Origin: Stratiformator vulcanicus
GTDB taxonomy: Bacteria; Planctomycetota; Planctomycetia; Planctomycetales; Planctomycetaceae
Reading direction: 5' to 3'
Length of the DNA: 64,000 nucleotides
Assembly (NCBI RefSeq): GCF_007744515.1
Contig: NZ_CP036268.1
Span: 3,518,712-3,582,711, forward strand
The number at the start of each line of letters is the position of its first letter. Position 1 is the first letter of the stretch. The position numbers were made by a program, and so were the translations under genes. This document shows positions 1 through 64,000 of the stretch, piece by piece. The notes under the pieces are model-generated. The model searched no databases, was not told the DNA's origin, and was given only the letters and a program-made list of their open reading frames with translations.

Positions 1-38
1 AAAGTCACGCAGAGTAAGATCTTGCCATCCCGAGCAAA

Positions 39-64
39 TCCCTTGCTGGCGCTGCGGGCTTGTG
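39..64 (+). repeat. dispersed 26-bp repeat, copy 1
   Basis: This 26-base stretch downstream of the DUF2461 gene matches positions 43555-43580 on the opposite strand at 24 of 26 bases. Both copies lie outside genes. The two loci are 43 kb apart with unrelated neighbours, so this is a dispersed element and not a conserved coding motif. Positions 1-76 otherwise hold no gene that I can see. Confidence 0.6.
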
Positions 65-76
65 GGGGACTCAAAC

Positions 77-775
77 TTAGAACGGCAAGTCGAGCGCGGA
101 GCACAGCCAACGCATCAGGGGTTTGGACGCCTTCATTCGTTCCACGATCCGATCGGGAAAGTCGATCGCCAACACATCCGCCCGTGACAGGTCGCACACG
201 CCGATAAAACTCTTCCGGCGGAGGTCCTCGATTTGAGGATGATCCTTAGGGAAGCCCTGCGGTGCGGTCTTCAGCGATTCCCCGGCCAATTCGAAAGTCG
301 ATGCAAACGCGTGATTGTTCTTCGCGCGCAGCCAGTTATTTGGATCGGCATCGATCGATCCGCGGAGTTGCTTGAGCACCTTCGTCTCCGGCATCCACAT
401 CCCCGCGCCGACGAAGCACTCGTCCGGGTGAAGATGAATGTACCAACCCGGCGCGTGCACATCGGCCCCGAATTCGTGGCGGAAGTGAATGCCGACGTTT
501 GTCTTATAGGGGGTTTTGTCTTTCGAAAAACGGGTGTCGCGGTAAATTCGCATGATCGAGCCGCCGACCTTTTTGTCGATCGCCTCGAAAAACTTCGACA
601 CCTTCTTCAACCGCGGCTGCATCGCCCGCACGAATTCCAACGCCGGCCCAATCACGTGCTTCTCGTAGCGCGGTTTGTGCTCGGCGAACCATTCCCGATC
701 GTTGTGAGCTTCGAGATCGGCTAAGAAGCGGAACGTTTCTTTCTCGAAAAATGGTGATCGGCTTGCTTCCGGCAT
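77..775 (-). CDS. DUF2461 (TIGR02453-type) family protein
   Basis: A 232-residue cytoplasmic protein of the DUF2461 family, whose function is unknown. Diagnostic stretches are NDREWF at residues 25-30 and the basic RIYRDTRFSKDKTPYK block at 76-91. The length is normal for the family (about 220). The reading frame extends upstream to 913, but the family's N-terminus begins at the ATG at 775 (MPEASRSPFF), and the upstream residues do not look like this family. It is transcribed leftwards and is divergent from corA. There is no signal peptide or membrane segment. I am confident of the family and cannot give a role. Confidence 0.88.
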   Translation of the reverse strand: MPEASRSPFFEKETFRFLADLEAHNDREWFAEHKPRYEKHVIGPALEFVRAMQPRLKKVSKFFEAIDKKVGGSIMRIYRDTRFSKDKTPYKTNVGIHFRHEFGADVHAPGWYIHLHPDECFVGAGMWMPETKVLKQLRGSIDADPNNWLRAKNNHAFASTFELAGESLKTAPQGFPKDHPQIEDLRRKSFIGVCDLSRADVLAIDFPDRIVERMKASKPLMRWLCSALDLPF

Positions 776-972
776 AATGCTTTTCCTAAGACGCGACTTT
801 TGCGCAAAATCATAGAGCAACCGGGTTCCCCGCACACGGGCTCCAGCGGAAGTCAGAAATTCCTCGCTGAAAATGTCGTCATTCACTGTCGAAGTTCGGC
901 AACCCCTTTTCACATCCGCTTGATTCGATCATCGCTCGCGCTCGCCGTTCGTTTCTGCCGCAGAGGTTCCTC

Positions 973-2088
973 ATGCCGACATTTCGACTGTCCAAACGGG
1001 TGAAGCGACCGAAAGAGAAATTTCGCTTTCGCCGTCGCTCACAACCGGGATCGATGCCGGGCACGATCGCACCGCCGGAAGATGCACTGCCGTCGAAGAT
1101 GCGGCTCATCGTGTTCGACCAAGAATCGTTCATCGAGGAATTCATCACCGATGTTTCGCAAATCGAGCAGTACCGCACGCCGGGCCGCATTTGCTGGCTC
1201 GATGTCGACGGCTACGGGGAAGTCGAGACGCTACTGAAACTCGGCAAGATGTTCGGTCTGCACGACCTCGCGCTCGAAGACGTCGTCAATGCTCATCAAC
1301 GGCCGAAAGTCGATGATTATGACCAGCATCTGTTTGTCGTCGCGCGGATGGTCCAATTCGACCGTGAATTAAGTTTCGAGCAAATCGGCATGTTCGTCGG
1401 GAACGACTTCGTGCTGACCTTGCAGGAAGGCCACGAAGGTGACGGCCTCGATCCGGTTCGCGAACGCATCCGCCGCGGCAAGGGCCGCGTCCGCCGCTCC
1501 GGCACTGACTACCTCGCCTATACAATCATTGACGCGATCGTCGACGGGTACTTCCCCGTGTTCGAACAGTACGGGGCCCGGCTCAGCGACATTGAAGACG
1601 AGATTGAAAACGGAGCTGAGGAACAAACGATTAACGAACTTCACCGCATCCGCCGCGACGTCCGTTCTTTGCGAAAAGCAGTCTGGCCGCACCGCGACAT
1701 GCTCAACGTCCTGCTCCGCCCCGTGACAAGTGGATTCATCAAAGACGAAACGCAGGTCTTCCTCCGCGACGTTTCCGACCACGTTTCGCAATTAATCGAC
1801 GCCGCGAACTATTATCGAGAAATGTGCTCCGACCTGCGCGACTTTCACTCGTCGCAAATTGACCGGCGGAGCAACGACGTCATGAAAGTACTCACGATCA
1901 TCGCCACGATCTTTATCCCGCTCAGTTTTATCGCCGGGCTTTACGGGATGAACTTTAATCCCCACGAGTCGCCTTACAATATGCCGGAACTGGATTGGTA
2001 CTTCGGTTACCCGTTCGCACTGGCCTTAATGGCGGGAACCGTTCTGACAATGCTGACTTACTTCTGGCGAAAGAAGTGGATCGGTTAA
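973..2088 (+). CDS. corA: CorA-type magnesium/cobalt transporter
   Basis: A 371-residue inner-membrane divalent cation channel, presumably a homopentamer that takes up Mg2+. The long acidic and helical N-terminal domain is followed by two C-terminal membrane helices at about 306-326 and 346-365. The signature GMNF sits at residues 325-328 at the end of the first helix. A short basic tail (WRKKWIG) follows the second helix, as is usual. The start is the ATG at 973, which gives a slightly basic, Arg/Lys-rich extension of about 35 residues before the family-like region. The gene is convergent with the photolyase-like gene, 14 bp between the stops. Confidence 0.95.
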   Translation: MPTFRLSKRVKRPKEKFRFRRRSQPGSMPGTIAPPEDALPSKMRLIVFDQESFIEEFITDVSQIEQYRTPGRICWLDVDGYGEVETLLKLGKMFGLHDLALEDVVNAHQRPKVDDYDQHLFVVARMVQFDRELSFEQIGMFVGNDFVLTLQEGHEGDGLDPVRERIRRGKGRVRRSGTDYLAYTIIDAIVDGYFPVFEQYGARLSDIEDEIENGAEEQTINELHRIRRDVRSLRKAVWPHRDMLNVLLRPVTSGFIKDETQVFLRDVSDHVSQLIDAANYYREMCSDLRDFHSSQIDRRSNDVMKVLTIIATIFIPLSFIAGLYGMNFNPHESPYNMPELDWYFGYPFALALMAGTVLTMLTYFWRKKWIG

Positions 2089-2102
2089 CTTTAGCGCAGA
2101 CC

Positions 2103-3209
2103 TTAACTCGCGCACGCCTTTCGAAATTTCGAGAACGACGGGAAGTATCCGCTGACGTGGGGATAGAGCCATTCGCGGTCTTCGTGGCGACCGGGCCAGC
2201 GCTGCGTCGTCGGGTGTTTGACACTCACGATTTCTGCCGCTTCATTCAGACCGGGCAGTTCGGCGACGTCGCCGACAAATACCTGCAACCCGTCAATCCC
2301 TTTCGCAAGCTCGAGTGCAAACCTTAATCGCTGCGGGCTCATCGGATGCCGCTTTAAGAACTCCGGTTCAATGACCAGCACCCGGTCCGCATCTTCACTG
2401 CTTCGCCAGCGAGGATTAAGGTTCCACATATGATACAGCAGTAATGGGCGACCCGGCGTCAAACCGCGAAACTCGCAATCGGGCACCTCCACCGGCAATT
2501 CCGGTTCCGACGTGTGGTCAACAATCTCGGGAACGGGACGTTCGACAAGTTCCTCATAAGAATAATCGAGGAACGTCCCGCGCTGCCGGTGCCCGCTGAA
2601 GCGATTCATATTGTCTTGATTGGCCCAGTATTTTTTGTGCGAGAAACTTCCCGCACACCACTGCCAATTCAACGTGTTGCTCGCAAGGTCACCGTCGAGC
2701 AGATGATAGAAGAACCAATCGGCCCCGCGTCTCCAATAGCAATGTGCGACGTTGCAAACCGTCGACGCCAGGTACATCCGCGCGTGATTGTGGACGTAAC
2801 CGGTCTCTATTAAAGCGCGAACCGAATCGTCAAGCACATCGACGCCGCTGTCGGCATCAAGCACCGCCCGCGGCACACCGTCGGCCCGCACGTCTGCCTG
2901 CTCTTCGCGAACGTCTTCAAAAATGGCCTCGCCGAGCGCTTCATGCACCCGCTGAAAAAATTCTCGCCACAATAACTCGTCCAGCAGCTTTGACGCTTCC
3001 TGTTTCTTAAATCGCTCCAAAACCGCGTCCCGCACTTCCGGCAACGTGATCACACCGTGCGTGAAATACGGACTCAACCGTGTGACATCGCCATCGAGTT
3101 GATTTCTCGTCTTCCGATACCTCGGCGGGTCGATGGCGGCAACCCGCTCGCGGATGGCTTCCAGATCGGTCGGAAAATTAAATCGGGGATGAATCTGTTC
3201 GGCAGGCAT
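2103..3209 (-). CDS. photolyase/cryptochrome-like protein with FAD domain at the N-terminus
   Basis: A 368-residue relative of DNA photolyases. The FAD-binding helical domain occupies residues 10-230: TRLSPYFTHG at 43-52, WREFFQRV at 81-88, HNHARMYLAST at 140-150, and the flavin-contacting LDGD-LASN and NWQWCAG at 171-187. In classical photolyases an alpha/beta antenna domain precedes this. Here the FAD domain starts almost at residue 1, and a Rossmann-like segment follows it (LLLYHMW 256-262, VLVIEPEF 277-284, LQVFVGD 308-314). The domain order therefore looks permuted. FAD-first proteins of this kind are known in other bacteria. Activity could be repair or light signalling; the sequence does not decide. 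Start is the ATG at 3209. Confidence 0.85.
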   Translation of the reverse strand: MPAEQIHPRFNFPTDLEAIRERVAAIDPPRYRKTRNQLDGDVTRLSPYFTHGVITLPEVRDAVLERFKKQEASKLLDELLWREFFQRVHEALGEAIFEDVREEQADVRADGVPRAVLDADSGVDVLDDSVRALIETGYVHNHARMYLASTVCNVAHCYWRRGADWFFYHLLDGDLASNTLNWQWCAGSFSHKKYWANQDNMNRFSGHRQRGTFLDYSYEELVERPVPEIVDHTSEPELPVEVPDCEFRGLTPGRPLLLYHMWNLNPRWRSSEDADRVLVIEPEFLKRHPMSPQRLRFALELAKGIDGLQVFVGDVAELPGLNEAAEIVSVKHPTTQRWPGRHEDREWLYPHVSGYFPSFSKFRKACAS

Positions 3210-3383
3210 CTTCGGTCACGGCTTACTGAATTGTCGGTCCGCCTGATTTAAGGCGCTGATCCGAAGCTGACCAGTCCGATTCGGCGAACCCGATTTGTTG
3301 AGCACGTGTCGACAGAAGCATTGTGTCGCCAAGAGCGACAGTCCGAACGTCACTTAATGTTTCATTCAACTTGCAGCCGCGTC

Positions 3384-4907
3384 ATGGCTCGTACGGCCCG
3401 AACAATTCCGACCAAGCGCAGCGATCCGAATCGCGCGTCGCTCTCGATCCCGATGCAGCGGCACCTGACCGAGTTGGGGCTTGAATCGGTCGAAGCGTAC
3501 CGCGAATGGTGCCGGCAGAATCACTTCTCGACGAAGCTCGACAAACACTTCCGCCAATTGCGGAAGGAGCGAGAGGTCGCGAAGCGGGACGCTGCCGATG
3601 CGCGCCTGGTTCGCAAACAGAAGGCCCGCCGGTCGAAGGAATCGATCATCGCGCTGATCTGCAGCGGACGCGTGCTGTCGGGCGTCGTCGAAGACCCCGT
3701 CCTGAGCCACGTCGCCGCGATCGTGACCGGTCACAGCGGACAGAAGAAGCTGCCCCACAACGTGCGTCGCTCACTGCGCGCTCTGCTCGAGCGTATCGTG
3801 GCTACGCACTCCAAGTTGCTCGATCGGGACGAGCAGATTGCCGCCTACCACAGCGCGTCCGGCAACAGCTATGTCGAACCCCTCATCCGGATTGCCGTGC
3901 AGGGCGCTCGCTGGCTGCGTCCGCTCGATGAGTGGACGCCTTCGAGCCACAACACCCGTCGCCAATTTTCATCGCTGTTGCGGCATTTGTTCGTCGAATA
4001 CGAGATGCCGGAGTTCTTCGAGGCGGCTTGGTTTGCGGCAAACGGTTCGTTGGGAGATCAGAAGCGGCAGTGGTTCCTGCATGTCGGCCGCGGTCGAAAT
4101 CTGCGGGAATGCGACCTGCCGCTGCGACTTTCGAAGAAAATGGCGCATCACGTCATGCGGGCTCCCGGAGATCTGTCGATCGTGTCGGCGCTTCGCTGGG
4201 GTCAGGTTCTCGGATCGGGCGGCGACGAACGGCTCGCCCGGGCGGTCGTGGCGACGCGGCTCGGCCATTCATTCGAGAACGAGACGTTTTGGGAAACGGT
4301 CATCAATTGGCTCGTCCACAATCCGATCGTTCCGGCCGAGGTCGGGCCGATCATCGACTACCTGCAAAACCAGCGATTTGAAGAGGGCGTCGTGCGCGGC
4401 CCGCGAGGGCAGCGGCAACGGGTCGCCCCGCCACAGCCCCGTTTGACGATGCGCGGACGGACCGCCGATGCGATGTTGCGACAGGTCGCCGATTGGCACG
4501 GCCGGTTGGCGGAGACCGGCCGGATCGAGTTCCGCGACTGGCCCGCCTGCGGAATTGCCGGCTTCGAGTGGGCCGATGACAAGGCCGACCGCCGCAAACC
4601 CCGCTACTGGACGATTCGCGAACTGCTCAGCACACGCGAGTTGATCGACGAGGGTCGCCGGATGAGACACTGCGTCGCAACGTACGACGAATGCTGCGTC
4701 TGCGGCGACTCTGCGATTTTCGCCCTTGAAGTCGACACGCTCGGGGGAATTGAAAAAGCCCTGACGATCGAAGTCGACCTCGAGTCCCGAGAAATCGTCC
4801 AAGCTCGCGGAAAGGGTAATCGCGAGCCGACGGAGCGAGAGTTGTTCGTCGTGTCAAAATGGGCTCGCTGGACAGGGCTCACAATCAACCGTTACATCCG
4901 CGACTAG
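3384..4907 (+). CDS. PcfJ-like domain protein
   Basis: A protein of 507 residues with a C-terminal PcfJ-like domain: ELIDEGRRMRHCVATY around residues 419-434, with the characteristic HC at 429-430, followed by a small beta-rich region ending in NRYIRD. PcfJ was named from conjugative plasmids, but free-standing chromosomal copies are common and their function is not established. The N-terminal 400 residues are Arg-rich and helical with no motif that I recognise. The frame opens at 3306; I prefer the ATG at 3384 (MARTARTIPTK) because the upstream part reads like non-coding sequence. No conjugation genes are nearby. It is convergent with the kinase gene. Confidence 0.75.
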   Translation: MARTARTIPTKRSDPNRASLSIPMQRHLTELGLESVEAYREWCRQNHFSTKLDKHFRQLRKEREVAKRDAADARLVRKQKARRSKESIIALICSGRVLSGVVEDPVLSHVAAIVTGHSGQKKLPHNVRRSLRALLERIVATHSKLLDRDEQIAAYHSASGNSYVEPLIRIAVQGARWLRPLDEWTPSSHNTRRQFSSLLRHLFVEYEMPEFFEAAWFAANGSLGDQKRQWFLHVGRGRNLRECDLPLRLSKKMAHHVMRAPGDLSIVSALRWGQVLGSGGDERLARAVVATRLGHSFENETFWETVINWLVHNPIVPAEVGPIIDYLQNQRFEEGVVRGPRGQRQRVAPPQPRLTMRGRTADAMLRQVADWHGRLAETGRIEFRDWPACGIAGFEWADDKADRRKPRYWTIRELLSTRELIDEGRRMRHCVATYDECCVCGDSAIFALEVDTLGGIEKALTIEVDLESREIVQARGKGNREPTERELFVVSKWARWTGLTINRYIRD

Positions 4908-4969
4908 AGTCGACCCCGAATCCCCGTGGTGGCGACGGGACGAACGACGCCATGACGGCGCTCGTCGCC

Positions 4970-6787
4970 TTAACGCCGCCGCGGGGGTAGTCCGGGCCGT
5001 CCCGGTTTCTTCCCAAGTTCCGGCGGCGGGCCGGGCAATGTCAGCGTGTGGTCGCGCAGCTCCTGCTCGGTAATGCGTTGATTCCCATCCGCATCGGCCT
5101 TGGTAAAAATTGTTCGGACGAAACGCGGAACTTCGTTTGCGACCAGTTCGCCGTTGCCGTTTCGGTCAAACCGCATGAGCGAGTCGACGAACTGCTCGGC
5201 CCAATCGGGGTAGCGGGGCGGGTTATCTTCATCCGGTTTTGGCTCGCTCTCGGTCACAGCGTCAGGTTCGGTATCATCCATTGGTTCATCGACCGGTGAG
5301 TCAGCCGTCGCACTGCCATCATCCGGCTCACTCTTGATCGATTCCTGATCGATGGCAGTTTCCGGAGGTGATGGAATCGAGACCGACGGGGGCAGGGTGC
5401 TTCGATCAGGAGGCAGATCGATGCCACGTGAGTCGACTTCGTCTTGCTCCGATTTTGAATTCGGTCTCAGATCAATAAACCGCGGTCGCGTTTCGTTTTC
5501 GCTCACCGGTGGTTCGACCGTCGCGAGTGGCGGATTCGAGATCGGCGGATCGTTCGACGAAGCCAGAATTCCGCCGAACAGCCCGACAATCAACAGAATC
5601 GCCGCAGCGGGGATCGCCACCATCGCCCACTTCGGAAGGGTCGAATCAGATTTGTCGTTTGCCTTCTTTCGTTTGACCGGGCGGGGTAGTTCTCGCTCGT
5701 TCTTCGCGTTCGACTGGTGATTGCCGGTGGCCGGGGACGTTGGATTCCCCGTTGCCGCTTTGCGGCGAACTTTCTTCAGTTCGGTCGCGGCCCAGTCGGC
5801 AGCCGCGGCTGACCTTGAGTCGGCCACCGTTTCGAGAACCGCCGTCGCCGCTACGTATTGCTTTTGCGCGACGAGGCTGCGAACCAATCCCTGCTTCTCT
5901 TTGAGCATCAGCGTCTCGGCGACCGGTATCTCGCCGCTGCTTGCCTTTCGAAGAAACTTCGACAGCGACGCGGCAAACTCCTGCATCGTCGCGAAGCGTT
6001 CCGACCGATCTTTCTCGAGTGCACGGCGGCAGATCGCGGCCAGAGGGGCCGGCACATCGGCCCGCAGCTCCTGTGGCGAAGGCGTCGGCTTGGAGAAAAT
6101 TTCACCGATGATCGATGCGACTGAACCGGTCCCGACGAACGGGACGCGACCGGTGAGCATCTCGAACAGCACGGCCCCGAGGGCGAATACGTCACTTTGA
6201 GGTCCGATTCTGTCCGCAATGCCTTCGAGCTGCTCGGGGGACATGTAAGCGGGCGTCCCCAGCACCAAACCGTGCTGCGTGACCTGTGTTTCCGCCCCGG
6301 CTCCGTATGAGCGGGCGAGACCGAAGTCCATCACGATCGGCTCGCCGCGATGGTCGATCATCACGTTGCCCGGCTTGAGATCGCGGTGAATGATCCCGGC
6401 TTGGTGGGCTTCGTGCAGAGCCAACGCGATCTTGCGGGTCAAAATCGCAGCCCGCTTCGGCTCCAGCGTCTTTCCACCCTCGATCAATGCCGACAGCGGT
6501 TTGCCGTCGATATAGGCCATCGCGATGTAATGCCGGCCCTCGTGTTCGCCGACATCGTAGACCGGGCAGATGGAGGGATGCGAAAGAGCGGCGGCGGATC
6601 GAGCCTCGCGATAGAACCGAGCGAGAAACTCCTCGTCCTGTTTGCCGTCGAGCTTCGGCACTTTCAACGCGACCTTCCGCCCGAGCTGGGAATCGGCCGC
6701 GAGGTAAACGGAGCCCATCGCGCCCGACCCGAGTTCCCGCTCGATCGTGTAGCGTCCGAAATCGGTCTGGATCGCCCCTGCCGACAT
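4970..6787 (-). CDS. membrane Ser/Thr protein kinase with C-terminal EF-hand pair
   Basis: A Hanks-type kinase of 605 residues. The kinase domain (15-280) has GSGAMG at 20-25, the VALK lysine at 42, HRDLKPGN from 134, DFG at 154-156 and SPE in place of APE. A Lys/Arg-rich linker leads to one membrane helix at about 387-410. Beyond it lies a Pro/Asp/Ser-rich stalk and two EF-hand loops at 541-552 (all canonical ligands) and 565-576 (Gln at loop position 6 where Gly is usual). The tail is Pro/Arg-rich. The inferred topology is a cytoplasmic kinase with calcium-binding loops outside the membrane. I chose the ATG at 6787 over the one at 6805 because it directly precedes the conserved domain. Confidence 0.93.
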   Translation of the reverse strand: MSAGAIQTDFGRYTIERELGSGAMGSVYLAADSQLGRKVALKVPKLDGKQDEEFLARFYREARSAAALSHPSICPVYDVGEHEGRHYIAMAYIDGKPLSALIEGGKTLEPKRAAILTRKIALALHEAHQAGIIHRDLKPGNVMIDHRGEPIVMDFGLARSYGAGAETQVTQHGLVLGTPAYMSPEQLEGIADRIGPQSDVFALGAVLFEMLTGRVPFVGTGSVASIIGEIFSKPTPSPQELRADVPAPLAAICRRALEKDRSERFATMQEFAASLSKFLRKASSGEIPVAETLMLKEKQGLVRSLVAQKQYVAATAVLETVADSRSAAAADWAATELKKVRRKAATGNPTSPATGNHQSNAKNERELPRPVKRKKANDKSDSTLPKWAMVAIPAAAILLIVGLFGGILASSNDPPISNPPLATVEPPVSENETRPRFIDLRPNSKSEQDEVDSRGIDLPPDRSTLPPSVSIPSPPETAIDQESIKSEPDDGSATADSPVDEPMDDTEPDAVTESEPKPDEDNPPRYPDWAEQFVDSLMRFDRNGNGELVANEVPRFVRTIFTKADADGNQRITEQELRDHTLTLPGPPPELGKKPGRPGLPPRRR

Positions 6788-7051
6788 CACAAATCCCCGC
6801 GTCACAGGTTCCGCATCGACCGCCGCAATTGATTGTCGTTGACGCAGAACAGACTCGCCCCTGAGTATTGGACCGCACGCGAGCTCCGGTGTCGACCACG
6901 CCGCCGTCGATTTGCCCGATCGACTCTGCTTGAGTAGTAGGGTGTAATCGTCACTCCGCGTCCAAGTCAGCCTTTTCAGCCACTATCGAATCATTCGGAG
7001 AAGCGGCCAATGCGAATTATTTTGAAACCCTCAAAAGCGATTTCAATACCA
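6788..7051. other. divergent intergenic region, no gene seen
   Basis: This is the gap between the divergent kinase and DUF1223 genes. It probably holds both promoters, but I could not pick a convincing -10/-35 pair. Short frames here read as shadows of the kinase. Confidence 0.4.
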
Positions 7052-7113
7052 GCCAGAGGGACAAGCCGATGGTCGATCAACCAGCGATTTTCCCGACGGC
7101 TTGTCCCTCGGGC
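7052..7113. repeat. inverted repeat (13-bp perfect stem) before the DUF1223 gene
   Basis: GAGGGACAAGCCG at 7056-7068 is exactly the reverse complement of 7097-7109, with a 28-base loop. One mismatch and three more pairs extend the stem to 7052-7113. It ends 4 bases before the chosen start of the DUF1223 gene, so it would fold in the 5' leader. It resembles the other paired-repeat elements in this window. An attenuator or a REP-like insertion are both possible. Confidence 0.6.
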
Positions 7114-7117
7114 TTGT

Positions 7118-7870
7118 ATGCTGGGCAATTTGAAACCGCTCCTAGCCATGGCGGTCATCTGCGGAGCAACTTGGGGTGTGCTTCCTGCCACGGCGAGCGG
7201 TGAAGAGGAAACCGAAGGCTTCGCCGTGGTCGAACTGTTCACCTCCGAAGGCTGCAGCAGTTGCCCGCCGGCCGATCGACTTTTGGCCGAGTTGGATCAG
7301 AAGGCCGAGAAGCAGGACCTGCCGGTCTTTGTGCTCGGGATGCATGTCGATTATTGGAACAGCCTCGGCTGGCCCGACCGGTTCTCCAGCAAAGAGGTCA
7401 CCGCCCGGCAGCAGCGATACGCCAAATGGATGGAGCGCAAAGGCGTTTACACGCCGCAGATGATCGTGAACGGTTCGACCCACTTCGTCGGTTCCGATGC
7501 GAAAGCCGCCGAACGGGCCATCAATGCGGCACTCGAGCAGTCCTCCGATGTGACGCTGAACGCTGAAGTCGACAAGACTTCAGACGATACCGGCCGACTC
7601 GAAGGAATGGTCGACGGGGCGGAGCAAGAGATCGAAGTGATCGTTGTGCAGCTTCGCGATACCGCATCGTCGAAGGTCACCTCCGGGGAGAATTCCGGCC
7701 GAACGCTGACGCACGTCAATATCGTGGAGAAGTTCTGGGCCCGACCGGTCGATGAGCAGGGGCGGTTTACTCTTGACCTCGCCGATCGTGGCAATCACGA
7801 GTACGTCGTTTTCGCCCAGCAGAAAGCTGACGGGCGGATCGTCGCGGCGATATCGCTTAATTCGAAGTAG
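7118..7870 (+). CDS. DUF1223 secreted thioredoxin-like protein
   Basis: A 250-residue protein that starts with a signal peptide (MLGNLKPLLAMAVICGATWG, cleavage near residue 28). A thioredoxin-fold domain of the DUF1223 family follows, with VVELFTSEGCSSCPPADR holding a CxxC pair at C46 and C49. The family is periplasmic and probably redox-active, but its substrate is unknown. The frame is open from 7010, but that upstream part crosses the inverted repeat at 7052-7113, so the ATG at 7118 (or 7148) is the likelier start. Its stop overlaps the stop of the convergent FG-GAP gene by 14 bp. Confidence 0.88.
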   Translation: MLGNLKPLLAMAVICGATWGVLPATASGEEETEGFAVVELFTSEGCSSCPPADRLLAELDQKAEKQDLPVFVLGMHVDYWNSLGWPDRFSSKEVTARQQRYAKWMERKGVYTPQMIVNGSTHFVGSDAKAAERAINAALEQSSDVTLNAEVDKTSDDTGRLEGMVDGAEQEIEVIVVQLRDTASSKVTSGENSGRTLTHVNIVEKFWARPVDEQGRFTLDLADRGNHEYVVFAQQKADGRIVAAISLNSK

Positions 7871-9062
7871 AATCCTCACGACCGACGTTGCGATACCAGA
7901 CGACATTCTTTGTCTGCCGACCCGCCAGCAGGATATCGAGCCCGCCGTCGCCATCAACGTCCTTAATTTTCAGATCGTAAGCTTGTTGGCCGCCGTCATT
8001 GTCGAGTTCGTGCGCGGTGAAAGTGCCGTCGGCTTGGTTCTCCCACCACCAGACGCGTTCCATCGAGAATGAGCATCCGGCGCAGTCGATGTCGCCGTCG
8101 CCGTCGAGGTCGGCGACATCGAACGCGTGGACGTCGCGGACCCCGGAATCGACGTCGTGCCTGATCCAATCAGGTGCCTCGAACCATGCCACACCCTCAC
8201 CATGTCCGGCACTAGCCAACACATCGCGTCGGCTGTCGCCATTCATGTCGACAGCCCGCGGATGAGTCGCCCCGGGCATGCGGGCGATTAAATGCTTTTG
8301 CCACGCTTCGACCGACTCGGCAGGTTGCTCCCACCACGTCAACGTCCCGCCTCCGGACGCACCGAGCAACAGGTCGCCGCGGCTGTCTCCATTCATGTCG
8401 GCGAAGTCGAGATAATGAGCCCGGCCCTTGGCCTCACCCTTTGAAATTAAAGTTCGACCCGGTAGATCCTCGCGGCTGGCGTCGATAGGAAAATCGAACC
8501 AGGCGAGGCTATCCTGATACGGTCCTTTGCGGAAGGTCCCGGCGAGCAGGTCGTCGGCGCCATCCCGATCGACGTCGCCGACCGTCACACCGTGGACGCC
8601 GTGCAATTCGCGATCAACAACGTGCAGCGGCCACTCCCGGTCAGTGGTCCCGATATTCTCGATCCACGCGATCGTCCAGTCGCCGCCTGTCGGCTCTTTC
8701 GGAGACCGACCCGTCGCGATGGCGTTGCGATGGAAAATCCAGTTCGAGGTCGACCGGGACATCACGACATCGAGGTCGCCATCGGCATCGCAATCGAGCG
8801 AGCACCCGTGAAGCATCCGGCCCGCCGTATCTTCGACAAGCACGACCTTATCACCTGACGGTTGCAGCACCGCCCAGACTTTCGACTCGCCGACCGCGAT
8901 CAGGTCGAGCTTCCCGTCGCCGTTCGCATCGACAGCATCAACGGCGAGGACCGGCTGCGTCAGAGCGTAGGCCTTCCGCTCGAATCGAGTCTCGCCGCCT
9001 CGCGAGTTGGAACCGATAATTAAAACGATAATCGCGAACGTCAGCGCACGAATTGTCGACAT
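7857..9062 (-). CDS. exported FG-GAP/VCBS repeat protein
   Basis: A 401-residue secreted beta-propeller. An N-terminal signal peptide (about residues 1-22) is followed by at least seven repeats, each carrying a calcium-loop motif such as DANGDGKLD, DCDADGDLD, DVDRDGADD, DMNGDSRGD, DLDGDGDID and DVDGDGGLD. Such repeats are abundant in planctomycetes, where they occur alone or attached to enzymes. This one has no catalytic domain, and a binding or scaffold role is inferred. It is the last gene of the leftward run that begins with the Lol genes, 24 bp after the Uma2 gene. Confidence 0.9.
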   Translation of the reverse strand: MSTIRALTFAIIVLIIGSNSRGGETRFERKAYALTQPVLAVDAVDANGDGKLDLIAVGESKVWAVLQPSGDKVVLVEDTAGRMLHGCSLDCDADGDLDVVMSRSTSNWIFHRNAIATGRSPKEPTGGDWTIAWIENIGTTDREWPLHVVDRELHGVHGVTVGDVDRDGADDLLAGTFRKGPYQDSLAWFDFPIDASREDLPGRTLISKGEAKGRAHYLDFADMNGDSRGDLLLGASGGGTLTWWEQPAESVEAWQKHLIARMPGATHPRAVDMNGDSRRDVLASAGHGEGVAWFEAPDWIRHDVDSGVRDVHAFDVADLDGDGDIDCAGCSFSMERVWWWENQADGTFTAHELDNDGGQQAYDLKIKDVDGDGGLDILLAGRQTKNVVWYRNVGREDSTSN

Positions 9063-9086
9063 CAGCGAACTCGCTTAACAATGAAA

Positions 9087-9710
9087 TTAAATTTGCCAGT
9101 GACCGGGCGGGTCCGCCGATTCCACTTCAATCAAAGGCCGATCACTTCCTGCGGTCAGTCGCCATGTCAGCGGCACCGATTCGGTCGTGATCGCATCCCC
9201 GTTCACCTTTGCAATGCCGACCGATGACATCACCGGCGAGCCGTCATTGCGATATAATTCCAGTTGCCACGGATCACGATCGACAATTAAGACCTCTCGC
9301 GTGCCAACGGCCGTGTAGAATCTTAATTTATCACGACTTCTATCGCCGGGGCTGACGATCTCAATGGCGAGATCAGGCCCACCCTGCCAGTGGGTGCCGC
9401 GGTCGATCGCGGGATTGCCCTTTAAATAAACGGCGATGTCGGGGCATCGGTGATTCTCTTTCCAGTCGGCGGCGCGATCGCTGACGTTACAGCCAGGAAA
9501 AGTCGTCCCGCGCATCGCTTCGTCCGAGGCGAAATGGAGTGGCCTCAACAAATGCGTGATCAGTTCCTGATGCTGGTTGTCGCGTGACGGCATCACGATG
9601 TAGAGACCGTCCCAGACTTCGTCCGGGCGATCGACTCCTCGCTCTTGGCGATCGGTGACCAGCTTTTCGGAGAAAAATTCATCGAGAACCAGGACAGGCA
9701 TCACAGACAC
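9087..9710 (-). CDS. Uma2 family (DUF820) endonuclease-like protein
   Basis: A 207-residue protein with the Uma2/DUF820 fold of the PD-(D/E)XK superfamily. The motif order fits: a VWDGLYIVMP segment near residue 35, HQELITHL, CPDIAVYL with the catalytic-type Asp, then DLAIEIVSPGDRSRDK with Glu and Lys, and YTAVGTREVLIVD. The length (about 200) is typical. These genes occur in many scattered copies in planctomycetes and cyanobacteria, and their biological role is unclear. It lies 21 bp after the TIR gene. Co-transcription with the TIR pair is possible, but the family is so common that I would not draw a functional link. Confidence 0.88.
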   Translation of the reverse strand: MSVMPVLVLDEFFSEKLVTDRQERGVDRPDEVWDGLYIVMPSRDNQHQELITHLLRPLHFASDEAMRGTTFPGCNVSDRAADWKENHRCPDIAVYLKGNPAIDRGTHWQGGPDLAIEIVSPGDRSRDKLRFYTAVGTREVLIVDRDPWQLELYRNDGSPVMSSVGIAKVNGDAITTESVPLTWRLTAGSDRPLIEVESADPPGHWQI

Positions 9711-9731
9711 TCAAACGTAAGCAAATCGGGG

Positions 9732-10334
9732 TCAAGGGAACTGACAGCGCAAACGTGCTTCAAGACCCGGACTCCCTTGCACGAAAATATTCAAGGCCGG
9801 ATCATTCTTCAATCGCTGCAGAGCCGGGTTTGAATGATTGGCTTGGCCGTCTAGGAAACTTTCGATACGGTCAGCCGACCAAGCTACGAAGTCCGTTTCC
9901 GGAGCGAAGACAGCAGTCGCATTCGTAACATTTAATAAGTTATGCCACGGAGTCCCAGTAATTCGCGGGTCGTACGCGGGAAGGAAGAATAGACCGAGTT
10001 CAACGTGCTGCGTCGCGGCGCCGCCGATCCATAGTGTTGTTGATAACGCTTCGCCATACGCCCGCTCCACAAGTTGCCAACCACGATGCGGAACCCGATT
10101 TAGTGACGCCTCGGTAATCAAGTACACAACCATCCGACATTCACAAATCTTGAGCTTCAAGGCTTCAAATGGGCTTCCTGCCGCAAGCGGATAATCGCGT
10201 CGGTCAAACCATGGGATCACATTCCGTGACCGTAGCTCTTCATCAAGTTCTTCGACTAACCAGCTCTTATCTTCGGAGTCATGTGAGAGAAATACGTCGA
10301 AATAGCATCTCGGATAAGTTGGTATTGTGAACAC
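9732..10334 (-). CDS. TIR-domain protein, candidate NADase effector
   Basis: A protein of 200 residues. Residues 10-110 form a TIR domain: YFDVFLSHDSEDKSWL at the first strand and loop, a VIPWFDRRDYPLAAGSP segment, a CRMVVYLITEASL strand, and then the WxxxE helix (W86 to E90) that carries the catalytic Glu in NAD-cleaving TIR proteins. The last 90 residues (rich in Asn, Trp and aromatic residues) match nothing I recognise. The gene starts 9 bp after a small winged-helix gene on the same strand. Bacterial TIR proteins commonly deplete NAD or make signal nucleotides in anti-phage defence. That role is inferred here. Confidence 0.85.
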   Translation of the reverse strand: MFTIPTYPRCYFDVFLSHDSEDKSWLVEELDEELRSRNVIPWFDRRDYPLAAGSPFEALKLKICECRMVVYLITEASLNRVPHRGWQLVERAYGEALSTTLWIGGAATQHVELGLFFLPAYDPRITGTPWHNLLNVTNATAVFAPETDFVAWSADRIESFLDGQANHSNPALQRLKNDPALNIFVQGSPGLEARLRCQFP

Positions 10335-10343
10335 GCGGCCAAC

Positions 10344-10667
10344 CTATTGACTCGGAGGGGGCGACAGCATGGGAACAAGATCGGTTGGAGCAAGTGAACC
10401 CGTAATACACGCGATAACTTCTTCTCCAACACCAGTAGGATGGAGAAAAACGCCGTGTTTGATTTCTGCTAGACCGACATCAACAAGCCGAACGCCTGCG
10501 GCTTGTATTTCACCGAACCCATATTTCTCGGTTAAATCGGCTGCGATCGTCTGAAACGCCAGCCCATGGCCCATTCGGCGATTCGGGTCAATCCGTGAAA
10601 ACGACCGAAGGATATCTTTGTAGATAGGTGGAAGTTCATCCGCATATTGCTTAAGTGAATCATTCAT
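10344..10667 (-). CDS. small winged-helix-like protein paired with TIR
   Basis: A 107-residue protein with no signal peptide. The pattern YADELPPIYKDILRSF, then an AFQTIAADLTEKYG helix, GEIQAAGVRLVDVGLAEIK and FLHPTGVGEEVIACI reads as a winged helix-turn-helix: helix, helix, recognition-like helix, then a strand-turn wing. I cannot name a family. It sits 24 bp after acnA and 9 bp before the TIR gene, so co-transcription is likely. It could sense the trigger or regulate and hold the TIR effector. The last ten residues are Pro-rich. Confidence 0.65.
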   Translation of the reverse strand: MNDSLKQYADELPPIYKDILRSFSRIDPNRRMGHGLAFQTIAADLTEKYGFGEIQAAGVRLVDVGLAEIKHGVFLHPTGVGEEVIACITGSLAPTDLVPMLSPPPSQ

Positions 10668-10691
10668 CGAATTGTCTCCAAATTAAGAGAA

Positions 10692-13454
<2,763 letters not shown>

Positions 13455-13590
13455 CGATCGATAATCCTGCTGAATTCCGACACCACCCGCAGAGCAGCCG
13501 GGGCGGTGCGTTGATGTAACTCATCCGACGTGAGGATGTTACACGCCGGGAAGCCGGAATTACAGCAGGGAATGTCACCTTGAGCGGTGA

Positions 13591-13689
13591 CGAGAAGCGA
13601 GAAGCGAGAAATATCGAGCGAAAAGTGATTGACCGCGACAGCAGACGGAAAAAGCCCCGTTTTGCCCACTTCGCGCTTCTCGCTTCTCG
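13591..13689. repeat. 16-bp inverted repeat built of GAGAAGC heptamers
   Basis: CGAGAAGCGAGAAGCG at 13591-13606 is the exact reverse complement of 13674-13689. Each arm is itself a 7-bp repeat (GAGAAGC). It lies immediately downstream of the lolD stop and upstream of acnA. It could serve as a transcript end, but the 67-base spacer makes a classic intrinsic terminator unlikely. Confidence 0.6.
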
Positions 13690-13695
13690 GCTTTC

Positions 13696-14421
13696 TTACG
13701 CCGCGGCGCGCGTCGTTTCAAGCCGTCCTTCGAACAGGCGGACGGTGCGATGGGCCCGTGCGGCGATCGATTCGTCGTGCGTGACCATCACCACGGTCAA
13801 TCGCTCATCAGCATTGAGGCTTTCGAGCAGCGACATGATCTCGTCGCCGGAACTGCGGTCAAGGTTTCCGGTCGGTTCATCGGCGAGCAAAATCTGCGGA
13901 TGCCCGATCAAGGCCCGCGCAATGGCGGCCCGCTGCATTTCCCCGCCCGAAAGTTCTTTGGGCCGGTGCTTAAGCCGATGCGTCAGGCCGACGCGTTCGA
14001 GAATGGAATGGGCTTCCTCGCGATATTGACCGCGATTCTTCAAGTAAGCGAAGAACCCGTCGCGGATCATCATGGGGGTCAGCACGTTCTCCAGCAGCGT
14101 CAGCTCGGGCAGCAGGTGATAGAACTGAAAAATGAACCCGAACACGCGATTTCGAATCTGATCGCGCGACCGTTCCGGCAGGTCATCGATTCGCTGTCCT
14201 TCAAGCAGTACCTCGCCGACATCGGGCGTATCGAGCAATCCGATCAGATGGAGCAGGGTGCTTTTGCCCGATCCCGACTGCCCGACGATGGAAAGCAACT
14301 CGCCGCGATGGACCGAAAGATTAACCCCTTTAAGCACCGGAACTTTGTGCTCCCCTTTGCGGTAAGTTTTTTCGAGCGCGACCGCGTCGATCTGCAAGGG
14401 TTGCGGTTTTGGCGACTTCAT
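13696..14421 (-). CDS. lolD: LolD-type ABC transporter ATP-binding protein
   Basis: A 241-residue ABC ATPase of the LolD/MacB class. It shows GQSGSGKST (Walker A), LSGGEMQR (signature), ILLADEPTGNLD (Walker B), and the family's EKTYRKGEHKVPVLKG opening. It powers the neighbouring LolC/E-like permease, which by family knowledge extracts lipoproteins from the inner membrane. The frame is open to 14487; I chose the ATG at 14421, and 14487 remains possible. The permease gene lies directly upstream in the same direction, so the two form an operon. Confidence 0.92.
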   Translation of the reverse strand: MKSPKPQPLQIDAVALEKTYRKGEHKVPVLKGVNLSVHRGELLSIVGQSGSGKSTLLHLIGLLDTPDVGEVLLEGQRIDDLPERSRDQIRNRVFGFIFQFYHLLPELTLLENVLTPMMIRDGFFAYLKNRGQYREEAHSILERVGLTHRLKHRPKELSGGEMQRAAIARALIGHPQILLADEPTGNLDRSSGDEIMSLLESLNADERLTVVMVTHDESIAARAHRTVRLFEGRLETTRAAA

Positions 14422-14540
14422 CGGACGAACATCCGACTTGGGCGATGCTGGGGCGATGGCAGTCGTCATGGCGACTCGGAATGACATGGAGTGAAGGGAG
14501 CGGGAATCAGCAGGCCGACGGCTGCGGCGCGCCGTGTGAA

Positions 14541-16289
14541 TTATTCGTAACGCAGGGCTTCGACCGGCTTAAGAGCCGCGGCCCGTCGGGCCGGTAATAT
14601 ACTGGCCAGAACCGCGATCGAGATGGCCCCCACGGAAACCCAGAAGACCATAATCGGACTGACGTGCGTGGGAATCTCCGGGAAGTAGTAAATCGTTTCG
14701 GGAAAGACGTCCCGGCCGGTGACTAACGTGATGAGGTCCGATATTTCGTTGATGTAATAAACGAACAGAAGGCCCAATCCGGTCCCGACCCCGCTTCCGA
14801 CCAACCCCAGGCCGAGGCCGTAGGAAAGGAAGATCGACATGATTCCGTGAGCGTTGGCTCCCAGTGCTTTGAGGATGCCGATGTCACGCGTCTTCTCCAC
14901 GACGATCATGTAGAAGATCGCGAGAATCCCGAAGCCGGCAACCGCGATGATCAGAAACAGCAAGATGTTCAGGATCATCGACTCGACCTCGACGGCGGCG
15001 AGCAACGGACCCTGTTTTTGCTCCCAGGTGCGGACGTTGTACACCCCGGGCGGGAACATCGACTTCAGGCGGCGGACGACTTCGTCCGCTTTGTCGAAGT
15101 CTTTGAGCTTGATTTGCAGGGCCGTGACCGAGCCTTTGCCGGTTTGCGGATCGATCATGCCGCGGACTTTTTGGAGCTGCTCCAGATTGCAGAATACAAG
15201 ATTCGAGTCGTACTCGCTCATGCCGCTTTTGAAGACATCGACGATCGTCGCGTTGAAGCTGCACGCCGTCGGAGACCGTGATGCCGTGGCCGACGTGAAT
15301 TGGACGTCATCACCGGGCCGCCGCATCAGCATTGTCTTCATCTTGCCGGTCTCGCGATCCTCGTAAGGATAGCTGATCAACTGCTGCCCGATGTAGCAGC
15401 GACCGTCGAGCGGCACTGAAAAATCGATCGGCTCGAACGGCTTGACCACGTCGACAAATTCGGGCGGAAGGGTCGACGGGTCGGTTTCGCCGAAACCGTC
15501 GAAGTCAGGACTTCCGCCATCCGCCACGGCTGATGGTTCCGTACCGCCCGGCTGTTGGGCGCCGACCGGCAAAATCAGTCCCGGTCGCGAGTCTTCCGGC
15601 TCAGTACTGTTTGTTCCGACTTCAAGTTGATCGTTGTTGCGGGACGCATCAGCTTGCGAACCGCTTGATCCGTCTTTGAACGGATCGGTCTTGAAAGGAT
15701 CGGCAACGCCGGTTGCGACTTGCTGCGGCCCGGCGGTACCGCCGTGATACTTTCGGTTTTCGAACCAAGCCTGCTTCTCGGCCTTTGATTTGCGATAGTC
15801 GATCGCTTCGTCGGTCAGCTCCCATCCGGGCGGCTCGCTGCGATCACGCAGGGCCTGTTTCACGACGATGTCGTCTTCGATGACCGGATTGTAACTGGCA
15901 AGGTAGTCGACAAGCGGCCCGACGGTCGCTTTTTCCTCCGGCTTGATCCCGATCAACGTCACCGGTTGAGCAACGCTCTGCCCGGCGTAGTCGAGGTGCA
16001 TGATACCGAACACCTCGACCGTGGCAGCCATGCCGTCGATTTCGTCGCCCACGGCCTGCCGGGCCATGTCGAACAGCACCTCCGAATCCGGGGCGCCGTC
16101 CATCGCGCGTGATTCGACGATCACATCGGCCAGTAGTCCGTGGATGCGGTCGCGCATCTGCGTGCTGAACCCGGCCATCACGCTGTTGACCACGATCATG
16201 GTTGCGACGCCGAGCGTCACACTGATGATGCTCGCCAGCGCGATATACCGCGTCCGGAGATACCGCGTGCAAAGAAGTAGCTTGTACAT
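14541..16289 (-). CDS. LolC/LolE-type ABC permease with extra periplasmic insertion
   Basis: A 582-residue FtsX/MacB-like permease. The N-terminal helix (IISVTLGVATMIVVNSVMAG) is followed by a large periplasmic MacB-PCD region. Three C-terminal helices (about 445-580) contain LKALGANAHGIMSIFL, a conserved cytoplasmic coupling segment, and the tail ends ALKPVEALRYE. It is longer than typical LolC/E (about 400), owing to a Pro/Gly/Asp/Ser-rich insertion at roughly residues 170-290. A single permease gene is present here, so a homodimer is likely. It acts with the LolD protein encoded just downstream. Confidence 0.92.
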   Translation of the reverse strand: MYKLLLCTRYLRTRYIALASIISVTLGVATMIVVNSVMAGFSTQMRDRIHGLLADVIVESRAMDGAPDSEVLFDMARQAVGDEIDGMAATVEVFGIMHLDYAGQSVAQPVTLIGIKPEEKATVGPLVDYLASYNPVIEDDIVVKQALRDRSEPPGWELTDEAIDYRKSKAEKQAWFENRKYHGGTAGPQQVATGVADPFKTDPFKDGSSGSQADASRNNDQLEVGTNSTEPEDSRPGLILPVGAQQPGGTEPSAVADGGSPDFDGFGETDPSTLPPEFVDVVKPFEPIDFSVPLDGRCYIGQQLISYPYEDRETGKMKTMLMRRPGDDVQFTSATASRSPTACSFNATIVDVFKSGMSEYDSNLVFCNLEQLQKVRGMIDPQTGKGSVTALQIKLKDFDKADEVVRRLKSMFPPGVYNVRTWEQKQGPLLAAVEVESMILNILLFLIIAVAGFGILAIFYMIVVEKTRDIGILKALGANAHGIMSIFLSYGLGLGLVGSGVGTGLGLLFVYYINEISDLITLVTGRDVFPETIYYFPEIPTHVSPIMVFWVSVGAISIAVLASILPARRAAALKPVEALRYE

Positions 16290-16455
16290 GGCAATCCGTT
16301 GCCTAACCGTTGCCTAATTTATGCTATCGGCTGTCAGCCATCAGCATTCTGCGACGCCATCCGCAGGGGGAGTAGATGGGTTGTAAACATTGCCAATGAT
16401 CTTGTCACCCCCCGATTTTTCTGGAGTGGCACAGGGGCCAAAATTCGCAATTCGG

Positions 16456-16806
16456 TCAGCCGGAAGTGATCGAAGCATTCACCCGCCGGTAAACCTCGAA
16501 ATCGGCTGGCTCGACCGCGATCGCCTTCAAACCGATCGAATCCAAATGCCCGAGAGCCGATCGGATGGCAATATCGGTCGTATCCGCCTCTCGATCGAAG
16601 TCGACCCGAAGTTCTCCGCAGTGAAGCCGCACCGAAGCGTCGTTGGCACCGACGTGTCCCAACGCTTCGGCGGTGTCTTCGAGGAATGCGTCGATGGCCC
16701 GATCGTCGTTGGAAATATTCGTTTCGCATCGAACTGATAAATTGTGTGTCCTTGCCGGGTGTTCTGACTTACTTTCGGTGCGAACTGGCGGGCACAATAA
16801 GCTCAC
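16456..16806 (-). CDS. hypothetical protein coupled to lysS
   Basis: A possible protein of 116 residues starting at GTG 16806, which overlaps the lysS stop (TAGTG), the arrangement expected for translational coupling. Residues from about 22 onward (LSVRCETNISNDDRAIDAFLEDTAEALG...) have a plausible alpha/beta pattern with alternating charges, while the first 20 look irregular. A shorter form starting further in is therefore possible. I recognise no family. It may belong with the added C-terminal part of lysS or simply be a host gene of unknown function. Confidence 0.5.
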   Translation of the reverse strand: MSLLCPPVRTESKSEHPARTHNLSVRCETNISNDDRAIDAFLEDTAEALGHVGANDASVRLHCGELRVDFDREADTTDIAIRSALGHLDSIGLKAIAVEPADFEVYRRVNASITSG

Positions 16807-19085
16807 TAATGTTTAGGTTGCGATTTTTGTTCTATCCAACGTTTCGCGACACCGTAAATGAAACTCGCCGCTGACTTTTGAGACATAGGATTTTCCGGTG
16901 GATCGTGGCGTGTACCGCCATGCCGAGAATCATCTCCAGAAGCAGAAGTATTTGCGGTCTGCTTGAATCGCCGAACCTGATCCTTACCGGCGAAGCTCTC
17001 AACAGCGTTCCAGTCTCCCAAGTCTTCTCTAATGACTTCCAAGATACGATAACCGTTTACGAAGTCTATGTCTTTCTGAACGATTAAACGGCACACCTTC
17101 GTAACCAAATCTGACTCGTCGAGGCGAGCCAGATGATCAGCGATGCGATCCGCCGGTGACTCACGATAAACAACTTGACCGCTGCTATCAGTAAGAGTCC
17201 GCACGCCATCTGCCGAAACGGTATCGACTGAACCATCACCGCTGTTAATGATTGTGACCACAGCACTCGCATTGAGTTCGATTTTGATTGGCGCAACTCG
17301 CATGAAGACGCTACATGTACCGTCTTTTCTAAATTCGAAGGCCCCAGCATCTTTGATCCGTAGCACCTTTCCGGTAATCAGTTTTGACAATGCGCAAAGC
17401 CGCAAAATGAATTCGTTTGCAAACTGATCGACCTCACCGACTGTGTTGAACGCCGCAAACTTTTTGTGATCGAGATAAGCACGGCCACTATTATCTGTCC
17501 GGATTTTCCAATCGTGCTGATTGAAGGTGTGCGATACAAATTCAATCGTTTCGTCATCAGCCACAATTTCCATCAGCCATTGCGAAAATTCAGGTTTTGG
17601 TGCACGCGACTGTGGTGCTTCCGGCCGCAACGTCGGGAACAAAATCACATCCCGGATGCTGCGGGTGTCGGTCAATAACATCACGAGCCGGTCGATGCCG
17701 ATGCCGAGGCCGCCGGCGGGGGGCATGCCGATTTTGAGGGCCTGCAGGAACTCGCGGTCCATCTTGGCCATCGAGTCTTCTTCCGCCTGACCGTCGAGCT
17801 GCTGCGTGAAGAGTTCCTCCTGCAGCAGGGGGTCGTTCAGTTCGGTGTAGGCGTTGGCCAGTTCCATGCCGTGAACGAACAGCTCGAACCGCTCCGCAAT
17901 ACTGGGGTCATTCTGCTTCCGCTTGGTCAGCGGGCAGATCGACGCCGGGTAGTCCTTCACGAAGATCGGCCCGACGAGATTGTCCTCGACCGTCGCTTCG
18001 AACACATCACTCACGATCACGTCGGGGTGCCGACCCGCCGTCTCGATCCCGTGTTTCTTCGCCACCGAGGCGACGCCCTCACTGTCGGACATCTCACACC
18101 CGGCATACTCTTTAAACAATTCCCCATAAGTCTTCCGCTCGAACGGCGGGGTGAAGTCGATCTCCCCACCATCCCACGGCAACACCGGTCTCTCGGGATC
18201 GTCGGCCACCACCTTTGCGGCTTCGACAATCAAAGACTCGGTGAGGTCCATCATGGTCTCGTAGTCGCCGTAGGCCTGGTAAATCTCCGTCATGGTGAAT
18301 TCGGGATTGTGCGTTTGATCGATGCCTTCGTTGCGGAAAACCCGACCGATTTCGTAGACCTTCTCGATCCCCCCGACCATCAGCCGCTTCAGGTGCAGCT
18401 CCAGCGCGATGCGGAGGAACAGGTCGATGTCGAGCGCGTTGTGATGCGTCGTGAAGGGGCGAGCCGCCGCTCCCCCGGCCACGTTGTGCAGCACTGGCGT
18501 TTCGACCTCGACAAAGCCCCGACCGGCGAGGGTCTTGCGGACGCTGGCGATGATTTTCGTCCGCTTGAGCATCCGCTCGAGCACGCCCTCGGAGTAGATC
18601 AGGTCGAGCGAGCGATGCCGCAGCAGCGTTTCGACATCCTGCAGGCCGCTGTGTTTCTCCGGCGGGGGGGCGAGCGACTTGCAGAGCATGGTTAGCGTTT
18701 CGACCTTGATCGAGACTTCGCCCGAATCGGTCCGCCACATCACGCCGTCAATTCCGATCAGGTCGCCCAGATCGGTCGCCGACATCAGCTCCCACTGCTC
18801 GACCGGGAGATCGCCTCGCGAGAACAATAGTTGGATCGTCTCGGTCGCATCTTTGAGCACATAGAACCGCAGCTTGCCCGCTTTCCGGCGACCCATCACT
18901 CGCCCGGCGACACGAACGCTGTCCCCGGCGACACCCGACTCCTCCGGGCATTGCTCGCGGACATCGGCGATCGGAATATGGCCATCGAACCGCTGCCCGA
19001 ACGGGTCGTGGCCGAGTTCGCGAATCTTGTCCATTTTATCCCGGCGGGCCTGTTCGAGGCGATCGGGCTTACCGGGAGCGGGCAT
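16806..19085 (-). CDS. lysS: lysyl-tRNA synthetase with a 270-residue C-terminal extension
   Basis: Class II aminoacyl-tRNA synthetase, charging tRNA-Lys with lysine. Residues 1-489 are a complete LysRS: the OB-fold anticodon domain, then motif 2 ([20 protein letters not shown]) and motif 3 ([13 protein letters not shown]) and the usual end ILFPTLRPE. The protein then continues for 270 more residues, which are not part of LysRS. In that tail a region ending [35 protein letters not shown] and a PPENPMS segment resembles a conserved C-terminal module I recall from stand-alone hypothetical proteins. One 60-base row of the tail (17281-17340) is 42% GC by my count against 65% in a core row (18361-18420). 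The added part looks acquired and fused. Confidence 0.95.
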
Positions 19086-19273
19086 TGCGCAATGTGTCTA
19101 CGAGTCAGCCGTCTGCACATTTGGATAATGCCGAGACAGCGGGATTTACGGGCGTGGGATGATCGGGCAACGGGTGGGGGGAATCAATGGAAGGACCCGA
19201 TGTTGCAATTAAAAGCAACAGCAACTACTATTCGTTCATGGAGTACGCGACGAGATTCTGATGCGGACCAGAC

Positions 19274-19516
19274 ATGCCTTGGTACGAGTTCGTCTGGAAC
19301 GACGAGATTGTGAACCATCTTGCCGAACACGGCGTGACGCAGGACGAATTCGAGGATGTGCTGACCAACGGCGATCCGGATATGGCCGCGCAGAGTCGCT
19401 CGAGTGACCGATTGATTCAATTCGGCGAAACCGCTGAAGGACGGCGTCTCGCATGCGTTTATGAGATGATTGATGACATCACCGTCTTGCCGACGACGGC
19501 CTATGACATCGATTAA
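19274..19516 (+). CDS. BrnT-like toxin candidate
   Basis: An 80-residue protein resembling the BrnT/RelE-like ribonuclease toxins: an N-terminal FVWND segment, then HLAEHGVTQDEFEDVL (matching the KHG...F-E-A block), DRLIQFGETAEGRRLACVYEM as the central strands, and a short end TTAYDID. Several of the basic catalytic positions of BrnT are not obvious. It is followed 109 bp later by an XRE regulator on the same strand, which would fit a toxin-antitoxin pair with toxin first. I am fairly sure of the fold and less of activity. Confidence 0.7.
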   Translation: MPWYEFVWNDEIVNHLAEHGVTQDEFEDVLTNGDPDMAAQSRSSDRLIQFGETAEGRRLACVYEMIDDITVLPTTAYDID

Positions 19517-19555
19517 ACGGTTTTTCAAAGCGAACCGGTTTGGAAACAGTTTTGT

Positions 19556-19613
19556 CCGCGCGCACTAACGCGCGGCCCCATTGAAATTTGACTCCACGCG
19601 TCCTGACGCGTGG
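19556..19613. repeat. two adjacent palindromes between toxin-like and XRE genes
   Basis: CCGCGCG (19556-19562) pairs with 19569-19575 around a 6-base loop, and CCACGCGTC (19594-19602) pairs with 19605-19613 around 2 bases. The second resembles the terminator stem at 42557. They could be REP-like inserts, an operator for the XRE protein, or an attenuator between the two genes. Confidence 0.55.
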
Positions 19614-19625
19614 CCGGAGCAATCA

Positions 19626-19988
19626 ATGAAGTCGAATCCGTTGCGTCGATCAACGACTGCGGAGGAGGCCGCGCAAGCGCGTCATGCCCGTAAGTCAGCC
19701 GAGTCCGAGCGTGATCAAATTCTTAAACTCGGTCGCGAGGCCTTCGCCCAGAAAGACCGTGCAGCGACGATGGCAGGCCGCATCGGGGCGTCGCTTCGAG
19801 CAGAAAGAGAACGGCTAGGTCTCAGCCTCTCAGATGTTGCCGGCAAAACGGGGATGAGCCGGGAAGCGATCTCGAAGCTGGAAACCGGACAGCGGTCGAA
19901 TCCGACGCTGCTGACGCTACTTCGATACGCGTCGGTGTTGGGGCTCGATCTCGATATCGAATTGCGAACCCTGGTTGGGAATTCGTAG
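19626..19988 (+). CDS. XRE-family helix-turn-helix regulator (antitoxin candidate)
   Basis: A 120-residue protein. The N-terminal half is a charged helix (EEAAQARHARKSAESERDQI). The C-terminal half is a Cro/C1-type HTH: LRAERERLGLSLSDVAGKTGMSREAISKLETGQRSNPTLLTLL, followed by a short LGLDLDIEL end. The start at 19626 (MKSNPLRRST) is preferred to 19581, whose extra residues come from the palindrome region. It probably binds DNA and may autoregulate the pair with the upstream BrnT-like gene. BrnT normally pairs with BrnA, so this pairing is inferred from position only. Confidence 0.8.
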   Translation: MKSNPLRRSTTAEEAAQARHARKSAESERDQILKLGREAFAQKDRAATMAGRIGASLRAERERLGLSLSDVAGKTGMSREAISKLETGQRSNPTLLTLLRYASVLGLDLDIELRTLVGNS

Positions 19989-20031
19989 CGCCTCTTTGCT
20001 TCGGTTATCGGAGAAGCTGGTCCATCGCGCA

Positions 20032-20400
20032 TTACGCCGGGGCCGCGGCCGCGAGGCGTTCGACGGCCTCTTCGACCTTGGCAACGAATTGATCCGGGTG
20101 ATCTTGCAACTCATCCATCACGGTCGGCGCGGCGAAGATCGCCTCAAACGGCTGATCGGCCGCACTTCGCCGGACCATGTACTCGGCAAATTCCTTCTGC
20201 TCGTAGAGCCGGTCTTCGTTCGTCGTGTCCCCATCGAGGATCAGCAGAACGGGAGAGTATTCGCGGGAAATAATGTAGATGGAGGCGCCGAGCCCGCTAG
20301 TCAAATCGTGCCCGATGACGAGTTTATATTCGGCCGCTCCAGCCCACGCACTTTCCAGTGCTTGTAGCTGAGTCTTGCCTTGCAGAACTACGTAGACCAT
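20032..20400 (-). CDS. TOPRIM-like small protein paired with a nuclease
   Basis: A 122-residue protein. The opening VYVVLQGKTQLQALESA (residues 2-18) has the shape of a TOPRIM first strand and Gly loop, with Gln at position 7 where the catalytic Glu is usual. SPVLLILDGDTTNED at 49-63 supplies the DxD motif (D56, D58). PFEAIFAAPTVMDEL later resembles the Pro-Glu region of stand-alone TOPRIM proteins. I used the ATG at 20400; an upstream GTG at 20415 is also in frame. It starts 22 bp after the nuclease gene on the same strand, so the two are likely one operon. The assignment is by motif only. Confidence 0.55.
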   Translation of the reverse strand: MVYVVLQGKTQLQALESAWAGAAEYKLVIGHDLTSGLGASIYIISREYSPVLLILDGDTTNEDRLYEQKEFAEYMVRRSAADQPFEAIFAAPTVMDELQDHPDQFVAKVEEAVERLAAAAPA

Positions 20401-20422
20401 GTCGAAACCCGCCACCGAAGGT

Positions 20423-20983
20423 TCATGTCACATCAGACACGTTTTGATAGTTCGTAAGTGAAGGATACCCGTTCTCGACAGCGTCACGATACTTCCGCCT
20501 AAGCCAGTCGCGGAAATTGCCCTCAGTCAGAGCATAGCCGATCTGCTCGCCCGTCCAAAGCAGAATGGTTTGCGGTGCGCTAAAGGCGGCCAGAGTGATT
20601 GCTGGTACGGTGAACGTCGTCGAGACGAATACGCTTCCGATCGTTGCGGCGGGACGTCGAGCGAGTTGATTCCGCAACTTGGCAATCGGTTCGATCGCGA
20701 TTGCTCGGGAGTAGTCTTTTGACTCGCAAATGACAGACAAGCCGTCGAAGTGGATCGCACCGTCGATCTGCTCGACCACGTCGCCATCGACGTCGACGGA
20801 GTACGGCCAAACGACATCCGCTCCTTCGATTTCGAACGCTCGCAGGATGAGATACTCGAAGGCCTTGCCCGGTGCCCAATTAGTTTCACCGGTCGTTCGC
20901 CCTCGGATTTGGTCCCACAGGTTGAGCAACCCCTCCCGGTCAAGGGTCTGGATTCGCCGACGGTACTCCGCTTCGGTTGCCAT
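20423..20983 (-). CDS. PD-(D/E)XK (Mrr-like) restriction endonuclease-type protein
   Basis: A 186-residue protein with a restriction-endonuclease fold: [26 protein letters not shown], then [22 protein letters not shown], giving D74 and the E87-x-K89 pair. A later segment reads [19 protein letters not shown], and LLWTGEQI resembles the C-terminal strands of Mrr-like domains. The start at ATG 20983 ([10 protein letters not shown]) is preferred; the frame is open further but would run into the divergent gene's region. It may act on foreign or modified DNA. No methyltransferase is near. It is encoded just upstream of a TOPRIM-like gene. Confidence 0.8.
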
Positions 20984-21066
20984 TGCAGTTCGTTTCGACT
21001 CCGGCAAATTCGCGTTATAGTCGCCGCCAGCATAGCCGAGCCGACACCCCAACGATACACCCGACC

Positions 21067-22092
21067 ATGCCTGAGCAGCCCTCCGTTCTTCTGTCTTGCT
21101 TTGCCGACGAAGCAACCCGCACCGGTTCGAAAACGGCCGTGGAGCAGTTTGCCGCCGTCACCGCTTTGGGTCTGAAGCATTACACGCCGCGGTTCGTCGA
21201 TGTCGATGGCTCCGGCACGATCGAGCATGTCGTTGATCTGCCGAAAGCGAAGTTGAAGAAGCTCGCGAAGTTGCAGGACGAATATGGGCTGAGCGTCACC
21301 AGCATCGGCTCGCGAGTCGGCAAGGTGAAGTTACTCGATCAGGATGACGCCTCGAAGAACCAGTACGTCCCGTTCGACAAATATTTGAAGACCGAGGTGA
21401 AACGGACGCTCGAAGCGGCCGACGCCTTGGATACCAAATTGATCCGAGGCTTCTCCTTTTATCACCCCGCCGGCGAAAAGCCGGAGGGTTACATTGAAGC
21501 GGCCGTCGAACGGGTCTCGGCGTTGGCGGACCTGTGCAAGGAGCAGGGTTTCGTCTACGGCCTCGAGATCGAACCGAATCTCGTCGGAGAAAACGGCTTC
21601 ATCCTCGCTCAGATGATCCGGGCGATCAAAAATCCGAATCTCGTTCTGATCTACGACGGCGGCAACATCGCCGCCCAGAATAAGACGCGGCTCATCTGTC
21701 ACGATGAGTTCAAAGCCATGCAGCCGCACCTCGGGTGGGTTCACATCAAGGACTACGCCATCGACCCTAATATGACTTGGGAGGGGCACGTCGATGAGGA
21801 GCGACTGAAGAACTTCGTGCCCGCCGACATCGGAGACTCGGGGCACGATCTGGCGCTTCGGGATCTCAAGGAATCGCTGCCGAAGCTCACCAAGAAGATG
21901 AAAAAGCTCGGTGCTCCCGGCTTCTTCCTCGAATTGGAACCGCACCTCAAAGGGGGCGGGCAGTTCGGCGGCTACAGCGGACCAGACGGTCTGGGCGTCG
22001 CCTGTCGGGCGCTGTGCCGGCTGCTCGACTACGTCGGCATCGACTATGATCTGAGGGACTTCGGCGATATTCAGGCGGCGAGGGGTTTCTGA
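21067..22092 (+). CDS. sugar phosphate isomerase/epimerase (AP-endonuclease-2 superfamily TIM barrel)
   Basis: A 341-residue TIM-barrel protein. Recognisable strands are [10 protein letters not shown] near the start, [26 protein letters not shown] with a metal-type Glu, [19 protein letters not shown] and [13 protein letters not shown]. These match the xylose-isomerase-like fold used by hydroxypyruvate isomerases, inosose dehydratases and related enzymes, and they are numerous in planctomycetes. The exact substrate cannot be told. The ATG at 21067 is chosen because the family's first strand follows at once. The stop lies 1 bp before the Trm112 gene, so they are co-transcribed. Confidence 0.87.
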
Positions 22093-22093
22093 G

Positions 22094-22321
22094 ATGGCGT
22101 TCGATTTTAAATCGGTCCGCGACATTCTCCGCTGCCCACGCTCTCAAGCGGCGTTGTTACCCATTGAAGACGAACAGGGACCGGCGCTGGTCAGCACCGA
22201 CGCCGAGAGTCGGCTGCGCTACCCGATTGTCGACGGGATTCCGGTGCTGTTGGCGGATGAGGCGACGGCACTCGATGAAGAGACGTGGGCGGCGCTGGTC
22301 AAAGCGAAAGACGAGGCATGA
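22094..22321 (+). CDS. Trm112 family protein
   Basis: A 75-residue protein of the Trm112/YcaR fold: ILRCPRSQAALLP, a divergent central hairpin, then LRYPIVDGIPVLLADEA, the family's most conserved part. Eukaryotic Trm112 activates methyltransferases; bacterial homologues are mostly of unknown use. Only one cysteine is present, so the zinc site of some members is not kept. It follows the TIM-barrel gene with 1 bp between. Confidence 0.88.
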   Translation: MAFDFKSVRDILRCPRSQAALLPIEDEQGPALVSTDAESRLRYPIVDGIPVLLADEATALDEETWAALVKAKDEA

Positions 22322-22322
22322 T

Positions 22323-22353
22323 CGGCGCGCTCCCTGTCGGTCGCGGCTAAACG
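22323..22353 (+). repeat. 31-bp dispersed repeat, copy 1
   Basis: The sequence beginning CGGCGCGCTCCCTG and ending CGGCTAAACG recurs at 30921-30951 with only a few changes. Both copies lie in short gaps next to gene ends, and in one frame both read ...VAAK/R. It is a dispersed element between convergent genes here, and may form part of the transcript end. Confidence 0.6.
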
Positions 22354-22372
22354 ATGTTTAAATTTTTCGTCC

Positions 22373-22831
22373 TTACGGCATTTCGAATTTGTGCTCGCTG
22401 GGACGAACGGTCAGGACGGGGCAAGGAGCTTTGCGGACGACTTTCTCCGCGGTGCTGCCCATCAAGACGTGACTGAGCCCGCTGCGACCGTGGGTGCCCA
22501 GAACCGTCAGGTCGATCGAATGCTCCCGGCAGTAATGCAGAATCTCCAGGAAGGCCGGACCGTGACGGACGGCCCGCACGACTGAAAGCTCCGACGGCAA
22601 CGGCAGATTCTCGAGCGATTGCTTCGCCGCATCGTCGATCTCCTTCACGTCGGCGAACGCCGGCGGAATGGCCATTGCCGGGTCGGGCAGAAAGACCATC
22701 GGGTCCTGAACCACATGCAGGACGTGCAGTTCGGCTTCGAACTTAATGGCGAAGTCGATCGCGTACGTGCGAGCCGCCCGCGAGTATTCGCTGAAATCGG
22801 TCGGAAAAAGGACTCTGTGGATTGTCACCAT
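22373..22831 (-). CDS. universal stress protein (UspA family)
   Basis: A 152-residue single Usp domain: the opening IHRVLFPTDFSEYSRAA, a central ELHVLHVVQDP, and the ATP-binding loop with Gly112-x-x-Gly and GST near 125-127 (LGTHGRSGLSHVLMGSTAEKV), so it is probably of the nucleotide-binding type. The ATG at 22831 (MVTIHRVLFP) is the family start; the longer form from 22861 adds ten unlikely residues. The gene is divergent from the CPBP protease gene. Confidence 0.93.
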   Translation of the reverse strand: MVTIHRVLFPTDFSEYSRAARTYAIDFAIKFEAELHVLHVVQDPMVFLPDPAMAIPPAFADVKEIDDAAKQSLENLPLPSELSVVRAVRHGPAFLEILHYCREHSIDLTVLGTHGRSGLSHVLMGSTAEKVVRKAPCPVLTVRPSEHKFEMP

Positions 22832-23040
22832 CGCGGGTCTCCCTGTTACCTTCTCTCCCACTGAAGGTGACGTGCGGAGACAAATGGTTCAATACCGCTC
22901 CCGAAATTGGTCTGAGTTCCTGCCTGCTGCGGAATCCACTGCGCCCCTCCCGTCAGTGGCGCGGGTTCCCGCGGAGACGCTTCCGAACTTGCAGGCGATG
23001 ACCGTCCGTTAGCTGTTGCAGACAGCAGGAAATTACTCCC

Positions 23041-23643
23041 GTGTCCCGCCGCGACCGATTTCTACTCTTCGCGGCCGGGTTTGAGACCGCCCTCGCGATT
23101 CTTGCGGTCATCTTGGGCCTGTTGTTCCGGATCAATCCGGCCGGGACGCTTCGCTTCGATTGGTATGCGATCGGTTGGGGCCTCGGAGCGGTCGCCCCGG
23201 CGTTGCTGCTGTTCGGAATGGTCGACTCGTTGCCGCTGGAGCCACTGCGGCGAATCCGACGCCTGCTGCACACGACGTTGGGACAGACCTTTGCAGCCTG
23301 TCATCCCCTGGAATTACTGGTCTTGGCGGCGCTGGCCGGGATCGGCGAAGAGCTGCTGTTTCGCGGGTTCTTCCAGGTCTGGCTGGGGCAATGGGGATAT
23401 TGGACCGGAATCATCGGGGCCTCCGTCCTGTTCGGCCTGGCCCACGCGGTGACACCAACCTACGCGGTATTGGCAGCGCTGATGGGTCTGTACTTCGGAT
23501 TTCTTTTCGATCTTCAGGACCCGCCAAATGTGCTGATCCCGATCCTGACCCATGCAATCTACGATTGGATCGCCTTTTTGTGGATCGCGCGCGAGGTCCG
23601 CCGGGAAAGTGCCGAGTACGACCGAGTCGGCGACGAGACGTAA
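23041..23643 (+). CDS. CPBP-family intramembrane metalloprotease
   Basis: A 200-residue membrane protein with five to six helices and the three CPBP (Abi/CAAX protease) motifs: GEELLFRGFF with the paired glutamates, FGLAHA with the first His, and LTHAIYDW with the second His. These form the metal site in the membrane. Substrates are unknown; members process prenylated proteins or bacteriocin-related peptides. The GTG at 23041 is the start that gives a short basic N-terminus (VSRRDRF) before the first helix. Confidence 0.9.
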   Translation: MSRRDRFLLFAAGFETALAILAVILGLLFRINPAGTLRFDWYAIGWGLGAVAPALLLFGMVDSLPLEPLRRIRRLLHTTLGQTFAACHPLELLVLAALAGIGEELLFRGFFQVWLGQWGYWTGIIGASVLFGLAHAVTPTYAVLAALMGLYFGFLFDLQDPPNVLIPILTHAIYDWIAFLWIAREVRRESAEYDRVGDET

Positions 23644-24022
23644 CACGGGTGGCGGCGTTCCGTTGCATATTCTACAACTCGCCGCGATTCGGCTGCCATT
23701 GCCCGCTAATCGGGCGAGTCGTGTCAGACCTTAACGACCGGTTGTGACGAACCACGTATCTCGCTCGGGATTCGACACCTTGGCCTACAGCACTTCGCAT
23801 TCAATTGCCGATCGTCCGAGTACCCCCTTGTTTGGAGGCTGTGACCGTCGGCTGCGCCCAGCGCGCCGATCGTTCGTCACCGATCGATTCGATCGGCGGC
23901 GATCACAAGACCTGCCCGGTCGACCGGAGAATCAAATATCCGGCAGATCGGGCTAGGGCAGAGTTCACAGTGCGTGAGGTCAGGACGATTTGGGCACGGC
24001 ACGGACGCCGCGGATAGACTCG
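23644..24022. other. 379-bp gap, no gene seen
   Basis: Short frames here (for example 23744-23956) are Arg/Ser/Pro-rich without any protein-like pattern. I see no strong inverted repeat or clear promoter. It presumably contains the promoter for the RND gene at 24023. Confidence 0.4.
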
Positions 24023-27004
24023 ATGGCCGGGAACTCAACCGACCGAGGAAACGAACCGGTACTGACGGACGCGCTGCGCTCGATCACCCGCGCCGTTTCG
24101 GCTGCTCCCAAAGTGAGCTTGCTGCTCGCTTTGCTCGTCACCGGTGCGTGCGTGGCCCTGACGTGCTGCTATCTCCAATTCAAAACCGAGCGATCCGATC
24201 TGATTGATCCGACAGCTCCGTTCCATCAACGGTGGCTCAAATTCACCGAGTCCTTCGGCGACAACAACGATCTGGTCGCCGTCGTGCAGGCGGACGACCC
24301 GCGGCTGGTGCGAGACACCCTCGAAGAACTCGGCGCGCGAATCCGCCGCGACGAAACACACTTCACCAACGTCCTGTATAAAGTCGAGCCGGGAGCGCTC
24401 CGCCAAAAGGGGCTGCAGTATCTGAGCCCGGCGGAGCTTCAGGCCGCATTGCGAAAACTGGAGCAGTACCGCCCCGTTGCGCAGGGTCGTTGGGACCTCG
24501 TTCAGCTTGAAGCCGTTTCGAGACGATTGGCCTATCAACTCGAGGCGACCGGACGCGGCAGTTCAACGGCTCAAGCCGGAGCGCTGCTTTCGCACGCCGA
24601 GACGCTCTCGGAGAGCCTCGACACCTATCTGAGCGACCCGAACCAATTCCGGTCCCCCTGGCCGGGTCTGCTCTCGGTTGACGACAAGCTGGTGCAGGAG
24701 TCGATCCGAACCGTCTACTTCATGAACGCCGCCGGCACGATGGGCTTCGTTCGGGCCCAACCGCTTTCAAAAGGCAACGGACTCAACGGCAACGCCGTCG
24801 CGATCGATCGGCTTCGGGAAATTGCGGACGAAATCGAACATGAAACGCCCGGCGTCGCGGTCGGGATTACCGGCATCCCGGTACTCGAGAGTGACGAAAT
24901 GCGTCGCTCTCAGGCCGACATGCTCAAAGCCTCGCTGATTTCCTTCGTGGGCGTCGGGATTCTGCTACTGATCGGTTTTCGCGGGCTGAAGCATCCGATC
25001 CTCGCGCTGGTGATGCTGGCGGTCGGACTCGCATGGGCATTCGGGTTCACGACCTTTTCCGTCGGGCACCTCAATATCCTGTCGGTCTCCTTCGCGGTCA
25101 TATTGATCGGGCTCGGGATCGACTTCGCGATCCACTACCTGGCCAGATATCTGGAGCATCGCAAAGAGGGCTACGACCTCGAAGAGGCTCTTGAAGAAAC
25201 AAGCGCCGGTGTCGGCACTGGCATTATCACTGCGGCGGTCACAACGTCTCTCGCATTCTTCTGTGCGACATTCACTCAGTTTCTCGGTGTGGCCGAGCTC
25301 GGGATTATCGCCGGGGGCGGCATCCTGCTGTGCGCACTGGCGACATTCACGATTCTTCCGCCGCTGATCGCGCTCGCCGATGCCGACAGCGACCCGGACA
25401 AACTTCCCGGTCCCAGCGGCGTGAACTGGATGCGGTTCGGATCATCGCGATTCCCGACCGTCGTTACGGTTCTCTCACTGCTCGTGGTGCTTGGGCTGGG
25501 CTCGCAAATGTTTGAGTGGAACGGCGGTGAACTCACGCCGCGGATTCGCTACGACTACAACCTGCTCAACCTGCAAGCCGAGGGCATCGAATCGGTTGAA
25601 CTTCAGGAGACGATCGTCCGCGAAGCCGACAGCTCGCTGCTGTTTGCCGTCGCCGTCGCTGATTCGCCTCGTGAAGCACTCCAACTGAAGCAAAGATTCG
25701 AAGCACTGCCGAGCGTGCAACACGTGGAAGAACTGGCCTCGCGGCTGCCGACTCATCCTCCCGAGCAAACTCGGCAGCTCGTGCAAGCCGTCAAGAACGA
25801 ACTCGGACGACTGCCCACGGCGGCTCCATCACTGACGCCGCCGAATCCCTCCGGTGTCGGCCGCGCATTCGAACAACTTCTCTACGCGGCACGCCGCGCA
25901 TCTCATCCGCAGGCTCGAGCCGTCGCTGGAAAGATCGATCGATTGCTCGATCGCTTCGAACGGATGTCGATGAGCGCGCAGGCAAAATCGTTGCAAGAGT
26001 ATCAGACCTTGATGACTCGCTCACTATTCGCCCAGTTCCGCGGTCTTCGCAACGCCTCGAATCCGCAGCCGCTGACCGTCGCCGACCTGCCGAAAGAATT
26101 GACCTCGCGGTTTATCAGTTCGAACGACAAGTGGCTGCTGCAGATTTATCCGCGTGAAGAAATTTGGGACATCGAGCCCCTCACCCGGTTCGTCAACGAC
26201 GTGCGCTCGGTCGATCCTGACGTCACCGGGACACCCCTGCAGAACTTCGAAGCTTCCCGGCAGATTATGGGCAGCTATGAGAAAGCAGCCCTGTACGCGC
26301 TCGCGGTCATCTGCCTCGTGTTGCTGATGGACTTCCTCAGTCCCGAGAACAAACTGCTGACTTTGGCACCGCCGTTGGTCGTCGTGGCATTCACGGTGAT
26401 GACGCTGCTCACCAAGGGCATTCAGCCGAATATCGTGTACGTCGTGAGCGGCTATCTCGCGATGGTGATCGCCGTCGCGGCGATCCTCGACTTCAGCAAT
26501 CTGAGGGATGCCGCGCTTACGCTCATCCCACCCGTTGCCGGCGGCTTGATGATGTTCGGCGTCCTCGCGATGCTCAACATCGATCTGAATCCGGCGAATC
26601 TGATCGTGCTGCCGCTGGTCCTCGGGATCGGCGTCGATGACGGCGTACATGTCGTCCACGACTTCCGAATGCAGCGCAAGGGCGGGCGCTATGAGATGTC
26701 GCCCAGCACGATTAACGCAATCCTGCTGACGTCGCTGACATCGATCGTCGGATTCGGCAGCCTGACCGTCGCCGCCCACCGCGGGCTCTACAGCGTGGGG
26801 CTGGTGCTGACGATCGGCATCGCGAGCTGCATGTTCGTTTCGCTCGTGTTCCTGCCGGCGGTCTTGACGTTGATTTCCGGCGGACCAGTTCGCCGAACGA
26901 AGTCGAAAAAGGCGAACGGCGACGACGCGACCGAAGACGACCTCGAAGCCGCAACCCGGCCCGATAATGGCCGCCGCAAGAGCCAGAACCGCCGGGCTGC
27001 GTGA
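24023..27004 (+). CDS. RND-superfamily exporter (MMPL / HpnN-like)
   Basis: A 993-residue inner-membrane transporter with the duplicated RND plan: one helix near residue 30, a large extracytoplasmic domain, five helices from about 300, a second single helix near 475, another large domain and five helices to the end. Recognisable intramembrane stretches are LIGLGIDFAIHYLARYLEHRKEG in the first half and GIGVDDGVHVVHDFRMQRKGG in the second, both carrying the GxxxD proton-path motif. The closest group I can name is the hopanoid-associated HpnN/MMPL exporters. The cargo is probably lipidic. No hopanoid genes are adjacent. The C-terminus is basic and unstructured. Confidence 0.9.
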   Translation: MAGNSTDRGNEPVLTDALRSITRAVSAAPKVSLLLALLVTGACVALTCCYLQFKTERSDLIDPTAPFHQRWLKFTESFGDNNDLVAVVQADDPRLVRDTLEELGARIRRDETHFTNVLYKVEPGALRQKGLQYLSPAELQAALRKLEQYRPVAQGRWDLVQLEAVSRRLAYQLEATGRGSSTAQAGALLSHAETLSESLDTYLSDPNQFRSPWPGLLSVDDKLVQESIRTVYFMNAAGTMGFVRAQPLSKGNGLNGNAVAIDRLREIADEIEHETPGVAVGITGIPVLESDEMRRSQADMLKASLISFVGVGILLLIGFRGLKHPILALVMLAVGLAWAFGFTTFSVGHLNILSVSFAVILIGLGIDFAIHYLARYLEHRKEGYDLEEALEETSAGVGTGIITAAVTTSLAFFCATFTQFLGVAELGIIAGGGILLCALATFTILPPLIALADADSDPDKLPGPSGVNWMRFGSSRFPTVVTVLSLLVVLGLGSQMFEWNGGELTPRIRYDYNLLNLQAEGIESVELQETIVREADSSLLFAVAVADSPREALQLKQRFEALPSVQHVEELASRLPTHPPEQTRQLVQAVKNELGRLPTAAPSLTPPNPSGVGRAFEQLLYAARRASHPQARAVAGKIDRLLDRFERMSMSAQAKSLQEYQTLMTRSLFAQFRGLRNASNPQPLTVADLPKELTSRFISSNDKWLLQIYPREEIWDIEPLTRFVNDVRSVDPDVTGTPLQNFEASRQIMGSYEKAALYALAVICLVLLMDFLSPENKLLTLAPPLVVVAFTVMTLLTKGIQPNIVYVVSGYLAMVIAVAAILDFSNLRDAALTLIPPVAGGLMMFGVLAMLNIDLNPANLIVLPLVLGIGVDDGVHVVHDFRMQRKGGRYEMSPSTINAILLTSLTSIVGFGSLTVAAHRGLYSVGLVLTIGIASCMFVSLVFLPAVLTLISGGPVRRTKSKKANGDDATEDDLEAATRPDNGRRKSQNRRAA

Positions 27005-27174
27005 CGGCCAAACGACTATCGAGCCCAGCCGTTTCAATCCTATCCGGCCGCTCAGCAAAGCTGCTCGAGCGAAATCCGGTTGAAGTGCGTTGAACACACG
27101 GATACGCTCCGGGCTGTCGGGCGACGAGGAAAATGCCTTTTCGCCAATTCGCTCATGCCGCTCGGAGGCTCAAG

Positions 27175-28185
27175 ATGCGTATCAACCGAAAACCGACCTT
27201 AATCTCTACGCAAACCTGTTTGCTCTTCACCTTGATGGCGACGGCCGTAATACTCGGCGGGCTGCCGAGCAAGGCCATTGCCGGCCGGGGGCTGTTCTTA
27301 ATCTCCTCCGATTTCAAAACAATCAAGCGAATCGATGCGGTCGACGAAAAGTTCAAAGTGCTTGGCTCACCGGAATTTTCATTCGACGGCAAGACGATCG
27401 TTCTCGACGGCTGGGAGGCCGGACAAAAACTGGACGACTCGCGAATCCTGATCGTCAACGCGGACAATACCGGCTTTAAAGACATCGGCGACGGCTGCCT
27501 GCCGAGCTTAAGCCCTGACGGCAAGACGATCGCCTACTCGCGTTATAATAACAGTCGCGGGGTCTGGCTATCCGACAACAAAGGCAAGAATAAGCGACAA
27601 ATCGCGACCGATGGCTGGAGCATAAAATGGTTACCTGACGGTAAGCATGTCGTCTACACCACTTCCGACACACCGTTCGGACGATTCATCATTTATAATG
27701 TCGATACTGAGGAGTCCACCGCTGTCCCGCTCATCGGAGCCGTCCCCTTCTGGATGAGCTACTGGAACTTCGACGTCTCGCCCGACGGCAAACAGGTCGC
27801 TTTCAAGGGCAGCGGTCCAAACAACCTTAAACCAGTGATGATTGCCAACATCATTGAGAATACACCGAGCCTTAAAACGCTGGCTCAAAGCGGTCCGATG
27901 GAACTTTGCTGGCACCCGGACGGCAAGAAAATTTTATTCGTTCGCAAAGGCCGCAACGATGAGCATCGGCAGCTCTACTATTACCTACTTCGAAATGACG
28001 ATGTCCTGGAAAAGAAATGGCCCGGACAGGATGACTCGTTCTCGATCAGTGCCTGCGTCATTTCTCGTGACGGCAAGCAGTTCGCCGTCACCGCCCCGGA
28101 AGACACGCCCGAGAAATCAGCGGATGAAGATGGCGGAACCACCGATGAGGATCCCGCGGCGGGTGACGCAAGCAACGATCAGTAA
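27175..28185 (+). CDS. secreted PD40 (TolB-like) beta-propeller protein
   Basis: A 336-residue protein. A signal-like hydrophobic segment (TCLLFTLMATAVILGGLP) is followed by PD40 repeats typical of TolB: EFSFDGKTIV, LSPDGKTIAYS, VSPDGKQVAF, WHPDGKKILFV and ISRDGKQFAV. The tail is acidic. TolB itself acts with Pal at the outer membrane, but no tol genes are near, so this may be an independent binding propeller. I chose the ATG at 27175 (MRINRKPTL). The stop overlaps the stop of convergent cydB by 7 bp. Confidence 0.87.
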   Translation: MRINRKPTLISTQTCLLFTLMATAVILGGLPSKAIAGRGLFLISSDFKTIKRIDAVDEKFKVLGSPEFSFDGKTIVLDGWEAGQKLDDSRILIVNADNTGFKDIGDGCLPSLSPDGKTIAYSRYNNSRGVWLSDNKGKNKRQIATDGWSIKWLPDGKHVVYTTSDTPFGRFIIYNVDTEESTAVPLIGAVPFWMSYWNFDVSPDGKQVAFKGSGPNNLKPVMIANIIENTPSLKTLAQSGPMELCWHPDGKKILFVRKGRNDEHRQLYYYLLRNDDVLEKKWPGQDDSFSISACVISRDGKQFAVTAPEDTPEKSADEDGGTTDEDPAAGDASNDQ

Positions 28186-29195
28186 CTGTGCTCGTCCAAC
28201 TCCACCTTGCCGCGGAATGTCCAATACATGATCGCCGTATAGCTCAATATAAACGGGGCACCGATTACGGCGACGAGGGTCATTAATTTCAACGTCCCGA
28301 TCGAGGACGAGGAATTATAGATCGTCAGGCTGTGTTCAGGGTTCGGGTTCGACGTAACCAAATTCGGCCACAGCGTAAAGCCGAACAGGAACACGAACGC
28401 CGCGATCATGCAGCTTGAACTGACGAAAGCCGTGATCGGCTTTTTATGATATAGGCCGCGCGGCAGGTTGAAGATCGCGAGCACGTTCAGCACGACCACG
28501 ACCCACCCCCAAGGGTACTCTTTTAAATTCTGAGTCGCCCGATCGATCGTCGCCAGCGTCCACACGGACACGACGAGAAACAGTGCGAGAAACACAAAAA
28601 ACGTCCGCCAGCGCCACGGTTTAAAGCGCGCCTGCAACTCGCCCTCAGTCTTCAGGTACAAATAATTCGCCCCGTGCATCGCCAGCAATGCCATCGTCAT
28701 TGCACCGACCGTCAGCGCGTAGGGGCTGATCTGATGAAAAAAGTTCCCGACGAACACGCCCCGTTGGCTTAACGGCACCCCCGTCATCGCCGCACCGATC
28801 GCAACCCCGAACAGCAAGGCGGCGAGACTACTCGACACGCAAAAGCCGACGTCCCAGATCCGCCGCCAATTGGCCGACTTGACTTTCCCACGAAACTCGA
28901 TCGAAATCGCCCGAAAAATTAAGCAGTACAGCAGGAGCATGAAGGCTAAATAAAATCCCGAAAACGCCGTCGCGTAGGCTTCGGGAAATGCGGCGAACAA
29001 TGCCCCGCCGAACGTCACCAACCAGACTTCATTCCCATCCCACAGCGGACCGACGGAATTAAGAATTAACCGCCGCTCCTTATCGTCGCGCCCGACGAAA
29101 TGCAGCATCGCCACGCCGAGGTCGAATCCGTCGAGGATCGCGTACCCCGCCAGCAGGACGCCGAGCAGCCAGAACCAGAGGGTTTGCCAGTCCAT
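28179..29195 (-). CDS. cydB: cytochrome bd ubiquinol oxidase subunit II
   Basis: A 338-residue membrane subunit of the bd oxidase. The opening FWLLGVLLAGYAILDGFDLG and LWDGNEVWLVTFGGALFAAFP are hallmark CydB stretches. About eight hydrophobic helices follow. It pairs with CydA, encoded just upstream, to form the terminal oxidase that reduces O2 to water at high affinity. The 144-bp gap to cydA holds a 7-bp tandem repeat. Confidence 0.97.
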   Translation of the reverse strand: MDWQTLWFWLLGVLLAGYAILDGFDLGVAMLHFVGRDDKERRLILNSVGPLWDGNEVWLVTFGGALFAAFPEAYATAFSGFYLAFMLLLYCLIFRAISIEFRGKVKSANWRRIWDVGFCVSSSLAALLFGVAIGAAMTGVPLSQRGVFVGNFFHQISPYALTVGAMTMALLAMHGANYLYLKTEGELQARFKPWRWRTFFVFLALFLVVSVWTLATIDRATQNLKEYPWGWVVVVLNVLAIFNLPRGLYHKKPITAFVSSSCMIAAFVFLFGFTLWPNLVTSNPNPEHSLTIYNSSSSIGTLKLMTLVAVIGAPFILSYTAIMYWTFRGKVELDEHSY

Positions 29196-29233
29196 GTTTT
29201 TGGAGCAAGTAGCGAGGAATTGGGAGCGGGGAC

Positions 29234-29317
<84 letters not shown>

Positions 29318-29339
29318 ATTGTAATTTAGTAATGCGGGG

Positions 29340-30833
29340 TCATTCTTGTGTTGTTGACGGCGAGTCCGGATTGTTCTCCGGCTCCTTTATATCTTGCGTC
29401 AGCGACTTTGCATGATCGACTCGCCCGCTGGCGACATCTCTGAGGTCTGCTGTCTCGAGTTTCGTTTCGCCCAGCGGATCGGGACCGTGCTGAATCTTCC
29501 GATTTAAGAGGAAAATCCATAGCACGAATAGCAGACTGTAAATTAACCCGAAGCCGATAATCGACGTCAGCACATGTTCGGCCTTGACCGCTTCAGAGAG
29601 CGCTTCGCTCGTCCTCAGACCGCCGGTGACCTCGCCGTTAATAATGGTTGGGTAGACGATCCACGGCTGCCGCCCGACTTCGGCGGCGACCCAGCCTGCC
29701 TCGTTCGCAACAAATGCCGGCAGCACCGCGAACACGAAATACCACAGCAGCCACCGCTGTTCGAATAACGTGCCTCGCCACCAAAAAAACGAGGCCGTCA
29801 GTGTCGAGCCGATAAACATCATCCCGATCGCGATCATGATGTGGTAGGCCTGAAACGCCAGCCAGACCGGAGGCTCTCCGTAATCTTCTTCAAGATCGTC
29901 CAGCCCTTGGACAACGTAATCAGGGTCGAAGCCGACGAGCACACTCAGCAGGCCCGGCACGCCGACGCCATATTTGACCTCGCGGGCTTCCTGATCGGGC
30001 CATCCAAAAATGTAGGCCGTCGCATCGGCGGACGTTTCGAAGTGCCCCTCGAACGCCGCCAGCTTGGCCGGTTGATGCTCGGCGACGCTATCCGCCTGAA
30101 AGTGACCGGAAACGAGTTGTGCCAGTGATGAAACCGTCGCCAATAAAAGTGCTCCGGTAAACGATCGTTTGGCGAACTCTAAGTGCCGACCTTTCAGCAG
30201 GTACCACGCCGAAATACTCATCACGAAAAACGCCCCGAGGATAAACGCCCCCAGCCAGACATGAATCAGGCGATCGATCGTCGATGGGTTGAAGACCATC
30301 GCCCAGAAGTCGGTGATCTCGGCCCGCGGAAAGGCGATGCCATTGACCATATGCTCGCGAATTTCAAAGCCGGCGGGCGTCTGCTGCCAACTGTTGGCGA
30401 CTACAATCCAGATCGATGAGAAAATGCCTCCGAGGCAGACCATGAGGGTCGCAAAGAAGTGCATTTTCGGGCCGACGCGATTCCAGCCGAACAGCAAAAT
30501 CGCGAGGAATCCCGACTCCAGAAAGAATGCGAAAATCCCCTCTGCCGCGAGGGCCGAGCCGAACACGTCCCCGACGTACCGCGAGTAGACGGCCCAGTTC
30601 GTGCCGAACTCGAACTCCATCACGATGCCGGTCACCACGCCGAGGGCGAAATTCAGGCCGAAGATTCTTGTCCAGAAGCGGGCGGCGTTGTGATAAATCT
30701 CCTGCTTCGTCCACAGCCACTGGGCCTGCAGAAAGACCAGCACCACCCCCAGCCCGATCGTCAGGGGCGGGAACAGATAATGGAACATAATCGTCAGGGC
30801 GAACTGGAGCCGTGACAGCAGGAGAACGTCCAT
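29340..30833 (-). CDS. cydA: cytochrome bd ubiquinol oxidase subunit I
   Basis: A 497-residue haem-bearing subunit. Recognised stretches are [20 protein letters not shown] near residue 10, the [18 protein letters not shown] region with GIFAFFLES, the Q-loop region and the late [10 protein letters not shown] motif with its conserved Arg-Gln-Pro-Trp. The length fits the short-Q-loop class. It oxidises quinol and binds haems b558, b595 and d, with subunit II encoded downstream. The C-terminus is polar and Asp/Glu-rich. No cydD/C assembly genes are present in the window. Confidence 0.97.
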
Positions 30834-30920
30834 GATGCTCGCGTGTTCGAGGCGGAAGTGATTGCATCATGCGCGGCCGGTGGCAATGCGTCGATCGGAA
30901 TCGGCTGCCGTGCGACGATT

Positions 30921-30951
30921 GGGCGCGCTTCCTGACGGTCGCGGCTAAACG
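30921..30951 (+). repeat. 31-bp dispersed repeat, copy 2
   Basis: Second copy of the element at 22323-22353, in the gap between cydA and mnmA and ending just past the mnmA stop side (30955). Only a few bases differ from copy 1. Confidence 0.6.
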
Positions 30952-30954
30952 GCT

Positions 30955-32052
30955 TCAACGAATCCAACCGCCGCCGAGGACTCGGTCGCCTTCGTAGACG
31001 ACGGCGGCCTGTCCGGGGGCGACGCCGCTGACGGGGTCGTCGAATTCGACCTTCATGCGATCGGTGTCGTCGCGTGTGATCGTCGCGGGGCGGGGGGTGA
31101 ACTGATAGCGAATCGCCACTTCGCCGCGGAATTCCTTGGGAACATCGACGAGCCAGTTCGTCCGATCCGCTTTGAGCGTTGGTTTCTTCAAGTCGTCTCG
31201 CTCACCGATCACGACGCGTTTCGTGTCGGCATCAATCTCGACAACAAACCGCGGAGCCCCGAATGTCACGCCGAGGCCTTTGCGCTGGCCGATCGTGAAT
31301 CGCTCGTAGCCTTCGTGCGTTCCGAGGACGTTGCCGGCCGTGTCAACGAGTTCGCCCGCCGTTTCGAATTCGCCGCGATAGTTACGCAGGAAACTGGCAT
31401 AGTCATTGTTCGGCACGAAGCAGACTTCGTAGCTGTCCTTCTTGTCGGCGACGCGCAAGCCTGTCTCACGCGCGAGTTCGCGGATCTGCGGTTTCTCGTA
31501 ATCACCCACCGGAAACAGAATATTCGGCAGCAGGTCACGATCGATCCCGAACAGCACGTACGACTGGTCCTTCGACAGGTCGCGGCCGCGAATGAGTTGC
31601 GGCCGATTCTCCGCATCCGGAATGATGCGCGCGTAGTGACCGCTGGCGATCTTCGTAGCGCCGACGCTCTTGGCAAACTCCCACAGTCGGCCGAACTTCA
31701 GCCAGTTGTTGCACATCACGCAGGGATTTGGCGTTCGTCCGGCGAGATACTCGTCCGCAAAGTAGTCCTTGATCCGACCGAAGGCATCTTTGAAGTTGAG
31801 GGCATGAAACGGGATATCGAGCGAATCAGCCACCCGCCGGGCATCGGCGGCATCCTCCGCGCTGCAGCAACCCTGCTTGTGAGGTTTCGTCTCGATGATC
31901 GGCAGCGATGGTTCGCCGACGGCACAGGCCTGCTCTTCGGTCGCCCCCGACCGCATGAAGAGGCCGATCACCTCATACCCCTGCCGCTTGAGCAGCACGG
32001 CGGCAGCCGAACTATCGACTCCGCCCGACATGGCTAAGACAACGCGAGACAT
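30955..32052 (-). CDS. mnmA: tRNA-specific 2-thiouridylase MnmA
   Basis: A 366-residue enzyme that thiolates U34 of tRNA-Lys, -Glu and -Gln. It shows the PP-loop SGGVDSS at 9-15, the NPCVMCN catalytic Cys C111 (with C114), and the partner Cys C211 in KDSYEVCFVP. The C-terminal beta-barrel ends GGGWIR. The open frame runs to 32406, but the family start is the ATG at 32052, and the upstream part crosses a repeat element. There is a slightly long insertion around 40-62 (acidic/Cys-rich) before the RRVADSL helix. Confidence 0.97.
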   Translation of the reverse strand: MSRVVLAMSGGVDSSAAAVLLKRQGYEVIGLFMRSGATEEQACAVGEPSLPIIETKPHKQGCCSAEDAADARRVADSLDIPFHALNFKDAFGRIKDYFADEYLAGRTPNPCVMCNNWLKFGRLWEFAKSVGATKIASGHYARIIPDAENRPQLIRGRDLSKDQSYVLFGIDRDLLPNILFPVGDYEKPQIRELARETGLRVADKKDSYEVCFVPNNDYASFLRNYRGEFETAGELVDTAGNVLGTHEGYERFTIGQRKGLGVTFGAPRFVVEIDADTKRVVIGERDDLKKPTLKADRTNWLVDVPKEFRGEVAIRYQFTPRPATITRDDTDRMKVEFDDPVSGVAPGQAAVVYEGDRVLGGGWIR

Positions 32053-32261
32053 TCGGAGAGGTGAGTGGTTAGAGGCGAGGGGTGAGAGCCGATCGCGATG
32101 CGAGTCTTCTTGGATCATGCCCGATGAGCCAGCCGCCGGGGCAATGACATACGACGCTGCCATCTTACCGCACAGGCATCGCGCGGACGATCGAGAAAGA
32201 GAGACCTGTCGTTCGTTTATTGGGTCGCAGGTCAGTTTCGAAAACAAGGTGTGTTGAGCCG

Positions 32262-32387
32262 GGGTGGCCGGGGAAGGCGCTTTCGCCGCCCCCGGAACGC
32301 GTACTCTCCGACTCTTGACGGTTGGGAATAGGCCCGCCGGAGACAAGTTCACTGTGGGCGTCGTAAAGACGGCGTCCACGGCCACCC
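32262..32387. repeat. 126-bp paired-hairpin (REPIN-like) element, copy A
   Basis: Two hairpins in inverted relation: 32268-32295 (loop CTTT) and 32354-32379 (11 consecutive pairs counting two G-U, loop AAAG). The outer ends GGGTGGCC and GGCCACCC are exact reverse complements. The same plan, with the same length, recurs at 37393-37518. The 58-base centre is unlike the other copy. It lies between pbp2 and mnmA. The rest of 32053-32412 shows no gene. Confidence 0.8.
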
Positions 32388-32412
32388 GTCTGAGCGGACG
32401 CACCAACTCTTA

Positions 32413-34551
32413 TCAGAGCCCGTGCTGCGCTGATTGCATTTGTCGAATCTGAGCCAGGATCGCTCGAACCGTCCGCGTAACAGCTTCCCCGTCGTTGCCT
32501 CGGTGCTCCAGAACAATGGTGACGGCCAATTGCGGCTCTTTTGCCGGCAGAAATCCCGCAAACCAGGCGTGGGGTGCTTTGCTTCTTCCGACCTGCGCGA
32601 AGCCGATGCGTCCCGCGAAGTCTGGGTTCTCTTCGATCGTCTGGGCCGACAGTTCGAAGCCCTTCTGTAGAGCGCTGATTGTTCCCGCATCGAGATCGAG
32701 CTGGCGATCCGAATTGATTGATCGAATCTGCATATCACGTCGATCCCCGACCCGCGACGCACCGTAACCGGCGATCAGCCGCGGGCGGACAATCCGACCG
32801 CCGTTGGCGATTGCAGCCGTCATTTGAGCGACTTGCAGCGGAGTTGCGGTCAGCGTTGACTGGCCGATCGCGAATTCGAGCAGGCGGTCTTCATCGAGTC
32901 CGCCGCCGTTGAAACGCGGAAGTCGCCCCTTGGCCTCACCGGGGAGTGCAATGCCGGTCGCGCGGCCGAACCCGAACTTGTCGGCCCAATGGAGGAGGGC
33001 ATCGGACCCGGCGGTCCGGCCCGCGTGATAGAAGTAAACCTGACAGCGACTCGCTAAGGCATCCGGCAAGGTCAGCGGGCCGTGCCCGATCCCGACGTTG
33101 AGGTACACTTCGCACCGATGCCGACTCGGATTGTCGAGAAATCCGACGCATTCGAACGGCTCCAACGCCTTTATTCCGCCCGATTCGACCGCGGCAACGC
33201 CGGTCACCGGTTTGAACAAGTCCCCCGGCGGCAGCGCCGCGGCAACGGCCCGGTGAAACAGACGACGTGACGGATCCTCATTCGCCGCCGTCCAAAATTC
33301 GGGGTGGCGATCGGAAGCCGCATTGAGGTCGAAGGTAGGGGCGGAGGCGAGCACGAGCACTTCGCCCGAAGCGACGTCCGAAACAACGACGGCCCCACCC
33401 GAGTCGGGACCGACCGCCGCCTTCAAAATTTCTTCGATTTGCCGCTGCAATCTCGCATTAAGCGTCAGCACCAAATCTTGCCCGATCTGCGGTCGTCGCA
33501 GCACCTCGGTTCGCGTGATCGAACCATCCGATTCGAACCAAACCCGCCGCTGTCCCTCGGTCCCGCGCAAGTGAAGGTCGAAGGTCCGTTCGATTCCCGC
33601 TTTCCCTTGGGCCGCACCTTCTTGATCTTCAAGTGCATAGCCGATGACATGCGCCGCGGTCGCCCCGAGTGGGTAGGACCGCTTGGAGTGGGGTGCGATT
33701 TGGACACCGGGGAACCTCTCGGGGGCCGACTCAATCGCCGCCGCCGCGGTCAGCGACACGGAATCGATCACGACGTGCGGCACGGTCTGCTCAACGATCA
33801 CGAGCGGGTCGTTGCGGTATCGCTTCGGTGCGGTCGTCAATTCGTCCCGAACGACTTCCCACCACGCACGCATTCGAACCTCCTGCTCCTCTTGTTGTTC
33901 CTCTCGCCTGGCAAGGACGGCTTCATAAACCCGGCGGACTTCCTCAGTGATCTCTCGCCGTCGTTGAGCGAGGGTCGCCTCGGGCACGCCGGTCAATTCG
34001 GCGAGCCGCGTCCACAATGCATTGCGACGCTCGAGCGCTTCGCGACGCGCCTCGGCGAAGGAGAGATGCGGCGATGACGTTGCCGAATTTCGGCGGCTGC
34101 GTAAGAGTGATCGCGCCTGCCGATCGAGCCATTGCTCGTCGGGGGGTTCCTCAATCGAGCGAAAATGCACGCGGACTTCGAACTGCTGTTGATCCTCCGC
34201 CAACACGAGTCCGTCGCGAGAGAGAATTCGACCATCCCGCGCCGGGATCGGTTCGGTCCGGCTGCGGAGCGGGCTCAATGAAAACTCTTCGCGGGCCGCG
34301 ACCGCCTGTTGCACCCACGCCAAACGAAACAGGCCCGCCGCAAGCGGCAAAATGAGCAGCAGACTCATCCAACGCAACCGCCGATCCGGCGCGGCGGCGC
34401 AGCCGTCATCGGCTCCCAGGCGATGCTGCCTGTGATCGGCGACGTACGGGTTCGTCGGTGCATTCCGCATTCTGATTCGACTGATTTCGCGAAAGTCGTA
34501 TCGCCTTGGCGATCGCTGGGGACGCCCCGATCTAATGCCCGCGATTGGCAA
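32413..34551 (-). CDS. penicillin-binding protein 2 homologue lacking catalytic motifs
   Basis: A 712-residue class B PBP-like protein: an N-terminal helix around 61-80, a dimerisation region with a long coiled-coil-like insertion (about 135-245), then a transpeptidase domain from about 370. The serine of SxxK is replaced (PPGDLFKPVTG, D444 to K447). The SxD/N site reads RCQ at 502-504 in an otherwise typical VYFYHAG context, and KTG reads RIG at 648-650 within AGRIGFAQ. So the fold looks kept and the active site lost. It ends the mreBCD operon; its start overlaps mreD by 20 bp. It is likely a scaffold in wall elongation, by inference. Beta-lactam binding is not expected. Confidence 0.88.
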   Translation of the reverse strand: MPIAGIRSGRPQRSPRRYDFREISRIRMRNAPTNPYVADHRQHRLGADDGCAAAPDRRLRWMSLLLILPLAAGLFRLAWVQQAVAAREEFSLSPLRSRTEPIPARDGRILSRDGLVLAEDQQQFEVRVHFRSIEEPPDEQWLDRQARSLLRSRRNSATSSPHLSFAEARREALERRNALWTRLAELTGVPEATLAQRRREITEEVRRVYEAVLARREEQQEEQEVRMRAWWEVVRDELTTAPKRYRNDPLVIVEQTVPHVVIDSVSLTAAAAIESAPERFPGVQIAPHSKRSYPLGATAAHVIGYALEDQEGAAQGKAGIERTFDLHLRGTEGQRRVWFESDGSITRTEVLRRPQIGQDLVLTLNARLQRQIEEILKAAVGPDSGGAVVVSDVASGEVLVLASAPTFDLNAASDRHPEFWTAANEDPSRRLFHRAVAAALPPGDLFKPVTGVAAVESGGIKALEPFECVGFLDNPSRHRCEVYLNVGIGHGPLTLPDALASRCQVYFYHAGRTAGSDALLHWADKFGFGRATGIALPGEAKGRLPRFNGGGLDEDRLLEFAIGQSTLTATPLQVAQMTAAIANGGRIVRPRLIAGYGASRVGDRRDMQIRSINSDRQLDLDAGTISALQKGFELSAQTIEENPDFAGRIGFAQVGRSKAPHAWFAGFLPAKEPQLAVTIVLEHRGNDGEAVTRTVRAILAQIRQMQSAQHGL

Positions 34552-35089
34552 CCGGCGAATTCCAATTGAGTAACCATCGCCCGATCAAAATTAACAATAA
34601 CGCCGCGGCAACCCATGCGGTCGCGGTCAAACCGCTGCCGATCAAACGGAGCTGCGATTCGGCAGCGGGCATCCGCCCCGCGGAGATCTCGGCAAGGATC
34701 GATCCGCCGCAGCCGATCCACACAAGGGCAATCGATGTTCGTATCAGAGACAGGACTGAGGCCATTACTCCCGACGCTTCTCGGCGCGTCCCGAATTCCT
34801 GAAACAACCAACCAATTGAAACCGCTGCCACAACGGTGGCACCGACGGGTCGTCCGGCAATCGCATCACAGAGCAGTCCGCCGAATGCCAAGCTGACGAG
34901 CGGCCAGCTCCCGCGAACCGGTCGCGCCGCCGTGAGGGCGAGTGCCGCGGTCAGCCATACCATTTCGATCACCGCAGCGCTGCCGTCGCCGATTGGATCG
35001 ACGAGTCTCAGCGGGCCGCCACTGAGCGTGATCGACGCGACGACCAGCAATACCGCCATGACGAGAAGCTCTCGGATGAATGCGATCAT
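34532..35089 (-). CDS. mreD: MreD-like membrane protein
   Basis: A 185-residue hydrophobic protein with about five to six helices and no further motif. The identification rests on position between mreC and pbp2, size and topology, since MreD is poorly conserved. The opening FIRELLVMAVLLVVASITL and the SLAFGGLLCDAIAGRPVG segment (Asp-Ala loop) fit MreD. Start and mreC stop overlap by 4 bases (ATGA), so translation is coupled. Confidence 0.75.
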   Translation of the reverse strand: MIAFIRELLVMAVLLVVASITLSGGPLRLVDPIGDGSAAVIEMVWLTAALALTAARPVRGSWPLVSLAFGGLLCDAIAGRPVGATVVAAVSIGWLFQEFGTRREASGVMASVLSLIRTSIALVWIGCGGSILAEISAGRMPAAESQLRLIGSGLTATAWVAAALLLILIGRWLLNWNSPVANRGH

Positions 35090-36030
35090 GGCCGACCCTC
35101 ATTAGAAGCGGCCGCGGTCCGAAGGCTCAAGACCTGCACGTGTCGAGAATTGGAAAAGGTGAGTGCCGGTTGTAGTTCGATGTCCCAGTGCGGCGCCCCC
35201 GCCGCGACCTCGGCGTTGCCGACGGTTCCATAAACACAGGTCCCCGGCAACGCATCGCTCGCCGAGGAGAGTACGAGATCGCCGGCGCGTATGGCGATAT
35301 CCGAAGGCACGAATTTGATTCGAGCCGGCCCCCGTGTGGAGCCTTCGAGCACCCCGTCCGTCAGAATCGACATCGCATCGCCGCTGGGGCGTGCGATCGT
35401 GACCGAGGCTCGAAACTCGGGAGCACCAACTGTGGTGACCCGTGCCGTGCGCCCGCTACTGGAATCGACGCGTCCGAGAATGACTCGGCCGTCCATCACG
35501 AGGGCGTCATCAAGGCCGGCTTCAGTCGAGGTCGAAGCAACTGACTCCGGTAGTGAGATAACGACGCCCGACAGCGGTTCGCCGGCCTTCGATGACAGGA
35601 GCGGCGGGATCGCGGAATCGGCTCGGCCGCGGGCGAGCACTTCGCAATCCAGCAATGAATAGGCCTCGCTCAGTCCGCGGCGGATCGGCCCCGGCAAGGC
35701 GAGCTGAACTCGGAGACGTTCGTTCTCAGCCTGAAGCGCGGCCATCCGCACTCGGAGCGCGGCCGACGTGTTCTCAAAACTTTGCGACGGTACTTCTGCG
35801 ATCGAAGGTTCGGACTCGGCGCCGGCCTCGGTCGCAACCGAACGCACGATCGCGGAGGTTTCAACGGTCAGTTCAAGCATCGCTTCGGAGATCGCCACAC
35901 GAGTCGAGTCGGGCACGATCAGAAGACCGCAGCCGCCAAGTAGCAGTGTGAAAGCGGTGAGGCGACTCCAGCGTCGGTCCGCATCGGCCGATCGCCCCGC
36001 GCCGCTCACCATGTCGTACCTTCGCGTCAT
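35086..36030 (-). CDS. mreC: rod-shape determining protein MreC
   Basis: A 314-residue protein: short cytoplasmic N-terminus, one helix (about 25-42), a coiled coil at about 75-115 (ALRVRMAALQAENERLRVQL), then the MreC double beta-barrel with DGRVILGRVDSSSGRTARV and GDLVLSSASDALPGTCVYG. Its role is to link MreB inside to wall enzymes outside. It is coupled to mreD downstream and 74 bp after mreB. An ATG at 36012 is an alternative start. Confidence 0.9.
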   Translation of the reverse strand: MTRRYDMVSGAGRSADADRRWSRLTAFTLLLGGCGLLIVPDSTRVAISEAMLELTVETSAIVRSVATEAGAESEPSIAEVPSQSFENTSAALRVRMAALQAENERLRVQLALPGPIRRGLSEAYSLLDCEVLARGRADSAIPPLLSSKAGEPLSGVVISLPESVASTSTEAGLDDALVMDGRVILGRVDSSSGRTARVTTVGAPEFRASVTIARPSGDAMSILTDGVLEGSTRGPARIKFVPSDIAIRAGDLVLSSASDALPGTCVYGTVGNAEVAAGAPHWDIELQPALTFSNSRHVQVLSLRTAAASNEGRP

Positions 36031-36104
36031 GAATTCGGAATTCTTGCTGTCGTATCAACGCGATTGACGGCCCGCCGACGCCGAGTCGCATCTTCGACTC
36101 GCTC

Positions 36105-37145
36105 TTACGCGGCCGACTCGAAATAGGGTCGCCACTGACGGAAGTGATCAACGCACAGAGCCGTGCCCCGAATGACGACCCGCGCCGGATCATCCACAAG
36201 TCGAACCGGCACGCCCAGTTGACGTTCGAAGTACTCCGGCAATCGCCGCAGTTGAGCTCCGCCTCCCGACAGCACGAGACCGACATCAGCCAGATCGGCT
36301 GCCAATTCCGGATCGCACGATTCGACGGTCGCCCGTAGCTCTTCGGTCATGATCTGAAGGACCGGAGCGATGGCTTCGCGCACATCCTCACTGGTAATAA
36401 CAGCTTTTCGTGGAACGGCGCCGGCCGTGTCAATTCCGCTGACCTCGACCACGAGTTCTTCATCGAGCGGATCAGCGCTGCCGATTTCATGTTTGATGCG
36501 TTCGGCGGTCCGGCTGCCGACCTTCAATGAGTATTCTCGCCGCAGGTATGCGGCAATCGCCTCGTCGAACGCTTCGCCCGCGACGCGGCGGGCACGCCGT
36601 ACGACGATATCGCCGAGTGACAGCACCGCGATATCGGTCGTTCCGGCGCCGATTTGGCAAATCCAATTCGCGATCGGCTCAGAAATGGGGAGCCCGGCAC
36701 CAACGGCCGCCGCGCGCGATTGTTCGATCAGAAAGACATCTCCGGCGCCCGCGCGTTCTGCGGCATTTGTGACAGCGCGCCGTTCAACCGGGCTGATCGC
36801 ACCGGGAACGGTCATCAACACGCGCGGCTTCAGGCCAAGTTTCGATCGACCCGTCTTCCGCAGAAAGCTGCCCAGCATCGCCTCGCAGAGGTCGAAGTCG
36901 TGAACAACACTGCCCCGGATCGGGTAGGCCGCCGTAATTCCGTCCGGCGTGCGGCCGATCATCTGCTTGGCAACGCGTCCGACAGCGGCGCCGCCACCGA
37001 GGATCCGTCGCGACTCGGAGTCGACCGCGACGACCGAAGGTTCATCGAGAATGAGGCCCCGACCACCGACGGCAACGCGCGTTTGATGCGTACCGAGATC
37101 GATCGCCAAGTCAGGGCAGAGTTGATGGCGCACTTGCGCGAACAT
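36105..37145 (-). CDS. mreB: divergent MreB-family actin homologue
   Basis: A 346-residue actin-like protein. Motifs kept are AIDLGTHQTRVAV (phosphate 1), EPSVVAVDS, RTAERIKHEIGSA and VLSGGGAQLRRLPEYFERQLGVPV (adenosine). Two ATP-site positions differ from standard MreB: phosphate 2 reads QIGAGTTD, with Gln164 where Asp is expected, and the EPxAAAIG motif reads EQSRAAAVG (Glu141 kept). It could bind nucleotide but hydrolyse it poorly. The ATG at 37145 is preferred to 37178. It heads the mre operon, with repeat copy B upstream. Confidence 0.92.
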   Translation of the reverse strand: MFAQVRHQLCPDLAIDLGTHQTRVAVGGRGLILDEPSVVAVDSESRRILGGGAAVGRVAKQMIGRTPDGITAAYPIRGSVVHDFDLCEAMLGSFLRKTGRSKLGLKPRVLMTVPGAISPVERRAVTNAAERAGAGDVFLIEQSRAAAVGAGLPISEPIANWICQIGAGTTDIAVLSLGDIVVRRARRVAGEAFDEAIAAYLRREYSLKVGSRTAERIKHEIGSADPLDEELVVEVSGIDTAGAVPRKAVITSEDVREAIAPVLQIMTEELRATVESCDPELAADLADVGLVLSGGGAQLRRLPEYFERQLGVPVRLVDDPARVVIRGTALCVDHFRQWRPYFESAA

Positions 37146-37392
37146 GGCCGACGGCAATCCTTTCCGCCGGAGCACCACGTTGATCGGACCGACAGGTTCG
37201 GACCGACCCGGGCATTAACCCTCTAGGCCGGCGGGCGTTCCCGAACTGACGCGACGTTGCCAACGGCCGGCGCAGGCAATGCCGACGGAGTGCTCCTTGC
37301 GATTGCCGATCGTAGGAGGTGGCTCGACGCGCGACAAGAGCGGTTCAGATCGCTCGCGGCGACGCGCGTTCAAACGCACACGGCACGAGTTA

Positions 37393-37518
37393 GGTGTCCG
37401 GGGACGCCGCTTTCGCCGCCTCCGGAAAGAGAAACCCGAAGCTCGCGACTGCCGAACAAAGACCAAACCGAAGATCAGATCACTGTGGGCGCCGTAAAGA
37501 CGCCGTCCACAGCCACCC
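37393..37518. repeat. 126-bp paired-hairpin (REPIN-like) element, copy B
   Basis: Same plan as 32262-32387: hairpin 37398-37425 with loop CTTT, hairpin 37485-37510 with loop AAAG, and an end reading GCCACCC. Stem sequences are close to copy A, with some changes that keep pairing; the 59-base centre differs. It lies upstream of mreB in the 418-bp gap 37146-37563, which otherwise shows no gene. The two copies flank the mre operon in this window. Confidence 0.8.
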
Positions 37519-37563
37519 CCATGAACTCTTTAGAATCCAGAGTGCCCCTCGATCGCGCGGCAC

Positions 37564-37713
37564 TTACGGGGCGACCTGCCACTGATATTCGTTCAAGTGC
37601 AGGCACAGAAACACGATTCCCGCGATCAACGCACCACACGCGACGAACAGCAGTCCGTCGTAAATACCCGGAGAAGGGGGCGGTCCGGCAGACTTAGAGT
37701 TTCGTCGTGACAT
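37564..37713 (-). CDS. 49-residue single-helix membrane protein
   Basis: A small protein I translated directly: a basic, Ser/Pro-rich start MSRRNSKSAGPPPSPG, then IYDGLLFVACGALIAGIVFL as one membrane helix, and a short tail HLNEYQWQVAP. The start ATG at 37713 overlaps the end of the upstream coiled-coil gene by 20 bp in another frame, which argues for coupled translation and for a real gene. I know of no named family. It is the last gene of a three-gene operon. The positive N-terminus suggests that it faces the cytoplasm. Confidence 0.75.
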   Translation of the reverse strand: MSRRNSKSAGPPPSPGIYDGLLFVACGALIAGIVFLCLHLNEYQWQVAP

Positions 37714-38557
37714 TGTCCCCTCGCTCAATCGTGACGTTCTTCGGTTTCAAAATGACTTTACCCACGGCTCGATCGGCTCCGACATCGGTCAGCACCACTT
37801 TGCCGAGATATTTGCCGCCATCGCTGGCGCGGTAGATGTACATCGTATGCCCCCGCTTGAGGCCGTCGTCGCTGCCCAGCGAGACGTCAACAAACTCGGA
37901 GCCGGCCGTCCGTTCGGGGCGAGCGATGTTGAGCACTTTGCCCTCGACGATCGGCGGCGGCGACGAATCGATGCCGTCGTGGTCGGCCGGATCGGTCGAG
38001 ATACCGAGCGATCGCAAAATGTTTGTCAGGGTGGCGGTCTGTTCGAGCGAATCGGTGTATCGGTCCGTCAGGATGTCGACCTTCCGCTCCAGCGCGAACA
38101 CGTCGTCTTTGAGTTTGAGACGCTCCGCGTTCAACTGGTTCTTCGCATCGATCAGGCCGTCATTGATTTCACGCAACGTTACGGCTTCGCGCCGGGCGGC
38201 TTCGGCCTGCTCCTCGGCGATGGTGGCGAGCTTCGATTTGACGGCGGCCGTTGTTTTTTCGGCATCGAGCATCTGCTGCACCGTGTCGAGCCGGGTCTTC
38301 AAATCGTCCCGGTCGCCGGTCAATTCGGCGAGCTTGCCTTCGGCATCGATCGCTCGTTTTTCGGCCGCACGAATCTGCTGATCGAAATCACCCTGGTTCT
38401 GGGTCATCTCCGTGTTGAGAGAATCGACCTGAGTCTGCAGAGTCTCGGCGTCTTTACGCCAGTTCAGTTCAGCTGTGTAGACCGCACCCGCGAAAGCCAT
38501 GAAGCACACGCTCAGGACGAGCTGCACGACGATCAGAATTTTGCCGACAAACGTCAT
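37694..38557 (-). CDS. membrane-anchored coiled-coil protein
   Basis: A 287-residue protein: one N-terminal helix (GKILIVVQLVLSVCFMAFAG), a long coiled coil from about 30 to 185 with heptad-rich KLAELTGDRDDLKTRLDTV stretches, and a C-terminal globular beta-rich domain with VDVSLGSDDGLKRGHTMYIY and GKVVLTDVGADRAVGKV. The end resembles an MreC-like barrel, but I cannot confirm it. Its N-terminus shares the pattern MT-x-GKIL with the upstream gene product, so the two are probably paralogous. The function may be an envelope spacer or scaffold (inference). Confidence 0.82.
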   Translation of the reverse strand: MTFVGKILIVVQLVLSVCFMAFAGAVYTAELNWRKDAETLQTQVDSLNTEMTQNQGDFDQQIRAAEKRAIDAEGKLAELTGDRDDLKTRLDTVQQMLDAEKTTAAVKSKLATIAEEQAEAARREAVTLREINDGLIDAKNQLNAERLKLKDDVFALERKVDILTDRYTDSLEQTATLTNILRSLGISTDPADHDGIDSSPPPIVEGKVLNIARPERTAGSEFVDVSLGSDDGLKRGHTMYIYRASDGGKYLGKVVLTDVGADRAVGKVILKPKNVTIERGDNVTTKL

Positions 38558-38758
38558 TGATCGACCTCTCGCTAGTCGCCGTTACGAACTTCTTGAATCG
38601 AATCGGCCCAGGGGGCTGATATTTTCGCTCGTTCCAGTAAATCAGTTCTGCATAGACGGCCCGTGCTCCATTGGGCGGCGTCCTCTGTTCTACATCGAAC
38701 GAAACGAGTCCCGCCCGTCATCATGGTCGCCCAATCGACGCGACCGCGGCACCGCCGG

Positions 38759-39427
38759 TCATGTTCCGTCCGCGTAACCGGCACGTAGCTTTTTCTCCAA
38801 CTGTTCCTTACGAGCCTCAGCTCGCGTCAAATTTCCTCGCAATCGGACCTGACGGTCTTCAAGTCTTCTTGTTTGCTCGGTAATCCGAAATCGCTCCGCC
38901 CGGATTTCCGCAAGAACGTTTTCGAGCCGGGCGACATCGGATCGACGTTGTTCGGCGATCCGCCGAATGCGGTCGGCCTCGGCACCTTTCGTCTTTTGTT
39001 GTTCAACGAATAACGCCGCTTCGGAGTTCAACTGAGCCATTGTGGCCTGCAATGCATCGACGCGGGCCTGAAGCCCCGATTCATCGATATTGGCGGCCTG
39101 CGTGGCAGTGTCGAATTGCATCGTCAGTGAATTGACGCGGCTGTCGAGCGTTGCCAATTGGTCCTGCAGCCGGCTTTGACGATCCCGCAAGGCCGCTGTG
39201 ATCGCGCCCGGTAGGGCGGGACTGCTTTGAAGCGTTTGGCCGGTCACGCGATGCGTGATCGTCCATTGGGGGTTCTCGCCGCCGGTATTGGCGAAGGTGT
39301 AGTCGTCCATCTTGTCGGCTTCGGCCTGCCAATTGCGACCGCCGTAGGCCGTCACCACGATCAGCCCGAGAAAGAACAGGCTCATCAGAGTGGTGAAAAC
39401 GACGAGTATTTTTCCGAACGCGGTCAT
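38759..39427 (-). CDS. membrane-anchored coiled-coil protein, paralogue
   Basis: A 222-residue protein: an N-terminal helix (GKILVVFTTLMSLFFLGLIVV), then a mixed region with TITHRVTGQT, and a coiled coil over roughly 90-215 (RLQDQLATLDSRVNSL, RRSDVARLENVLAEIRAERFRI). It ends in a Lys/Arg-rich helix. It is the first gene of the set continuing with 38557-37694 and 37713-37564. No enzymatic motif is seen. Spacing to the next gene is 201 bp with no gene in between. Confidence 0.78.
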   Translation of the reverse strand: MTAFGKILVVFTTLMSLFFLGLIVVTAYGGRNWQAEADKMDDYTFANTGGENPQWTITHRVTGQTLQSSPALPGAITAALRDRQSRLQDQLATLDSRVNSLTMQFDTATQAANIDESGLQARVDALQATMAQLNSEAALFVEQQKTKGAEADRIRRIAEQRRSDVARLENVLAEIRAERFRITEQTRRLEDRQVRLRGNLTRAEARKEQLEKKLRAGYADGT

Positions 39428-40124
39428 GCGAAAAACACTTCAGGCCGATCGGCCAATGATTTCGAAGAAGATCAATACTTTGACGGCACTACACTTTGAA
39501 GGAACTGCTCGCCCGCGGTGTGACAGAAATTCCGTCGACCCTCGGAACCGAAGAGAGAATTTTCGGTCAGAATCGGTCGACGAGCGACCCATCACGTCGC
39601 GACGGAAGAACTTTCATCTAAGGACGATACGTTCCGGCTGCATTGAGTGTCAACGAGCGACCGACTCCATTCCTATTCGTAGCGCGACCTCCGTCAAAAT
39701 CCCGGCGAAACCGAATCGACCGATTCGACCGGTAGAGCGGGTAGAAACGGGCCGCTCAGAGGCCAAAACAATCTGAGCAACCTGTTTTATCAAAACAATG
39801 TGAATTATCGACAATCACTTTGGATCACGTTCGCCATCCGGTAGTCTGCGCGTTCGGTGGTGCCAAAGCGGGTCACGACCGAACAGCAGCGTTCGCGGCG
39901 GCCGCACTTGCAATGGCGGTCATCGCGATTACGTTTTTCGCGAACCGAAGTTTCAGTTGGCGAGACGAAAAGGTTTTCGGTTCCGGGATCACTGGACATC
40001 TCGGCTCGAAATGTTTCGACTCTGGATAGTCGCCGACAGTTACTCAGGTTAGGCGGATCGTGTTGTTTTGACTGAATCTCGACCAAGAACGGCGAGAGTC
40101 AGTGCGATGAAGTTCGTTGGACAC
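39428..40124. other. 697-bp gap between divergent genes, no gene seen
   Basis: Short frames at 39390-39776 (+) and 39805-40086 (-) are Arg/Ser/Cys-rich and do not look like proteins. An AT-rich stretch near 39772-39822 could hold promoter elements. I see no RNA gene or clear fold. Confidence 0.4.
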
Positions 40125-40155
40125 ATTCGAAATCGATTCCCATTCGATTTCGAAT
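40125..40155. promoter_or_regulatory. 11-bp perfect inverted repeat, possible operator of STAS gene
   Basis: ATTCGAAATCG at 40125-40135 is exactly repeated in reverse complement at 40145-40155 around a 9-base spacer. It lies 31 bases before the TTG start at 40187, between a probable promoter and the ribosome site GGAGGG (40174-40179). The size and spacing suit a dimeric regulator. Confidence 0.5.
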
Positions 40156-40186
40156 AGATAATTACGACATTCTGGAGGGCCGGAGT

Positions 40187-41071
40187 TTGTCGGCGACGCA
40201 GAGCTACTGTCGGTTCGAAGAAGTCAATCGCGACATTCTCCTTGTCGTTCCCCGGCCCGAGCTGAACGACGTGCAATGGGCGGACATCGAGCAGATCGGT
40301 GACGGAATCGTCAAGCGGATCAAGAGTCGGGCCCGGCCGAAGGTCGTGATCGATCTCGGTGACCTTAAATACATGGGCAGCGCGATGGTCGCGCTGCTGG
40401 TCCGAACGTGGAAAGCCGTTGACGAAAGTCGCGGCCGGATGGCCGTTTGCAACGTCAACGGACTTGTGACGGAAGTTCTCGACCTCGCCGGGTTGCGGGA
40501 AAAGTGGACGTTCACGTCAGACCGCGATAGCGCGATTCAATCGGTCGGTGGGAGTAGCTCGGCTGCGAGCGGTTCGGGGTCGGGTGGATCGTCGATGCTG
40601 CCGGCAATCGGGGCGATCGTCTCGATCTTGATCGCCGTGCTGGGACTCCTCGGAGTTCTCGGATTGGTCGATCTCGCCCCGCCGGTCTCACTGGCGCTGC
40701 TCGGACTCGGCGGAGTGGCAGGAATCATATTCGGCGTCCTCGCGGTCGCGAGCGGCGGCGACTTGGGCAAACTGATCGGCGGTGCGGCCGCCGCCGCCGC
40801 CGCGTTGGTGCTCGTCGGTGGATTGGTCGCAATGGCCTACGACAAAAACGGTGAAATCGTCATCGACGACCCATCCGATCCTTCGGAAGAGCAGGGCTTC
40901 GAGGGCTTCGAGGGCGACGCGGAAGCGGGGAGCCTCCTCGATGTGCCGGACGACCCTGAAGAGCTGGGCAATCCGGAGGAGGCAGGTCGTTCCGACGACG
41001 TTGGCCCCGGCTTTCCGACTGGCACGGCTGAGGAACCGCTCGATACGGATGCAGCCACCAGCCCTGAATAA
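40187..41071 (+). CDS. STAS-domain protein with membrane segments
   Basis: A 294-residue protein. A STAS domain (about 10-110) shows PRPELNDVQWADIEQIGD, the VVIDLGDLKYMGSAMVALLV core strand-helix and NVNGLVTEVLDLAGL. A Ser/Gly linker leads to three hydrophobic helices (about 130-215) and an acidic C-terminal tail (Asp/Glu/Pro-rich). The usual phosphorylatable Ser pair of SpoIIAA-type proteins is replaced by GSAM, with one Ser. The start is TTG at 40187, with GGAGGG 7 bases upstream. It is a possible anti-anti-sigma or signalling scaffold. The GspE-like gene follows in the same direction. Confidence 0.82.
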   Translation: MSATQSYCRFEEVNRDILLVVPRPELNDVQWADIEQIGDGIVKRIKSRARPKVVIDLGDLKYMGSAMVALLVRTWKAVDESRGRMAVCNVNGLVTEVLDLAGLREKWTFTSDRDSAIQSVGGSSSAASGSGSGGSSMLPAIGAIVSILIAVLGLLGVLGLVDLAPPVSLALLGLGGVAGIIFGVLAVASGGDLGKLIGGAAAAAAALVLVGGLVAMAYDKNGEIVIDDPSDPSEEQGFEGFEGDAEAGSLLDVPDDPEELGNPEEAGRSDDVGPGFPTGTAEEPLDTDAATSPE

Positions 41072-41156
41072 TGCCCGTCGAGATATCGTTGCTGATAACC
41101 CGAACTACTCCGCGGATCAACGACTCCGCGACCAACGACCGATCGACCGTATCCTT

Positions 41157-41189
41157 CACAGTAATTCCTGCACAGTAATTCCTGCACAG
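41157..41189 (+). repeat. 14-bp tandem repeat (CACAGTAATTCCTG)
   Basis: Two exact units plus a third that breaks into CACAGTATTTTTT. It lies between the STAS and ATPase genes, 56 bases before the ATPase start. The run of T at its end could act with it in partial transcription stop; no stem is evident. Confidence 0.6.
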
Positions 41190-41244
41190 TATTTTTTCTG
41201 ATCAACTCGATTCCCGCTGCGTCTGATCTTTGGAGCGCTATCTC

Positions 41245-42531
41245 ATGTCGACCGACCAGAGCGAATTGAAACCTGCGGAATCGTCCGCCACGCCTCGGCC
41301 TCAACCGTCCGGTAGTGGTGCGGGACGTCAGCGGGCGTTGCAGGCCGAGCTGACCGAGCTGGCCGAGGTGGTCGGCCCCGGTCCGCTCGTTGACCTATTG
41401 CTGGAACGTGCGTTTCAACTCAATGCGACCGACATCCATCTTGATCCCACCGCCGACGGCTTGCGGGTGCGGTTGCGGGTCGACGGCCTGCTGCATGACG
41501 TCCTCCGCCTGCCGACGGCGCTGCGAAGCAATGTCGTCTCCCGCGTGAAACTGCTCGCCGGGATGGATATCACCGAGCGCCGCCATGCGCAGGACGGCCA
41601 CATTTCGAATTCGGCGCTCAAGCACGAACGGGACGTCCGCGTCGGTAGCAGCCCGTCGATCTACGGCGAGCGACTGGTGCTAAGGCTGATGCCCGACGCG
41701 AGTGCGTTCACCAAATTGGACGAACTCGGACTCGATGACGACCAGTCCGAGATTTTGCTCAAGCAGTTGCGGCAGCCCTACGGAATGCTTCTGACCGTCG
41801 GGCCGGTCGGTTCCGGAAAATCGACCACAAGTTACAGTTGCGTCCACCTGCTCAACGAACCCGACCGCAGCGTGACCACGATCGAAGATCCGGTCGAGCG
41901 TCGGGTTGAAGGCATCAACCAGATTCAGGTCGAGCCGAAGATCGGGTTCGGATTTCCCGAGGCCCTCCGCGGCGTCCTGCGGATGGACCCGAACATCATG
42001 ATGGTCGGAGAAATTCGCGACCCGGAGACCGCGCACATCGCCGCCCGCGCAGGATTGACCGGGGTCCTGGTCATTAGTTCCCTGCACGCCAACGATGCGA
42101 TCTCGTCGATCGACGTCCTGCGTGAATTCGGAATCCCGCCGATGTTCATCGCCGACTCGGTGAACTGCATCGTATCGCAGCGTCTGCTCCGCAAAGTCTG
42201 CCCGCAATCTCACGAGACGTATCACCCAGACGGGGCCGAGTGCGAATTGCTTGGTTTGAACTACGAAGAAGCCGAGAATATCGAGCTGGTCCGCGGTGTT
42301 CCGGCCGAAGTCAATTTTCACACCGGCTACGCCGGTCGTACGGCAATTTTCGAGGTGCTTCCGATCGACGAAGAACTCCGCAAGTCGATCCGCCGCGGCG
42401 CATCGCAGGGTGACTTGCGAGAGTTGGCAATCAGCAAGGGGATGCAGACACTCGAGATGTCCGCTCGGAAAAAAGTTCTCGCCGGTGAGACGACGACCGA
42501 AGAGATGCTACGCGTCCTGATGTCGACTTGA
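41245..42531 (+). CDS. GspE/PilB-type secretion ATPase
   Basis: A 428-residue ATPase of the type II secretion / type IV pilus family. It has Walker A GPVGSGKS at 186-193, an Asp-box VTTIEDPVE, Walker [24 protein letters not shown], a His-box [12 protein letters not shown] and [12 protein letters not shown]. The early NATDIHLDP is the usual start of the N2 domain. The large N1 domain is missing, and the four-Cys zinc site is reduced to one Cys (CPQSH). These make it shorter than full GspE (about 500). Other secretion genes are not in the window. The ATG at 41245 (MSTDQSE) is the likely start. Confidence 0.9.
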
Positions 42532-42556
42532 GCATTCGGGACTTCGCCCAATAAGA

Positions 42557-42588
42557 AAGCCCACGCGTTGCGACGCGTGGGCTTTTCT
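42557..42588 (+). terminator. intrinsic terminator after GspE-like gene
   Basis: GCCCACGCG and CGCGTGGGC form a perfect 9-bp stem around TTGCGA, and TTTTCTATT follows directly. It lies 26 bases after the ATPase stop. This is the clearest terminator of the window. Confidence 0.92.
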
Positions 42589-42871
42589 ATTGATAAACAA
42601 ACGAAACGGAAGTCACAAAAACAACGCCCGGCCGGACGGGGGAAGACGGCTTCCGTGCCGAGTCAACCATCCCTGGTGCAGAGGGTGGTGCTCGAACGGC
42701 AAGGGGGGTGCTGAGTGAGTCGTCGTCCTCAACCCCGCCCGATGGCCGGACGTCGAAGGTGCTTCCTTTCAAAAAGTGACTGATCGTTAAGCAGAAGATC
42801 GTCAAACCGTGAGGCGCTGGGCAGGCTCCGTCCCGCCCAATGATTCCTTGAGTTGTTGCGCTGCGGATCGC
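42589..42871. other. 283-bp gap, no gene seen
   Basis: The frame 42587-42805 on the minus strand is Pro/Ser/Val-rich and lacks a protein-like pattern. I see nothing else in this stretch beyond the end of mraZ transcription. Confidence 0.4.
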
Positions 42872-43360
42872 TTAGGAAGTCATTTCGCGGAAGAGCCCGG
42901 TGAAGGCCGGCATGTCTTCGCGAAGTTGTTCCAGCCACGCTTCCGGATTCCATATCTCCAAACAGACAACGGCTCCGACGACAATCACATCACCTCCCGT
43001 CGGAACGCCGAGAAACTCTCGGAAACCTTCGGGGATGAGCAGCCGCGACTGATTCGGGTTGGCGAGTTTCACCTCCCGCGATCGTGTCGACAGCATCCGT
43101 CCGAGTCGCTGCACGTCCTCCCATCGCTGTTCCATACGTCCGGCTTGAATCTTCTGCCGAACCAAATCGACGCCAGCCTGCTGACGCGAATGCCAATCGG
43201 CATAGGGCCACAGACTCAGGCATCCATACCGCTCCTTCGTCAGAATCGATTTCCCATCGTGGTCGCTCGCGCTGCCAGCAAGTTCGGCCGGCAACGACAG
43301 GCGATGTCGCTCATCGAGCGCTCGCTTGTATTCGCCGGATAGGAACGTGTCGGTTGCCAT
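42872..43360 (-). CDS. mraZ: MraZ transcriptional regulator (orphan)
   Basis: A 162-residue DNA-binding protein of the MraZ/AbrB-like fold: [22 protein letters not shown] opening the first half-domain and [20 protein letters not shown] in the second. A C-terminal Trp/Glu-rich helix follows. In most bacteria mraZ heads the division-and-wall cluster with rsmH next. Here no rsmH or other dcw gene follows, and the gene stands alone. GTGGG boxes upstream suggest that it still regulates itself. The ATG at 43360 is the family start. Confidence 0.93.
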
Positions 43361-43406
43361 GGGTGGCTCGGCCGTCAGATTTGCCCGAACCTCCTATGGG
43401 CGGAAT

Positions 43407-43530
43407 TCCCACGATCAGCGATCGCTTCTTTTCCTGATGGGCTGATTTCCCACACAGGAGAGAGAAGAATACGGCGAGCCCAACCAGTTGGCAATCATAA
43501 TCGGCACAATTCCCACGATTTCCCACAATT
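43407..43530 (-). promoter_or_regulatory. putative MraZ operator boxes
   Basis: On the mraZ strand, GTGGGA occurs four times: a pair with 10-bp spacing (43511-43516 and 43521-43526, within two near-identical decamers) and single boxes at 43407-43412 and 43448-43453. The known MraZ binding sites of other bacteria are direct TGGGN repeats spaced by 5 nt, which matches the pair. An AT-rich piece separates the boxes. The binding itself is inferred. Confidence 0.7.
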
Positions 43531-43554
43531 GCGGAAGAGCCCTGAAGAGCGGGA

Positions 43555-43580
43555 CACAAGCTCGCAGCGCTAGCAAGGGA
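43555..43580 (-). repeat. dispersed 26-bp repeat, copy 2
   Basis: Reverse-complement match (24 of 26) to positions 39-64. Downstream, a 30-base phrase around AAGGGACGC recurs loosely at 43858-43890. Together with the element at 43681 this makes the gap 43531-43936 a repeat cluster with no gene. Confidence 0.6.
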
Positions 43581-43680
43581 CGCTATCTCACGCTGACCGA
43601 TGCGCGAGCAACTCCGCTCCGCAGAAGCGGAAAGCGAGTTAAGGCGCGCAAGCCTATCTAAGACCTGCTCGTCAACCTGG

Positions 43681-43822
43681 AGTGGCCCGGACAACGTCCG
43701 GGCGGCACAGCCGCAAGAGCATTCAGCTACCGACCACAATTAACATTGGGCGCCCGACTGGCAGTGACATCTCTGCCCAAATGCTCTTGTCGCTCCGCGA
43801 CCCGGACGGCGTCCGGGCCACT
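43681..43822. mobile_element. 142-bp MITE/REPIN-like element with 43-bp inverted ends
   Basis: The left end (43681-43723) and the right end (43780-43822) are imperfect reverse complements over 43 bases: both start AGTGGCCCGGAC and end CAAGAGCATT when read inwards. Each arm also folds on itself (GCCCGGAC with GTCCGGGC on the left). The 56-base centre is unrelated to the arms and has no frame. There is no transposase. It fits a non-autonomous element in the mraZ-DUF1570 gap. Confidence 0.75.
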
Positions 43823-43936
43823 CGTCGCCACAAAACTTGGGTCATGACGAGGCCGCACGTAAGGGACGCAAGCTCTCGCTGCCTGATGCTGAAACACCCT
43901 TGCGCTGCGAGATGCGATCGCGTGGGAAAGCTGCCC

Positions 43937-45184
43937 TCAGTCGCGGATGCCCGAGATCGAAACTTTGAGCGAACCGTCGTTGTCGCCCAAGCTGCCCCAG
44001 TCATCACTGCAGCGAAGGTAAAGGTGACCCGACTCATCCGCGGTCCAAGTCAAATCCGCTCCGAGTTCGAACGGATCGCTCAGCGCGTAGCTGTCGGGAT
44101 CGAACAGCACGCCCATCAGCCGACCGCTACCGTCCGCGTCACCGTCTCCGGTCAATTCTGCGGCCTCCTTCGCGGTCTTCCACTGCCCGGTGGTCTGCAC
44201 CTGATAGCTCTGACCTTCCTGAACCGCCAATCGACTCGGCTGCCATCCGCCGTCCGCGTTGACCCGCGCCACGAGTCGCCGCCCGCGCCGCAGCGGAACC
44301 GATTTGACTCTCCAGTTCCAGGCAATGAGGTCGGCTCGCAACCCGTTGTCGATCACGTCGAGAAAGAATCGGTACTCGAATTCGATCTCTTTGGCCGAGT
44401 TGCCGTAGGCCTGCTCGAAAGAGTCGGGCCGATCGAGCAGCAGATTCATTCCGAGCGGGCGAAATCGCTTGGAGTAATTGGGATTGTTCGCCAGCAGATG
44501 ACACAGCGCCCAGCGCCACGTGTAGTTCTGCCAGCTATCGCCGGTTGTCTCGTCGGAGTTCACGATCTCGTTGAAGCTCTTCACCTCGTTCGACTGCAAA
44601 TAGCGCAGCACGTGTTGCGGAAGCTGCACGCTTTGATCGCTATCGTCCCAATAGGCTCCCATCTCGGCCATACCCTCGCTGTACCAGAGCGGGCCGGTTC
44701 GCCCGAACGTCTGCGAGCAATAGGCATGAACGGCCTCGTGCAGGGGCGTCCCTTCGCGCGTCGACGCGTAGACCCGCGCATCGGCATTGAGGAGCCGGCC
44801 GGCCCGCCACTGCGACTGGGAGATCGTGATCCCGCCGCCGCTCCGGACCGAAGCCAGACCTTCGAGCGGAATACCTCCCGCCGGCCATTTCGAAACGTCG
44901 TCCACCACGTAGCAGTAAATCGTTTTACGATTGGGCTGCCCCCAGTACTTGGAGATCAGCACGAGCATCTTTTCGAGCCGGACGAGAAGCTCTTCGGCCT
45001 CATCCTTGGGCAGATCGGTCCGCACGACGAAATTGCGGGACCGATAGTCGGCGACATCAGAGTCGGCCGCCGGGGCAGTTCCGGGAGCGACCCGCTGACC
45101 GACTTGAGCTTGCGCCGGTGTCGACAACATGTTGAGCGCGAGCACGCAGAGCGTAAGTACGGGAAGCCGGAGCCGATACGACAT
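43937..45184 (-). CDS. secreted DUF1570 zincin-like protein
   Basis: A 415-residue protein with a signal peptide (residues 1-26, ending AQA). A predicted metal site follows: LHEAVH, H149-E150-x-x-H153, then LWYSEGMAEMGAYW with E170 and E174 as third-ligand candidates, typical of gluzincins. Its N-terminal region RNFVVRTDLPKDEAEELLVRLEKM fits the DUF1570 family. The C-terminal 130 residues are beta-rich with a LYLRCSDDWGSLGDN motif and may bind a polymer. Peptidase activity is likely but unproven. It is exported and probably periplasmic or surface-bound. Confidence 0.85.
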   Translation of the reverse strand: MSYRLRLPVLTLCVLALNMLSTPAQAQVGQRVAPGTAPAADSDVADYRSRNFVVRTDLPKDEAEELLVRLEKMLVLISKYWGQPNRKTIYCYVVDDVSKWPAGGIPLEGLASVRSGGGITISQSQWRAGRLLNADARVYASTREGTPLHEAVHAYCSQTFGRTGPLWYSEGMAEMGAYWDDSDQSVQLPQHVLRYLQSNEVKSFNEIVNSDETTGDSWQNYTWRWALCHLLANNPNYSKRFRPLGMNLLLDRPDSFEQAYGNSAKEIEFEYRFFLDVIDNGLRADLIAWNWRVKSVPLRRGRRLVARVNADGGWQPSRLAVQEGQSYQVQTTGQWKTAKEAAELTGDGDADGSGRLMGVLFDPDSYALSDPFELGADLTWTADESGHLYLRCSDDWGSLGDNDGSLKVSISGIRD

Positions 45185-45447
45185 CTATTTCGCCTTCGTG
45201 CCGAGGAGCCTTTTTGCCGATGAGTTATCTCGCACCAAATAGTCACCAGTTCATCGTGCAGGGTCAACCGGCAGCACAAGCCGCACGATGAAAGTTTTCT
45301 GATCGACAATACTGCGGGATGATTGTCTTACAAATCCGACTCGTCCGCGGAACCCGCAACGTCACGGGCGAGCGTCTCGACGAGCGCATCCTATTTGCCG
45401 AAACGCGTCAACGAATTCGTGAGCCGACTGCTTCAATTCCACCTTTT

Positions 45448-47532
45448 TCAATCCCACATTGAATCGAGGCGTTGATCGACCGCGGAACGGACGTTGGCGA
45501 GGGGTTCGGTCGACAGCGGCTTTTCCGGCAGCGGTTCGCCGCCGGCGGAGCGTTCGTTGAATCGACTTTGGACGTCTCCGCTGAGAAATCGAGACAGCGG
45601 CGTGAAGCCGTACGCGTCACTCAGACCGCGGCGTTTCGTGTATTGGCGTAACGGATGGCAGCAGTAGAGGTGGGTGCGAGCCCGCGTGAGCGCGACGTAG
45701 CAAAGACGTCGCTCCTCGTCGATTTTTTCGTCGCTCTCGAGCGACATGTCCGACGGAATGGCCCCGTCGTAGCAATTCATGACGAAAACCGCGTCGAACT
45801 CCAAACCCTTGGCCGAGTGGATCGTACTGAGCGTCAGAAAGTCTTCGTCCTCTTCCGGAGGACGACTCGCAAGTTCGCGGGTCGACGTCGGCGGATCGAG
45901 CGTCATCTCGGTTAGAAACGATCGGCGATCGGACGAACGAGCCGACAGCACTTCCAATTGTTCGAGGTCCTTTCGCCGCGTTGCCGCATGGTCGTGAACG
46001 AACTCGATCAGCCCATCATAAAACAGCCGGACGGCCCGAACCTGCTCTTCGACGCTCATCCAGGCATCGTCGGCTCCGAGCAGTTGCCGCAACAGTTTCA
46101 CGAAGCCGGGCCAAAATTCTTTCGTCGCGGCGGGCGGGTTGAAGTCGTCCCACGCGGCAAAGTCGTGATCGGCCTCGCGAAGTCGATCGGCGAGTCGGGC
46201 GGCCGACTTCTCGCCGATTCCCGGCAATAACGTGAGGACTCGGCGAGCGGACAGGCTGTCCCGCGGATTCTCCGCCAGACGCAAAAACGCCACGAGGTCT
46301 TTGACGTGGGCCGTCTCGATAAACTTGATCCCGCCATATTTGTGGAACGGAATCCCCCGCCGGTTCAGTTCAATCTCGAGCGGGGCGCTGTGATACGAAC
46401 TGCGAAACAACACCGCCTGCCCACGCAATTCAAACCCCTGTTCGGTCAAAGCGAGCACTTCATCGGCAATGAAGGAAGCCTGTTCCGCTTCGTCTTGAGC
46501 CCGAACCAGCATCGGTCGCGGCCCATCGGGCCGGCTTGCCCGCAAGTTCTTTTCGAGCCGCTCGGTCGCCCCGCCGATCACGTCATTGGCAAGGTCGAGA
46601 ATCGGCTGCCGACTGCGATAGTTCAATTCCAACGGCACGATCGTCGCGTCCCCGAACGTGTCGGTGAAATCGAGGATGTTCCGCACCGTCGCGCCGCGAA
46701 AACCGTAAATCGCTTGAGCGTCATCTCCCACGACGGTCAGTCCGTCACCATCGGGACGCAGTTGCCGCAAGATGCTCGCCTGCAGCGGGTTCGTGTCTTG
46801 GTATTCGTCGACCAGCACATGGTCGAACTGCTTCCGCAGCATCGGCCCGGCTCGCTCGTCGGCGAGCAATTGATCCCAATAGAGGAGCAGGTCGTCGTAA
46901 TCCAGGACTGCTTCAGCCCGTTTTCGCTCGCGGTAGGAGCGAAACAAGTCGCGAAGTCCATCGGAGAAGTCGATCAGATGGGGATAGTCGTTCTCAAGAG
47001 TCTCAGTAAGCCCGACGCCCGTGTTGACGATTCTGCTGTAGACCGCGGTGCAGGTCGCTTTCTTGGGGAACTTCGGCATTTTTTGCGGCAGTTCGAGTTC
47101 GCCCCGCACGGCATTGACGATGTCCTCGGCATCGGCTCGGTCGACAACCGTGAAGTCGGGCGGCAGCCCGACACCGGAACCGAACTGCCGCAGCAACCGC
47201 GCCGAGACCGCGTGAAACGTACCGCCGACCACTCCTCGCGCGGCCATCCGCGGATCGGAAGGACCAGAGGGAGTATCGATCTTCCGCAGCGACGCCTCGA
47301 CCCGCTGCAACATCTCCGCCGCTGCCCGTCGCGTAAACGTCAGTAGTAGGATCCGCCGCGGGTCGGCCCCGCGGGCGATCAGCGCCGCAACGCGATGCGT
47401 GAGCGTGGTCGTCTTTCCGGTCCCCGCCCCCGCCACGATCAGCAGCGGTCCGCCTTCGTGCGTCACGGCGATGCGCTGATCCTCGTTCAGGTCGCTCAGC
47501 AAATTCGGCGGGGTTGTCGCTCCGTCCGTCAT
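45448..47532 (-). CDS. UvrD/PcrA-type ATP-dependent DNA helicase
   Basis: A 694-residue superfamily 1 helicase. Motifs seen: Q motif LNEDQRIAV, Walker A GAGTGKTT at 34-41, DYDDLLLYW, motif II VDEYQDTN, GDDAQAIYGFRGA (motif III), LELNYRSRQ (IV), STIHSAKGLEFDAVFV (V) and YVALTRARTHLYCC (VI). It could serve in repair or replication restart; UvrD and PcrA cannot be separated from sequence alone. The frame opens at 47682, but the ATG at 47532 (MTDGATTPP) is the likely start. It is divergent from the DapA-like gene. Confidence 0.94.
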   Translation of the reverse strand: MTDGATTPPNLLSDLNEDQRIAVTHEGGPLLIVAGAGTGKTTTLTHRVAALIARGADPRRILLLTFTRRAAAEMLQRVEASLRKIDTPSGPSDPRMAARGVVGGTFHAVSARLLRQFGSGVGLPPDFTVVDRADAEDIVNAVRGELELPQKMPKFPKKATCTAVYSRIVNTGVGLTETLENDYPHLIDFSDGLRDLFRSYRERKRAEAVLDYDDLLLYWDQLLADERAGPMLRKQFDHVLVDEYQDTNPLQASILRQLRPDGDGLTVVGDDAQAIYGFRGATVRNILDFTDTFGDATIVPLELNYRSRQPILDLANDVIGGATERLEKNLRASRPDGPRPMLVRAQDEAEQASFIADEVLALTEQGFELRGQAVLFRSSYHSAPLEIELNRRGIPFHKYGGIKFIETAHVKDLVAFLRLAENPRDSLSARRVLTLLPGIGEKSAARLADRLREADHDFAAWDDFNPPAATKEFWPGFVKLLRQLLGADDAWMSVEEQVRAVRLFYDGLIEFVHDHAATRRKDLEQLEVLSARSSDRRSFLTEMTLDPPTSTRELASRPPEEDEDFLTLSTIHSAKGLEFDAVFVMNCYDGAIPSDMSLESDEKIDEERRLCYVALTRARTHLYCCHPLRQYTKRRGLSDAYGFTPLSRFLSGDVQSRFNERSAGGEPLPEKPLSTEPLANVRSAVDQRLDSMWD

Positions 47533-47764
47533 CCGGCCCTCATGGCTGCAGTCGTGTGATCTCGCGGCTGTGGGTGTAAATTGCTCGTCACAGCAGGCAC
47601 CGATTGGTTGCGATTCGCGAAACGCACCGGCGCTGCCTCGGTGGGACGATCCCCATCTTCGCCAGTCAGACCGATCATGCAATCAAGGCGACTCACCGAA
47701 TCGCGGCTGGTCCGACTCACCGTGTTTCGGCTGCGTCTCCATATCAATCATGAATAATAGCGAC

Positions 47765-48703
47765 ATGACACCATTTGACCTGCTGACGCCATCGCGAAAA
47801 CCGCGCGGGATTTCGGCCGTGCTGATTCCCTTTCTTCCGGACGGTGAGATCGACTGGGACGCCTTCCGCGCCCACGTCGTGCGGACCGCCGACGCCGGGT
47901 TGGAGCCGGCCGTCAACATGGATACCGGTTACGTCAATCTCTTGACGGCCGAACAGAAACAGACCGCGCTCGAGCACACACGCGACGCCCTCGGCGGTCG
48001 ACCATTCGTCGCCGGGGCCTTCGTCGCCGATCAACCGGGAGCAAAATTCGACGCCGACACCTACGGGCGCGAGATCGAACAAATCGAATCGTTCGGCGGA
48101 GTCCCCGTCATCTTCCAATCGTACGGCCTGATCGAACAACCGGGGCCGGAGATCGTCACCTCTTACGAAACAATCTCGCGATCATGCGATAAATTCATCG
48201 GTTTTGAACTGACACAAGCGCTGGCGCTGTTTGGATCAATTTACGACCTCGACACCTATGGCGGAATGATGCAAATCAAGAAGTGCATCGGTGCGAAGCA
48301 CTCCTCGTTTGACCGCGAACCCGAATGGGAACGGCTTCGGTTAAGAAACAAACTTCGGCCCGACTTCCACGTCTTTACCGGGAATGACTTCGCGATCGAC
48401 ATGATTCAATACGGCAGCGATTATTTGTTAGGATTAAGCACCTTCGGCCCCGATTTGTTTGCCCGCCGCGACGACTTGTGGGCGAACGGAAACCCCGCGT
48501 GGCTACAGCTTAACGATGTCTTACAATACCTCGGCTACTTCGCATTCCGATCACCCGGACCAGCCTATAAACACACCGCGGCTCAATTTCTGAAACTCCG
48601 CGGATGGGCCCAGACATCGCAGACCCACCCCAATAGTCCGACACGACCGGAAAGCGATATGGAAATCCTAAAAGAAATCGCCGAACGATTAAGTTTGAAA
48701 TAA
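47765..48703 (+). CDS. DapA-family (DHDPS/NAL superfamily) aldolase-like protein
   Basis: A 312-residue TIM-barrel enzyme of the dihydrodipicolinate synthase / N-acetylneuraminate lyase superfamily. The opening GISAVLIPFLPDGEIDWDAFRAHV is typical. The Schiff-base Lys is probably within GMMQIKKCIGAKHSSF, and VFTGND with a catalytic-type aromatic-Asp follows. Substrate cannot be assigned; dedicated lysine synthesis is not implied, since several planctomycete paralogues differ. I chose the ATG at 47765 (MTPFDLL); the ATG at 47750 is an alternative. Confidence 0.88.
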   Translation: MTPFDLLTPSRKPRGISAVLIPFLPDGEIDWDAFRAHVVRTADAGLEPAVNMDTGYVNLLTAEQKQTALEHTRDALGGRPFVAGAFVADQPGAKFDADTYGREIEQIESFGGVPVIFQSYGLIEQPGPEIVTSYETISRSCDKFIGFELTQALALFGSIYDLDTYGGMMQIKKCIGAKHSSFDREPEWERLRLRNKLRPDFHVFTGNDFAIDMIQYGSDYLLGLSTFGPDLFARRDDLWANGNPAWLQLNDVLQYLGYFAFRSPGPAYKHTAAQFLKLRGWAQTSQTHPNSPTRPESDMEILKEIAERLSLK

Positions 48704-48825
48704 TTTTATTCTTCAACAACAGAAAATCGCGGGCCTTCATTTCATTTCTCAACCATCCTCGCGCAACTCTCTTTCATCTATTAGAGGACAGACGGTGCAC
48801 CGCCTCTACTCACCCCGCTGGTGGG

Positions 48826-48934
48826 CGCAGCCGTGAGGCTGCGATAACCCCCATGCAGCGGATGTTGCCGCGGCAAAGCTGCGGACGCGCGTCCGGTTTT
48901 TAGCTCTTAGCTTTTAGCAATTAGCGGTTAGCAA
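48826..48934. repeat. palindromes, a GC stem with T-run, and TTAGCNN heptamers
   Basis: The stem CGCAGCC/GGCTGCG with loop GTGA (48826-48843) is followed by TTGCCGCGGCAA (48865-48876), then CGGACGCGCGTCCG (48882-48895) before GTTTTT, a possible terminator for the DapA-like gene. Five 7-base units TTAGCNN (48900-48934) follow directly, ending 9 bases before the next gene. Confidence 0.65.
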
Positions 48935-48943
48935 AAGGATCTA

Positions 48944-49486
48944 ATGGCACAACGGCGGCATAGTCGGAAGAAGCTGATTCAGCGGCTCCGGGGATTCGCA
49001 AAGCGGCATGACGGACCGATCACGATGCGGCTGTTTTGTCTGGAAATCCGGACGGGACCTTCGACGGTCGGCTATTATTTCAAACGCGGTTGGCCGGAAC
49101 TGTGCCGGTTGGCCGACCTTCCGGACGAACCGCCACGGAAGGAGCCGAAGTACTCGGCCGAGCAACTGCTTCGCGCCTATGGCAGCGTCGGCTGGTACCT
49201 GCGGCGTTCCCCCACGCTGAAAGAACTCGCCGCCATGACCGGCGTCGCCGGCGACACGTGGCTGAGGTGCTTCCGCTGCAAACGCACGCTCCAAATCGCC
49301 TACACCCGCTTCGAAATCTTCAAGAAAGTCCCCGACCCATTGCCGACGCCGGACGAAGAACTGTGGCTGCCCGACTTTCTGATTAAGCACCAACGGCCGG
49401 AGGATTATTGGGACGGGGTGCGGGAGTTGCGTGCGGAAGTAGCTGCGCAAGGTGACCCCCTCTCCCTGGGGAGAGGGTCGGGGTGA
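48944..49486 (+). CDS. hypothetical protein with two HNH-associated-type repeats
   Basis: A 180-residue basic protein. Two related segments are seen, KKLIQRLRGFAKRHDGPITM...GWPELCRLADLP and EQLLRAYGSVGWYLRRSPTL...FRCKRTLQIAYTRFEI. These resemble the helical repeat found beside HNH and homing nucleases, which suggests DNA binding, but no nuclease domain follows. The last ten residues (GDPLSLGRGSG) come from the repeat at 49456, so the natural C-terminus may have been replaced by the insertion. A purine-rich AAAGGA lies 6 bases before the ATG, right after the heptamer repeat. Confidence 0.68.
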   Translation: MAQRRHSRKKLIQRLRGFAKRHDGPITMRLFCLEIRTGPSTVGYYFKRGWPELCRLADLPDEPPRKEPKYSAEQLLRAYGSVGWYLRRSPTLKELAAMTGVAGDTWLRCFRCKRTLQIAYTRFEIFKKVPDPLPTPDEELWLPDFLIKHQRPEDYWDGVRELRAEVAAQGDPLSLGRGSG

Positions 49487-49627
49487 GGGGAACGCGACGG
49501 CGGTGTGAATTAATACCGCGTTTGCGATGCTTCTATCCGGCCGAACGAGTATCAAATAATGCCGGCCTACAAACACCCCCGCGTCCCCTCATCCGGCCTT
49601 CGGCCACCTTCTCCCGAGGGAGAAGGG
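49456..49627 (+). repeat. 172-bp tandem element, copy 1
   Basis: Starts with a self-complementary end (CCCTCTCCC...GGGAGAGGG) and closes with CCTTCTCCCGAGGGAGAAGG, another stem. The second copy at 49637-49808 is the same length and alike over most of its span. It overlaps the end of the gene 48944-49486. Confidence 0.85.
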
Positions 49628-49636
49628 ACGCAACTT

Positions 49637-49808
49637 CCCCCTCTCCCTGGGGAGAGGGTCGGGGTGAGGGGAACGCGGCGGCGGCGTGAATTAGAACCGC
49701 GTTTGCGATTCTTTTATTCGGCCGAACGAGCGTTCAACAATGCCGTCCTACAAACGCCCCCGCACCCCCTCATCCGGCCTGTCGGCCACCTTCTCCCGAG
49801 GGAGAAGG
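49637..49808 (+). repeat. 172-bp tandem element, copy 2
   Basis: Direct repeat of 49456-49627, nine bases after it, with scattered differences in the middle. Both ends are hairpin-forming and in inverted relation to each other, so it follows the paired-hairpin plan of the other elements here. The gap 49487-49812 holds nothing else that I can see. Confidence 0.85.
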
Positions 49809-49812
49809 CGAC

Positions 49813-50082
49813 TTATTCATTCAGATTAAATTGCTCATTGAAGCGATAACGCTCACTCTCTTCATCGTATTCAAGAACCTTCGCTTCGACCAAGGTGGCC
49901 AGCATTGCATGAAGGCCGTTCCCTATTGGGTTATTTGACCACCAGACCCACTTCCGCCGGCGGAACTCCTCCCCAGATGGTCCAACCAGCCCGAGTAAGA
50001 CAGCGAGCTCAAATTCTGCGACATCCGACTCGACCCATTCCTTAAGAGAGTCCTTTAAGGGTTGAAGGCTTTCACTTTCCAT
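49813..50082 (-). CDS. 89-residue hypothetical protein
   Basis: A small acidic protein: LQPLKDSLKEWVESDVAEFELAVLLGLVG, RRRKWVWWSNNPIGNGLHAMLATLV and a charged end DEESERYRFNEQFNLNE. The pattern is protein-like (amphipathic helices, aromatic-rich WVWW), and the base use looks less GC-rich than the neighbours. I know no family. The start is the ATG at 50082; the frame also opens with a TTG at 50097. Its stop lies 5 bases from the 172-bp element. Confidence 0.6.
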   Translation of the reverse strand: MESESLQPLKDSLKEWVESDVAEFELAVLLGLVGPSGEEFRRRKWVWWSNNPIGNGLHAMLATLVEAKVLEYDEESERYRFNEQFNLNE

Positions 50083-50133
50083 GACCGACCACTTCAAACT
50101 ACGCGTGAGACATGGCTGGAACAGCAGGGCGAC

Positions 50134-50799
50134 TTAGCCAATTCGCTGATGTTGAATTTCGCCAGCGATTTCATGAATTGGACGCACCTCACTGAGTGTA
50201 TCATTGCAAGCGATGGCCACCCAACTGTCTTCGATCTCTGCAAGCTCCCGATAACACTCCCGCACCTTAATTTGATACTCCAAATTCTCCTCCTGCAAAT
50301 CGACGGTTAATTCCGTGTAGTCGCGTTTCGCTTTCTTCTCGACCTGCTTTCGCGCGAGGTCGGCGGGGAGGTCGAGGAGGATCGTCAGGTCGGGTTTGGG
50401 GATGCCGTAGACTTCGAATTCTAGTTGCTTGACCCGCTCGATGAACTCGGCTCGCTCGTCTTCCGGAACGCGGGCGCCTTGGTGGGCGAGGTTGGAGCCG
50501 TAGTAGCGGTCGAAAATGATGTAATCGTTTACTTCGGTGGCGGCTTTAACGACCGGCAGTGATTCGAAGCGATCGCCGGCGTAGAGCGAGGCGGCGAGGA
50601 AGGGGTCGACCTGATCGAGGGGGCCGAAGCCGCCGTTTAAGAACTTGGCGACGGCTTGACCGAAGAGCGTCTCCTGATAGCGGGGAAAGCCGATTAGCTC
50701 GGCGGTGTGGCCCACTTCGCGAAGCCGTTCGACGAGCAGTTTTGCCTGCGTGCCTTTCCCGGCTCCATCGATGCCCTCGATTGCGATCAGCTTGGCCAC
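50134..50799 (-). CDS. tmk: thymidylate kinase
   Basis: A 221-residue enzyme that phosphorylates dTMP to dTDP. It shows the P-loop EGIDGAGKGTQAKLL near residue 8, the LIGFPRYQET motif with its catalytic-type Arg, and DRYYGSNLAHQGA, the dTMP-binding DR-Y motif. The LID region has RKQVEKKAKRDYTE. The gene begins 2 bp after mtaB and shares its strand, so they are one operon. Confidence 0.95.
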   Translation of the reverse strand: MAKLIAIEGIDGAGKGTQAKLLVERLREVGHTAELIGFPRYQETLFGQAVAKFLNGGFGPLDQVDPFLAASLYAGDRFESLPVVKAATEVNDYIIFDRYYGSNLAHQGARVPEDERAEFIERVKQLEFEVYGIPKPDLTILLDLPADLARKQVEKKAKRDYTELTVDLQEENLEYQIKVRECYRELAEIEDSWVAIACNDTLSEVRPIHEIAGEIQHQRIG

Positions 50800-50801
50800 G
50801 G

Positions 50802-52148
50802 TTACTCCGCCGCCTCTTCGCCGCGATCTGCGATCAGGAAGTGCCGCGTGACCTCGCGGCCGGTCGCCGAGACGAACTCGCCGAGGTCGGAGGCTGCGCC
50901 GGGGAGTTCGACCGGGGTGTAGGTGCGATCGGTGCCACGGACGATGCCGGGTTTCGACTCATGCTCGCGTTCGACCATGACCTCGAGCGGCCGACCCACG
51001 AGTGAGCGGTAGTATTCGGTCGCGAGGTCGCGCTCGACCTCGGCGAGGTAATCCATGCGGGCCTTGCGGACCTCGGGCGCAACTTGATCGGGGAAGGTAG
51101 CGGCCTTGGTCCCGCGCCTGGCACTGAAGGGGAAGAGATGAATCTTCATGAATTGCGATCGGCGGCAGGCTTCGACCGTCTCTTCGAACTCGGTATCGGT
51201 CTCACCGGGGAAGCCGACAATCACATCGGTTGTGAAGGCGACATTGCCGAGGACCTCCCGCATGCGATCGAGCTTCTCAATAAATCGTTCGACGCTGTAA
51301 CGGCGGCGCATGCGGCGGAGGACCGTTTCGGAGCCGCTCTGCAGCGCGGGGTGGAACTGTGGGCAGAGATGCTCGCAGTCGGCAGCGGCGTGGATAAAGT
51401 CGTCGTTGACTTCGACCGCTTCGATCGACGAGAGACGCATCCGCCACTCGCCGGGGATGCGATCGAGCCGGCGGAACAGGTGCCACAGCCGGAACGGCGG
51501 CTTACCGCTTTTGCCACGGGTCGTGTCGACGCCGTAGTGGCCGACGTGAATTCCGGCGAGGACGATCTCCTTGTGTCCGTTGTCGACGAGCCGACGGACT
51601 TCGTCTTCAATGTCTTCCGCCGAGCGGCTCTGCAGTCCGGGGCGGACCGAGGGGATGATGCAGTAGGTGCATTTGAGGATGCAGCCGTCCTGCACCTTCA
51701 CATAGGCCCGCTTGCGGCCGTCGAAATGATCGATCCCGCGGGGCAGGTCGCCGATACCGAGGCGTTCGAAGACGTCGGGCAGTTCGCGCTTGTCGGTGAC
51801 GACCTCGAACACGCCGGGGAGCTGTGCGACGGCTTCAGGATCGCGGGTCGCGTAGCAGCCCATCACGACCGTCTTGGTGCCCGCATTTTGGCGGGCGAGC
51901 TTGCGAATGATTTGCCGCGATTTCGAGTCGCCCGTCGATGTGACGGTGCAGGTATTCACAATGCAGACATCAGCCGGCTCATGCTCGGCGGCTTCGCGGT
52001 AGCCGTTCTTGAGCAGGCCCTCTTTGACGAGTTGCGTTTCGTACTGGTTGACCTTGCAGCCGAGCGTGACGACGCGGCACGTCGGCGCCGCATCATCGCG
52101 GGCCGGTGCGAGGGTTTCGTTCAGAACTGGGAGAAGAGTTGCAGACAT
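50802..52148 (-). CDS. mtaB: tRNA t6A37 methylthiotransferase MtaB
   Basis: A 448-residue radical-SAM enzyme that adds a methylthio group to t6A37 of tRNAs decoding ANN. The N-terminal cluster domain has TLGCKVNQYE, IVNTCTVT and VVMGCYA, the three cluster cysteines. The radical-SAM CxxxCxxC reads DGCILKCTYCIIP. A TRAM domain closes the protein (LEVMVEREHESKPGIVRGTDRTYTPVE). MtaB is favoured over MiaB by the VTLGCKVNQYE form and the placement of the TRAM region. It starts at the ATG at 52148. Confidence 0.95.
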   Translation of the reverse strand: MSATLLPVLNETLAPARDDAAPTCRVVTLGCKVNQYETQLVKEGLLKNGYREAAEHEPADVCIVNTCTVTSTGDSKSRQIIRKLARQNAGTKTVVMGCYATRDPEAVAQLPGVFEVVTDKRELPDVFERLGIGDLPRGIDHFDGRKRAYVKVQDGCILKCTYCIIPSVRPGLQSRSAEDIEDEVRRLVDNGHKEIVLAGIHVGHYGVDTTRGKSGKPPFRLWHLFRRLDRIPGEWRMRLSSIEAVEVNDDFIHAAADCEHLCPQFHPALQSGSETVLRRMRRRYSVERFIEKLDRMREVLGNVAFTTDVIVGFPGETDTEFEETVEACRRSQFMKIHLFPFSARRGTKAATFPDQVAPEVRKARMDYLAEVERDLATEYYRSLVGRPLEVMVEREHESKPGIVRGTDRTYTPVELPGAASDLGEFVSATGREVTRHFLIADRGEEAAE

Positions 52149-52158
52149 AACGGTATCG

Positions 52159-52234
52159 TAGGGCGGGCTGTGCCCGCCGCAACCGGAGCAACGGGAATCG
52201 CCTCCGCAGATTGGTGGGCACAGCCCGCCCTACT
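52159..52234. repeat. 76-bp element with 18-bp perfect inverted ends
   Basis: GTAGGGCGGGCTGTGCCC at 52159-52176 is the exact reverse complement of 52217-52234. The 40-base centre has no frame. It lies between the disordered-protein gene and mtaB. It looks like a short dispersed REP/MITE-type element; no second copy is in the window. Confidence 0.75.
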
Positions 52235-52243
52235 CGAAGATTC

Positions 52244-53872
52244 CTATGAAGGACGTCGGCTGCGACCCCCGCGTCGGCCGCGGCGCGAGCGACCGCTACC
52301 CGAACCGCCGGAGCCTTTCGCGCTTCGATCGGACGGCTTCACAAGCAGATCGATGACCTCATCCCAAGTGGGAATATCATCGTATTCGCTAGATGAAGAG
52401 GCGGGTGCATCGTCGCTATCGCGATCGCTGTCAGACGACGAATCGTCACCCTCACTTCTCGAACGCGATGAGCGCCGTCCCCGCCCGCCACGGCGTCCCC
52501 GCCGACGGCGGCGCGAGCCTGATGAGTCGTCATCCCGCTCCGCCGATTCCTCTGAATCGGAGTCCTCTTCATCCGAGTCTGAGTCGTCCGCTTCGAGGTC
52601 GTCTTCATCTTCGGCCGATTCCGAATCGTCCGAGTCACTGTCGTCTTCGGAGCGTCGTCGGCGGCGTCCGCGACCCCCGCGTCGGCGGCGACGGCGACGA
52701 GGTCGACGTTCCGAATCATCGCCGTCATCTCCGGAATCTTCCGCCTCATCGGTCGACGCCTCGGAGACGTCGTCTTCTTCTTCATCATCATCCGAATCAA
52801 AATCAAGATCGGAGGCGAAATCATCGTCTTCGCTCGATTTACTGCGGCTGCGGGGCTGGTCGCGGCTGCTGGAACGTCGACGACGCGAGCGTTTGCGGTC
52901 CGGCCGATCGCGAGAGTCATCGCGATCTTCGGCCGTTTCGCTCGATTCGGCTGCTTCGTCCGAGTCGCTCAACCCGAAGCCGAAATCATCGTCGTTTGAC
53001 GAATATGCCGATCGAATGTCGTCCTGGTCGTCCGACTCAAAACTCCGTTTGCCGACGTATTTGTCTTTTTGCTCTGGTTCGGATTCCTCTTTGTCACGCC
53101 CTCTGTCCCGGCGACTGCGGTCGCCGCCTCGGGCCGAAGGTTTCGAGCGCGACGAGCCTTTGCGATCTCGGCCTCGGGACGAGGGTGACCGCTCCGATTT
53201 GCTCGAGGAGCCGGAATCATCCCAGCTCAGTTCTCCCAGCGGATCCCAGAAGGCGTCATCTTCATCGCCCGTGTCGTCATTACCCAAGTCTTCATCAGAC
53301 TCGGCATCGGGATCGGTACTTGCCGTCTCTTCGATTTTCGTCTCTTTGGATCGATCGGCACCTCCGCGCCGACCTCGTCGGCCACGTTTCGGCTTTCTGT
53401 CGCCGCTTTGGGTGTCTTCGTCGATCTCGGAATCATCGGCGATGCTCTCGGAGAGTTTGACGTCGCGGCTATCGTCCTGTTCTATCAATTCCGGGACTGG
53501 TTGCGCGGTGTCGGAGGTCTCTTCCTCATCTTCAAAAGAGACATCGGGCTCATCGTCGAATGAGAACACGGGGTCGGCAGCGGATGACGTCCGGACCACC
53601 GAAGGCTTCCGTCGCGGGATCGCCGGTTCGGGCGAGTTCGAATCGTCGGTCGATTCTTCGCTCACGGGCGCCGCGGGCGAGACCTGGTCGTCGGGCGACG
53701 GATCTGCAGTCGATTCCGCATCAGCGGGCGCGGCCGATTCGGGATATTCGTCGCCGAACTCCTCATCGTCGATCTCTTCTTTTGAGAGATCGATGCCAAA
53801 CAAATCTTCAGCCAGCGACTCCCACGAGGCTTCGTCTTCGGGGTCGGGCTTGCCGGAAAGTGGTGTATTCAT
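52244..53872 (-). CDS. long disordered protein with Arg/Gly and Asp/Ser blocks
   Basis: A 542-residue protein with almost no hydrophobic core. Only three short ordered-looking motifs stand out: SWESLAEDLFGIDLS near the start, DDAFWDPLGELSWDD in the first half and DDIPTWDEVIDLLVKP near the end. Between them lie acid-rich (Asp/Glu/Ser) and Arg/Gly-rich blocks (RRRRRGGRGRRRR type) that alternate. This mix suggests binding of nucleic acid or assembly with other proteins, but no family is recognised. The real start is the ATG at 53872. It is followed by mtaB on the same strand. The opposite strand also has a long open frame, which I reject. Confidence 0.75.
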   Translation of the reverse strand: MNTPLSGKPDPEDEASWESLAEDLFGIDLSKEEIDDEEFGDEYPESAAPADAESTADPSPDDQVSPAAPVSEESTDDSNSPEPAIPRRKPSVVRTSSAADPVFSFDDEPDVSFEDEEETSDTAQPVPELIEQDDSRDVKLSESIADDSEIDEDTQSGDRKPKRGRRGRRGGADRSKETKIEETASTDPDAESDEDLGNDDTGDEDDAFWDPLGELSWDDSGSSSKSERSPSSRGRDRKGSSRSKPSARGGDRSRRDRGRDKEESEPEQKDKYVGKRSFESDDQDDIRSAYSSNDDDFGFGLSDSDEAAESSETAEDRDDSRDRPDRKRSRRRRSSSRDQPRSRSKSSEDDDFASDLDFDSDDDEEEDDVSEASTDEAEDSGDDGDDSERRPRRRRRRRGGRGRRRRRSEDDSDSDDSESAEDEDDLEADDSDSDEEDSDSEESAERDDDSSGSRRRRRGRRGGRGRRSSRSRSEGDDSSSDSDRDSDDAPASSSSEYDDIPTWDEVIDLLVKPSDRSAKGSGGSGSGRSRRGRRGGRSRRPS

Positions 53873-53972
53873 AGGCCGCGACGGTACTTACGTCGGCCCG
53901 AATTTTCAAGCCGCGCAGCAATCGGAGTGGCCTGTGATTTCAAAGAGCGGGCGATGTCAGGCAGGCGATCGA

Positions 53973-54455
53973 TTACCTGCGGGTCGGCGTCTGATGACCG
54001 ACCTGTTTGATCTCCGAGTGCAGATCGCGAGCGTCTTCGAGCCGTTCCCAATAGTCACGCGGACTCTTGTTTCCGACCACCCGACCGAGCAAATCGGCCT
54101 CCGGGCTCAGAATGACCGTGCAGGGAATCTGTTTGACTTCCAGAATGTCGGCGATGCGGCGATCAGCGTCGTAGTCGAGATGAACGGGAACAAATTTCTC
54201 GCCCACGTAGCCCGACATCGTGGAGTTGCTGAGCGTCGCTCGCTCAAACTTCTTGCAGAAGGTACACCAGTTCGCACCGAAGACGAGCAGCATCGGCCGT
54301 CCGGTCTTCAAGGCATCGGCCTGCGCCTCATAGATGTCTTTTCGCCACGCAATCTCAGTGGACGGATCCGCGGCGTACGAGGTCTTCGAGACGGCCGCCG
54401 CGACGACCACGAACGACATGGCGATAACAGCAACGTACGGCAGGCGGTGCATCAT
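53973..54455 (-). CDS. secreted thioredoxin-like protein (WCTFC)
   Basis: A protein of about 160 residues: a hydrophobic signal (RLPYVAVIAMSFVVVAAAV, cleavage near SYAAD), then a thioredoxin-like fold with RPMLLVFGANWCTFCKKFE, i.e. the WCxxC site, and VKQIPCTVILSPEADLLGRVVG with the cis-Pro region. It is likely a periplasmic disulphide reductase or sensor of the DUF953/thioredoxin_7 type. I chose the ATG at 54455 (or the adjacent 54452) because the signal starts there. It lies downstream of the DUF4340 gene on the same strand. Confidence 0.87.
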   Translation of the reverse strand: MMHRLPYVAVIAMSFVVVAAAVSKTSYAADPSTEIAWRKDIYEAQADALKTGRPMLLVFGANWCTFCKKFERATLSNSTMSGYVGEKFVPVHLDYDADRRIADILEVKQIPCTVILSPEADLLGRVVGNKSPRDYWERLEDARDLHSEIKQVGHQTPTRR

Positions 54456-54653
54456 CCGAACTCCTTCGATCGTGAGAACCGATGCCCAATGCACCGGTCC
54501 TCATCGTCGAATTCGGTCGAAAGAGTCGCTCCACTTGAAGCGAACATGCCGGTTGGAACGATTTTCCGAGTTTTCGGCCACGATGCCGCTCTGATCCGGC
54601 TCACACCCTAACACGTCCGGTTGCGCCGGAATCGGTCGGGGGTTGAGTCGGCA

Positions 54654-56573
54654 TCACGAGTCGGCGGGGTCACGTTCGCTCGCCTCGCCCTCTTCCTGCG
54701 GTCCGTCGCTCTCGGGTTCGCTCCCGTCGGTTTCGCCGTCGTTGGCATCTCCGGGATCAGATTTGCCGTCACCAGATTCCGTGTTCTCAGATTCTGTGTT
54801 CTCAGATTTTGTATCGTCAGATTCGTCGCCGGACTCAGCGGGACCGCGGCCGGCTTCGACCGGCGCGGCTTCCTGTTCGCCCTCGTCCGCCCCACTTATC
54901 GTGGCAGGAGGCTTGGTATCCGCCTCCGCTTCCTTTTCTTTTTCCGGTTCAGCTTCCGGTTCTGTATCGAGACCGGGCAATTGCAATGAAGGACCGGATG
55001 ACGTTCCACTCGGCGTCCCGCCTTCGTTCGGTGATTCCGAATCAGCCGGCTCAGCTTCTTTCGCTTCGACGAGATCACCGCGCGACAGTTTGACTTCCTC
55101 AAAGTCCTGCGCACTGATCACGTAGTACCAGTCACCGAACCGCGAATTGAGTTCCTCGACCTTGTCGCGAGCCGCCGTGAGTTTGCGGTCGTACTCTGCT
55201 TTGGCCGTTTCGTAATTTTCGCGAGCCTTTTCGGCTTCCGACGGTTCTGATTCGGACTCTTCGCTGCCCGCGCCTTCGGCGTCCGCATCAGTTTCACCGG
55301 TGTCCGAATCGGGTTCAGATTTTTCCGGAGGAGAGGGGATTTCACCGAGCATGTCAGCCGCGAGCCGGGCCGCGACGAACACGTAGCGACTCTTCAAGGA
55401 TGACAATTTTCCGTCATCGGACTCGTCGCCCGATACACTCTCGCCGTTCGAATCGTCCGAGGAATTTTCGCCTTTTTCGTCCGACTTCTGATCGCCCGAC
55501 GCTCCGAATTCGACGTCGAATTCCGTGCCCGTAAACAGGTCGCCGAAGTACACGTCGTAGGCGACGCCGTCGTCAGTCTTCAGGGTGACCTGTCCCTGCT
55601 TGGCGAGCAATTCATCTTCGCCGGGCTTCTCGCCTTCCGTGATGATGAAGCCCTTTTCGATCAGGTCGAGACCGATCCGGCTGGCCTCACGCTGCGAGCG
55701 CACGACTTGCGGATCGAGTCGCAGGTCGGCCGTCAGTCCTTCGGGCTTGGGCCGGACACCCACGATTTCCATGCTGTTCAGATTGCGGACCAATCCATTG
55801 ACCGCCGCACGATTGACCTGCTCGGTCGCCTCATCGACTCCCTCAAGCGTCCATGGGCCGCTTGATTCTTCGCGGTCGAATACGAGAAGCGTAGTCGGTG
55901 AAATCGAGAGTTCCGGAAACGAGCCCGAGATTTCATAGTCCTCGACGACAAGCTCTTTCACATCGCCTGACTCAATTTCCAGCACGTCGGCGTTGACCCA
56001 GTCAGAGAATTTCGTCGACAGGTCGATGTCGAGGTCGGCGATAAACACCTCGTCTTCGTCTCCGCGTCGGAGATAAACACCTTCATCGTCCGGCAATGCT
56101 TTTCCGACAATGAAATCGGCCAGCACGTCACCGGCCGCATTCTGAACCGTCAATCGCTGGCCGCGTCCACGAAGCGATTCATCGGCGTCACTGAGCGGAT
56201 CAATCACGCCGTATCGTTCATGTTCGGCAGAGCGTCGGCTGACGAGGGGGCCGCGTTTGATCCCGACGAATGAGGTCGCCGTATCGGCTAACTTCTCGGC
56301 GGCATCGGCGGGATAATCGTGCGGCGAGATTCGAAACAGACCGTCGACCTGCGCGACCCGAAACGTCTTTCGTTCCGTCGTCTCTTCGTCGTAGGTGACG
56401 ACCTCCAGCGCGGCGGCTTCGAACGGGTCCGAAAAATCGGGGAAGTAGGCTTTGCCGACTTTTTCGTATTCCGGCGGCTCCCCCGGTGCGGTCGCGTAGC
56501 TCGCGCCGAACGCCACCGCGATTGAGAGAATCGCTCCGCCCAAGAATGTCCCGGTTTTGACCCATTCGTTCAT
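54654..56573 (-). CDS. DUF4340 membrane-anchored protein with acidic tail
   Basis: A 639-residue protein. A helix at about 8-28 anchors it, and a DUF4340 domain follows (VAQVDGLFRISPHDYPADAAEKLADTA, YGVIDPLSDADESLRGRGQRLTV, LADFIVGKALPDDEGVYLRRGDEDEVF). The middle and the C-terminal third are Asp/Glu/Ser-rich with little order. DUF4340 proteins accompany Gld-type ABC exporters. Here the permease-GldG fusion and the ATPase are encoded just upstream in the same direction, so it probably completes that complex at the outer face of the inner membrane. Confidence 0.87.
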   Translation of the reverse strand: MNEWVKTGTFLGGAILSIAVAFGASYATAPGEPPEYEKVGKAYFPDFSDPFEAAALEVVTYDEETTERKTFRVAQVDGLFRISPHDYPADAAEKLADTATSFVGIKRGPLVSRRSAEHERYGVIDPLSDADESLRGRGQRLTVQNAAGDVLADFIVGKALPDDEGVYLRRGDEDEVFIADLDIDLSTKFSDWVNADVLEIESGDVKELVVEDYEISGSFPELSISPTTLLVFDREESSGPWTLEGVDEATEQVNRAAVNGLVRNLNSMEIVGVRPKPEGLTADLRLDPQVVRSQREASRIGLDLIEKGFIITEGEKPGEDELLAKQGQVTLKTDDGVAYDVYFGDLFTGTEFDVEFGASGDQKSDEKGENSSDDSNGESVSGDESDDGKLSSLKSRYVFVAARLAADMLGEIPSPPEKSEPDSDTGETDADAEGAGSEESESEPSEAEKARENYETAKAEYDRKLTAARDKVEELNSRFGDWYYVISAQDFEEVKLSRGDLVEAKEAEPADSESPNEGGTPSGTSSGPSLQLPGLDTEPEAEPEKEKEAEADTKPPATISGADEGEQEAAPVEAGRGPAESGDESDDTKSENTESENTESGDGKSDPGDANDGETDGSEPESDGPQEEGEASERDPADS

Positions 56574-56646
56574 CGTTTGCCTCCGACATTTGTCGGTTCG
56601 TTGTAAGAAGACGATTCGTTGCGCCAGCTCTATTGATTCGGCCAGC

Positions 56647-59373
56647 TCAGTCGCGGCGGAGACGATCGGGATCGACCGTCTGTCGCTCCGACGTCACTCG
56701 GACGATCGAAACGATCAGTCCCAATAAGACCGCCGGCAGAGGCGGAGCCAGAATCGCGACCAACCAGAACAGTTCTTCAGTCTTGCGAATATCGCGGAGA
56801 GTCTTTGCCTGCAGCTTTTCGTTTTCGCGTTTGGCATCCCGCCGGGCGTTCTCTTCAAAAACTTCCATTTTCAATTGCTCTTCCGAGGCCAGCAGAGCCA
56901 GTTGCTGCTGCTTCTGTCGCGGATCGAGGTCGTCATCCTGTTCGACCAACTCTTTCCGCTTCGCGAAGGTCTCGCGGCGTTCCTCGAGCTGCTCATCGAG
57001 TTCGCTCTCGACGCGCTCCTTGTTCTGTTGCAGGTCGTCGTAGAACGTCGCGGTGCGATCTTCAACTTTCGTCAACGTTCGTTGCTTGGCTCGCCGCGAG
57101 CGAACGGCCACGAACTCGTCCTGTCCGGCCAGAATGTCGACCGCATTGAGCACAAACGAGACGTTGTCGAATTCGAACGCCGACTCTTGCAGACGCATTT
57201 GGAAGAACCAATCGGCCACGCAATCGGCATCGGCCACGAAGATGACATTGGGGCCCTCTTCGCCTTCGGCCGGTTGAATGTGAGCCGCTATTGCGTGGAC
57301 GTCGCCATCCATCACGTACGTGACATCCTGCTTGAGGCGCTGTGCCGGCTGAAAAGTGAAGGGATTAAACGAGCTTTCGAATAAGTCTTCCCACTGCAGA
57401 AGACCCGAGTTCGCGCCGCTGACAAGCAGCGGCGTAAATTGATGCTCGGCTCCTTTCGTGTTTTGCACTTCGCCGGGGTAGGCGACAAGCACTTCTTCAA
57501 GCCCCGTCGTGGCCGGGCTGTCGTCCGAAAGGGCCGCGGGGTTCTCCCGCCGGTTCTTCACGAACACATACTCGAGCGGGATCCGCGTGCCGAATTCGGG
57601 GTGCGGGTTATAGCGATCCCACAGAATCGAGTCGTGAGTCCACGACAATTTCAGGGTCCGCATCAGCGTCGCGAGCGTCCCGTCGTCCGCCTTCGGCTCC
57701 GGTGGTTGCTGCTGTCGATTAAACGGCCCCCCGGGCGTCGGCTTACTGAGCCGCGGAGCGACGGTCACAAATCCGCCGCCATTTAATGTCATCGGGAACG
57801 GGTCATCGAACACCAACACCGGTTTGCCCGATTTCACGTAGGTGACGAAATTGTCCATCTGCGGCTGCGTCAGCGATGACGGCATCACGGCCATCAAAAC
57901 GTCGTACTTTTCTTCGTCGATTTCGGCATCGGGCGAGACCGCCTCGACGTTGTATTGGAGCTTTAGCTCTTCGACGATCTGCCATTCGTTTTGGCCACCG
58001 ATCACGCCCGCGTCGGTCTCCAGCACCCCGACCGTGAGCCGCTCCTTATTCGCGACGGTGCCAAGGGTCCGGGTCAGTTCATATTCGAGTTTCGAACCCG
58101 GACCGACCCGCGAAATCGTTTCCTCATCGTACGGACTGGTGAAGAACACGCCGAGATAAATGTCCTCTTCGGTCTGACGCCCGTCACGTTCCGAGACGAC
58201 CCGCTGCGGTTCGATCCCGAGCTGTTCGGCCTCTTCCACTTCAGCGCTGAAGGGCTCGACGCTCACAAACCGCACGTCGACCTTCTGGCCGCCCAATTGA
58301 TCGTACTGCCGCAGCAACCCGAGTAACCGCTTGCGGACCGGTACGAATTCGCGCGGGACTTCTTCGCTGACGAATGCCTGAATCTGCACCGGTTGATTCG
58401 GATCAATCTCGTCGAGCAGCGACCGTGTCGCATCGGTCAGCGTGTAGAGCCGCTCACCCGTCAAATCAGCACGCATCGTGCCGTAGTTGGCAAGCACATT
58501 GAGCGCCACAAGAATCGTCGCCAGTGAGACCGCCCTGAGCGTGTACTGCACCCCCATCAACGCCGAGACGTCGGCCGCCCAATGCCGCCGGCGGATCACA
58601 ATGTAGTTCAGATACAGCGTGAAGACGCACAGCGAGGCGAAGTAGAACATCCCATCGGCGGGAATGACGCCGAGCGTGAAGTCACGCAGATTTTCAGAAA
58701 CACTCAGCGCCGTCAGGGCTTCCTGCGGCAATTCGAACAGCCCGAAGAAGGAGCGCGGCGCCGCGGCGATAAAGACTGGAATCGCACACACGACCGCCCC
58801 GAGCACGAACGCCACCGTTGTGCTGCCGGTGATGGCACTCATCAACATGCCCGCGCCGAGCAGCCCGGCCCCGGCAAACCAGTAGCCGAGATAGGTCGTA
58901 CCGAGGGCTCCCCAATCGGGATTGCCGATCCACTCCAGAAACAGCAGGTCGGTCACCGAGAACGCCAGCACGGCCGTGTAGACCGAGAGCACCGAGAGAT
59001 ACTTGCCGATCAAAATGTCGAAATCGGAGGCCGGAAGCGTGAAGAGAAGTTCCTCCGTGCCGAGCTTCCGCTCATCGGCCCAGGCCGCCATCGTGATCGC
59101 GGGCACGAGGAATAAGAGCAGGATCGGGAAGACCTCGCTGAGTTGATCGAGGTTGGCGAGATTGTCCGTGAAGAATCGCTGGCTGAACGCCAATAGCGAA
59201 GCCGCGACCACGAACACCACGATGAACAGGTAGCCGATCACTCCGGAGAAGTACGACGCGACGTTGCGGCGGTAAACTGCCCGAAGCGTCGGGCTGCTGA
59301 CAAATCGCCACAGCGCGACAGCGAAGGGAAGTAGTGCCGCCAGAAATACGAGCAGTCCGATCGCGCTTTGCAT
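56647..59373 (-). CDS. fused ABC permease and GldG-like protein
   Basis: A 908-residue protein. The first 280 residues are an ABC-2-type permease with about six helices (NVASYFSGVIGYLFIVVFV, WADERKLGTEELLFTLP). A GldG-like extracytoplasmic domain covers about 300-770 (RADLTGERLYTLTDATRSLLDEID, KPVLVFDDPFP, FVADADCVADWFF). Then come a coiled coil (810-865) and a last helix. It is the fusion of GldF and GldG, which are two proteins in Bacteroidetes. The ATPase is upstream and the DUF4340 protein downstream. The exported substrate is unknown. Confidence 0.9.
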   Translation of the reverse strand: MQSAIGLLVFLAALLPFAVALWRFVSSPTLRAVYRRNVASYFSGVIGYLFIVVFVVAASLLAFSQRFFTDNLANLDQLSEVFPILLLFLVPAITMAAWADERKLGTEELLFTLPASDFDILIGKYLSVLSVYTAVLAFSVTDLLFLEWIGNPDWGALGTTYLGYWFAGAGLLGAGMLMSAITGSTTVAFVLGAVVCAIPVFIAAAPRSFFGLFELPQEALTALSVSENLRDFTLGVIPADGMFYFASLCVFTLYLNYIVIRRRHWAADVSALMGVQYTLRAVSLATILVALNVLANYGTMRADLTGERLYTLTDATRSLLDEIDPNQPVQIQAFVSEEVPREFVPVRKRLLGLLRQYDQLGGQKVDVRFVSVEPFSAEVEEAEQLGIEPQRVVSERDGRQTEEDIYLGVFFTSPYDEETISRVGPGSKLEYELTRTLGTVANKERLTVGVLETDAGVIGGQNEWQIVEELKLQYNVEAVSPDAEIDEEKYDVLMAVMPSSLTQPQMDNFVTYVKSGKPVLVFDDPFPMTLNGGGFVTVAPRLSKPTPGGPFNRQQQPPEPKADDGTLATLMRTLKLSWTHDSILWDRYNPHPEFGTRIPLEYVFVKNRRENPAALSDDSPATTGLEEVLVAYPGEVQNTKGAEHQFTPLLVSGANSGLLQWEDLFESSFNPFTFQPAQRLKQDVTYVMDGDVHAIAAHIQPAEGEEGPNVIFVADADCVADWFFQMRLQESAFEFDNVSFVLNAVDILAGQDEFVAVRSRRAKQRTLTKVEDRTATFYDDLQQNKERVESELDEQLEERRETFAKRKELVEQDDDLDPRQKQQQLALLASEEQLKMEVFEENARRDAKRENEKLQAKTLRDIRKTEELFWLVAILAPPLPAVLLGLIVSIVRVTSERQTVDPDRLRRD

Positions 59374-59544
59374 CTGTATTCGCTACTCCTGTGCTGCGAG
59401 TCGAGATCCGAATGTGTGACGGTCTCGAGTCACAAACTTCCGATTGAAAACGACAAAATCAAAGACGACAACTCGGAGGGACCGTTCTGCAGGTGGTCGG
59501 AGCCTCACTACTGCCATGCGATTGGCAATCGCGGAGCGATCTGC

Positions 59545-60321
59545 TTAGGCCGACATCGCCGGCTCGCCGACCGTCAACTCGCGGAATCGGCTCTCCATCT
59601 CCGCGTCAGTTGTCCCCATCTCTGCGACCGCGCCATCAAAGACGATTTCGCCCTTGTTGATCAGAATGACGCGATCGCACATCGCCTGCACCTCTCGCAA
59701 AATGTGCGTCGACAGCAGGACCGTCTTCGTTTCGCGAAGTTGATGCACGAGATCGCGGACCCCGTGCACTTGATTGGGATCGAGCCCTCCGGTCGGTTCA
59801 TCGAGGATCAGCACTTCGGGATCGTGTATCAATGCCTGCGCCATGCCGACCCGCTGGCAAAAACCGCGCGACAGTTTCGAAATCGGCTTCCGCCACACGC
59901 TGCCGAGCGAACAGGTTTCGATCACGAAATCGAGTCGCGACGATAACGTCCCGCCCGACAACCCCCGGGCCGTTCCGGCATATCGAAGCAGCCCGTTGGG
60001 CGTCATCTCTGCGTAAAGCGGACCGCTCTCCGGCAGATAGCCGAGCGTCCGGGCCGCTTCGATCCGATGGTGAGCGACGTCAAATCCGCCGATCGAAGCG
60101 GAGCCTTCACTCGGCGCTAAAAAGCCGGTCAGCATTTTCATCGTGGTCGACTTGCCGGCACCGTTCGGCCCGAGAAACGCCGCGACCTGGCCTTGAGGAA
60201 CAGAGAACGAGACGTTCCGCGCCGCCACGAACGAGCCGTAAAATTTCGACAAGCCGTTTGCCGAAATCATGGGAGTCCCGGCGTCACCGCCGGTCTCAGA
60301 TGTTGCATCGGCTTCCTGCAT
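59545..60321 (-). CDS. GldA-type ABC transporter ATP-binding protein
   Basis: A 258-residue ABC ATPase. It shows Walker A GPNGAGKS at 51-58, an LSRGFCQRVG signature (where most ABC proteins have LSGGQ), Walker B VLILDEPTGGLDPNQ and the H-loop LLSTHIL. The signature form and LGYLPESGPLYAEMT resemble GldA and related ABC-2 exporters. It pairs with the permease-GldG fusion encoded downstream. The ATG at 60321 (MQEADATSE) is chosen; MISANGL at 60270 is an alternative that starts at the ABC fold itself. The upstream frame to 60402 is unlikely. Confidence 0.9.
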   Translation of the reverse strand: MQEADATSETGGDAGTPMISANGLSKFYGSFVAARNVSFSVPQGQVAAFLGPNGAGKSTTMKMLTGFLAPSEGSASIGGFDVAHHRIEAARTLGYLPESGPLYAEMTPNGLLRYAGTARGLSGGTLSSRLDFVIETCSLGSVWRKPISKLSRGFCQRVGMAQALIHDPEVLILDEPTGGLDPNQVHGVRDLVHQLRETKTVLLSTHILREVQAMCDRVILINKGEIVFDGAVAEMGTTDAEMESRFRELTVGEPAMSA

Positions 60322-60772
60322 GGGCGAACCCTCCCCATCTATTTGAAGAACGCGTGTGTCGACGCACCGGAGAGTGTCAAATCGATCAGACGCAACTTTC
60401 ATTCGAATTACGTCGTGCTTTCGCGTCGGTCGACATTCTCATCTGCCTTCGTCACCCGCTATCACGGACTCTCGCAAAGCACCAAATTGCTCAACAATGT
60501 CTCATTGAGCGGTCTGACGAATCCGGCGTCAGTCGAAATTTGTCGCAGACCGCTCTGACGAGAGTTACGTTCGGACCACTCCGCGGCGTTGGAATTTGCG
60601 CGGGAATCGCGGCAAAAGCAAGCCAGCCGTACAGGAACGACGTTACGAGGCGACGGCCGAATTGCAGCACCGATCGCGACCGGCGAAACGGATTCACGCT
60701 TTCGCCGCTAACGGCAATGACGATGCCTCAGTGCGAAATAGTGAGTCCGGCGACCTCGCCCGAAATCCCGCT
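60322..60772. other. 451-bp gap, no gene seen
   Basis: Frames here are Arg/Ser-rich or shadows of the neighbours. I see no strong stem or tandem repeat. The promoter of the Gld-type operon presumably lies here. Confidence 0.4.
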
Positions 60773-63466
60773 CTACCGCTGTTGCCGGGCCGCCTCGTTC
60801 CATTGAACGTCGTATTTCTCGGCCAGATCGGCCTGCCAGCGGACCATCAGATTCTGGCGTTCACTCCGAAGGATTCCGGCGTACGGCGACATGAACTGGA
60901 AGAAGTTCTCGTTCATGAATTCCTGCCGCAACGCTTCCATGTCACCCGCATTGTTGGGTGACCGATCGAGGACTTTAACCACGTAATAGGTCGATCGATC
61001 CAGACTCGGAGCCGATCCGATTTCACCGTCGCCCAGTTCTTCAAAGACGGTATCCATAAAGTCGGGGCCGACAGGTTCGAGGCCCGGCACCTGTGAGGGT
61101 TCGAGCACCGGCAAGTTCAATCCGAACGTCGGCGCCGTCGACTGTCGCAACCAGGTGAACGGCGGCGTCGTGCGAACGGTGAGTGCTTCACCTTCCTTGT
61201 CGCCGGTCACCGTCATCGGACCGGAATCGGTGGCCAACGCTTCTTCAAGGCTCTCTTTGCCCGACTCACGTGCCGCCTCCGCAACGGCCTCGGCACGTTC
61301 TCTTGCCAACTCGGACGATTTCACGGCGTACCACGCTTCGGTGACCTGCTCGACGATGCCCTCCTCATCGTAATCCGGAACATAAGCATCCCGATCATCG
61401 AGCTTCCAAAAAGCGAATCGGCTCCCCTCGGTCGGATCTTCAGCAACTTGAGTAATCAGAATCCGAACGCCACCGTCGGGTCGATCCTGAAACACCTGAG
61501 TGGCCACGTTATTGAGATTACGCCCGAACGGATCGCTTTGAGACTGAGGGTCGACGGCCAACCCGATCGGGTATTCCTCCGACTCGACGAGATCACGGAA
61601 GGTGACCAATTTGGTGGTCGCGAAGTTCAAGTTTTGCTCGGTAGCATACTCGCGGAGTTTCCGCACGGCTTCACGTGCCGCCTGATCCCACGCCTCCTTC
61701 GCAGCCGCCTTCACGTCGGGATCTTCGGCATCGAGTTCGCCGATGCTCACGTCCGCGAACGTGTTGTCCGTGATCGCCTTCATCTGTTTTTCGGCGGCCT
61801 CGATCTTTTCATCCAGAACCTCAAATGCCCGCTCCCGTTTCAGCGATTTGCGAATCTCCTCACGAAGCTCTTCATTCAATTCACGGAACTTCGGAACGTC
61901 CTTCGGTTCGATTTTCATTTCAGAACCGGACTCATCTCCCTTTTCTTCGTCCGATTTCTCATCGCCCGACTCTTCATCTGACGTGTTTTCGTCGGAGCCC
62001 TCATCGGCAGACGCCGGCTCTTCGCCAGTGTCGGCCTCCAGCGGCTCGGCTGAATCCGGATCGTCCTGCAGGAATGCGAACCCATTGAAGCTCTGCAGTG
62101 GAAGCGATGACTGCGCATCGCTCTCCTCCGCATCGCCCGCCTCCTCGTCTGCTTCTGGGCTCTCACCGTCCCCGCTCTCGCCGTCCCCGCTGGCTGCATC
62201 GGACGGATCAGCCTCACCGGAATCAGTTTCGTCCGACTCCGAAGAGCTCGGCGCGCCTTCGCTGCTCTCCGGCGTTTCGGTCGACTCCTCCGCAGCGTCC
62301 TGTCCGGTTTGTTCTTCGGCTTCGGCCGGCCGACCGGCCTCGGCGGGCGGTGCGGTCACTGTGTCAGAGCCGCTGCCGGTTCCGCCGGTTCCGAACGGAT
62401 CGAAAGCCGGGCCATCGAGCGACGGAATCGTCAGATCCTTAAGTAGGTCCGACTCTTCGCGACCGAATGCCGGGTTGCGGAAGAGCGTTTCCTTGTTCTC
62501 TTCATAAAACGCTTTGACTTCCTTCTCGGTCGGTGCTTCGACTTGATCGAGCGCGGTGAGGTAGTCGGCTTCCAGATAAACGAGTTGAACCTTGCGATCC
62601 TGACGAAAACCGGGTTCGCCGGGTCCGAGCTGTCCCGGACGGGCGGCCCGATACTGCTCGAAGAATTGTCGCAGTTCTTCCTCCGTCGGCTCCGGAACGT
62701 CATCGCGAAACGCGGCGGCCGGGAGTTCAGCGATCGCCAACGACTCCCGAACGTTCGCCCGTTTGAACAACGTCCACAGTTCGCCCGGAGTAGGAGAAAC
62801 CGACGGGCTGAGCACATAGGCCGCCCAGCGAGCCCGCAATTCCGAACGGAGTGCGTCGAAGACTTCGCTTTCGGCCGCACGCGTTGCCTTGAGCGCTTTG
62901 CGATAACCGTCCGACGTTAAATCGTTTTGCGTGGCCTCTTTGATGAAATCGAGGACGGCCCGGTCGTCGACCTGAATCCCGAGCCGCTCCGCTTCTTTGG
63001 TCAACAAAAAGTGATTCAGCATCGCGTCGGGCGTCGGCTCGCCGAACTGCTGCATCCGTGTCCGAGGTTCTTCGCCCGACTCCTCAATCGCCTGACGCTG
63101 CGCTGAGATCAGAAAGGCGTTTGCGAGGGAGCGTTGTCGGCCGAGCCGATCCATTTCGTTGAAGGTCAGGCTGCCCGCATTGGTCGATGCGACGACTTGG
63201 CCCGGATTCAGGTACGGCATGAAGATGCCGATCGAAGCCCCCAGAATCGCTCCCACTGTGCCGATCGCGGCCCCCTCCCAGCCACTCTTGCCACTCAGAA
63301 ACCAAAGCGCGGCCCCCAGCATCAGGGCGGCCACGAGCGGCATCATGTTCCCGATCGTGCTCGGATCGGAGAAGCCGAACACGACAAAGGCGAACATCGA
63401 CAGCCCGATCAGAGGGACCATCAACGTCTTGGTGTTTTTCCGAAAAATATCGAACGGAGAGGACAT
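60773..63466 (-). CDS. SurA/PpiD-like membrane chaperone with acidic insert
   Basis: An 897-residue protein. Two or three helices lie at the N-terminus (about 15-110: NTKTLMVPLIGLSMFAFVVFGF and neighbours). A SurA-N-like region follows, with VVASTNAGSLTFNEMDRLG, LLTKEAERLGIQVDDRAVLDFI and YRAARPGQLG. An acid-rich (Asp/Glu/Ser) insert of about 150 residues sits in the middle. A C-terminal region follows with FWKLDDRDAYVPDYDEE and VTEAWYAVKSSELARERAEAVA, as in PpiD. A clear PPIase active site is not obvious, so foldase activity is uncertain. The ATG at 63466 (MSSPFDIFRKN) is chosen over 63541. It is divergent from topA. Confidence 0.8.
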   Translation of the reverse strand: MSSPFDIFRKNTKTLMVPLIGLSMFAFVVFGFSDPSTIGNMMPLVAALMLGAALWFLSGKSGWEGAAIGTVGAILGASIGIFMPYLNPGQVVASTNAGSLTFNEMDRLGRQRSLANAFLISAQRQAIEESGEEPRTRMQQFGEPTPDAMLNHFLLTKEAERLGIQVDDRAVLDFIKEATQNDLTSDGYRKALKATRAAESEVFDALRSELRARWAAYVLSPSVSPTPGELWTLFKRANVRESLAIAELPAAAFRDDVPEPTEEELRQFFEQYRAARPGQLGPGEPGFRQDRKVQLVYLEADYLTALDQVEAPTEKEVKAFYEENKETLFRNPAFGREESDLLKDLTIPSLDGPAFDPFGTGGTGSGSDTVTAPPAEAGRPAEAEEQTGQDAAEESTETPESSEGAPSSSESDETDSGEADPSDAASGDGESGDGESPEADEEAGDAEESDAQSSLPLQSFNGFAFLQDDPDSAEPLEADTGEEPASADEGSDENTSDEESGDEKSDEEKGDESGSEMKIEPKDVPKFRELNEELREEIRKSLKRERAFEVLDEKIEAAEKQMKAITDNTFADVSIGELDAEDPDVKAAAKEAWDQAAREAVRKLREYATEQNLNFATTKLVTFRDLVESEEYPIGLAVDPQSQSDPFGRNLNNVATQVFQDRPDGGVRILITQVAEDPTEGSRFAFWKLDDRDAYVPDYDEEGIVEQVTEAWYAVKSSELARERAEAVAEAARESGKESLEEALATDSGPMTVTGDKEGEALTVRTTPPFTWLRQSTAPTFGLNLPVLEPSQVPGLEPVGPDFMDTVFEELGDGEIGSAPSLDRSTYYVVKVLDRSPNNAGDMEALRQEFMNENFFQFMSPYAGILRSERQNLMVRWQADLAEKYDVQWNEAARQQR

Positions 63467-63665
63467 CGGTGTCGACTCGACTGGACGGGACGAAAGTGGG
63501 CTCCGGCGACCGGGGCCCTTGACAGGTTGCGCAGCGATCATTTAAGCATGCCCGTCTTGCGACGGCCTGCGCGGCCGCATTCTAACGCTGCGTACACAAC
63601 AGGCAAAGCTCGCCGGACGGGTCGTCCGGTCGCTCTCACGTCACCCCCCGACTGGACTTCGATCC

Positions 63666-64000
63666 GTGGTTGCCAAGGCGAAGAAGACGCTTGTTATCGT
63701 GGAATCGCCTGCCAAGGCGAAAAAGATTCAAAGCTTTCTCGGTCCGGGATACGAAGTTCTCGCCAGTTACGGGCACGTCCGTGACCTGCCGTCGAAGGCC
63801 GCCGAGATTCCCGAGAAGTTCAAAAAAGAGGCCTGGTCGAACCTCGGGGTCAACGTCGAGCAGGATTACGAACCCCTCTACGTGATCCCCAAGGACAAGA
63901 AAGATCGCGTCAAACAACTCAGAGATTCGCTCAAAAACGCGGACGAACTGCTCATCGCGACGGACGAAGACCGCGAGGGTGAGAGCATCGGCTGGCACCT
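63666..64000 (+). CDS. topA: DNA topoisomerase I, 5' part (runs off the window)
   Basis: The first 111 residues of TopA: a GTG start at 63666, then [20 protein letters not shown], the TOPRIM opening with its conserved Glu, [14 protein letters not shown], and [18 protein letters not shown] with the metal-binding DxDxE. It relaxes negative supercoils. The rest lies beyond the window. The 199-bp gap to the divergent SurA/PpiD-like gene presumably holds both promoters. Confidence 0.96.

Follow-up and report, generated by a model that had tools for sequence, protein, structure and literature searches.

What can an elongation penicillin-binding protein contribute to the building of a cell wall once its catalytic residues have been replaced? 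The question is raised by a PBP2 homologue of the planctomycete Stratiformator vulcanicus, encoded on the minus strand of the 64,000-nucleotide stretch of DNA analysed here (the window). Its open reading frame at 32413-34551 runs for 712 amino acids from a TTG codon at 34551, the start used by the first-pass annotation, and its translation contains no internal stop. Residue 28 of this frame (ATG, 34468-34470) aligns with the first methionine of seven homologues (L012, L013, L014, L019, L021, L025 and L027), making it the likelier start; from there the PBP2 gene would begin 61 bases past the end of the mreD reading frame, with no overlap (Table 1).

Both a PBP_dimer (pedestal) and a Transpeptidase domain were recognised by Pfam above cut-off (80.8 and 136.5 bits, respectively), and the best NCBIfam model was pbp2_mrdA, at 310 bits below its cut-off of 455. 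By sequence, the best solved relatives were MrdA. An AlphaFold2 model built from a six-row alignment had a mean pLDDT of 65.7 and reached 70-90 in many blocks of the Transpeptidase domain, and its first PDB matches in Foldseek were 6pl5_B, which we take to belong to a RodA-PBP2 complex, and then PBP2 6xv5; these matches speak for a PBP2 fold of the modelled protein and are uninformative on the state of the cleft. The protein shares its domain order with Escherichia coli PBP2/MrdA, and its gene likewise lies beside mreBC, but unlike MrdA it lacks SxxK, SxN and KTG and falls short of the pbp2_mrdA cut-off. A single-protein scan of genome contigs returned five distant PBPs and was uninformative, and none of 451 records from a plasmid search reached 80% query coverage. 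We consider it likely that the gene is an orthologous elongation PBP2 that has been turned into a pseudoenzyme.

Table 1 Features of the PBP2 locus of S. vulcanicus, in window coordinates.
Feature	Position	Strand	Basis
Probable PBP2 pseudoenzyme gene	32413..34470	-	Open frame from the likelier ATG start; homologue Met alignment; Pfam domains
PBP_dimer (pedestal) domain, residues 102-348	33508..34248	-	Pfam; ordinary constraint
Transpeptidase domain, residues 386-699	32455..33396	-	Pfam; apparently relaxed
DLFK replacing SxxK (D444 GAC, L TTG, F TTC, K447 AAA)	33211..33222	-	Codons, alignment
RCQ replacing SCN (R502 CGC, C TGT, Q504 CAG)	33040..33048	-	Codons, alignment
RIG replacing KTG (R648 CGC, I ATC, G650 GGC)	32602..32610	-	Codons, alignment
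Absent conserved G and T in the loop ahead of KTG (approximate place)	32632..32646	-	Alignment
mreD by position	34532..35089	-	ORF; no Pfam/NCBIfam family at the thresholds used
mreC	35086..36030	-	PF04085, 50.7 bits, cut-off 28
mreB	36105..37178	-	PF06723, E 4e-107

Reading the codons on the minus strand confirmed the central observation of the first-pass annotation, that all three transpeptidase motifs are replaced: DLFK (444-447), RCQ (502-504) and RIG (648-650) align opposite SxxK, SCD and KTG of the solved MrdA chain. The nucleophilic serine, the serine and asparagine of SxN, and the lysine and threonine of KTG are replaced, and none of the motifs by which a functional D,D-transpeptidase is recognised (SxxK, SxN/SxD and KTG/KSG) is present. 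In the alignment Lys447 is kept, as are GHG and IGQ stretches. Placement of the gene at the end of mreB-mreC-mreD, also proposed earlier, was supported by Pfam for mreB and mreC, mreD being assigned by position only. Upstream of mreB the window holds a coiled-coil-like open reading frame (37694-38557, minus strand), and a similarly beginning frame precedes mreB in the relative G020 (L286:6031-6897; by eye). By eye, G020 (L286) also shares with the window the order mreB, mreC/mreD-like frames, PBP2 and an mnmA-looking frame, and its PBP2 (L010), an orthologue of that of S. vulcanicus, differs from it in having whole motifs (SVFK/SCN/KTG). In genus g27, a frame of >1000 amino acids stands directly ahead of PBP2 in the place of mreD (L281:5354-8560, L285:2924-6172); that of L281 matched no Pfam family.

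To place these substitutions among relatives, 149 PBP2 rows were compared, comprising the S. vulcanicus protein and 148 fetched loci (147 from the same family and L031 from another family of the class). Motifs were intact in 137 rows and degenerate in five, S. vulcanicus included; the remaining seven were cut off or frameshifted. The substitutions are therefore not conserved across the clade, a question that the first-pass annotation had raised, and the exact replacements are private to the S. vulcanicus genome. The S. vulcanicus protein itself found a match, which may be PBP2 or FtsI-type, in 166 of the 170 family genomes at E 1e-20. Outside the family, 21 of 22 genomes of the class (G037-G058 except G041) gave no match to it at E 0.001; by contrast, the FtsI-type protein was matched in most members of the family.

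The other degenerate PBP2s carry RLMT/GCR/IAA in L103 of genome G073 and SLFQ/SCH/RGG in L021 of G026, while in both L075 (G179) and L078 (G183) the lysine of SxxK has become threonine and the serine, SCN and KTG stand, so that these two may be less certainly wholly dead than the others. Two further candidates, L109 and L151, were rejected as degenerate PBP2s, their frames being frameshifted or cut. On a tree of 63 rows from which the motif columns had been removed, L021 was sister to the intact L059 (support 100), L075 and L078 formed a pair (100) beside the intact L016 (98), and L103 fell within an 11-row group (100) containing its intact congeners; the S. vulcanicus protein joined no other degenerate row, its own position being unsupported. 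A parsimony count on a separate 75-row tree likewise gave four changes. These topologies point to four separate losses, in S. vulcanicus, in G073, in G026 and, for the lysine only, in the ancestor of G179 and G183. The first-pass annotation had held that private, scattered substitutions would count against its reading; private they are, but the comparable separate losses in three other lineages argue against mere accident.

Constraint was compared by domain against intact orthologues, with L109, L151, the cut-off L058, L084, L101, L142 and L155, L031 from outside the family and some other short rows excluded from the reference sets, leaving 131 rows for conserved columns and, after exclusion of two more partial rows, 129 for identity z. 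Across 103 conserved columns, each kept in at least 93% of the 131 orthologues, the S. vulcanicus protein was changed at 1/33 in the N-terminal/pedestal region; its three motif windows had changes at 1/4, 2/6 and 8/13, and the remaining Transpeptidase domain at 9/47, a figure that would, taken alone, fit slow decay of that domain. Changes at the conserved N-terminal/pedestal columns were similarly few in the other degenerate rows (1/33 in L021 and L103; 2/33 in L075 and L078). Identity z, based on mean identity to the 129 orthologues, fell in S. vulcanicus from -0.4 in the pedestal to -4.0 in the Transpeptidase domain minus motif windows and -6.4 in the windows themselves; in the same order, values were 0.1, -3.1 and -5.2 for L021, -0.9, -4.8 and -8.6 for L103, -1.5, -3.0 and -3.0 for L075, and -1.4, -3.4 and -2.4 for L078. 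When the 61 branches of a fixed tree were ranked by the ratio of transpeptidase to pedestal length (median 0.92, 95th percentile 1.44), L103 came first, S. vulcanicus second, the stem of L075 and L078 third and L021 tenth. In the degenerate lineages change is thus greater in the Transpeptidase domain than in the pedestal, which stays at ordinary constraint in S. vulcanicus, L021 and L103; by branch-length ratio the pattern is weakest for G026.

Because S. vulcanicus was the only genome of its genus compared, dN/dS was confined to the G179/G183 pair. Their PBP2s gave 0.084 at a dS of 0.89 (0.066 in the N-terminal/pedestal region and 0.108 in the transpeptidase); between these two genomes FtsW gave 0.110 and RodA 0.034. 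Purifying selection is thus acting on the altered proteins, at least in this pair. In the S. vulcanicus genome, RodA was more divergent than any other of 11 compared and FtsW more than any other of 13, and some general acceleration is therefore possible.

Which enzymes, then, could polymerise and cross-link glycan in this organism? Its genome (one contig, 5.23 Mb, 98.74% complete) encodes two SEDS proteins, best matched as RodA and FtsW respectively and both below the NCBIfam cut-off. The aspartate of the TDF motif is catalytic in SEDS proteins, and both the RodA-type and the FtsW-type protein retain the motif, aspartate included. Of its two PF00905 proteins, one is the PBP2 and the other, L001, has intact motifs (STVK, SSN and KTG); we term it FtsI-type because its best NCBIfam model was spoVD_pbp and not pbp2_mrdA, all scores being under the cut-offs. 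A genome search found no second intact PBP2, and a search of S. vulcanicus and 17 relatives for a class A glycosyltransferase domain found none (0/18 genomes). A Planctomyces species likewise figures among the bacteria without class A PBPs in a survey (PMC8406291). The single YkuD protein (L166:935-2362:+) has LysM and YkuD domains above cut-off but reads GPGTIR, with threonine in place of the catalytic cysteine of SxGC. From the lipid II pathway, one MurG-like protein was recognised among the proteins examined. The FtsI-type protein thus appears to be the only intact transpeptidase found among class B and class A PBPs and YkuD proteins, and its three motifs were whole in all five PBP2-degenerate genomes. 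The earlier proposal that another enzyme does the cross-linking is accordingly narrowed to this one candidate, no second PBP2 or class A PBP having been found and the YkuD protein lacking its cysteine.

The complement of class B PBPs varies within the family. A single PF00905 match was found in 22 of 170 genomes, many of them incomplete. In six genomes from three genera (G003, G009, G100, G101, G190 and G191; 94-99% complete) the lone PF00905 protein is an intact PBP2 (e.g. L013, L012), and these seem to be without an FtsI-type protein; G003 and G009 also have one SEDS protein, not two. G189 (91% complete) gave neither a PF00905 match nor a match to the S. vulcanicus protein, so the presence of one or more intact class B PBPs cannot be taken as a strict rule; it does have a YkuD protein. 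G130 (66% complete) had no PF00905 match yet was matched by the S. vulcanicus protein.

Among 86 L,D-transpeptidase loci, a non-random sample into which low scorers were deliberately included, 77 had the cysteine, eight lacked it (in G000, G179, G183, G069, G070, G071, G121 and G147) and one was a fragment. The cysteine was missing in 3/5 PBP2-degenerate genomes vs 5/77 of the rest (Fisher p 0.0057, or 0.027 after collapsing sister pairs), in a table of 82 genomes that excludes three without a PBP2 row and the one fragment, and that scores G005, G015, G093 and G182 as PBP2-intact though their PBP2 rows are cut or frameshifted. Exceptions run both ways: cysteine is replaced despite an intact PBP2 in L173 of G069 (S), L231 of G147 (Y), L232 of G121 (G), L233 of G070 (S) and L235 of G071 (S), and is retained despite a degenerate PBP2 in G073 and G026. 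Ranked by YkuD-domain divergence among 75 genomes, those with cut or frameshifted PBP2 rows being excluded, the five PBP2-degenerate genomes stood at 1, 2, 3, 4 and 8 (Mann-Whitney p 4e-7, or 6e-6 when G183 was omitted, with no correction for kinship in either case). A tree-paired test of PBP2 loss against cysteine loss offered four pairs, two of them concordant, and cannot reach 0.05; the association therefore rests on the Fisher and Mann-Whitney tests. In PBP2-intact genomes, Transpeptidase-domain and L,D-transpeptidase divergence were uncorrelated (rho 0.09, p 0.44). The L,D-transpeptidases of G179 and G183, in both of which cysteine has become serine, had a dN/dS of 0.165 over the whole protein, and of 0.117 for the YkuD domain by itself. 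It seems that the L,D-transpeptidase has been released from the same selection as PBP2. A search of a collection of open-access papers found nothing on planctomycete L,D-transpeptidases.

PBP2 appears to have been retained in S. vulcanicus with its active site destroyed and its RodA-contacting part well preserved, and the recurrent losses in relatives suggest that it is maintained for a role as switch or scaffold and not for catalysis. In E. coli, MreC opens the pedestal of PBP2, and pedestal changes activate RodA in living cells as well as in vitro, where RodA and PBP2 were fused (PMC6207328, PMC10257715). By analogy, pedestal constraint combined with transpeptidase drift, in a PBP2 whose gene neighbours mreB and mreC and whose genome has an intact-looking RodA-type protein, fits a retained activator or scaffold. 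The protein would still be part of the MreBCD-RodA complex, its pedestal would pass MreC binding on to RodA and so turn on glycan polymerisation, and it would form no cross-links and be expected to bind no beta-lactam covalently; any cross-links made would be the work of the FtsI-type protein. We regard it as probable that PBP2 has become a pseudoenzyme whose task is to activate or scaffold RodA, the FtsI-type protein being the one transpeptidase found intact. The first-pass annotation had already suggested a scaffold-only PBP, and the idea stands as an inference, in keeping with the constrained pedestal, the relaxed transpeptidase domain and the intact TDF aspartate of the RodA-type protein; it is strengthened by the recurrence, by the confinement of constraint to the pedestal and by the parallel decay of the L,D-transpeptidase.

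Other explanations account for part of these data. PBP2 may have become superfluous and its gene be on the way to being lost, the first stop codon yet to arise: relaxation does extend through the Transpeptidase domain beyond the motifs, and in Planctopirus limnophila mreB, ftsI and ftsW can be deleted with growth rate unharmed (PMC6952346). Yet 712 codons without a stop, the ordinary pedestal constraint in S. vulcanicus, L021 and L103, and the dN/dS of 0.084 in the G179/G183 pair all make such a gene in transit unlikely. It is less likely still, to the point of being quite improbable, that the aspartate and the retained lysine perform some other chemistry or bind substrate without acylation. 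The retention of Lys447, GHG and IGQ would suit such a site, but the replacements differ from lineage to lineage and so look like loss and not like a common new site. Error in sequencing or assembly, a worry where a single genome of the genus was compared, would have to have altered several codons at three places and removed a loop while leaving a clean frame in a one-contig genome, and to have recurred in separate cases elsewhere, including the same lysine to threonine change in two species; we give it almost no weight.

The retained activator or scaffold could also be one part of a wider change, in which several lineages of the family are dismantling the cross-linking half of elongation and keeping the polymerising half, so that RodA would be switched on by a dead PBP2 and the glycan left hardly cross-linked, or not at all, except at sites of the FtsI-type protein. 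This extension would follow from PBP2 and the sole YkuD L,D-transpeptidase having both lost catalysis; we hold it tentatively, as somewhat short of an even chance, its probability slightly lowered by G189 and by the divergent RodA and FtsW of S. vulcanicus.

Whether activation by class B PBPs can be separated from transpeptidation is usually probed with engineered mutants, and laboratory catalytic-site mutants have a structural role without transpeptidation. The PBP2 described here would resemble them in that respect; it differs in being natural and in having apparently arisen independently in several lineages. Among the titles listed by searches of a collection of open-access papers, none concerned a natural PBP2 without catalysis, which is no proof of absence. 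Evolution seems to have split activation from transpeptidation more than once, and natural polymerisation-only RodA-PBP2 pairs would be expected. Such bacteria would be predicted to make few cross-links during elongation and to have a PBP2 that is no covalent target of beta-lactams, which may also bear on the dispensability of wall and division genes in Planctopirus limnophila (PMC6952346).
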